From Kiritimatiellia bacterium (lineage in GTDB: Bacteria > Verrucomicrobiota > Kiritimatiellia > RFP12 > UBA1067), in contig JAFXIL010000035.1 in the NCBI GenBank assembly GCA_017563185.1, forward strand, positions 1 to 32,791: a stretch of 32,791 bases of DNA, written 5' to 3'. Below the pieces are notes generated by a model. The model was not told where the DNA came from. It saw only the letters and a list, made by a program, of their open reading frames with translations, and made no database searches. A program made the translations under genes and the position numbers. Of the stretch, positions 1-32,791 are shown one piece after another. Numbering within the stretch: position 1 is the stretch's first letter; every line of letters starts with the position of its first letter.

Positions 1-163
1 GCACGAAACTCAGTGAAAACGAAAGCGTGCCTGTTGCCGACAGCGCATTCAGCGCGATGTTCGTACAGGCACCCGCATCTGCAAAGTCAGGCTGCGGCAA
101 CGGCGCGGCAGCCGCATATGCAGCCGCCACAAGGGCACAAAGCATTGTCGTCAGTTTTCTCAT
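1..163 (-). CDS. Secreted protein, N-terminal part only (cut by window edge)
   Basis: The frame from the ATG at 163 runs open to the left edge. It begins MRKLTTMLCALVAAAYA, a basic start, a hydrophobic core and an Ala-rich cleavage region, so a Sec signal peptide is likely. The mature part is too short to assign a family. Start choice is uncertain. A better ribosome-binding site (AAAGGAG, 224-230) serves an ATG at 213-215, but from there the frame ends at a TGA at 87-89 after 42 codons. A 19-bp tandem duplication between the two ATGs causes the frame difference; with one copy removed, the upstream ATG would read into the signal peptide. The gene is therefore either started at 163 or switched off. 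Confidence 0.55.
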   Translation of the reverse strand, partial: MRKLTTMLCALVAAAYAAAAPLPQPDFADAGACTNIALNALSATGTLSFSLSFV

Positions 164-192
164 CCGCCAGTAATTTTCTCATCCACCAGTAA
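155..192. repeat. 19-bp tandem duplication at a gene start
   Basis: Positions 155-173 and 174-192 are two adjacent 19-bp copies with one mismatch. Each contains an ATGAGAAAA on the minus strand. Nineteen is not a multiple of three, so the duplication shifts the frame between the ATG at 215 and the signal-peptide frame. Confidence 0.85.
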
Positions 193-258
193 GTATAACA
201 CAAATTCTGCTTCATGTGGAATGCTCCTTTTATCGATTGCCTTTTGCGCGGCGGCTCG

Positions 259-1731
259 TCAGCGCAGCAAAAGGAATAATCCACCGATGACGGTGTTCCA
301 ATAGCGTCCGAAGATGGATGTAACCGCCCCTTTGCCCTCGAAGCGCAGCTTCCCAACGGGCGAGGCGTCGTCCGTGGCGAACGCGAACGAATCGCCGTCG
401 CCGTTTCTTAGCCGCCGCCGCACCGCGCCGTCGTCAAGCGTGACGGCGTAGGTCCTGCTCTGGCAGTCCAGCGTCAGCACGACCGTGTAGTCCCTGTTCG
501 TCTCCAGAGACGCGCCGGTGGCGTCCACCCACGCCTTCTCGCCGTTGACGCGGGTGTACGCCTGAAGCCGTCCGCCGGGCGCAAGGCGCACAGCCGCCTT
601 CGCGTCGCCGGAATAGTCGATATCCGTCCACTCCTCGTCGAATCGGAGAGTCGTCGTGATCTTCACGAAGCGTCCGTCGGACGGCAGCGCGGGGACAAAC
701 ACATTCATTCCATCGACGGCGACGCTTCCGTTCCCGTATTCGGCGGCGGGCTTCCAGAAGCCGGTCGTTTCCTTCGCGGCCGCCGAGTCGCGGATCCAGC
801 TCCTTCCGTCCGGCGCAATGCCGAACGGCAGCGCCACGGCGTCCGCCGCGCATTGCTGGATGATCGCGGCGTTGGCGTCCGTGACGGGCTGCGAAAGGCC
901 CGGCAGACGCAGCGAATTGCCAAGCACGCCCACGCCGCACCTCGGCCTGACGAAGTACTCGAAGAGCGTACACGCGGCGGCGTAGCGGCCCGCACCTTCG
1001 GAAAGATGGTACTTGTCGCGGGTGAACTCGTTCATCGCCGCGGTGTTGAGCGACGACGCGCGCAGGTTCATGATCGCCGTGCCCGTGGGGACGACGTTGA
1101 TTATGCCGGTGTCGGCCATCAGCTCCCGCGTCGCCCGCCTGTACGCCTCCCACATGTTCGCCGAACTGTTGCCGTAGAAGCTCAGGCGGTACGCCAGCGT
1201 GGAGTTGGAGCCGTCCTCCGCGAGCTTCGAGATCGGCCAGAACATGTTCCAGCAGATGACGGGTTCGCGCGCGAACAGCTCCCGCGAACGCGAACGCACG
1301 TAGGCGACGAGGTCGTTAAGGTACGGCTGGGCGGTCTCGTAGCGTCCCTCGTTCTCGAGGCTGTTCTGGAATATGACGTAGTCCCATGCGCGCTCGGAGA
1401 CGACCTCCTTCACCGTGAGGCCGCGCGTCTGCCACGTGGTCGAGCCGGGGGAGCATTCGTAGTAGGTGTAGTTCGAGTTCAGCGCGTCGGCGGCGAAGAA
1501 GTTGTAGTGTTCTTCGAGCGAGCAGTTGGCCTTCACGAAACGGCCCAGGTGAACGGTCCTCACCCCGGCGGCGTCGAGAAGCGCGGGCAGATGCTCCGTC
1601 GAGTCTACGCCGAAACTATGCCCGAAGAGAAGTATGCTCGTCTCCTCGGCAGGAAGGGAAAGACAACAAGCGTACAACAACAAGGTGCAAATGCGCTTAC
1701 TTATATCCAGATGTTTACTCATACTAACCAC
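259..1731 (-). CDS. Secreted SGNH-type hydrolase, DUF4886-like, with extra C-terminal domain
   Basis: The product is 490 residues with an N-terminal hydrophobic export signal (about residues 12-28). Residues 33-260 look like the DUF4886 branch of SGNH hydrolases. Block I is LLFGHSF with the likely nucleophile Ser39, and a later RDKYHLS block supplies Asp239 and His242 for the usual DxxH dyad. Such enzymes are usually esterases or deacetylases on glycans; the substrate cannot be read from sequence. Residues about 320-475 look like a beta-sandwich (laminin-G/concanavalin-like) domain, which is inference. The protein ends in a short hydrophobic stretch and Arg (GGLFLLLR). The start lies inside a heptamer repeat with no Shine-Dalgarno; the ATG at 1722 is equally possible. 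It lies 35 bp downstream of the 941-residue secreted-protein gene and may be co-transcribed with it. Confidence 0.75.
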   Translation of the reverse strand: MVSMSKHLDISKRICTLLLYACCLSLPAEETSILLFGHSFGVDSTEHLPALLDAAGVRTVHLGRFVKANCSLEEHYNFFAADALNSNYTYYECSPGSTTWQTRGLTVKEVVSERAWDYVIFQNSLENEGRYETAQPYLNDLVAYVRSRSRELFAREPVICWNMFWPISKLAEDGSNSTLAYRLSFYGNSSANMWEAYRRATRELMADTGIINVVPTGTAIMNLRASSLNTAAMNEFTRDKYHLSEGAGRYAAACTLFEYFVRPRCGVGVLGNSLRLPGLSQPVTDANAAIIQQCAADAVALPFGIAPDGRSWIRDSAAAKETTGFWKPAAEYGNGSVAVDGMNVFVPALPSDGRFVKITTTLRFDEEWTDIDYSGDAKAAVRLAPGGRLQAYTRVNGEKAWVDATGASLETNRDYTVVLTLDCQSRTYAVTLDDGAVRRRLRNGDGDSFAFATDDASPVGKLRFEGKGAVTSIFGRYWNTVIGGLFLLLR

Positions 1732-1771
1732 TAGTCACTTGCCACTAATCACGAATCACTAACCACTCACT
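1723..1771. repeat. Period-7 tandem array filling an intergenic gap
   Basis: Seven consecutive degenerate heptamers (ACTAACC, ACTAGTC, ACTTGCC, ACTAATC, ACGAATC, ACTAACC, ACTCACT) cover the whole gap between two minus-strand genes. The array supplies the stop codon of the upstream gene (1767-1769) and overlaps the start of the downstream one. Confidence 0.8.
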
Positions 1772-4592
1772 TCACGATCATCATGAAGCCGCAGGGGCGG
1801 AGGACGAGGGATCCGTCACGGACCATGAGCGTTACGTGACCAGGGAGCCCCGTCCGGTCAAGCGCGAAGTTCGCCTTCGTCACGCCTTCGGGCAGGTTAG
1901 TGAGAAGTTTCCGCGCGCCGCCGCCCTCGCGCCCGCGCACCTTCACCGTCACGCGACCGCTCTCCGGCGGCGTGAAGCCGCCGAACGTCGCCGCCGCCAC
2001 GTCCGCGCCGAGACGCGACACGTCAAAATCAAGTATCGCACCCGCCTCGCACGCGACGGAGAAGCCCGATGAAAGCGTCTGCGACGTCTCGAACTTGAGC
2101 GTCGCGCCGGACTTCACCGAAAGCGTTCCCGAGCCCGTATGCGCACCGTCCTTCAGAAGCAACGTCGCCGAATCCTTCACGTTCAATGCGCCTTGGAAAT
2201 AGTCGTTGTCCGTCGAGTTGAACACCACCGTGCCGATTCCATCCACGTTCAGAACGCCCTTCGCATACGAGCCGATTCCGCCGTTACACGTCACAGTACG
2301 CGCAATCGTCGGATCATCGTAGTCCGTCGTGCCAAGCGTAAGCGTAGCGTTGTCGAAAATGAACAACGACTGATTGTTGCTACTGAAGGGATTTGGCCCC
2401 ACCGCGTAGTCGGCGTACGGATCGACACGTACCGCACCTTCGACCGCATAGTATGGGCTGCAGTTCGCGCCAAGTCTGCGGTTATTCAAGAACGAGAAGC
2501 CACCCGCGCCAACGATGTATTCCGCCCCTCCCGAAACGGCGTTAAGCCTGAACCTGGGATTGTTTACCTCGCCTATCGTCCCTGCATCGACGATCTTCCC
2601 GACACGTAATTTTCCAGACGAACTTCCAGCATAAATACCACTCAGACTATGGATATACGACGGAAACTGCGTATCGACCTTGAACTCGTCCATAACGATC
2701 GTGCCGTTGTTCCGCATGAACGCGGGATTGTATGCGGCATGGACGTGTACACCCATCTTCACGACCTGTCCGCTCTCCACAACGGCCCGCCCCGCATAGA
2801 CGGCGCGCGGCACGGCGACGCTTCCGTCGGACGAGACGGGCAGCATATCGACGACAAACGGCGCGTCGTTGCCCGCCGCGAACTCGTCCGCGTCGTACTT
2901 CACGAACGACACGTTGTCTATCTGCGTTGCGTAGGTGTTGTTGTATCCGGAAAGAGTCGAGAACGAAATGACGCACTCGCCCGCCTCCGGGATGAAGACA
3001 AGCCCGTTGAACTGCGACACCTCGTAGTATGTGGCCCCGTTTCCGCCGGTGGAGAGTGGGGTGAATTCCGCATAGCCGCACACGTCCGTCGTCGCTCCGC
3101 CGTCCTTGACCTGAAGGACGTTCACGGACGTGGGGATTCCGCCTTTGTTCCAACCCCAGTGGACAAAGGACAGGTGGTAGTATCCGGCCTCGGGAACGTC
3201 GAAGCTCTGCTGGGCGGAAAGCCCGGAATTGCGGAAGTACAGCGCATACACGCCCAGGGCGTGAGGCGTCTGGCCATCGGCGTTGAAGCCGACCCCCGGC
3301 ACGGCAAGCCCAAAGTTGTCATTGCGGCTTCCAGTCCATCCTGGATTGGAGTAGTCGGACGCCGTGCTTTTTATGTAATTGCCCCCCGTTCCGCCGCCCG
3401 CGTCGAACGAGCCGTTCTGGATGAGATTCTGGGAGCCACAGCGGTTGACGACCACGTTGTCGATGATATTTGCGGTTGTAACCGCCGTGTTGCCGGGTAT
3501 GGTGAACTGGAGGGCGTACGTTCCCGCTTCCGTGATTTCGGCGTAGCAGGTACAGGCGAGCGCCTTGCCCCAGCGCGCGTCTGCATGGTCGATTGCGCCG
3601 ATCACGTTTGTCGTCGCGCCATGGGCGAGGCGCACTTCGGTGGAAAGATGCTCACGTGTGTCAACCCATCCAAGATACGCGAACGACACGCGGTAGAGCC
3701 CCGGCTCGTCGAAGGTTATCTCCTGCTGCGCAAGCGAAGTGTCCGTCGCCGCCGTATTGCGGACGGCAAGAGCATACTTGCCGGGATTCCAGTAGGTGTG
3801 GTTGAAGAATCCGCTCATGTTGTTGTACCCGCAAAGGCAAATCCAGTTGTTGGCGTTCGGGACGGCGCCGCCGGTCCAGTAGGGGTTGGAATATCCGCTT
3901 CCGCCGATGCGCGTGTAGTTGCTGCCGGAGATAGAGCCTTCCTCGAAGCCAGGGTTCTTCACGAAGTTCACGCCCCCGACGCGCATGAACTTGATCTCGT
4001 CGAAGGTGTTACCGCCGTCGCTGCCGGTCTTCGTCTGCGAGAACTTGAGCGTGTATGAACCGGTCTCGGTGATGTTCGTCACGAAGTCGAACTGGTACAC
4101 CATTCCGTTGGAGATGCTTGGCGAGAGGGTCCCAAGCGTCACGGTGTCCGAACCGTGGATCAACTGGACTGTCGTGGCATGCGCCCCAACATTGCCTTGC
4201 CACGCCCAGTACTTGAGCGAAAGGCGGTAGCATCCTGTCTCTGTCACATTGAACATCTGCTGCGCCGTGGCCGTCTGACGAAGGAACATGGCATACGTGC
4301 CGATGTCGTAACCGTAGATGCCACCAAGGAACGCGGAATTGCTGACACACAGTCCAGCCGTTCCGGTGAACGTCCACGGCGAGGCGTTGAAACCCTGTCC
4401 GTCGGAATAGTATGCATACGTTCCGTTCGCGCGGGAACTGATACGCGGCATGTACGTGCCTTGGTCCTCGAACGCGCCGTTGACGATCAGGTTCGCTCCG
4501 GCGAACGACGAAAGCGCTAATGCGGCGCAGACGGCGGCCACCACAAGCGCCCGCATGGCCTTTTCAGACCTTCCGGAAAACCTCTTCGACAT
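1767..4592 (-). CDS. Large secreted modular surface protein with three NGxFE-type modules and autotransporter-like repeats
   Basis: The product is 941 residues. A signal peptide (residues about 12-33, ending SSFAGA) is followed by three related modules that begin NLIVNGAFED (34), NFVKNPGFEE (209) and NLIQNGSFDA (389). Each is about 175 residues and carries a Y/F-x-L-S-F/Y strand and an IDNV-like end, resembling DUF642 or carbohydrate-binding jelly rolls. Residues about 770-860 hold short beta repeats (SGTLSVKSGATLKFE) like autotransporter-associated beta-strand repeats, but no membrane barrel follows. The protein ends CGFMMIVK. Role is inferred as surface attachment or glycan binding. A good Shine-Dalgarno (AAGGAG) lies 7 nt before the ATG. 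Its promoter contains a 13-G tract, so expression may be phase-variable. The last gene in the window encodes a further copy of the same module. Confidence 0.75.
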   Translation of the reverse strand: MSKRFSGRSEKAMRALVVAAVCAALALSSFAGANLIVNGAFEDQGTYMPRISSRANGTYAYYSDGQGFNASPWTFTGTAGLCVSNSAFLGGIYGYDIGTYAMFLRQTATAQQMFNVTETGCYRLSLKYWAWQGNVGAHATTVQLIHGSDTVTLGTLSPSISNGMVYQFDFVTNITETGSYTLKFSQTKTGSDGGNTFDEIKFMRVGGVNFVKNPGFEEGSISGSNYTRIGGSGYSNPYWTGGAVPNANNWICLCGYNNMSGFFNHTYWNPGKYALAVRNTAATDTSLAQQEITFDEPGLYRVSFAYLGWVDTREHLSTEVRLAHGATTNVIGAIDHADARWGKALACTCYAEITEAGTYALQFTIPGNTAVTTANIIDNVVVNRCGSQNLIQNGSFDAGGGTGGNYIKSTASDYSNPGWTGSRNDNFGLAVPGVGFNADGQTPHALGVYALYFRNSGLSAQQSFDVPEAGYYHLSFVHWGWNKGGIPTSVNVLQVKDGGATTDVCGYAEFTPLSTGGNGATYYEVSQFNGLVFIPEAGECVISFSTLSGYNNTYATQIDNVSFVKYDADEFAAGNDAPFVVDMLPVSSDGSVAVPRAVYAGRAVVESGQVVKMGVHVHAAYNPAFMRNNGTIVMDEFKVDTQFPSYIHSLSGIYAGSSSGKLRVGKIVDAGTIGEVNNPRFRLNAVSGGAEYIVGAGGFSFLNNRRLGANCSPYYAVEGAVRVDPYADYAVGPNPFSSNNQSLFIFDNATLTLGTTDYDDPTIARTVTCNGGIGSYAKGVLNVDGIGTVVFNSTDNDYFQGALNVKDSATLLLKDGAHTGSGTLSVKSGATLKFETSQTLSSGFSVACEAGAILDFDVSRLGADVAAATFGGFTPPESGRVTVKVRGREGGGARKLLTNLPEGVTKANFALDRTGLPGHVTLMVRDGSLVLRPCGFMMIVK

Positions 4593-4670
4593 GATCTTTC
4601 TCCTTTTTTGACAGAATAATCACACCAAGAACTGGCTCGCACACAGGAAGCCTAGCCCATTGTTGTTAAG

Positions 4671-4701
4671 AGTATATCCCCCCCCCCCCCTTGTTAGTCA
4701 A
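4671..4701 (-). promoter_or_regulatory. Promoter with 13-G tract between -35 and -10 (likely phase-variable)
   Basis: On the minus strand TTGACT (4701-4696) is followed by AACAA, thirteen G (4690-4678), an A, and TATACT (4676-4671). The boxes match sigma-70 consensus 5/6 each and the spacer is 19 nt. Loss of one or two G would give the preferred 18 or 17 nt. It points at the 941-residue secreted-protein gene, with a leader of about 70 nt. Confidence 0.7.
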
Positions 4702-4831
4702 GGATAACTTTCAGATTTTTGGGCGGCCTTCCCGCGCACCGCCCCGACCTCGACGAAGTAGTAGGCGTTGGTGTTCACATCGGAAGTGTGCGGCGAAAGA
4801 ACAATGCCGGGAGGGCCAGCCCCCTGGCCGC

Positions 4832-5353
4832 TCAGGTTCGTACAGCCATCTCGGCGGCGACGCATGGAGGGACGAGGTCGGCGATGGATTCGCCGGATAC
4901 GAGGCGGCGGCGGATCTCGGTTGAGCTCTCCCTTGTGCGAGGATATTGCACGAACGTGCAGAGCGTTCGCAAGGTCTCGTAGTCCCTCCAAAGCGACAGC
5001 TTGGGCACGTTGTCCTCGCCGATTATGTAGAAGAGCTCTGCGCCGGGGAAACGCGATGCGGCGGCGCGCACGGTGTCGATCGCGTACGACGGCCCTTCGG
5101 CGCGGCGCAGCTCCACGTCCCACGCCTCGAACTTTGGGTTCATCTCCGCCACGCGCCGGACGAGCTCCCAGCGCAGGTCATCCGAAAGGCCGCCCGGCAA
5201 TTCGGCGCCGCTTGCGCCCACCTTGAACGGGTTCACCTTCGCCGGGATGAACAGAACCCTGTCGAGGCGCAGATCGGCGATCGCCCTTTCGGCTATTCCA
5301 ACATGCCCGGAATGAACCGGGTTGAAGCTGCCGCCGAAGAGACCGATCCGCAC
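4832..5353 (-). CDS. nadD: Nicotinate-nucleotide adenylyltransferase
   Basis: NadD transfers AMP from ATP to nicotinate mononucleotide to give deamido-NAD in cytoplasmic NAD synthesis. The 173-residue product opens with IGLFGGSFNPVHSGH, the nucleotidyltransferase GGSFNPxHxGH signature, and near the C-terminus has SSTEIRRRL, the ISSTxxR loop that contacts ATP. FYIIGEDNV is the usual core strand. It is slightly shorter than many NadD (about 190-215) because the region before SSTEIRRR is short (FVQYPRTRE). The start is GTG at 5353. It lies 10 bp downstream of nadC, which makes an earlier NAD precursor, so the two form an operon. A 6-bp GC hairpin (4814-4829) follows the stop without a U tract. 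Confidence 0.93.
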   Translation of the reverse strand: MRIGLFGGSFNPVHSGHVGIAERAIADLRLDRVLFIPAKVNPFKVGASGAELPGGLSDDLRWELVRRVAEMNPKFEAWDVELRRAEGPSYAIDTVRAAASRFPGAELFYIIGEDNVPKLSLWRDYETLRTLCTFVQYPRTRESSTEIRRRLVSGESIADLVPPCVAAEMAVRT

Positions 5354-5363
5354 GGCGCGCCCC

Positions 5364-6251
5364 CTATACGGCCTTCCACTCGAGCGTGAGGTCGATTGAG
5401 CCCTGGCTATGCGTGAGACAACCGAGCGAGATGGCTGTCACGCCGGTGGCGGCCACCTCCTTCGCCCTGTCGAGCGTGATGCCTCCGGAAGCCTCGGTCT
5501 TGGATATGCCGCGGCACATTTTCACACACTTCTTCATGTCGGCGCAGCTCATGTTGTCGAGCATTATCCACTCGGGCTTCGCCTTGAGCGCGCTCTCGCA
5601 CTCGTGCAGACTCTCCACCTCCACTTCCACCTCGAGGCGGGGGAACGCGCGGCGGGCGGCGAACACGGCCTCGTCGAGAGCGTCGGGCGAGCCGCCGCGC
5701 CAGAGGCGGCGGTGGTTGTCCTTCATTAAAATACGGTCGTAGAGTCCCATGCGGTGGTTTGAGCCGCCGCCGCAGAGAACGGCGTACTTTTCGAACACGC
5801 GCAGGCCTGGAGTGGTCTTGCGGGTGTCGAGTATCAGCGTGCCCCAGCGCTTCGTGGCGTCCACGAACTTGCGTGTAAGTGTGGCCGTGGCGCACATGCG
5901 CTGCATGAAGTTGAGCGCTGTGCGTTCGGCCGCGAGTATGCTGCGCGCGCGGCCCGTGAACTGAAGGATGGTCTCGTTTGGCTTCACCTGCGAACCGTCG
6001 GCCTTGAGGATCTGCACCTTTACCGAGCGGTCAACCGCCTTCAGCGCGGCAGCCGCCACGGTGGCGCCAGAGACTACGCAGGGGACGCGTGCGTAGATTT
6101 CGCCAGTGGCCTTCGCCTTGGGATCGACGAGCGCCTCGCTCGTCGCGTCGCAGCGGCGGGAAAAACGAACGCAGGACGCAGACCCCATGTCTTCGTCCAG
6201 CGCAAGCAGAACGGCCGCGCGTGCGCGCGGCGTCTTCATTATGTCCATCAT
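5364..6251 (-). CDS. nadC: Nicotinate-nucleotide pyrophosphorylase (quinolinate phosphoribosyltransferase)
   Basis: NadC decarboxylates quinolinate and joins it to PRPP to give nicotinate mononucleotide. Family blocks are in order: ERTALNFMQR, LDTRKTTPGLR, EKYAVLCGGGSNHRMGLYD with ILMKDNH, EVEVES, MLDNM and EASGGI. These include the Arg, Lys and His residues that bind substrate phosphates and the acidic residues that bind PRPP-magnesium. Length (about 295) is normal. The ATG at 6251 is chosen; the frame extends to a TTG at 6266, and neither has a clear Shine-Dalgarno, suggesting coupling to the small membrane-protein gene that ends just upstream. The next gene is nadD; no nadA or nadB is in the window. 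Confidence 0.94.
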   Translation of the reverse strand: MMDIMKTPRARAAVLLALDEDMGSASCVRFSRRCDATSEALVDPKAKATGEIYARVPCVVSGATVAAAALKAVDRSVKVQILKADGSQVKPNETILQFTGRARSILAAERTALNFMQRMCATATLTRKFVDATKRWGTLILDTRKTTPGLRVFEKYAVLCGGGSNHRMGLYDRILMKDNHRRLWRGGSPDALDEAVFAARRAFPRLEVEVEVESLHECESALKAKPEWIMLDNMSCADMKKCVKMCRGISKTEASGGITLDRAKEVAATGVTAISLGCLTHSQGSIDLTLEWKAV

Positions 6252-6270
6252 GGCGCGAACGCTCAAGCGA

Positions 6271-6507
6271 CTACACGTTGCGGATGAGTTCCCAGTTCAT
6301 GTACAAGAGCCAGGTGACCACGCCCATGAGGGCAATCGCAAGCAGCGAGCCCACGAGCGCGATTGTGGCGCTCGTCTTGCCCACACCGTTCGGATCGCGC
6401 CCGGCGTTGGGATCAAGGTCGAGCTTGAAGCGGTCGGCAATGGCAGCGCGTCCAGTTGTGGGCGCTGGCGCAACCGTTTCAGGTTCTGATGATTTCTTGA
6501 GTTTCAT
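6271..6507 (-). CDS. Small single-pass membrane protein, unknown function
   Basis: A 78-residue protein with a polar, Pro/Ala-rich N-terminal half and one hydrophobic segment (about residues 47-70, IALVGSLLAIALMGVVTWLL) followed by YMNWELIRNV. The size suggests SecE, but the conserved SecE stretch before its membrane helix (WPTR-like) is absent and the topology differs, so I do not assign it. Similar short proteins ending in an aromatic YxxWE-type tail are, from memory, common in Kiritimatiellota-like genomes. The Shine-Dalgarno AAGGAG is well placed (6 nt before ATG). The frame ends a few bases before nadC, so it probably leads that operon. Confidence 0.7.
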   Translation of the reverse strand: MKLKKSSEPETVAPAPTTGRAAIADRFKLDLDPNAGRDPNGVGKTSATIALVGSLLAIALMGVVTWLLYMNWELIRNV

Positions 6508-6571
6508 GACGACTCCTTTTCCAAAGCGGTTTCTATTGTATCAAAAAATGACTTTCCATGGAAATGGTTTT

Positions 6572-6613
6572 TAGTGCCTAGTGTGTAGTGCCTAGAGAGG
6601 TTGGTGATTATCA
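6572..6613. repeat. Period-7 tandem array at a stop codon
   Basis: Units TAGTGCC, TAGTGTG, TAGTGCC, TAGAGAG, GTTGGTG, ATTATCA run directly into the stop codon (6611-6613) of the minus-strand InlB-repeat gene. The first four units are clear and the last two degenerate. The sequence family matches the arrays at 1723 and 16170. Confidence 0.65.
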
Positions 6614-8986
6614 GCGGAAGTAGATGACGGTGCCTTCGTCCGGCACCCAGTGGACGGCGTCCACCCACGCATGGCCTAGCGCACCGTCTTGATGGGTGAA
6701 TGTCCAGCTCACGGTATTCGTCTCGCCCGCCCGCGCATCAATCCTCACCTTCTCGCTCAGCCAGCCGGTCTCGGCAGATTTCATTTCAGAAGGCACCAGG
6801 CCGACAAATCCAGTGAAGCGCCGTGCAGTATTTTCCGAGCCTACGAGACCGAAGAGCGGTGTTACGGGAATGCTGTTGCCGATTCCGAAAGACAAATGTT
6901 CATAGGCATACTCCCACGAGTCTTTTGCCGTGTCCCTTATGTCTAGGACAGGCGATTCGATCTTCCACTTGAACGTCAGCTCGCCCGGCCCGACGACCTC
7001 GGCCTGCATTATGACGCTGCAGTAATCGGTCCGGGCAGGAGAAGCTTCAGCGTAATCGCCGCCGACGCCATCAACATTCTTCTTCTCCGTCCATGCGCCG
7101 CCGCCACCGACCTGCTTCTGGTTGAAGTCGAGCTGTTCGGCATCCACCGCGCGCGCGAGCGGATCGTCCTTCACCCAGTGCGCAACTAGATTTGTGATTC
7201 CTGCGGAGGGTGACGGAACGACGGCGGAGGAGGCGACGGCCGCTCCGCCCTGCGTGCGCCATTCGCTGAACACGAACTTGGGGGCGGGATTCGTGGGAGA
7301 GGGAAGCGCGCCGTACGTTTCGTCCACCGTGACGGTGATGTTGGAGATCGACAGGCCGTTCTCCGTGAAGGCGCCGCCGTTCGCGTCGAGCGCCACGGTA
7401 TAGGACTGCGCCTTCCATTTCGCAAACAGCGTCACCACAGCGTCCTGGACGCTTGAAAGATTGCCCACGGGGGCGCCGTCGGAATGCACGGCATCTCCGT
7501 CCGAGGACGTTGCCCATCCCGTGAAGTCGTATCCGTCCTTGCCGAACGTGCACAGCGGCAGAGCGGCGACTGTTCCGTAGGTGCGCTCGACGCTCGCCAT
7601 TTCGTTCGTGGCCCTGACGTCGTTCTTGTCGAACGCAATTGTGTATGTGATCGGGATCCAGACCGCGAAGAGCGTAACCGTGGCGTTTTCGACGGTCGAG
7701 AGATTTTCGGTCGTCCCGTCGTCGTAAACCTTGGCCCCGCCCTTGAAGGTGGCCCATCCCGAGAACCGGTGGCCGGTGTTCGCAAATGTGCAGGCCGGCA
7801 GCGCGACGCCGTCGTCAAACGTGCGCACGACAGGATTCATGGTTCCCGTGCCGCCTTCCGGATCGAACGCCACCGTGTAGGATTTGGCGTTCCACACCGC
7901 GTACAAATCGCAAACTCCGTTTTCGTCGAAGACAAGGTCCTTTGAGGAGATCAGCTCTCCACCCTCGAAGTTCGCAATCCGCGCGTCCGCCGTCTTCGCC
8001 CATCCCGCAAACGAATATCCGGTGCGCCCCAGCGCGCCGGCAAGCGTCACGCCTTCGCCGTAGGTGATCGTGTCGGAAGTCCAGGTGTCGGCGCCGTAAT
8101 TCCGGTGGTAGCACACGGAGTACTGCTTCGCGGTCCATACGGCATCGAGCGCGACAACGGCGTTCTGCTCGCTCGCGAGGTTGCTCACCTGGACGCCGTT
8201 CGCATACGTGAGGCCGGTGACCGCGTTCGTCCAGCAGCTGAAGTTGTAGTTCTCGCGCGTGAATGCGTTGGCGCTGAGATTCTGCGGGGCGTCGTAGGTG
8301 AACGTCTGCGGAGACATCGTGCCCGTGCCGCCGTTCGCGCCGAACGTCACCGTGTAGGTGATAGGCGTCCACTCTGCGGTGAAGGTCTGGTTTGTAAGCG
8401 TGTTCACGATTTCTTCGCCTGTCCAGGTCTTGCCTTCGCCGGTCCACCCGCTGAAGATGTAGCCCGTGCGCGAGGGCGTGGGCAGTGCGCCGTAGGCGTC
8501 GTCGTAAACTATCGTCTTCGACGCGGGACTCACCGTTCCGCCGTTCGCGTTGAACGAGAGGTTGAACTTCATCGGATCGACCACAAGGTTCGTCACGAAC
8601 GTGGTGTACGGTATTGCAGAGTTGCCCGTGTCCGTATGGAATGGCACGGTCGATCCGTTCGATATCTCGCCCGTCGCGAAAGCCTGACCGCCCGGCAGGG
8701 ATGCGGCATAGTAGGGGAAGCGCGCCTTCTCGTAGCCGGGCTTGAGCACGGCGGAAAGCGAAGCCGTATCAAGATTGGTCAGCCCCTGGACAATGCTGTT
8801 GGTGGTGGAAGGAGTGAAAGTGAGCCTGTTGGTCACCGAGGAATTGTTGAAAGTGTATGTGATCGTAACGCTTTCAACGCTGCGGGACATCCTGTCGAAG
8901 TCGGCGATGTTGACGTTGAGCGTGTCGGCCTGCGCCGAGAGCGCGAACAAACCCAGAAGGAGCGCCAGAGGAGCTGCTCTTTTCAT
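6611..8986 (-). CDS. Secreted protein with six InlB-type (Listeria-Bacteroides) beta-grasp repeats
   Basis: The product is 791 residues with a signal peptide (MKRAAPLALLLGLFALSAQA). Residues about 145-600 contain six units of 65-75 residues, each with a V/L-x-F-x-x-N/E-G-G start, a YG-x-L-P centre and an F-x-G-W end (for example YIFSGWT, YSFAGWA, HRFSGWA, YDFTGWA). This is the InlB B-repeat family (Flg_new) found in surface proteins. The last ~180 residues hold a GPGELTFKWK segment typical of a following beta-sandwich. It ends EGTVIYFR. No catalytic motif is seen, so a surface or adhesin-like role is inferred. A GGAAGG Shine-Dalgarno precedes the ATG. Upstream lies the terminator of the C10 peptidase gene, so it is transcribed separately. 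Confidence 0.8.
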   Translation of the reverse strand: MKRAAPLALLLGLFALSAQADTLNVNIADFDRMSRSVESVTITYTFNNSSVTNRLTFTPSTTNSIVQGLTNLDTASLSAVLKPGYEKARFPYYAASLPGGQAFATGEISNGSTVPFHTDTGNSAIPYTTFVTNLVVDPMKFNLSFNANGGTVSPASKTIVYDDAYGALPTPSRTGYIFSGWTGEGKTWTGEEIVNTLTNQTFTAEWTPITYTVTFGANGGTGTMSPQTFTYDAPQNLSANAFTRENYNFSCWTNAVTGLTYANGVQVSNLASEQNAVVALDAVWTAKQYSVCYHRNYGADTWTSDTITYGEGVTLAGALGRTGYSFAGWAKTADARIANFEGGELISSKDLVFDENGVCDLYAVWNAKSYTVAFDPEGGTGTMNPVVRTFDDGVALPACTFANTGHRFSGWATFKGGAKVYDDGTTENLSTVENATVTLFAVWIPITYTIAFDKNDVRATNEMASVERTYGTVAALPLCTFGKDGYDFTGWATSSDGDAVHSDGAPVGNLSSVQDAVVTLFAKWKAQSYTVALDANGGAFTENGLSISNITVTVDETYGALPSPTNPAPKFVFSEWRTQGGAAVASSAVVPSPSAGITNLVAHWVKDDPLARAVDAEQLDFNQKQVGGGGAWTEKKNVDGVGGDYAEASPARTDYCSVIMQAEVVGPGELTFKWKIESPVLDIRDTAKDSWEYAYEHLSFGIGNSIPVTPLFGLVGSENTARRFTGFVGLVPSEMKSAETGWLSEKVRIDARAGETNTVSWTFTHQDGALGHAWVDAVHWVPDEGTVIYFR

Positions 8987-9021
8987 TTTTGCACCTTCCT
9001 TTCCAAGGTTTCCCTATTCCC

Positions 9022-9055
9022 AAAAACAACCCGCCCGGACATTCGCCCGGGCGGG
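9022..9055 (-). terminator. Rho-independent terminator of the C10 peptidase gene
   Basis: A perfect 9-bp GC stem (CCCGCCCGG, 9030-9038, with CCGGGCGGG, 9047-9055) and 8-nt loop is followed on the minus strand by TTGTTTTTG. It lies 30 bp beyond the stop codon at 9085. Confidence 0.88.
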
Positions 9056-9084
9056 ATTATGACCCAGGTTCGGTCCGTCTTCTA

Positions 9085-12000
9085 TTACGACTCGGACGGC
9101 GCGGAGCTGCTGACCACCAGCTTGTAGAAGCGGCTGGCCTCGGCCGGATTGACGACTATAGAAAGCTTGACCTCGCCCTCGGCCTCCGCCATCTGCGTGG
9201 AGGGAGTGCCGCTCTCGTACTCGCCGCTCGCCACGACCTTCCACTCTCCGGAGAGGGCGGGCGCCGTGTAGAGCGAGTACCAGAATCCACGCACGCCGTT
9301 CGCGATGGTTGCCTCAACGGTAACGGTGCCGTCGGGATTGTTGACAATGGTGAGCGGAGAGCTCTGGCCTTCTGGCGGAAGAGGCGTGAGCGCATCCTCG
9401 TCGAGCGAGAGAGTGGCCACCACGCTGCCGTCCTCGCGCGTCTCGACGCCGTCGAGCTTCCAGCCGGCGGGAACGTCTTCCACCACAGTCACCTGCGAAC
9501 CTTCGGGAAGCGCTGCGGCCTGCTCGGCTGTGAGCAGCACGTTCTCGCCTGGCTTCAGGTTGTCCATGGTCTCGTTCCACTTGATCGTGAGCTCCACTTC
9601 CTCCGGCGTGGGTTCTTCGGAATTGTCCGGCTCGTAGAAGCGCACGAGCGTGGCATCCTGCTTCAGCCTGAAGGCGGCTGCGGCGTCATGGTAGTTGGCC
9701 GTGATGTACTGCGACATCGCGGTGCCGCTTTCAATCGCCTCCTTGGTGACCTCGCCGGAGAAGAGCATCCAGTACGAATGCTTCCAGCGCTGTTCGTCGG
9801 CGTCGGTGAATGTGGTCGATTCGGGGGTGATGACGACGGGGGAGGTGTTGAGCTCTACCGATCCGCCGTCGGCGAGCGTTGTGCCGCTCGCCTCGCCGCC
9901 GCCTTGCAATGTCGATGCGGGAATCGGCCCCGAAAGATCCACATAGCCTTCTTCCGTCACTCCGAAGGAGATTGCGTTCAGCGTGTACGTGGAAGCTTCG
10001 GAATCCTCGCCGGACGCTCCGCCCGTGGCAAAGCGCGCGGTGATCGAGATGGGTGCGGCGGGTGCGAAGCTCACGCTCGTGTTGGAGCGGTAGGCGTCCT
10101 CGGGTAGGCCTGCGGCGCCGCTGCCGTTCCAACTTTCAAGCGTATAGCCTTCGGGGGCGTTCGCGGTGAACGTGGTGTACTGGCCGTAGGGATACCAGCC
10201 TGTGCCGGGATCAACAGTGGCGCCCTTTCGTGCCATGTTGTCAGGGAACATGTTCACCGTCACCTTCACGTAGTTCGTGACCACCTTCCATGTGAGCACG
10301 TACTCGTCGTCTTCGGTGAAGGCGATGTCAACGGAGTTGCCGTTGCCGCTCATCTCGACGCCGGTGCGTTCATTGTAGAGTTTCCAGCCGCTGCAGCCCA
10401 TGATCACGCCGTCCACTTCGTTGGTGAGCTCGCCGGCGGCTGTGGCGGTGATGGTTTCGCCGTTGCGGTAGCAGTTGGCATGCAGCCCCCATCCGGGTTC
10501 GGGCTCGCCGGCTTCGCCGCCAGACGCCACCACCCTGAGGGAGTTGCCGGGTGCACGCAGCTCGTACTGCTCCCAGCCCATGTTCATGACGGCGAGCACG
10601 CTGGTGCGCAGCGCGTTCGTGGCGGCCTCGAGATCGGCCTCTGGCCATGAGGGGAACCTCTCGTATACCGGTTCGCTGCCGGTGGGGGCGTATGTGCTCA
10701 CCACGATGTTCGACGTTGCGCTGACGGTTATGTTCGTGTATGTGCCGGGATCGCCGATCTCGGCGCCCTCCTCGACTACCACGATGTTGGTCGTCGTGAT
10801 GATCTCGGCATTGGCCTCCGTGCGCGCGTAGCCGTAGGAGAGGCGGCCGTTCTGGAAGTACCAGCGGTAGTCGGCATCGACGCTGCGGGGCAGAAGCACC
10901 GTGTAGGAGGGCGCCATGTCGCCGTCAAGGCTGCCGGCGGCCGTGAAGTAGAAGACGTAGCGATTCGTGAAGTCGTTCACGTTTGCGTCGTCTAGCTCGA
11001 AGATGTAGGCGAGCACCGCCTTGGTGTATGGATCGGCGGACTGTCCGCTGATGCGCAGGATGGCCTTGTCCTCGGCGAGCGCCGCCTCGACTGCGCCGGT
11101 CAGGCTGTAGCGCGTGGTGCTGTTGAGGATGGCGAATGGCACGATCCAGTCCGGAACATCCTCGGCGAGCTGGGTCGCGGTCGTGGAATTGCGGGCCCTT
11201 GTGCCCACGGTGTACTCGGCCTCCTTGCCGTAGCAAGAGATCGTGAACGTGCCGGCGTTCGGCGGAACGCGCGTGGCGAACCAGCCGTCGTCGGTGCATT
11301 TCATGGAACGGGGGGCCGTGCTCTGCGTGCCGGTTGCGGGGTCCGTCACGAGGTCGGTGACGTCGTTGAACGTGACGTCAAGGCCGCCGATGGCGGGCAT
11401 CACCTGGCCTACCACGGGCACGATGTCGTCGTCAGCGTACGATATCATCGTGATAACTCCCATCACCATCCGCGAGAGATAGGAGGCACCGCCGGTGGTG
11501 GCGCGCGTGTCGATGTTGGGCAGGGCGTACCAGCCGTCGCCCGTGCCGCCCCAGCCCATGAACACGCGCACGCGCTCGGTGCCGTCGGCGTCCTGGCCGT
11601 AGCCCACTGCCACTACGGCATGGCCTTCGATGTACATGTCAACGGGGGCGCCTGCGGCGCACTGGCCGTAGATGACCTTTCTGAGGTTGTCCTCGCCGGG
11701 CTTCTTCGCGTCCTTGAAGCCAACGAAGCGTGCGTTCTTGAAGCCGAACACCTCCTTGAGCGTGGTGGCGACCTCCTTGCAGCCGTCGATCGTCACGCCG
11801 GAGCCTTCATCGCTCCAGCCCATGCCCACGCCCACGCCGCAGTCGAACGCCACGCGGCCGATGATGTCGCGCTGGTCCGTGTTCAGGCGCATGTAGTCGG
11901 TCGCCTTGGTGCATCCGCTGAAGAGCGACCAGTCGATCGTGCCGCCCATGGTCTTGGCTTCTTCGCCGAACACCTCCTTATAGGGGACGTTTCTGAACGA

Positions 12001-12759
12001 ACACTTCTGCGTCTCGCTCTCGTAGCCCGACTGCGCCTCCATCACCGTATTGGAGGGATTCATGCCGTAGAACTGCACGAGCGCTGCTGCGGCGGTGGCC
12101 ACGCAGCCGCACACCACCTTGCCGGGCGTATAGAGGTTGTAGCCTGCGCTGCCTTCCTGGTTCCAGTGGGTGAGCGGACCGCCCTTCTCGAAGCTCTTGG
12201 CTATGCACACCTCGGAATCCACTACGGTTCTGCCCACGGGAGCCGCGGCAAGGCGCGGCAGGGAGCCAACACCGAGCTCGGCCCACTTGGCGCGCTCCTG
12301 CGCCGCCCATTCGGCCGCGGCGGCCTTCTGTTCATCGGAGGCGATAGGCGCGGGCGCCACGCTCAATAGATGCGCGCCAGCAGGCGCGTCCTCCTGATAG
12401 AGGCCCAGAAAGCGCAGGCGCTCGCGCATGTCGGCGGAAAGGATGGCGGGAAGCGGATGTTTCTTGGGAAGCTCACCGGGGTCGCTGTCAAGCGCCACCA
12501 TGATCGGCTCGATTTCGGTGACGGGCGCCACGAACACGCAACCACCGCCTGTCATGGACACCTGGTGCCACAGAACGGTCTGCGCCTTGTTGGTGTCGCA
12601 GACAGTTCGCACCGTCACGGCCTCGCGCCCCGCACCGAAGTGCTCGTTGCGCAGAACCCATGCGTTCGCTGCGGCCTTCGCCATCTCTGACGTGACCGAC
12701 TCCGCGCAGGCGCCTAACGCCAGCACGCTCAAAAATGCTGTCAAGATGCTCTTCTTCAT
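9085..12759 (-). CDS. Secreted C10-family (streptopain-like) cysteine peptidase with long C-terminal extension
   Basis: The product is 1224 residues counted from MKKSILTAF, chosen because it starts a signal peptide (ending LGACAES) and has GGAG 5 nt upstream; the frame extends to 12837. Residues about 20-180 resemble the inhibitory propeptide. The peptidase domain (about 185-430) has the nucleophile block VVCGCVATAAAA (Cys219), the EGHAVVAVGY block (His380) and the downstream MGWGGTGDGWY block of family C10, with SpeB as the reference. Beyond residue 430 lie about 790 residues of beta-rich domains, including a GYTLESWNGSG segment like bacterial Ig or InlB-type repeats, and an end domain before SRFYKLVVSS. 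Action outside the cell is inferred. A strong terminator follows. It is not part of the MCE operon upstream, as it has its own -10. Confidence 0.85.
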   Translation of the reverse strand: MKKSILTAFLSVLALGACAESVTSEMAKAAANAWVLRNEHFGAGREAVTVRTVCDTNKAQTVLWHQVSMTGGGCVFVAPVTEIEPIMVALDSDPGELPKKHPLPAILSADMRERLRFLGLYQEDAPAGAHLLSVAPAPIASDEQKAAAAEWAAQERAKWAELGVGSLPRLAAAPVGRTVVDSEVCIAKSFEKGGPLTHWNQEGSAGYNLYTPGKVVCGCVATAAAALVQFYGMNPSNTVMEAQSGYESETQKCSFRNVPYKEVFGEEAKTMGGTIDWSLFSGCTKATDYMRLNTDQRDIIGRVAFDCGVGVGMGWSDEGSGVTIDGCKEVATTLKEVFGFKNARFVGFKDAKKPGEDNLRKVIYGQCAAGAPVDMYIEGHAVVAVGYGQDADGTERVRVFMGWGGTGDGWYALPNIDTRATTGGASYLSRMVMGVITMISYADDDIVPVVGQVMPAIGGLDVTFNDVTDLVTDPATGTQSTAPRSMKCTDDGWFATRVPPNAGTFTISCYGKEAEYTVGTRARNSTTATQLAEDVPDWIVPFAILNSTTRYSLTGAVEAALAEDKAILRISGQSADPYTKAVLAYIFELDDANVNDFTNRYVFYFTAAGSLDGDMAPSYTVLLPRSVDADYRWYFQNGRLSYGYARTEANAEIITTTNIVVVEEGAEIGDPGTYTNITVSATSNIVVSTYAPTGSEPVYERFPSWPEADLEAATNALRTSVLAVMNMGWEQYELRAPGNSLRVVASGGEAGEPEPGWGLHANCYRNGETITATAAGELTNEVDGVIMGCSGWKLYNERTGVEMSGNGNSVDIAFTEDDEYVLTWKVVTNYVKVTVNMFPDNMARKGATVDPGTGWYPYGQYTTFTANAPEGYTLESWNGSGAAGLPEDAYRSNTSVSFAPAAPISITARFATGGASGEDSEASTYTLNAISFGVTEEGYVDLSGPIPASTLQGGGEASGTTLADGGSVELNTSPVVITPESTTFTDADEQRWKHSYWMLFSGEVTKEAIESGTAMSQYITANYHDAAAAFRLKQDATLVRFYEPDNSEEPTPEEVELTIKWNETMDNLKPGENVLLTAEQAAALPEGSQVTVVEDVPAGWKLDGVETREDGSVVATLSLDEDALTPLPPEGQSSPLTIVNNPDGTVTVEATIANGVRGFWYSLYTAPALSGEWKVVASGEYESGTPSTQMAEAEGEVKLSIVVNPAEASRFYKLVVSSSAPSES

Positions 12760-12828
12760 GCCTACTCCGCCGCTTTTAATGCCTCGGACAATGGAGAAGT
12801 GTACACTCCCCCATGAAAATGCGCAACA

Positions 12829-12834
12829 ATTATA
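12829..12834 (-). promoter_or_regulatory. -10 box for the C10 peptidase gene
   Basis: The minus strand reads GTGTATAATTG, a perfect TATAAT about 70 bp before the ATG at 12759. No good -35 is seen, so the call rests on the -10 only. Confidence 0.45.
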
Positions 12835-12873
12835 CACGATTTCTCAGAAAAACGAAATGGAAAAATTAATGTT

Positions 12874-14025
12874 TTATAGCGCGCCTGTGGCGAGCGAACC
12901 GAACGTTGTGATGGGCGTGGTGTCGCGATAGTTGTCCACGATCTGGCGAACATCCTTGATGAGGGCGGAGAGTTCGTCGTACATCGCGCTCTCGCTGGTG
13001 AGTTTGCCCAGGGTGCCTTCGCCCTTCCCCAGACGCGTGGCCACGGCCGTGAGATTCGAGACGAGTGTGGACGCGTCGTCGGCCAGCTGCTTGTCGTTGA
13101 AGGCGCGCGCGAAGAGGCCGTCACCCGTCTTGAGCTTCGCCGTGGCGGCCTTGACGTTCTCCACCGACTCCTTGAGGTCGGCCCACACCGCGTCGTCCTT
13201 GGAGAGGAGCTTGCCCAGGGTGCCTTCGCCCTTCGAGAGGCGCTCGGAGATGTCCGCGGCGTTTGCCATCGTCTTCTTCACGTCGTCGTAAAGCGTGTCT
13301 TCCTTTGAGAGGAGCTTGCCCAGGGTGCCTTCGCCCTTTGCGAGGCGGTCGGATATCTCGGCCGTCTTGTCGAACGTCTTCTGCGCGTTGGAGAGCGCCT
13401 GCTTGGCGTCGGCGACAGCTGACTTCACGTCGTCGTACACCGTGTCGTCCTTCGAGAGGAACTTGCCCGCCGTGCCTTCGCCGCGCTCCACGCGCGCGAC
13501 TATCTTGTTCACGTTCTCTGCCGTCTCGTTCACGTTGGAGATGATGTTCTGCAGGGAGTTGCCCTCGGTGGCGTTTTTGAGCTTGCGGGCGATTTCGCCG
13601 AGGTCGCGCATCCAGTCGGCGGGCGGAGTTCCCTTGAAGACGGTGCTTTCCAGCGGCATCACCTCGCCCTTGCCTTCTTCCATCATGAGGAAGTTTCCGC
13701 CGAGCAGCGACGTGGAGGCCACGGTTATGTAGGCGCTCTCGCGCAGCACCACGTCGCGGTCCACCTTCACGGTCACCACGATGTTGGTGCCGCCGAGGGT
13801 GATGCTCTCCACGGTGCCCACCTTCATGCCGCGGTAGACCACGTTGTCGCGCTCCTTGAGGCCGCCCACCTTGTCGAACGAGATTGTGGCGGTGGTCTTG
13901 GCGCGTCCGGTGAGGATGTCCACGCCCGAGATCACTATCGTGAAGTACACAAGGAGGGCGAGCACGGCGACCATGAACACGCCCACGATGAACTCCGAGA
14001 ATACGTCCTTGTTCTTTCTGCTCAT
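12874..14025 (-). CDS. MCE-domain lipid-transport protein (MlaD-like) with GEGT repeats
   Basis: The product is 383 residues: one N-terminal membrane helix (about 12-34), an MCE domain (about 40-130, with YRGMKVGTVESI and SLLGGNFL), then a helical tail. The tail carries five copies of a unit like KGEGTLGKLLSKDDxxYDDV starting near residues 181, 230, 265, 300 and 334, spaced 34-49 residues apart; the fourth is degenerate. MlaD-type proteins form periplasmic rings that pass phospholipids between membranes, anchored in the inner membrane. The start overlaps the end of the ATPase gene by 4 nt, so the three genes form a tight operon. The long repeat tail is absent from E. coli MlaD. It may lengthen the ring towards the outer membrane, which is inference. 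Confidence 0.9.
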   Translation of the reverse strand: MSRKNKDVFSEFIVGVFMVAVLALLVYFTIVISGVDILTGRAKTTATISFDKVGGLKERDNVVYRGMKVGTVESITLGGTNIVVTVKVDRDVVLRESAYITVASTSLLGGNFLMMEEGKGEVMPLESTVFKGTPPADWMRDLGEIARKLKNATEGNSLQNIISNVNETAENVNKIVARVERGEGTAGKFLSKDDTVYDDVKSAVADAKQALSNAQKTFDKTAEISDRLAKGEGTLGKLLSKEDTLYDDVKKTMANAADISERLSKGEGTLGKLLSKDDAVWADLKESVENVKAATAKLKTGDGLFARAFNDKQLADDASTLVSNLTAVATRLGKGEGTLGKLTSESAMYDELSALIKDVRQIVDNYRDTTPITTFGSLATGAL

Positions 14026-14777
14026 AGCTTCTTCTCCAGAAGGTCAGGTGTGATGAACTGCGCGTCGAGGAATTCGCGCACTTCGGGGTTGGTAGAGCGC
14101 ACGAATGTCTCCGGCGCGGACAGCTCCACCACGTGGCCGCTCTTCAGCATGAGGATGCGGTCGGCGAAGAGCAATGCGCCCTGAAGGTCGTGCGTGACTA
14201 CTATTGAGGTTATGCCGCGCTCGCGGTTGAGGCGGCGGATGAGGCGGTTGATCGTCACGGAGGTGACGGGGTCGAGCCCTGAGGTGGGCTCGTCGTAGAG
14301 GATGATGTCCGAATGTCTAACGATCGCGCGCGCGAGGCCGGCGCGTTTCTGCATGCCGCCCGAGATCTCGGCCGGGTAGCGGTCGGCCGCGTCGAGCATC
14401 TCCACGGCGGCGAGCGCCTCAGCCACGCGGCTCTCGACCTCGCCGTCGGGAAGGCGCAGGCGCTCTCGCAGCGGCAAAGCCACGTTTTCTGCCACGGTGA
14501 GCCATCCCAGAAGCGCGCCGCCCTGGAAGAGATAGCCGAACCTTTCGCGCACGGCCTCAAGCGTCCGCCCCGTGGCGGCGGATATCTCCACGTCTTCCAG
14601 CCACACCTTGCCGCTCGTTGGCGTGAGAAGGCGCACGAGGTGCTTGAGCGTGACGCTCTTGCCTGTGCCGGACGGTCCCACCACGGCAAGCACCTCGCCT
14701 TTTGCGACTTCGAACGACACGCCGTCGAGAACGGCCCGGCCGTCGAACCTCTTCACAACGTTCTCGAACCTTATCAT
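14022..14777 (-). CDS. ABC transporter ATPase of an Mla/MCE system (MlaF-like)
   Basis: The 251-residue ATPase powers lipid movement by the membrane complex. Walker A is GPSGTGKS (about residue 34), the Q-loop lies in YLFQGGAL, the signature is ISGGMQKR (the Mla-type SGGMxKR form), Walker B with its glutamate is ILYDEPTSGLDP, and the switch His is in VVTHD. The order in the operon is permease, ATPase, MCE protein. It overlaps both neighbours by 4 nt (ATGA), which suggests translational coupling. The C-terminus (FVRSTNPEVREFLDAQF) is typical of MlaF-type proteins, where it regulates assembly. Confidence 0.93.
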   Translation of the reverse strand: MIRFENVVKRFDGRAVLDGVSFEVAKGEVLAVVGPSGTGKSVTLKHLVRLLTPTSGKVWLEDVEISAATGRTLEAVRERFGYLFQGGALLGWLTVAENVALPLRERLRLPDGEVESRVAEALAAVEMLDAADRYPAEISGGMQKRAGLARAIVRHSDIILYDEPTSGLDPVTSVTINRLIRRLNRERGITSIVVTHDLQGALLFADRILMLKSGHVVELSAPETFVRSTNPEVREFLDAQFITPDLLEKKL

Positions 14778-15604
14778 ACGCTGAACTCGAAGTAGAACAT
14801 CCGGGTGACCATGTACCCGAACATGAGGATTAGGAGAAACGAAATGATCACGCTACGCTGCGTGGCGCGTCCCACCCCCACCGCGCCGAGCCGCGTGGTG
14901 AAGCCTTCGTGGCATCCCACCGCGCCGATGACCACGCCGAAGATCGTCGCCTTCAGCAGCCCGACGAAAAGATCCTTCACGCCCGCGATCGAGATCGCGC
15001 TTGCCATGTACTGCTGGAACGGCACGTTCAGCTGCGTGTAGCCCACGAGCCCGCCGCCCACCACGCCGAGCACGCAGGCGTAGAACGCCAGTATCGGCGA
15101 CATCAAGAGCAGCGCGCCTATGCGCGGCGCGGCAAGGTACTTCACCGGGGAGATCGACATTATCTCAAGCGCCGCCACCTCGTCGTTCACCGTCATCGTG
15201 CCAAGTTCGGCCGCCATCGCCGACCCCACGCACGCCGAAAGGCAGATGCCGGTGACGAACGGCCCCATCTCCCGTATGAGCGTGAGCATCACCGTGGCGC
15301 CGAGCAGCGACTCCTGGTTGAACTGGCTGAGCGCGAGCCCCACCTGCAGGCCGAGGATCATCCCCGTGAAGAGGCCCACCACGGATATGACGGGAAGAGT
15401 GCGGATTCCGGCCACGTACAGCTGGCGCACGAGCGAGGCGCGCGAGTCGCCGCGCGCAAGCACTCCAGGGAGGCACGCAAGCGACTCCACCGCCAGACGC
15501 CCCGCGTGCCCCACGTTGGCGAAGAACGTCACCACGTGGCGCCTCAGCGCCTCCACCTGCCACTTAGGGGCATCTTCATAGCTTGGCTCTCGCGTTATCC
15601 GCAT
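14774..15604 (-). CDS. ABC transporter permease of an Mla/MCE system (MlaE-like)
   Basis: The 276-residue permease is first in the three-gene operon. It has about five or six hydrophobic helices after an amphipathic N-terminal region. The conserved MlaE block reads LIREMGPFVTGICLSACVG, then SAMAAELGTMTVNDEVAAL and EIMSISPVKYLAAPR, typical of this family. The ATG at 15604 is chosen over the longer frame (to 15643) because a GACAGGA sequence sits upstream and because MRITREP fits the family start. An extended -10 lies about 60 bp upstream. The operon carries no separate MlaB or MlaC gene. Confidence 0.92.
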   Translation of the reverse strand: MRITREPSYEDAPKWQVEALRRHVVTFFANVGHAGRLAVESLACLPGVLARGDSRASLVRQLYVAGIRTLPVISVVGLFTGMILGLQVGLALSQFNQESLLGATVMLTLIREMGPFVTGICLSACVGSAMAAELGTMTVNDEVAALEIMSISPVKYLAAPRIGALLLMSPILAFYACVLGVVGGGLVGYTQLNVPFQQYMASAISIAGVKDLFVGLLKATIFGVVIGAVGCHEGFTTRLGAVGVGRATQRSVIISFLLILMFGYMVTRMFYFEFSV

Positions 15605-15665
15605 TTTGTGGTCCTGTCGTTTCCGGACATGGCAGAATACCATTCTTCCATCTCCATGGCCGAAG

Positions 15666-15674
15666 ATTATATCA
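15666..15674 (-). promoter_or_regulatory. Extended -10 promoter for the Mla/MCE operon
   Basis: The minus strand reads TGATATAAT, a TGn extended -10 with a perfect TATAAT, 61 bp before the permease ATG. No clear -35 is present, as expected of extended -10 promoters. It is divergent from the NUDIX promoter 42 bp away. Confidence 0.6.
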
Positions 15675-15715
15675 TATTGGAGGGTAAACTAGTGAATGAA
15701 AAATGACACTGAATT

Positions 15716-15724
15716 TGGTATAAT
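15716..15724 (+). promoter_or_regulatory. Extended -10 promoter for the NUDIX gene, leaderless start
   Basis: TGGTATAAT ends 7 nt before the ATG at 15732. Transcription would begin at or next to the start codon, so the mRNA is probably leaderless. This argues against the longer frame starting at 15696. Confidence 0.6.
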
Positions 15725-15731
15725 CTGCGCC

Positions 15732-16172
15732 ATGAACTATCCCGAATACGAACTGGCGGGCATCGAGACGATCGCCCGAGGCGTGTGCGTGCAGAACGGC
15801 AGAGCGCTTCTCTGCCGTGCTAAGGGCGGCGCCACAACCTACCTTCCCGGCGGACACATCGAGTTCGGCGAGACGGGCCGCCAGGCCCTCGCGCGCGAGA
15901 TGAAGGAAGAGATGAACGTTGCTGCCACGGTGGGTCCCCTTCTCGGCGTCGTGGAGAACTCCTTCATCCAGCACGGGAAACCCCACGCCGAAATCAACCT
16001 CGTGTATCGCATGGAGGTTCCGCCCGATACCACCGCCCAGGCGGCTGAGGACTGGATTGACTTCGAATGGCGCCCCATCGACGACCTCGACGCCGCCAAC
16101 ATCCTCCCGCCCGTCATGAAGAAGTTCTTCACGGAAGAGACTGGCTCGGGGATTAGAGAATATAATGTATAG
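15732..16172 (+). CDS. NUDIX hydrolase
   Basis: A 146-residue protein with a NUDIX box at about residues 46-68: GHIEFGETGRQAL followed by AREMKEEMNV. This matches Gx5Ex7REUxEExGU with Asn in place of the last Gly. NUDIX enzymes hydrolyse nucleoside diphosphates linked to another group; the substrate cannot be told from this sequence. The start at 15732 is chosen because the extended -10 lies just upstream. It is the only plus-strand gene left of the putative origin. The stop codon at 16170-16172 forms the first unit of a heptamer array. Confidence 0.85.
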   Translation: MNYPEYELAGIETIARGVCVQNGRALLCRAKGGATTYLPGGHIEFGETGRQALAREMKEEMNVAATVGPLLGVVENSFIQHGKPHAEINLVYRMEVPPDTTAQAAEDWIDFEWRPIDDLDAANILPPVMKKFFTEETGSGIREYNV

Positions 16173-16190
16173 TGTCTAGTGCGTAGAAAT
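16170..16190. repeat. Period-7 tandem array at the NUDIX stop codon
   Basis: Three heptamers, TAGTGTC, TAGTGCG and TAGAAAT, begin with the TAG stop codon of the NUDIX gene. It is the same family as the arrays at 1723 and 6572. Confidence 0.55.
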
Positions 16191-16227
16191 AATAACGTTT
16201 ACCCTAAACTCCTCGTTTGGATTTTAA

Positions 16228-16251
16228 CGCAGAGTCGCAGAGAGGCAGAGG
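16228..16251. repeat. CGCAGAGN octamer array
   Basis: Three consecutive octamers: CGCAGAGT, CGCAGAGA, GGCAGAGG. Related CAGAG octamers recur at about 16986-17016 (degenerate, opposite strand) and in the inverted repeat at 17143-17319. Confidence 0.6.
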
Positions 16252-16272
16252 CTTTCGGCTGCAACAGGGGCA

Positions 16273-16341
16273 AATGTTGCAGATAGCAACATTGGAAATT
16301 GGCAACATTGGGACTGGCAACATTTCCACATTGGCAACATT
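16273..16341. repeat. Iteron-like GCAACATT repeats
   Basis: GCAACATT occurs at 16286, 16302, 16317 and 16334, spaced 16, 15 and 17 bp, and in the opposite orientation at 16273-16280. The last three are preceded by G, giving GGCAACATT. The spacing of about 1.5 helical turns and position beside the origin-like region suggest protein-binding sites; this is inference. Confidence 0.6.
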
Positions 16342-16380
16342 CTCTAAGTCCGTGATTTTCCGAATTGTTATCTGTGACAA

Positions 16381-16420
16381 TAAAAAACCCGCTCCAGGGT
16401 ATGGGGAGGACCTAGAGCGG
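16381..16420 (-). terminator. Rho-independent terminator, leftward
   Basis: On the minus strand CCGCTCTAGG pairs with CCTGGAGCGG (one mismatch) around a 12-nt loop, followed by GTTTTTTATT. It would end leftward transcripts from the intergenic region and shields the NUDIX gene end. Confidence 0.75.
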
Positions 16421-16500
16421 TAACGGACAGTTGGTTGGCTTTGTCCACTGGTAAGTAGGCAATGCCGCCAGGGAATCTACAGAAATCCTTGAAGATATTT
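16381..16500 (-). ncRNA. Candidate structured small RNA with C-rich terminator loop
   Basis: On the minus strand a TATGAT -10 (16513-16508), with a weak -35 CTGCAA 17 nt upstream, would start an RNA near 16500. The ~120-nt transcript folds into three successive hairpins: CTGG/CCAG (16449-16472 region), GGACA/TGTCC (16425-16446), and the terminator stem. It has no good protein frame and does not match 5S, SRP, 6S or tmRNA signatures that I recognise. The terminator loop TCCTCCCCATAC is complementary to a Shine-Dalgarno (GGGGAGGA), as in C-rich-loop regulatory RNAs. Expression is not proven. Confidence 0.4.
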
Positions 16501-16810
16501 CCATCTTATCATAACTTGCCCGGAAATCATTTGCAGATGATGAAAACATCATGAAAACTTTGATATACTAGGCTAGATTTTAATGTTTCACATCTGTTGA
16601 TAACCCGTTGACAACTTTTAATAAAAATCCAATATTTTTGGCTTGATTTTGACCCCATGTTTTGCAATCCCCTGTAAATAAAGGGGATAACGCACTTTCG
16701 CTTCAATTTCCGTGACGCATAACGTATATGTTATTAACTCTATAGTTGTTGTTGATAAATCCTCCCGATAAGTTGTTGTGTTGTGGGGCGGCCCCCTTCA
16801 CGGCCGCCTC
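16501..16810. other. Candidate chromosomal replication origin (oriC-like region)
   Basis: This stretch is strikingly AT-rich against a GC-rich background and has no convincing gene. It holds two identical 9-mers TGTTGATAA (16595-16603, 16750-16758), reverse complement TTATCAACA, one base from the DnaA box TTATCCACA, plus a weaker match (16682-16690). Between them lies an AAAAAT/ATTTTT-rich core (about 16620-16640). Flanking elements are an ATGATG-aaaa-CATCAT inverted repeat (16537-16552) and a 7-bp GGCGGCC/GGCCGCC hairpin (16787-16808). Gene orientation is leftward to the left and rightward to the right. mnmG, often near bacterial origins, follows. No dnaA, dnaN, parA or parB lies in the window, so this remains inference. 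Confidence 0.5.
16561..16569 (+). promoter_or_regulatory. Extended -10 motif within the origin-like region
   Basis: TGATATACT is identical to the motif just before mnmG. It would start rightward transcription through the AT-rich core. No gene follows for 1 kb, so any transcript would be a leader or origin-associated RNA. Confidence 0.35.
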
Positions 16811-17055
16811 GCTTGCCACATACCCTCTATCACGCGAACACGATGATGTAACAAGGCCACCTCGGCTTTGCCACATCTCGAGGTACCCCTGAAGGAATTA
16901 CCCGAATTTCTCTTTGCCCATGATGTTTGCACTCGATATTTGCGATGCACTTCCTGTTCCCATCCCCATTCACCCCTTACCTTCTAATCTCTCCGCTCTC
17001 TGCGGTCCTCTGCGTGAGACCATCCCACTCCATTCCGAAACCTTACAAGAACCTA

Positions 17056-17095
17056 GAAACTTCCAAACTTCCAAACGTCGAAACTCCGAAACTTC
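17056..17095. repeat. Octamer tandem array (GAAACTTC family)
   Basis: Five units in exact period 8: GAAACTTC, CAAACTTC, CAAACGTC, GAAACTCC, GAAACTTC. The same family recurs at 17484-17533 and 25465-25504. A 70-codon open frame across it is repeat-derived. The stretch 16811-17055 shows a degenerate direct repeat (CCTCGCTTGCCACAT-like at about 16807 and 16857) and nothing else I can name. Confidence 0.75.
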
Positions 17096-17142
17096 TTTTG
17101 CTTCCGCTATTGGGAGTTTAGCCTAAACGTCGCAGTTGAAGT

Positions 17143-17319
17143 CTCACACAGAGGCACAGAGACACAGAGAACTGAGAAATCCAGAATTGTCACTGCAATT
17201 CTTAGAGTTATCAATACTTTAAACTTCAAAGGAGTTTTCACCACTTTGGGTGAATCTAAGATTCATTCTCAGTTGATTATATCTGCATAATTCTCTGTGT
17301 CTCTGTGCCTCTGTGTGAG
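17143..17319. repeat. 29-bp perfect inverted repeat made of CACAGAGR octamers
   Basis: The left arm 17143-17171 and right arm 17291-17319 are exact reverse complements, separated by 119 bp. Each arm is itself octameric (CACAGAGG, CACAGAGA, CACAGAGA). The spacer is AT-rich and without genes. Such CACAGAG repeats are, from memory, scattered in intergenic DNA of many environmental bacteria. Confidence 0.85.
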
Positions 17320-17483
17320 CTATTATGCGGACAATACAATCTCAACTGTTTTTTAGGTTTAGGAGTTTGGGAGATTTAGAATACTCTTCAAAAGTCTAAT
17401 GCCTCCAAGACTCCGAAATCCAACCAGCGAAAGCAATGAACATGTGTCAATGGCAGAGCATTTTGCAATCAGCTCCACCACTC

Positions 17484-17533
17484 CCTAAACCCTAAACCCT
17501 CTAAACATCGAAACTCTCAAACTTTCAAACCTC
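17484..17533. repeat. Tandem array (CTAAACC then CAAACTTT family) upstream of mnmG
   Basis: Period-7 CTAAACC units merge into period-8 units GAAACTCT, CAAACTTT, CAAACCTC (17510-17533). It lies about 40 bp upstream of the mnmG -10. Confidence 0.65.
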
Positions 17534-17568
17534 CCACCTCTCTCTCCCTTCCCCAACTGCATTCGTTG

Positions 17569-17577
17569 TGATATACT
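17569..17577 (+). promoter_or_regulatory. Extended -10 promoter of mnmG
   Basis: TGATATACT abuts the first in-frame ATG (17578) and ends 9 nt before the second ATG (17587). A transcript from it would start near 17584-17587, so the second ATG is the likely start and the mRNA leaderless or nearly so. Confidence 0.55.
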
Positions 17578-17586
17578 ATGGTGGAC

Positions 17587-20190
17587 ATGAACCTTAAGCC
17601 AGAGATAATAGTAGTCGGAGGTGGACATGCCGGTGCGGAGGCTGCTCTCATAGCCGCGCGCATGGGCGTGCCCACCCTTCTCGTCACTAGCCTGAAGTCG
17701 GCAATCGCTCGTATGCCTTGCAATCCCTCGATCGGCGGCCTCGCCAAAAGCCATCTAGTGTTCGAGCTGGATTCTCTTGGCGGCGAGATGGGCTTCAACG
17801 CCGACCTCACCGCCCTTCAGGAAAAGACGCTCAACACTAGCCGCGGACCCGCTGTGCAGGCCACACGCGCTCAATGCGACAAGGCAGAATACACCCTCAG
17901 AATGCAGCGCGTGATTGCCTCGCAGGCCAATCTCGAGGTGCTTGAAGATGCTGTTGTAGAGATTCAGACGACTCCTCTTGACGTCGGGAAGCATGCCCGG
18001 GCAACTGGCGTGACAACATCTGCACACGGCTTCATCCCCGCTCGCGCCGTCATTCTCACGACTGGCACCTCCCTTCGCGGACGCATCTTCATCGGACGTG
18101 AAGCGAAGCCTTCCGGCGGCGATGGACGCCCCGCCGTTGACTTGCTAAGCGCATCGCTTGAACGCCTTGGATTCGCGCTGATCCGGCTCAAGACAGGAAC
18201 ACCCCCGCGCCTCAAAGCGTCATCCATCGACTTCTCCAAGACTGTCGAACACCCAGCTGAAGCCCATCCTCCCTACTTTTCGCTACGCACACGGGCGCTG
18301 CTCAAGTCTGTTTCCACGTGGAAACGCGAAGATGATGCCCATGTAGAAGGCCTAAGATTCCCATACCATGATGCCGCCGCATTGTGCGCGGCGGTCACTC
18401 CAGGGCGAATCGGACACGATGAGGGCGGCGTTTCCACGTGGAAACAGACCGACCGCGGCGTCGAACAACCCGAAAAGTGCGTTTCCACGTGGAAACAAGA
18501 TCGTCTGAACGCGGAAATCATGGCGCATAACGAAAGCATAACGCACGATTACCCATTGCCAGATTCTTCAGCTGCTCCTGTGGCCGACGTTTCCACGTGG
18601 AAACGTGCGGACGGATTGCACGCCCAGAATGTGCCCCGGCCAGAGGGTTGCGAAGATTGTTGTGATGTCTGTGGCGCGGGTAGGACTACGGGCGGGGCTG
18701 TTTCCACGTGGAAACAGGATGAAGGTAAGGGCGTAGCTGTCGGGTGTGGTTGTCCCGTGAATATGCGGACGGGCGGCAGAACGGATTTTTGGGGCCAGCG
18801 TGGTGCGTGTGGCGATTGTAATGATGAGCAGCCGACCAAGAACGACGACGCGACTACAGCCGTAGTACACGGCATCACGGACGTTCAAAATGCCGCCTTG
18901 AAGAACAGTGTTTCCACGTGGAAACAGACTAATGAACATTCTTCGGACGATGATGTATGGGCACAAGAAAGGGCGCCATGGCCATTGAACGAGCCGAAGA
19001 TGTCCTGTTGGGCGACGCACACAACGGCGGAGACGCACGAGATAATACGTTCAAACCTTAACCGAAGCGCGCTATACGGAGGGGCGATAAGCGGGACGGG
19101 CGTGAGATACTGTCCGTCGATTGAGGACAAGATTGTTCGCTTCCCAGACGCCGCTGGCCACCATGTAATGCTGGAGCCAGAAGACAGGGCCGGAACGATC
19201 ATATATCCGAACGGCCTCTCGAACAGCCTGCCACGAGATGTCCAGGAGCGCCTTGTCCATTCCGTTCCCGGCCTTGAACATGCCGAATTCCTTGCCTATG
19301 CCTATGCGATCGAGTACGACGGCATAGATGCCCGCGAATTGAAGCATACGCTAGAGTCGAAGCGGATTGGCGGGCTCTACTTCGCCGGACAGGTAAACGG
19401 CACCACAGGCTATGAAGAGGCTGCCGCCCAGGGCATCATGGCGGGAATCAACGCCGCATTTGCCGTGAAGGGCGAAGCGCCGCTTGTCCTCAGCCGGCAG
19501 GACGCCTATATCGGCGTCTTGATAGACGATCTTGTCACCAAGGGCACGGACGAGCCGTACCGCATGTTCACGAGCCGTGCGGAACGGCGCCTTATACTGC
19601 GCCAGGACAATGCGCGCTATCGCCTTGCCGACGCCGCCGACCGCGTGGGCGTGCTTCCTACATCCATCCGCGCCCAAACGCGCCGCTTTATGCAGATGAT
19701 CGATGAAATCGAGGCTGAGCCAAAGCTTCTCAAGCAGTTGACCGCAACGCAGCCTTCAAAGCATGAAGGTGCAGACGATGCCGCCGCAGCTGTGCCTGAC
19801 AATGGACAACGACGCCCTTGCGCACTTGGTGCAGACCAGACGACGGTCGACCCGTCTAATGAGAATGCGCGCGAGAAGGGCGGCAACGTTTCGGCGGGGC
19901 GCCATATTCCCCATGAAGTCCTTGAGCAGTTGTCCATACGCGCTCGGTATGCGGGCTACATAGCGCGCGAGGAGGCCGCCGCAGAGCGGGCGAAGCGCGA
20001 CGAGTCGATTGCCTTCCCCGCATGGCTTGATCTCGACAAATGCACTGCCGTGCGCTATGAGACCCGGGAGAAGTTGAAGCGCTACAAACCCGAGACGCTT
20101 GCGCAGGCTTCTCGCATCCCCGGCGTCAATCCGGCAGACATCGCCGTACTTGCAATCATCATAAAGCGCGGACATGTCAATAGACCGTAG
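17587..20190 (+). CDS. mnmG: tRNA U34 carboxymethylaminomethyl-modifying enzyme MnmG with a ~230-residue extra insert
   Basis: MnmG works with MnmE to modify U34 of certain tRNAs, using FAD. The 867-residue product is far longer than the usual ~620-640. Family motifs are intact: FAD-binding [12 protein letters not shown] (residue 8 on), MPCNPSIGG with Cys45, [20 protein letters not shown] with the second conserved Cys (about 474), [30 protein letters not shown], and a C-terminal ASRIPGV domain. The extra segment (about residues 236-469; nt 18292-18993) sits in a normally short loop just before the second Cys. It looks disordered, has Cys-rich patches, and contains VSTWK six times, each encoded by GTTTCCACGTGGAAAC. 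A second region (about 720-772) is also unlike other MnmG. Because all core motifs remain, the enzyme is probably active. The insert seems kept for its DNA. Confidence 0.93.
18310..18925. repeat. Six identical parS-like 16-bp palindromes inside mnmG
   Basis: GTTTCCACGTGGAAAC occurs exactly at 18310-18325, 18430-18445, 18481-18496, 18589-18604, 18700-18715 and 18910-18925, and nowhere else that I can see in the window. Start-to-start distances are 120, 51, 108, 111 and 210 bp, all multiples of three, so each encodes VSTWK followed by Q or R. DNA between the copies is not repeated. The core TTCCACGTGGAA is that of known Pseudomonas and Myxococcus parS sites (TGTTCCACGTGGAACA type); the outer two bases on each side differ. 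ParB binding is inferred from this and from the origin-like neighbourhood. Confidence 0.85.
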
Positions 20191-20307
20191 TTATGCGCCA
20201 TAGAATGATTGACGGCAGACCATGCAGAATTGCTGCACGACCGTCACCCCTGCTGCGATGAAGCGCATCCGCCCCGCTAACGCCGCAGAACGCATGTGAA
20301 ACTGGCC

Positions 20308-20344
20308 GCGCAGCAGAAAGTGCGCTAAAGTAAAACTTTTTTTT
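20308..20344 (+). terminator. Possible weak terminator after mnmG
   Basis: GCGCA/TGCGC with an 8-nt loop (20308-20325) is followed by a small AAAGT/ACTTT hairpin that runs into eight T (20337-20344). The first stem is too far from the T tract and the second is AT-only, so termination would be weak. The T run also sits just before the -35 of the next gene. Confidence 0.35.
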
Positions 20345-20347
20345 CCC

Positions 20348-20376
20348 TTGCACATAAAATTCAAAAGCGATATACT
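20348..20376 (+). promoter_or_regulatory. Sigma-70-type promoter of the EIIA-CBS gene, leaderless start
   Basis: TTGCAC (20348-20353), a 17-nt spacer, and TATACT (20371-20376) lie 8 nt before the GTG start at 20385. The spacing implies a leaderless mRNA. Confidence 0.65.
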
Positions 20377-20384
20377 ATTCCTCT

Positions 20385-21305
20385 GTGAAACAAGAAGAAT
20401 TAAAACTTACTGCGTTCTTCGGTTTGGAGGACGTGTTGCCGCAGTGCGGCAAAATGTCGCGTGACGACATTGTACGGACGCTTGTGACCGGGCTTGCCGG
20501 GCGAAATGGGATTCCAGACGCCGACGAGCTGGTGAGGAGCGTTCTTGATCGCGAGGCGTGTGGCTCGACCGTCATCATAGACGGCCTTGCCGTGCCGCAC
20601 GCGCGCATAGACGGGCTGAAGCGGCCGTATGCCGCGGTAGCCACCAGCGAGCGCGGCGTCGAATGGTCCGGCGAAGGCGAAGGCAGGGTGCATGTAGTGT
20701 TCCTCATGCTCATCCCGCGCGACGACCCGGCGCTGTACCTGAAGGTGCTGCGGGCCCTGGGAACGATGCTCGACGACCAGGCGAACCTCAGACTGCTCGC
20801 CCGGATGACGAGCGCCGGCGAGGTGTACCGCTTCCTCGAGAGCGGCAAGGCGTACCTGCCCAGGTTCCTCACGGCGGCGGACATAATGACGAACGACTTC
20901 AGGGCGCTGCCCGACGACGGCACTCTCCAGACGTGCATAAACGCCCTCATATCCGAGCATGTCTCGGAACTGCCCGTGACCAACGCCGCAGGAAACCTCA
21001 AGGGCGTGGTGCGCGCCGACAAGCTGCTCCGCGCCTGCATCCCGGAGCATTTCCTCTGGATGGACGACTATTCCTCCATCCTCGACTTCGAGCCGTTCGC
21101 GCAGGTTCTCGACAACGAGCACAACACTCCGCTCACCACGATAATGGACGAAAGATATCCCGTCGTCTCCCCAGGCAGCCCCGCCGTGCAGGTCTCCTGC
21201 GAGATGATGAAGCACAAGAGCTCCAAGTGCTACGTGCGCGACGAAGGCCGCCTCGTGGGCATTGTGAAGCTGACGGAATTCCTCAACAAGATATTCAGAG
21301 AGTGA
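20385..21305 (+). CDS. PTS EIIA-type (fructose/nitrogen class) domain fused to two CBS domains
   Basis: The 306-residue protein has an EIIA-2 domain (about 1-155) with the phospho-acceptor block GLAVPHARIDG (His72), then a CBS pair (about 165-306; TAADIMTNDF with LPVTNAAGNLKGVV, and TTIMDERYPVVSP with VRDEGRLVGIVKL). EIIA-2 domains accept phosphate from HPr-like proteins, and CBS pairs bind adenine nucleotides. No sugar permease domain is present, so a sensory or regulatory role is likely. It precedes an ion or anion permease by 9 bp, an arrangement I believe is frequent in PVC genomes and that suggests direct control of that transporter. The start is GTG, fixed by the promoter 8 nt upstream. 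Confidence 0.85.
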   Translation: MKQEELKLTAFFGLEDVLPQCGKMSRDDIVRTLVTGLAGRNGIPDADELVRSVLDREACGSTVIIDGLAVPHARIDGLKRPYAAVATSERGVEWSGEGEGRVHVVFLMLIPRDDPALYLKVLRALGTMLDDQANLRLLARMTSAGEVYRFLESGKAYLPRFLTAADIMTNDFRALPDDGTLQTCINALISEHVSELPVTNAAGNLKGVVRADKLLRACIPEHFLWMDDYSSILDFEPFAQVLDNEHNTPLTTIMDERYPVVSPGSPAVQVSCEMMKHKSSKCYVRDEGRLVGIVKLTEFLNKIFRE

Positions 21306-21314
21306 TCTGGCGTC

Positions 21315-22781
21315 ATGAAAAAGTTCTTCAACCCTAAGTTCATCCTTCAACTTCTCATCGTCTGCGGCGTGACGTTCGGCGGGCTCGAGGCGGGGCTCGC
21401 CACGAACGCCACGCAGGCGCTCACGCTCGCCGTGTTCTCGGCCGTCATCTCCACCACGCTCCTATTCTGGGAGCGCCGCGTGGGCGTGGCGTTCATAGGC
21501 GTGGCGCTGCTCGTGGGCTGCAAGGCGATGTCGCTGCGGCAGATGCTTGTAGGCACGGAGCTGGACATCATCCTCTTCCTTGTCGGCATGATGATCATCG
21601 TGGGCGTGCTGAAAGACCTCGGCTTCCTCACATGGGTGATCCAGCTCATCATCAGCAGGAAGAAGATGACGGGCGTATCCTTCACAGCGATACTCTGCCT
21701 GCTTTCGGCGGTGATGGCTTCGGTCGTGGACGAAGTGTCGTCCATCGTCGTGGTGCTTGCCCTCGTCTTCCAGGTGTGCGAGACGCTGAAGCTCAGGCCG
21801 CACCCGTTCGTGCTCATAGCCGTGATGGCCACCAACATAGGCTCGTCCGCCACGATGCTAGGCAATCCCGTGGGAATCTTCATCGGCAACAAGGCCGGCT
21901 TCACGTTCTCGCAGTTCCTCATTGGCGCAACCCCCGTGGCGTTCGCGGCGCTCGTGTGCACGTTCCTGATCACGCTCTTCTGGTTCCGCAAGGCGATCCA
22001 CGAGATGTCGCAGGCGATGGAGGCCCACCGCAAGACGGGCCTCGGACCGACCGCGAAGATACCCTACAAGGCCGGTCTCGCCGTGCTGCTCACCACCGTG
22101 GTGGTGATCGCCTTCCACCACCAGATCGAGGGGCTGCTCGGGCTCACGGGCGCCGAGAACCACAACGCGTTCCTCATCATGACGCCGCTCGTGATGGCGG
22201 GCCTTCTGATGATTCTGCGCCCGTCGCGCGCGCGCCACTACGTGGAGCAGGACGTGGAATGGTGGACTCTGCTCTTCTTCATGCTGCTCTTCTCCATCTC
22301 GGCCTCGCTCAGCACGAACGGCATCACGGCCAACCTCGCCACAACGCTCACGCAGCACGCGAAGGGCGGTCCCACGGGAATGATCCCGCTCGTGGTGCTG
22401 ATCTCCTCGCTGGGCTCTGCGTTCGTGGACAACATCGTGTTCGTGGCGTCCTTCACCCCGGTCGTGCAGGAGCTGATGAAGATGTCGTCGGAGTACTCCG
22501 TGCTCTGGTGGGCGCTCCTCTTCGGCGCCTGCTACGGCGGCAACATCACCGTGGTGGGCTCCACCGCCAACATCGTCGCATCGGGCCTTCTCGAGAAGCA
22601 CGGCCAGCACCCCATAAAGTTCGGCGACTGGATCAAGATCGGCACGCTGGTGGGGGTGGTCAGCGGAGTCGTAGCCTGGGTGATGCTGCTCGTCATGCCG
22701 ATGCCCAAGCCGGCGAACCACGACGCGGCCCCGAAGGCCGCCGCCGTTCAAAGCGCACAACAAGCCAGCCAAGCCAAATGA
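21315..22781 (+). CDS. ArsB/NhaD/SLC13-superfamily permease
   Basis: A 488-residue membrane protein with about 11-12 helices in two similar halves. Each half has a re-entrant, small-residue block: ATNIGSSATMLGNPVGIFIG (about 176-195) in the first and GGNITVVGSTANIVASG in the second, with DEVSS and FVDNIVF in the helices before them. This is the ion-transporter superfamily pattern shared by Na+/H+ antiporters of the NhaD type, arsenite permeases and SLC13 anion carriers. The substrate is not decidable here; the match to NhaD-like and ArsB-like members seems best. The C-terminal tail is Ala/Gln/Lys-rich and cytoplasmic. The stop overlaps the next gene's ATG by 4 nt, which couples the two oddly, because the next product is exported. 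Confidence 0.85.
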   Translation: MKKFFNPKFILQLLIVCGVTFGGLEAGLATNATQALTLAVFSAVISTTLLFWERRVGVAFIGVALLVGCKAMSLRQMLVGTELDIILFLVGMMIIVGVLKDLGFLTWVIQLIISRKKMTGVSFTAILCLLSAVMASVVDEVSSIVVVLALVFQVCETLKLRPHPFVLIAVMATNIGSSATMLGNPVGIFIGNKAGFTFSQFLIGATPVAFAALVCTFLITLFWFRKAIHEMSQAMEAHRKTGLGPTAKIPYKAGLAVLLTTVVVIAFHHQIEGLLGLTGAENHNAFLIMTPLVMAGLLMILRPSRARHYVEQDVEWWTLLFFMLLFSISASLSTNGITANLATTLTQHAKGGPTGMIPLVVLISSLGSAFVDNIVFVASFTPVVQELMKMSSEYSVLWWALLFGACYGGNITVVGSTANIVASGLLEKHGQHPIKFGDWIKIGTLVGVVSGVVAWVMLLVMPMPKPANHDAAPKAAAVQSAQQASQAK

Positions 22782-24502
22782 ACATGAATAAACTGTTATG
22801 TGCAGTGTTCGCCGGCACCGCTCTCGCAGCGGTTGCCGTCGAATTCGATTTGCAGAACGCGGAGTTCGCCAGGTACCACAAGGCGATCACCGGCCGCGAC
22901 GCGCCGAAGGGCGCGATCGCGTTCGCAATAGACCCGAAGGTGTCCAAGAGCGGCAGGGACGCATACAGCATCGTTTCGGCGGGGAAGGGCGCCGCCATCA
23001 CAGGCTCGAACATGCGCAGCGTATGGTATGGCCTCTACGACCTCCTCGAACGTCGCGGCGGGTGCCACTGGTTCTGGGACGGCGACGTGGTGCCGAAACG
23101 CGACTCGATCGACCTCTCGAACCTCGACGTCCACGAGGAGGCTCACTACGAGTACCGCGCCATCCGCTATTTCGCGCACCGCGGCCTCACGCGCTTTCAG
23201 GCGGAACAATGGGGGCTCGACGACTGGAAGAGGGAGATCGACTGGCTCCTAAAGCGACGCCTCAACACGTTCATGCTGCGCATCGGGCAGGACGATGTGT
23301 TCCAGCGCGCGTTTCCGGAGACGTGTCCATACCCTGACGCGTCGAAGCCGCAGCCGGGAATGTACAGTGGCTACAACGACCGCACGCTCTTCTGGAGCCT
23401 GGAGTTCAGGGGCAAGCTGCGGCAAGACCTGCACCGGTACGCGTTCGAGAGGGGGCTCATGGCGCCGGAGGACTTCGGCACGATGTCCCACTGGTACTCG
23501 CCCACGCCGGATTCCTACCTCGCGGCCAAGAAGCCGCCGTTCCTCCCGCAGTCCAACTCCACGCACGCGGAGCCGCATCTGCGCGTGTGGGACATTCGCG
23601 AGGGGAATTGGGCCGAGGAGTACTGGAAACTGACGAAGACCGCCATCGACGCCTACGACCAAGGCGCGCCCGAACCGCGCCTCCTCCACACCATCGGCCT
23701 CGGCGAACGCCGCTGCTACAAGGACCGCAAGGCCAACTTCGACCTCAAGGTGAAGACGCTGAACCAGTTTCTCGGCATGGCGAAGCGCGACTATCCCGAC
23801 GCGAAGCTGCTGATCGCCGGCTGGGACTTCTACCACACCTGGAAAGCGGAGGAAGTGCGTGAATACCTCAAGACGCTCGACAAGGACCGCGTGATCCTCT
23901 GGGACTACGAGGCCGACTACCAGTCTCCGCGCACTGACCGCATCTTTACCAATTGGGATGTAATAGGCAAGTTCCCGTACACCTATTCGATCTTCCTCGC
24001 CTACGAAAAGGCGCTCGACGCGCGCGCGAACTATCCTCTCATCGAAAAGCGGCAGAAGCTCGTCCAGAACGATCCCTTCTGCAAGGGCTACATATTCTGG
24101 CCGGAGTCGAGCCACACCGACACGCTCTTGCTCCGCTTCTTCACGGCGAACGCATGGTCCTCCAAGCCGATTCCGCACGGCGAAGTGCTGGACGAGTTCT
24201 GCGCGAGCCGCTACGGTGCGAACGCAGAGGCGATGAAGGCCGCGTGGAAGGCCGTGCTTCCGGCGTCGTGGCTGCGCGACTGGGGGAACAACTACTCAAC
24301 GGCCGTGCTAGGCATAGGCGGCGAGGTCAACACCGACGTTCTTGGAGGGCTGATCGGGAAATGGGAGAAGCCCGTCTCCGCGGCGAAGGTTGCGTTTGAG
24401 ATTCTGCAGCGCGTTCCGTGGAACGATCCACTCGTGCAGCGCGACGCCATCGACATCGCGCGCATGGTCCTCGACCGTGCAATCGCCCTGCACGTGTGGT
24501 AG
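22778..24502 (+). CDS. GH89-like (alpha-N-acetylglucosaminidase-type) secreted protein, truncated by an in-frame amber codon
   Basis: The frame from ATG 22778 encodes 574 residues: a signal peptide (NKLLCAVFAGTALAAVAV), an N-terminal domain with SVWYGLYDLLERRGGCHWFW, and a TIM-barrel-like centre beginning DDWKREIDWLLKRRLNTFML. This layout is that of GH89 NAGLU or DUF4838-type glycosidase relatives, which release alpha-GlcNAc from glycans; exact activity is unproven. The frame stops at TAG (24500-24502) inside the helical C-terminal domain, and the same frame continues open for 158 more codons with family-like sequence. TAG ends other genes here (mnmG, nadC), so it is a real stop. The protein is thus probably truncated. 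A longer open frame reaching 21632 is a shadow of the permease gene. Confidence 0.75.
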   Translation: MNMNKLLCAVFAGTALAAVAVEFDLQNAEFARYHKAITGRDAPKGAIAFAIDPKVSKSGRDAYSIVSAGKGAAITGSNMRSVWYGLYDLLERRGGCHWFWDGDVVPKRDSIDLSNLDVHEEAHYEYRAIRYFAHRGLTRFQAEQWGLDDWKREIDWLLKRRLNTFMLRIGQDDVFQRAFPETCPYPDASKPQPGMYSGYNDRTLFWSLEFRGKLRQDLHRYAFERGLMAPEDFGTMSHWYSPTPDSYLAAKKPPFLPQSNSTHAEPHLRVWDIREGNWAEEYWKLTKTAIDAYDQGAPEPRLLHTIGLGERRCYKDRKANFDLKVKTLNQFLGMAKRDYPDAKLLIAGWDFYHTWKAEEVREYLKTLDKDRVILWDYEADYQSPRTDRIFTNWDVIGKFPYTYSIFLAYEKALDARANYPLIEKRQKLVQNDPFCKGYIFWPESSHTDTLLLRFFTANAWSSKPIPHGEVLDEFCASRYGANAEAMKAAWKAVLPASWLRDWGNNYSTAVLGIGGEVNTDVLGGLIGKWEKPVSAAKVAFEILQRVPWNDPLVQRDAIDIARMVLDRAIALHVW

Positions 24503-24979
24503 TTCGGCTGCGACCTCGCCAAATGGAGAAAGTCCGCCGGGAACGGAAACAACTCTCCCGCTGACCTTGTTGCCAGCGCGAATCGTATCGGCGCGCTCTG
24601 CGACAGGATGGCGGACATCCTTGCGCTTCACACGGACTATTCGCTGTGGGAGTCGTACCGGCGCCTCGACGCCGTTGAGAAGATCCGCAATCCGCTATTC
24701 GAGAAGACGCTCTTCGAGAACTCGTCTTGCGGCTACTGCCGTAGCCACCAGTACGAACTTGCGCGCCACTGGTACGCACCGCACGTGAAGGCTGTGGCGG
24801 AAAATCTCGCTAAGGCCGTTTCCGCAGGCAACCGCAAAGCTGCCGTAAAGGTCAATGCGGAGAAGGAGCGCCTCGCTCTCAAGGCGAAGCCTCTCGCATC
24901 TCTCGCACCAACACTTCCGCGCACCGAAGAAAACTTCCACCGCACCCTCCGCGAAATCGCCGCGCTCCTTGGCGATTAG
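24503..24979 (+). pseudogene. C-terminal remnant of the GH89-like gene downstream of the amber codon
   Basis: The 158 codons after the TAG stay in frame and look like coding sequence: an alpha-helical stretch with ALCDRMADILALHTDYSLWE and, later, HQYELARHWYAPHV, resembling the C-terminal NAGLU domain. It has no ribosome-binding site of its own, so it is expressed only by readthrough or as a separate internal start (ATG 24608). One base change at 24500-24502 would restore a 733-residue protein. Confidence 0.7.
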
Positions 24980-25081
24980 ACCGCCACCAATGTCTAGCAC
25001 GGAAACAAGCAGGGGTAGGTATTTGCATTAGAGGTAAGATAGAGACGGTTGCAACAACATTGCTTGTCTTCTTTTGCGTAG

Positions 25082-25342
25082 GCGTGGCTGCAGGAGAACA
25101 TCCCCGCCCTCTACGTGCGCTACACAACCGTGATGCGCTACAAGGCGATGGCGAAGAAGCTGCGGCAGGTGACGGGCCTCGCAGATCCCGTGCCCGCCGC
25201 CGCAGTGCTGGCCGAGCCCCCGCAGGGTGAGGGAGGAGCGAAGGAAACGGAGACGGTGCCGGAGCTTGCGGTGGTGCGGGCGAGGGCCGTGTGGCTGGAG
25301 GTGGTGGACGGCGTGAGAGGAAGCGGGAGGCCGGATAACTGA
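25082..25342 (+). pseudogene. Gene fragment, DUF3102-like helical region, no start
   Basis: A GC-rich open stretch starts directly after an in-frame TAG (25079-25081) and encodes WLQENIPALYVRYTTVMRYK and then an Ala/Glu-rich tail to TGA at 25340. The first part resembles the WL-x-ENIP ... RYM-type segment of DUF3102-like proteins (often phage- or plasmid-related), a weak resemblance. There is no good start codon or ribosome-binding site, and the upstream 24980-25081 is AT-rich, so this looks like a 5'-truncated remnant joined at about 25081. The rest of 24980-25515 holds an octamer array and nothing else recognisable. Confidence 0.4.
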
Positions 25343-25464
25343 CGCCGCACGAAATTCATATTGTGATATGCAATGTCTACAGCAGTTTCTAAGAGATGTA
25401 TTGAATCATGGAAACAGTCCACAGCAAGTTCCGAAACCACGAAACTTTCACTTCTTCATTCCTT

Positions 25465-25504
25465 TAAACTTTCAAACTCTCAAACTTTCAAACTTTCAAA
25501 CCCT
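25465..25504. repeat. Octamer tandem array (CAAACTTT family)
   Basis: Five exact period-8 units: TAAACTTT, CAAACTCT, CAAACTTT, CAAACTTT, CAAACCCT. It ends 11 bp before the thiamine pyrophosphokinase start, in the place of a ribosome-binding site, which is missing. Same family and unit count as the array at 17056. Confidence 0.8.
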
Positions 25505-25515
25505 CCTCTCAACCC

Positions 25516-26187
25516 ATGAGCACAAGCACTAATCCCCAAACAGTCATTCTCGCTAATGGCGCGATGCCGTCGCACCCAGTGCCGCTTGCCATCTTCGCAG
25601 CGGCGGCACGCGTGGTGTGCTGCGATGGCGCGTATGCAAAGGCGCTTGCGCTTGGACGCGAACCAGACCTAGTGGTGGGCGACGGCGATTCGCTCGACGA
25701 CGCGCAGAAGACCGCTCTCGGCGAGAGGTTCGTGCTCGTCGCCGAGCAGGATACGAACGACCTTGCGAAGGCGTTCCGCGTGGCGGTGGCGCGCTTCGGC
25801 CCGAAGGGGATCGTGATACTCGGGGCGGACGGCCTGCGCGACGACCATTTTATCGGCAACGTTTTTCGCTTGATCGACTTCGCACGCGAGGCACCGGACA
25901 TCATGCTCGTGACAAACGCAGGCGTGTTCACCGTTGCAACCAACACGCGTACCTACGAGAGTACGCCCGGGGATGCTGTCTCGGTGTTAGCGCCCTCGCA
26001 CGGAACGCAGGCGACTTCAATTGGTTTGGAATGGCCGCTCGACGGCGTAGCACTCGACGCTCTATGGCGCGGCACTCTCAACCGAACCATTGGCGCGGAG
26101 TTCACGATCTCGACCAACAGGCCGTTGATCGTCTATATTCCGCACGGCCGCCTGGATCACCCGAGGCGTGAGGCGAAATCCTCGTAG
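25516..26187 (+). CDS. thiN: Thiamine pyrophosphokinase
   Basis: The enzyme moves pyrophosphate from ATP to thiamine, giving thiamine diphosphate in the cytoplasm. The 223-residue product has the family blocks in order: LANGAMPS, VVCCDGAYAKAL, DLVVGDGDSLDD, QDTNDLAKAF and LGADGLRDDHFIGNV (the GxRxDH region), then a beta-rich C-terminal thiamine-binding domain with ISTNRPLIVYIP near the end. The ATG at 25516 is the natural start, but there is no Shine-Dalgarno; an octamer array occupies that place. Its end overlaps the convergent nspC gene by 31 bp. Confidence 0.9.
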   Translation: MSTSTNPQTVILANGAMPSHPVPLAIFAAAARVVCCDGAYAKALALGREPDLVVGDGDSLDDAQKTALGERFVLVAEQDTNDLAKAFRVAVARFGPKGIVILGADGLRDDHFIGNVFRLIDFAREAPDIMLVTNAGVFTVATNTRTYESTPGDAVSVLAPSHGTQATSIGLEWPLDGVALDALWRGTLNRTIGAEFTISTNRPLIVYIPHGRLDHPRREAKSS

Positions 26188-27308
26188 TCGAATGTACGCA
26201 GTGTCTCAATGCGGCCGTCTTCGTGGCGGATGGCGATGTCGGGAAGGTTCACACCGTTGAAGGTGTTGTTCTTCACCATCGAGTAGATGGCCATGTCCTC
26301 GAACGCTACGATGTCGCCTTCATGCAGAGGATGGTCGAAACGGTACGTGCCGATTTCGTCGCCGGCAAGGCAGGTGGGGCCGCCGAAGCGGTAGATGAAA
26401 GCCGCCTGTGGTTCGCCGGGCGCGGTTCGCGGCTTGCGGCAGATGGCGGCGCCGGCGATGCGCGGGGTGTAGGGCATCTCCAGAACGTCGGGCATGTGGC
26501 AGGCGGCGCTCGCGTCGAGAATCGCGTTTGATATGCCGTCCGGGCCGGCGGGCTGAATTTCAAGCACTCGCGACTCTAGCGTTCCGGCGTTGAGCGCCAC
26601 GGCTTCGCCAGGCTCGAGATAGACTTCGAGATGCGGATGGCGCGCGTGGAAATCATTCAGGAGTTTTACAAGGCCGTCCACGTCATAGTCGGCGCGCGTG
26701 ATGTGGTGACCGCCGCCGAAGTTCACCCACTTCACAGCGGAAAGAAGATTGCCGAACTTCGCATCGAACCCGGCGAGCACTTTCTTAAGCTCGTCGAGTC
26801 CCTGCTCACACAGGCAGTGGAAGTGAAGGCCGTCGATGAGATGGTGGCAGTCCCCGGCCGCAGCATCCCACGCCGCCCGCGTCGTCCCCAGGCGCGAACC
26901 CGGGCGGCATGGGTCGTAGGCGAGGGTGGTGGCCACGGAGACTTCGGGATTCACGCGAAGGCCCGCGGAGACGCCGCGCGCGCGCGCCATGGCGCCGAAC
27001 TTCTCGACCTGACGAGGCGAGTTGAAGACGACGTGATCCACAAGGCCCAGCAATTCGTCTATCTCCTCCGGCGCGAACGCAGGCGCGAACACATGCGTCT
27101 CGCCGCCAAAGTTGTCGTGGCCATGGCGTGCCTCGAAGAGCGAGCTCGCCGTCGTGCCAGCGAGGTATTGCGCGCAGAGCGGGTAGGCGGCCGCGCATGA
27201 AAAAGCCTTCTGCGCGAGAAGAATCTTCACGCCTGCTCTGTTGGACACGCTCTTAAGGATCTCAAGGTTGCGCCTCAGCGCCGCTTCGTCGATGATGTAT
27301 CGTGGCAT
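26157..27308 (-). CDS. nspC: Carboxynorspermidine/carboxyspermidine decarboxylase
   Basis: NspC is a PLP enzyme of the alanine-racemase-fold group that decarboxylates carboxy(nor)spermidine to (nor)spermidine. The 383-residue protein starts PRYIIDEAAL, has LLAQKAFS with the PLP lysine (near residue 33), the HFHCLCEQ block, the glycine-rich VNFGGGHH phosphate site, EPGEAV, and the C-terminal CLAGDEIG and FEDMAIYSM blocks. The longer upstream frame is a shadow of the neighbouring gene. The ATG overlaps that gene's TGA by one base (TGATG), so they form a translationally coupled operon. Its 3' end overlaps thiN on the other strand. Confidence 0.92.
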   Translation of the reverse strand: MPRYIIDEAALRRNLEILKSVSNRAGVKILLAQKAFSCAAAYPLCAQYLAGTTASSLFEARHGHDNFGGETHVFAPAFAPEEIDELLGLVDHVVFNSPRQVEKFGAMARARGVSAGLRVNPEVSVATTLAYDPCRPGSRLGTTRAAWDAAAGDCHHLIDGLHFHCLCEQGLDELKKVLAGFDAKFGNLLSAVKWVNFGGGHHITRADYDVDGLVKLLNDFHARHPHLEVYLEPGEAVALNAGTLESRVLEIQPAGPDGISNAILDASAACHMPDVLEMPYTPRIAGAAICRKPRTAPGEPQAAFIYRFGGPTCLAGDEIGTYRFDHPLHEGDIVAFEDMAIYSMVKNNTFNGVNLPDIAIRHEDGRIETLRTFDYEDFASRLG

Positions 27309-28588
27309 CAATCCACCTTCACGGGGTTGAAGTTCTCCTTCCAGGGGAGGCCCTGCTTGTTGAGCTCGGCCATGAACGGATCGGGATCGAACTCCTCGCA
27401 CGTGTGCACGCCCTTGGTCGTCCACTTGCCTTCGAGGAACATCTTGGCGCCGATCATCGCCGGCACGCCCGTCGTATAGCTGATGGCCTGCGAGCCGACT
27501 TCTGCGTAGCACTCCTGGTGATCGCACACGTTGTACACGTAGTAGTCCACTGGCTTGCCGTCCTTGAGGCCGTGGAAGATGCAGCCGATGTTCGTCTTGC
27601 CCTTGGTGCGCGGACCTAACGTTGCGGGATCGGGCAGGAGCGCCTTTAGGAACTCGATGGGGACGATCTTCTGCCCCTTGAAGTCGATTGGATCGATGCG
27701 CGTCATGCCCACGTTCTCGAGGCACTTGAGGTGCGTGAGGTAGCTCTGCCCGAACGTCATGAAGAATCGGATGCGCTTGATGCCCTTGAGGTTGCAGCCG
27801 AGCGACTCAAGCTCCTCGTGGTGGAGCAGGTACATGTCCTTCTCGCCCACCTGGTCGAAGTTGTACACGCGCTTGATCGCCATGGGGGCGGTCTCCACCC
27901 ACCATCCCTTGTCGAACGCCTTCTTGTTCTCGACGGCGACTTCCGGCTTGTCGTCCTTGGGATCGGCCACCCAGTAGCTGCCCTTGGCGGCGACTTCGCG
28001 GATGTTGATCTCGGGGTTGAAGTTCGTGGCGAATGGATAGCCGTGGTCGCCGCCGTTGCAATCGAGAATGTCGAGCGTCTCGATGGTGTCGAAGTAGTGC
28101 TTCTGGGCGTAGGCGGAGAAGACCTGCGTCACGCCGGGGTCGAATCCGCAGCCGAGGATGGCGGTGAGGCCGGCCTTTTCGAACTTCTCGCGGTAGGCCC
28201 ACTGCCAGGAGTACTCGAAGTGCGCCTCTTCTGGCGGCTCGTAGTTGGCGGTGTCGAGATACGATACGCCGGCCGCGAGACAGGCGTCCATGATCGCGAG
28301 GTCCTGGTATGGAAGGGCGATGTTCATCACGAGGTCGGGTTTGAACTCCTTGATGAGCGCCGTGGTGGCGGCCACGTCCATCGCGTCGATCTGCGCAGTG
28401 GTGATGACGGTCTTCCTGCCGTCTTTGCCGAAGCCGCGCTTCTCGATGTCCGCCTTGATCGCCTTGCAGCGCGCTTCAGTGCGGGACGCAATCAGCAGTT
28501 CGCCGAAGACGTCTGGATTCTGGGCCATCTTGGCGGCCGCCACGCCGGCGACTCCGCCGGCGCCGATGAGCATTACTTTCTTGGCCAT
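27308..28588 (-). CDS. Carboxynorspermidine/carboxyspermidine dehydrogenase (saccharopine dehydrogenase family)
   Basis: The enzyme condenses a diamine with aspartate semialdehyde, using NADPH, to give carboxy(nor)spermidine, the substrate of NspC. The 426-residue product has an N-terminal Rossmann fold (VMLIGAGGVAGVAAAKM, residues 5-21), a strand ending in TARKxE-like ASRTEARC, and blocks NIALPYQDLAIMDACL, LDTANYEP, LGCGFDPGVTQVF and NCGGDHGYP-like LDCNGGDHGYP of this family. It is first in the two-gene polyamine operon and has a strong Shine-Dalgarno (AAGGAG). Together they give the alternative, S-adenosylmethionine-independent polyamine route. Whether spermidine or norspermidine is made cannot be read here. 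Confidence 0.92.
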   Translation of the reverse strand: MAKKVMLIGAGGVAGVAAAKMAQNPDVFGELLIASRTEARCKAIKADIEKRGFGKDGRKTVITTAQIDAMDVAATTALIKEFKPDLVMNIALPYQDLAIMDACLAAGVSYLDTANYEPPEEAHFEYSWQWAYREKFEKAGLTAILGCGFDPGVTQVFSAYAQKHYFDTIETLDILDCNGGDHGYPFATNFNPEINIREVAAKGSYWVADPKDDKPEVAVENKKAFDKGWWVETAPMAIKRVYNFDQVGEKDMYLLHHEELESLGCNLKGIKRIRFFMTFGQSYLTHLKCLENVGMTRIDPIDFKGQKIVPIEFLKALLPDPATLGPRTKGKTNIGCIFHGLKDGKPVDYYVYNVCDHQECYAEVGSQAISYTTGVPAMIGAKMFLEGKWTTKGVHTCEEFDPDPFMAELNKQGLPWKENFNPVKVD

Positions 28589-28618
28589 TTCTTTTTCTCC
28601 TTGCCCTGTCAGCCCGGG

Positions 28619-29587
28619 CTACAGCGTTCCGTTGAAGAACTTGTCCATGATCGCCGAATGCTCGGCATCGGTCCAGCCGGAGCTCTCGATCGAAACCCAG
28701 CCGTTGTAGCCAACTGCGTCGATCGCGCGCCGCACGCGCCGCCAGTCGATCGAACCGTCGCCTATGCGCACGAACGCGCCGCCGTTCTTCGCGGCGCGGT
28801 CGACCTTGAAGTCCTTGATGTGCATCTTCACGATCTGGTCGGAAAGGGCCTCCACCCACTTCTCCGCCGGAGCGTAGCGCACGTGGTTGCCAAGGTCGAG
28901 GTACGACTTCACCCAGGGGTTTCTGAAGGAGCGGATGAAGGCGGCGGCGAAGTCCGGCGTGACCCAGAGGTTGTTCCACACGTTCTCGAGTCCGATCGTG
29001 ACGCCCAGCTCGGCGGCGACGGGAGCGAGTTCCGCCACGGCGTCCTGCGCATACTTCGTCGCGTCGTTCTGCGCGCGCACGTACTCGGGATAGTCGCCGT
29101 CTGCCGCGCGCGAGAGCATGAGCGAATTCGAATCGAATTCCGGCTTGAACTCGTGCGGCTTCGGCATGGGCATTCCGCCAATGCGCCCCGCCACCACAAG
29201 CATCACGCTCGCGCCGTACGCCTTGGCGAGGCGAAGGTTCTTCTTTCCTTCTTCAATGGACGCCATGCGCTTCGCGGGGTCCTTGGAGTTGAACTCGAAC
29301 CATCCTCCCAAGAACGAGTGAATCTGCAGGCCTTCGTCTTCGGCCATTCGCCGTGCCGCACGCGCCTCGGCTTCGCTCACCGTCTTGTCCATCAGCTCTA
29401 CGCCGGGGTAGCCGTTCTCCTTCAGCGTCTTCACCACGTCCTGCGTGAGGCGCTTGCGTATCAGCGCCTTCTTAAGCACGGTCTTGAACTTCTCCGCGCC
29501 AGCTTCTTCGCCGCGCGTGAAACGCGGCGTCCCTGCCGTCGCAAGAGCCGCAGTGCCTATGAGAAAACCACGTCTGTTTGTCATCAT
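28619..29587 (-). CDS. Tat-exported sugar phosphate isomerase/epimerase-like TIM-barrel protein
   Basis: The 322-residue product starts with a Tat signal (NRRGFLIGTAALATAG), then a xylose-isomerase-like TIM barrel (AP endonuclease family 2 fold): VELMDKTVSEAEARAARRMA, LGVTIGLENVWNN, KSYLDLGNHV, VKMHIKDFK, and GDGSIDWRRVRRAI near the end. The Glu in GLENV, Asp in YLDLGN, His in KMHIKD and Glu in SIESSG are the usual metal ligands. Substrate unknown; such proteins usually act on keto-sugars or inositols. The ATG at 29587 or 29584 (ATGATG) is the start. It lies 104 bp downstream of a Gfo/Idh/MocA oxidoreductase and is probably its partner. Confidence 0.85.
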   Translation of the reverse strand: MMTNRRGFLIGTAALATAGTPRFTRGEEAGAEKFKTVLKKALIRKRLTQDVVKTLKENGYPGVELMDKTVSEAEARAARRMAEDEGLQIHSFLGGWFEFNSKDPAKRMASIEEGKKNLRLAKAYGASVMLVVAGRIGGMPMPKPHEFKPEFDSNSLMLSRAADGDYPEYVRAQNDATKYAQDAVAELAPVAAELGVTIGLENVWNNLWVTPDFAAAFIRSFRNPWVKSYLDLGNHVRYAPAEKWVEALSDQIVKMHIKDFKVDRAAKNGGAFVRIGDGSIDWRRVRRAIDAVGYNGWVSIESSGWTDAEHSAIMDKFFNGTL

Positions 29588-29690
29588 TAAACTTCTAGCC
29601 TTTCCGACTTTCCAATAGGACTTCAAACCTCTGACTTCTGACTTGGAATCTCACACTTTCAAGCCCAGAAACTCCGAAAACTTCTCTCGC
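29588..29690. repeat. Degenerate octamer/heptamer array between two genes
   Basis: Units TAAACTTC, TAGCCTTT, CCGACTTT, then CTGACTT twice, and CACTTTCAAG- and GAAACTCCGAAAACTTC-like pieces fill the gap right up to the stop codon (29691-29693) of the Gfo/Idh/MocA gene. The same families occur at 17056 and 25465 in better order. Confidence 0.45.
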
Positions 29691-30959
29691 TCACGCCTTG
29701 CCCGGCACAATCCCCACGCCTTCCCGCGGAAGCGGAATGTCTTCGGTCTCCTCGAACTGCTCGGGCGTGAACGCGGCGTTCCATCCGTCGTAGAACTCAC
29801 TGCGCGTGTTCTCCAGCACGTCCTTCATGCGCACCGTGCGTCCCGAATAGGCCGCGAGGGTACCGATGATGCAGGTGGCGGTGGACATCGCCACCTGCTC
29901 GCCCTCGTTGAGGTAGTTGCCGCTCAGGAGGCCGGAAAGGAAATCAACGTGCTCCGCCACGAGGCCGCTGTCGGGGCGTCCCTTGATGGCGGCGAGGTCC
30001 TCCGCCACCGGCTTGCCGTCCCAGCGCTTGAACGTGTTTCCCACGGAGACTTCGCCCTCCGTGCCGACGAGACGCGTGCCAAACGGATTCGCGCAGCCGT
30101 TCATATGGCGGCCGAACGTGGTGGTGTGCAACCCCTCGCCGTAGTCGAAGTCGATGGCGATCTCGTCGTAGATGTCGCCGATGCCTGCGGGACGACGCCA
30201 GCGCGCGCCCATGCCGAAGGCGCTAACGGGGAAGCGGCCGATGAACCAGTTCGCGAGGTCCACCTCGTGTATGGCCTGCTCCGTCACCTGGTCGCCGCTC
30301 ATCTCCCAGAAGTGGTACCAATTGTTGCAGAGGTAGGCGGCGTTCGTGTCGGTGGGGCGGCGCGGACGCACCCACATTCCCCCGTGGCAGCGGTACACGC
30401 GCCCGGCGAGTATCCTGCCTATGCACCCTGCGCGCATCGGACCGATCTGCTTGAGGAAACGGTTCGAGTGGCGGTGGAGCGTGCCGGAGAGAATGGAGAG
30501 GTTCTTTGCCTTCGCCTCGGCGACTGACTTGAGGAACGCGCGCAGTCCGCGCGGATCGGTGGCGATTGGCTTCTCTGCGAAGATGTGCTTGCCGGCGGCG
30601 ACGCACGCGGCCATCTGGCGGGGACGGAAAACCGGCGGCGTGCACAGAAGCACGATGTCGCACCCCGAGCCGATCACGTTCTTGTATCCGTTCGCTCCGC
30701 CGAACGCCATCTTCTCGTCCACGCCATACTTGCTGCAGATGGCCTTGGCCTTGTCAACGAAGAAATCCGCCGCCGCCGTGAGCTGCACCTTGCATCCAAG
30801 GCGCGCCGCGGCGTCCATGATGTTCTGTATCGCGCCCGTGCCGCGTCCTCCGCAGCCAACAAGCCCCACCTTGAACACCTTCTGCGCGTCGCCCAGCACG
30901 GCCGGCGCCGCAGCGAGCGCTCCCGCCGCGGCCATGAACTGACGTCTTGAAACATCCAT
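29691..30959 (-). CDS. Tat-exported Gfo/Idh/MocA-family oxidoreductase
   Basis: The 422-residue product has a Tat signal (SRRQFMAAAGALAAAPAVLG), a Rossmann fold with VGLVGCGGRGTG (about residue 30), and the family EKPIATD block (Lys of EKP is the catalytic or substrate-contacting residue). Further blocks are HRHSNRF and a DQVTEQAIHEVDLANW segment with a conserved His. The C-terminal alpha/beta domain follows with WDGKPVAEDL. These NAD-dependent enzymes oxidise or reduce sugars and related polyols; in PVC bacteria many carry Tat signals. The substrate is unknown. Shine-Dalgarno AAAGGAG is well placed, and a good promoter lies upstream. It is followed by the isomerase-like gene, which suggests a joint carbohydrate pathway. 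Confidence 0.9.
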   Translation of the reverse strand: MDVSRRQFMAAAGALAAAPAVLGDAQKVFKVGLVGCGGRGTGAIQNIMDAAARLGCKVQLTAAADFFVDKAKAICSKYGVDEKMAFGGANGYKNVIGSGCDIVLLCTPPVFRPRQMAACVAAGKHIFAEKPIATDPRGLRAFLKSVAEAKAKNLSILSGTLHRHSNRFLKQIGPMRAGCIGRILAGRVYRCHGGMWVRPRRPTDTNAAYLCNNWYHFWEMSGDQVTEQAIHEVDLANWFIGRFPVSAFGMGARWRRPAGIGDIYDEIAIDFDYGEGLHTTTFGRHMNGCANPFGTRLVGTEGEVSVGNTFKRWDGKPVAEDLAAIKGRPDSGLVAEHVDFLSGLLSGNYLNEGEQVAMSTATCIIGTLAAYSGRTVRMKDVLENTRSEFYDGWNAAFTPEQFEETEDIPLPREGVGIVPGKA

Positions 30960-30995
30960 CGTCTACTCCTTTCTAACTGTTTTCCAACGCATGTA

Positions 30996-31024
30996 ATTGT
31001 CTCATAAAACGGCACATCAGTCAA
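30996..31024 (-). promoter_or_regulatory. Sigma-70-type promoter of the Gfo/Idh/MocA gene
   Basis: TTGACT (31024-31019), a 17-nt spacer and GACAAT (31001-30996) face left, giving a leader of about 30 nt. The -35 matches 5/6 and the -10 matches 4/6. Confidence 0.5.
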
Positions 31025-31067
31025 TAGACATTCAAGCCGCTGAACCGCTGGCGCAAAGCATTTCCTC

Positions 31068-31096
31068 TTGTGCAAAGGGCGGAGATTTGGTATAGT
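31068..31096 (+). promoter_or_regulatory. Extended -10 promoter of the rightmost secreted-protein gene
   Basis: TGGTATAGT (31088-31096) with a weak TTGTGC -35 (31068-31073) and 17-nt spacing. The leader of about 100 nt contains a GAGGC/GCCTC hairpin around a CTTCG loop just before the Shine-Dalgarno TAGGAGGA. Confidence 0.5.
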
Positions 31097-31202
31097 CATA
31101 AAAGTGTGTGGGTCTTTGCTTTTTGCGAGTTTCGCCGGGCCGGGTGGCTTGGCTCGTGAATGGCGTGAAGGAGGCGGCTTCGACTGCCTCGGTAGGAGGA
31201 AC

Positions 31203-32791
31203 ATGAAAAAGAACTGGTCTAGTGTTGTTTTCATGGCCATGTGCGCTGGCGCGGCAAGTACGGGATTTGCCGGTCTGCTGCCATACGCCTATGTCGAGGC
31301 GCGCGGCACCAACGCGGTGAACACGCTGTACCATCCGGGGTCTGCCACAAAGTATGTGGCCGACTTCGAGTTCACGAAAGTGGAGCCGGTGCAGCAGCGC
31401 CTGTTCGGCACCGGCGGATGGAACAACACCGACCTCTGCGTGTCGCTCTACATAAACGGAGGCAAGAAGTACGCATGGGCGTTCCAGGACGGCAAGGGCA
31501 ACTGGACCGACACGGGATTAGGAGTAGGGGCCAACTCGCGCCGCGCATTCGTGCTGGACTCCTTCGGCGCAAAAGCCACGCTTTACGGTCATGGCCGAAA
31601 CGACGTCGCCCCCGACGGCCGCGGAATGCGGAGCTACGAAGCCGCGGTGTCCACGGCGCGCTCCGCCAGATCGAGCGTGCCCACGTTCCTCTTCGCGGAC
31701 GTGATATCCATGGATCCCCTTGCGTTCGAGCATCACCCCGAAGAGGAGACTCCGAGAAGCAGCTTCGCCCATGCGAAGGCGTACTCCTTCGAAATCTGCG
31801 AGAACGGCATGACGGTGCACTTCTTCGCGCCTTTCACCGATCCCGAGACGGGCGCGGCGTGCATGAAGGACGTCGTGACGGGGCAGCTGCACGGCGACTT
31901 CATCGCCACCGACAAGCCGCTTCTGTACGGCGACGGCATCGGCAGGGCGGACGACTACAAGTACGAGGCTGGAAAGCTCTCCTGCAAGTTCTACGCCAGC
32001 GCCGACGACCCGGCGAAGGGCAAGGTATCCATCGACGGCGGCGAGCCGGCGGCAGACGGCTCCGCATGGCTCGCGCGCGGCGGCACTCTGCGCATAAAGG
32101 CCGTTCCGGAGGCGGGGCGCAGGTTCGTGAAATGGAATGGCGACACGAGACTGATCAAGTCCAGAGAAGGTCTGGAGGCCATTGTGGCGAGCGACGTCTC
32201 GGGGCAGCTTGAGGCAGTGTTCGAAGACGAGGACGAGGGTGTCACGATCGCTCCCGGCACGTTCGGCGGGCAGAACATCGTGCGCAACGGCGATTTCGAG
32301 GCCGGTTCCATCTCTTCGAGCGTGAATGACGGCGCATGGGGCTACGTGCCGAGCGTGGACGTCGGCGCCTGGGAGTCGGTCGGCAGCCAGGGCCTCACCA
32401 AGAGCGACGCCCCCTGGTACAACGGCACTGTGGGCGGCACATACGCCGCCTTTCTGCAGATGGATTCGAGCATCCGCCAGACGGTGAACGCGCCGGTCTC
32501 GGGCAAGTACCGCCTCTCGTTCCGCCATGCTGCGCGAAACACCAACATCAGCTATCTTGGCTCGCGCATCGTACCGATGATCGACGGTAAGGCGCTGGGC
32601 ATAGGCTACGTCACATGCTGGTCGACGATACTGGAGCACGCCGCGTTCGACGTCTGGCTCGAGGCGGGGCCGCACGAACTCGAATTCCGCAACGACCCCA
32701 CCGGCGCCGGCGACCGCAGCTCGATAATCGACGACGTCTCGCTCGAGATCCCCGCCGACCCGGAGAGGAGCCTCGCCACGCTCGACGACTA
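31203..32791 (+). CDS. Secreted modular protein with bacterial-repeat and NGxFE-type modules (3' end outside window)
   Basis: The frame from ATG 31203 stays open to the right edge (529 codons, no stop). A signal peptide (MKKNWSSVVFMAMCAGAASTGFAG) precedes an unassigned N-terminal domain (about 25-280). A short segment around residues 300-320 (GTLRIKAVPEAGRRFVKWNG) matches the bacterial repeat family. From residue 357 a module opens IVRNGDFEAGS, with YAAFLQ, YRLSFRHAAR and IIDDVSLE, which is the same module as the three copies in the 941-residue protein at the left end of the window. Start choice rests on the strong TAGGAGGA 4 nt upstream. The gene diverges from the Gfo/Idh/MocA gene. The function is presumably at the cell surface; no catalytic site is visible. 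Confidence 0.8.
   Translation, partial: MKKNWSSVVFMAMCAGAASTGFAGLLPYAYVEARGTNAVNTLYHPGSATKYVADFEFTKVEPVQQRLFGTGGWNNTDLCVSLYINGGKKYAWAFQDGKGNWTDTGLGVGANSRRAFVLDSFGAKATLYGHGRNDVAPDGRGMRSYEAAVSTARSARSSVPTFLFADVISMDPLAFEHHPEEETPRSSFAHAKAYSFEICENGMTVHFFAPFTDPETGAACMKDVVTGQLHGDFIATDKPLLYGDGIGRADDYKYEAGKLSCKFYASADDPAKGKVSIDGGEPAADGSAWLARGGTLRIKAVPEAGRRFVKWNGDTRLIKSREGLEAIVASDVSGQLEAVFEDEDEGVTIAPGTFGGQNIVRNGDFEAGSISSSVNDGAWGYVPSVDVGAWESVGSQGLTKSDAPWYNGTVGGTYAAFLQMDSSIRQTVNAPVSGKYRLSFRHAARNTNISYLGSRIVPMIDGKALGIGYVTCWSTILEHAAFDVWLEAGPHELEFRNDPTGAGDRSSIIDDVSLEIPADPERSLATLDD

Follow-up and report, generated by a model that had tools for sequence, protein, structure and literature searches.

A probable phase-variable poly-G promoter, one of a multi-locus set for secreted proteins, in a gut Kiritimatiellae genome

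The window analysed here, i.e. the whole stretch of 32,791 nucleotides, represents contig C178 of a 3.2-Mb genome distributed over 206 contigs, and carries a promoter in the intergenic space between a nadD-type gene and the open reading frame (ORF) of a 941-residue secreted protein, both encoded by the minus strand (Table 1). Read on that strand, the promoter consists of TTGACT (4701-4696), AACAA, 13 consecutive G (4690-4678), a single A and TATACT (4676-4671), the plus strand of 4671-4701 being AGTATA T C13 TTGTT AGTCAA. The spacer between the -35 and -10 elements is thus 5 + 13 + 1 = 19 nt long (4677-4695), and the promoter lies 78 nt upstream of the ATG of the secreted protein. The preliminary description of this DNA, which had reported TTGACT, a 19-nt spacer with 13 G and TATACT in front of a large secreted modular protein, is exact by direct reading of the sequence as far as the promoter is concerned, and the product was found to have a signal peptide and three repeats resembling carbohydrate-binding modules (CBMs) within its 941 residues.

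Table 1 Features of the poly-G promoter locus, together with interrupted G tracts found at related promoters
Feature	Location	Strand	Basis or remark
-35 element TTGACT	4696..4701	-	Sequence; identical hexamer in C60, C138, C159 and the G011 syntenic locus
Poly-G tract, 13 G, within the 19-nt spacer	4678..4690	-	Sequence; homologous promoters have G9, G10 or G5TG4
-10 element TATACT	4671..4676	-	Sequence and alignment
Predicted 5' leader	4593..4664	-	Start site probably near 4664; similar leader in C60 and C138
GGAG ribosome-binding site	4600-4603	-	Sequence
Secreted protein, 941 aa	1767..4592	-	ORF; signal peptide, three repeats, C-terminal beta-rich region, ends ...CGFMMIVK
Second secreted ORF, 490 aa	259..1731	-	35 nt downstream of the first; C-terminus GGLFLLLR, similar to the first
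nadD-type nucleotidyltransferase	4832..5353	-	Upstream neighbour, outside the switch; Pfam PF01467
Interrupted tract G5AG4	L142:2016-2042 (G000:C180, this genome)		17-nt spacer, before a secreted-protein gene
Interrupted tract G6TG6	L209 (G014:C77)		17-nt spacer, before a secreted-protein gene
Interrupted tract G5TG4	L099 (G011:C32)		17-nt spacer, before a secreted-protein gene

The tract is the only G/C run of at least 7 in the whole window, and no longer G tract was found in the 3.2-Mb assembly; none of 100 shuffles of the window had as many matches to a run of nine G, which indicates a low chance probability. According to the alignment, the -10 element is preceded by TGA in the sister promoters and by GGA in the window copy, i.e. 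the TG of an extended -10 has been lost; since the window copy lost the T of this TGA, the G next to it has become fused into the tract, the latter being longer than in the sister promoters even apart from the fused G. A generic sigma-70 scan with spacers of 16-18 did not call the window promoter, because the assembled allele has a 19-nt spacer. Other kinds of switch or control were considered at this site and rejected: an invertible promoter, as inverted repeats of at least 12 were not found within 4400-4950; a translational (frameshift) SSR switch of the Amuc_1413 type, as the tract is intergenic and 85 nt upstream of the ATG; and RNA structure in the leader, the fold of which was not significant (z = -1.35).

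The three repeats of the 941-residue protein (residues ~33-207, 208-387 and 388-567), each of about 175 residues and starting with N-L-I-x-N-G-x-F, resemble the beta-sandwich of a CBM. The protein had no family match in Pfam and NCBIfam, and its full-length structure model was unusable (pLDDT 43), whereas a single repeat gave a usable model of a beta-sandwich (pTM 0.76), the Foldseek matches of which comprised many CBMs (CBM4, CBM16, CBM22 and CBM61) as well as other jelly-roll domains. Judging from this modelled fold, it is reasonable to suppose that the protein binds glycans; it is predicted to be secreted and presumed to reside at the surface. The second secreted ORF is probably co-transcribed with it, and the block of the two genes is conserved in G010, G012 and G037. 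Compared with its counterpart in G011 (L099), the gene at 1767-4592 is a mosaic, with ~100% identity at ~3000-3150 and 4500-4650 and 46-80% elsewhere in the gene, a pattern that suggests gene conversion between repeats or alleles. It should also be mentioned that large secreted proteins have in common a short C-terminal pattern—approximately G, five hydrophobic residues, K/R and stop—as in CGFMMIVK, GGISIILR, GLAILIR and HGFIVIIR (window 1767-4592 and 259-1731; L073, L075, L077, L079, L080, L082 and L083), which occurs in 19 of 145 ORFs of at least 400 aa versus 1 of 204 smaller ORFs and is a candidate sorting signal.

The arrangement is not confined to the window. All 38 tracts of at least eight G in the genome were read, and ten of them have a TTGA-type -35 on one side and a -10 on the other. 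Their spacers measure 14 nt in C76, 16 nt in C138, C134, C160 and C174, 17 nt in C159, 18 nt in C60, C44 and C37, and 19 nt in the window, the value for C37 assuming TAAAAT as the -10, whereas the scripted scan settled on a more distant TATAAT (30 nt). At all ten loci, a large ORF of 538-1616 aa, the N-terminus of which resembles a signal peptide, begins 25-89 nt past the -10, compared with a background of 39% (binomial p = 8e-5), which rises to 55% for ORFs of at least 480 aa and makes the ten out of ten less extreme (~0.002), the background rate being derived from 274 ORFs in ~391 kb with a home-made signal-peptide heuristic. Four more G tracts, with an unclear promoter match, are likewise located upstream of secreted proteins, and the pattern TTGAC-N-G8-N-TATA matches the genome four times, versus none for the backward pattern. 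Domain searches of the other tract targets returned one GH123 domain and, below threshold, PATR in two other targets. The target at G000:C160 (L078:2055-3668) is the one carrying the glycoside hydrolase 123 catalytic domain, and the switch may thus extend to a glycan-degrading enzyme. This genome and most of its relatives possess MutS1, and a general loss of mismatch repair was accordingly rejected as the driving force.

Concerning the relatives, the pattern TTGAC-N0-15-G8-N0-15-TATA gave ~75 matches in 162 genomes of the order versus 3 for the backward control, the strict pattern being present in only 33 of the 162, and outside the order, 345 genomes from the phylum showed a small excess (23 matches versus 10 in the control). 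A tighter motif, run over 84,980 named species genomes, retrieved nine stretches, four of which are from Kiritimatiellae or Kiritimatiellaeota and three further ones from MAGs within the family of the window (RUG14492, i.e. G026, and CAMIVJ, i.e. G011, among them); the stated sources of the matches are ruminant or other gut. A single match to the poly-G promoter pattern was also seen in a contig of a viral collection (L150, IMGVR_UViG_2563367151_000002:4827-4849). A signal-peptide ORF lies downstream at 54 of the 76 sites in relatives (p = 1.6e-8 versus the own-genome background). These observations have to be weighed against the explanation that the tract is an assembly artefact or a neutral homopolymer, i.e. 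a mis-assembled run or chance intergenic DNA, as might be suspected from the error-prone nature of homopolymers and from a draft genome of 206 contigs. The same tract and flanks, however, are found at many loci in many independent assemblies, the backward-pattern controls are near zero, and the tract is contig-internal, its flanks being syntenic in another species; this explanation is therefore the least credible of those considered, with hardly any weight left to it.

When own and related sites are taken together, spacers of 16-18 nt are the most frequent (45 of 86 sites), and 55% of the 74 order-wide spacers on the strict list fall at 15-19 nt, whereas a null model of random placement gives 17%. 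The longer the tract, the shorter the remainder of the spacer tends to be (r = -0.32, permutation p = 0.0009), and such a partial compensation of the tract by the remaining spacer is as expected if selection acts on the total distance. Apart from a few far longer ones, the spacers are 14 to 20 nt long in total; among the exceptions is a comparable promoter in G026 (L156, G026:C9:15853-15897), which precedes a secreted-protein gene and has 30 consecutive G and a spacer of 35 nt, either because the tract has expanded to an extreme degree or because it was wrongly assembled. The clustering at 16-18 nt is not predicted by a model in which tract length works via an upstream-bound activator—as in the Bordetella fim-type C-stretch or the nadA-type distal spacing—and not via the -35/-10 distance. 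This model can rely on the Bordetella precedent (PMC1891110) and on an AT-rich stretch upstream of the -35 that the cassette copies share in part, but the fim-type arrangement lacks a usable -35, whereas the near-consensus TTGACT is present here, and we consider the model very unlikely.

The promoter of C134 is closely matched in two further species of the genus, with 98-100% identity over 60 nt upstream, the tract and spacer being G10 and 16 nt in C134, G11 and 17 nt in G013, and (A)G10 and 16 nt in G011; of 17 listed pairs of similar promoters, the majority differ in tract length. The window promoter, in turn, has its syntenic counterpart in the sister species G011, where the end of nadD, the leader and the signal-peptide DNA are ~100% identical and the spacer, AACA-GGGGGTGGGG-TGA-TATGCT, is 17 nt long with the interrupted tract G5TG4. 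The comparison of tract length in related genomes, suggested in the preliminary description as a check, has thus revealed variation, i.e. G10/G11/G10 at the C134 locus and G13 versus G5TG4 at the window locus. Across the order, the interrupted pattern has 16 matches versus 1 in the control, and the T- or A-interrupted tracts at 17 nt look like possible stabilised, locked-ON versions. The retention of the 17-nt spacer by G5TG4, G5AG4 and G6TG6 could also be read differently, namely that the G-rich spacer is static and belongs to the structure common to a class of promoters, as DNA that is stiff and hard to melt or as the site of a regulator, with a length fixed on ecological time scales; the promoters can indeed be recognised as a family, and their flanks are conserved. 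A static spacer is, however, difficult to reconcile with tract lengths that differ at homologous promoters behind 98-100% identical upstream flanks, with total spacers of 14 to 20 nt and occasionally far more (the G30 tract with its 35-nt spacer), and with the established strong tendency of uninterrupted G9-13 runs to slip; it appears improbable.

Based on the above results, the window promoter is probably a slippage-driven phase-variable promoter of the porA/tp0126 type and one of a multi-locus set for secreted proteins. As in that type, a homopolymer of at least eight lies between the -35 and -10, a spacer of ~17 nt is within reach (19 nt at G13, 17 nt at G11), the product is predicted to be secreted and tract length differs between close relatives. 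Phase variation, as proposed in the preliminary description, is supported comparatively by the recurrence at ten own loci and dozens in relatives, by the 16-18-nt clustering and by the length differences between near-identical flanks, while the multi-locus set, the loss of the extended -10 TG and the interrupted tract at 17 nt in the sister species go beyond that description. Mechanistically, slippage of DNA polymerase in the tract would add or remove G's and thereby change the -35/-10 distance; a spacer of ~17 nt would be strongly recognised by RNA polymerase, and longer or shorter ones would give weak or no transcription, as is established for Neisseria and Treponema. The output would be the secreted carbohydrate-binding-like protein, probably together with the ORF downstream of it. 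With its 19 nt and without the extended -10 TG, the assembled allele is predicted to be weak or OFF, and 11 G would restore 17 nt, with the caveat that homopolymer lengths in a draft of 206 contigs may be consensus errors. With about ten such promoters in this genome, nearly all for large secreted proteins, each cell would display a random subset of the surface repertoire.

As far as the spread of these promoters is concerned, the window, C60 and C138 have the promoter, leader and signal peptide (MSKRF/MLKRF...) in common, with differing mature proteins, and C134 and its counterparts in G013 and G011 likewise have a common promoter and signal peptide, diverging directly past the cleavage region. 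The reverse is found in G010, G012, G014 and G037, where mature proteins 75-86% identical to that of the window have different promoters and signal peptides; no G tract was found upstream of these orthologues, and phase variation therefore does not accompany the protein across these genomes. From these comparisons, phase-variable promoters seem to be moved between genes by recombination near the signal peptide. It is also conceivable, if somewhat short of probable, that gut Kiritimatiellae possess a genome-wide system, in which copying or recombination joins a cassette of slippage-prone G-tract promoter and signal peptide to various large secreted proteins that bind glycans, resulting in a combinatorial random surface display with interrupted tracts locked ON.

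The comparative evidence lends good support to a new example of a familiar type of switch, in a lineage of uncultured gut bacteria for which it is new; the example stands out by being multi-locus and by occurring outside the usual pathogens. The library searched yielded no paper linking Kiritimatiellae with phase variation. Random on/off switches of surface proteins are known mainly from pathogens. Whether multi-locus phase variation is truly restricted to pathogens or reflects a database bias was highlighted in a recent review as a major open question (PMC11868660), and about ten poly-G promoters in a gut/rumen commensal lineage, together with their traces throughout a largely uncultured order, make that question testable with existing metagenomic reads. 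If true, the switch would explain the diversification of glycan-binding surface proteins in these bacteria, and gene content would be no guide to expression in these genomes.

Among the known systems, the C-stretch of Bordetella fim2, fim3 and fimX, the length of which alters the transcript level (PMC1891110), is also a homopolymer in promoters of surface-structure genes, but it is tied to an activator site without a clear -35 partner, whereas a clear -35 is present here. Amuc_1413 of Akkermansia muciniphila, for which G9 to G10 slippage was observed experimentally (PMC13055324; PMC3048395), comes from the same phylum and has a poly-G tract (G9), located, however, in the coding sequence as a frameshift switch and not in the promoter. 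The homopolymer promoter spacers of Neisseria meningitidis porA (poly-G) and Neisseria fetA (poly-C) (PMC5320596; for porA also PMC7864442) are closer, since they lie between the -35 and -10 of a surface-protein gene and their length sets transcription; the present case differs in the unrelated phylum, in the predicted character of the length-expression relation and in the ~ten loci of this genome, three transcriptional loci being listed for the gonococcus NCCP11945 (PMC5320596). Treponema pallidum also has poly-G in promoters at several loci per genome, tp0126 and tpr (PMC7864442), and tp0126 is controlled by a poly-G spacer with an optimum of 17 nt (PMC7864442); there, however, the targets are outer-membrane porin-like proteins of a pathogen, whereas here they are large secreted CBM-like or beta-helix-like proteins of an uncultured gut commensal.
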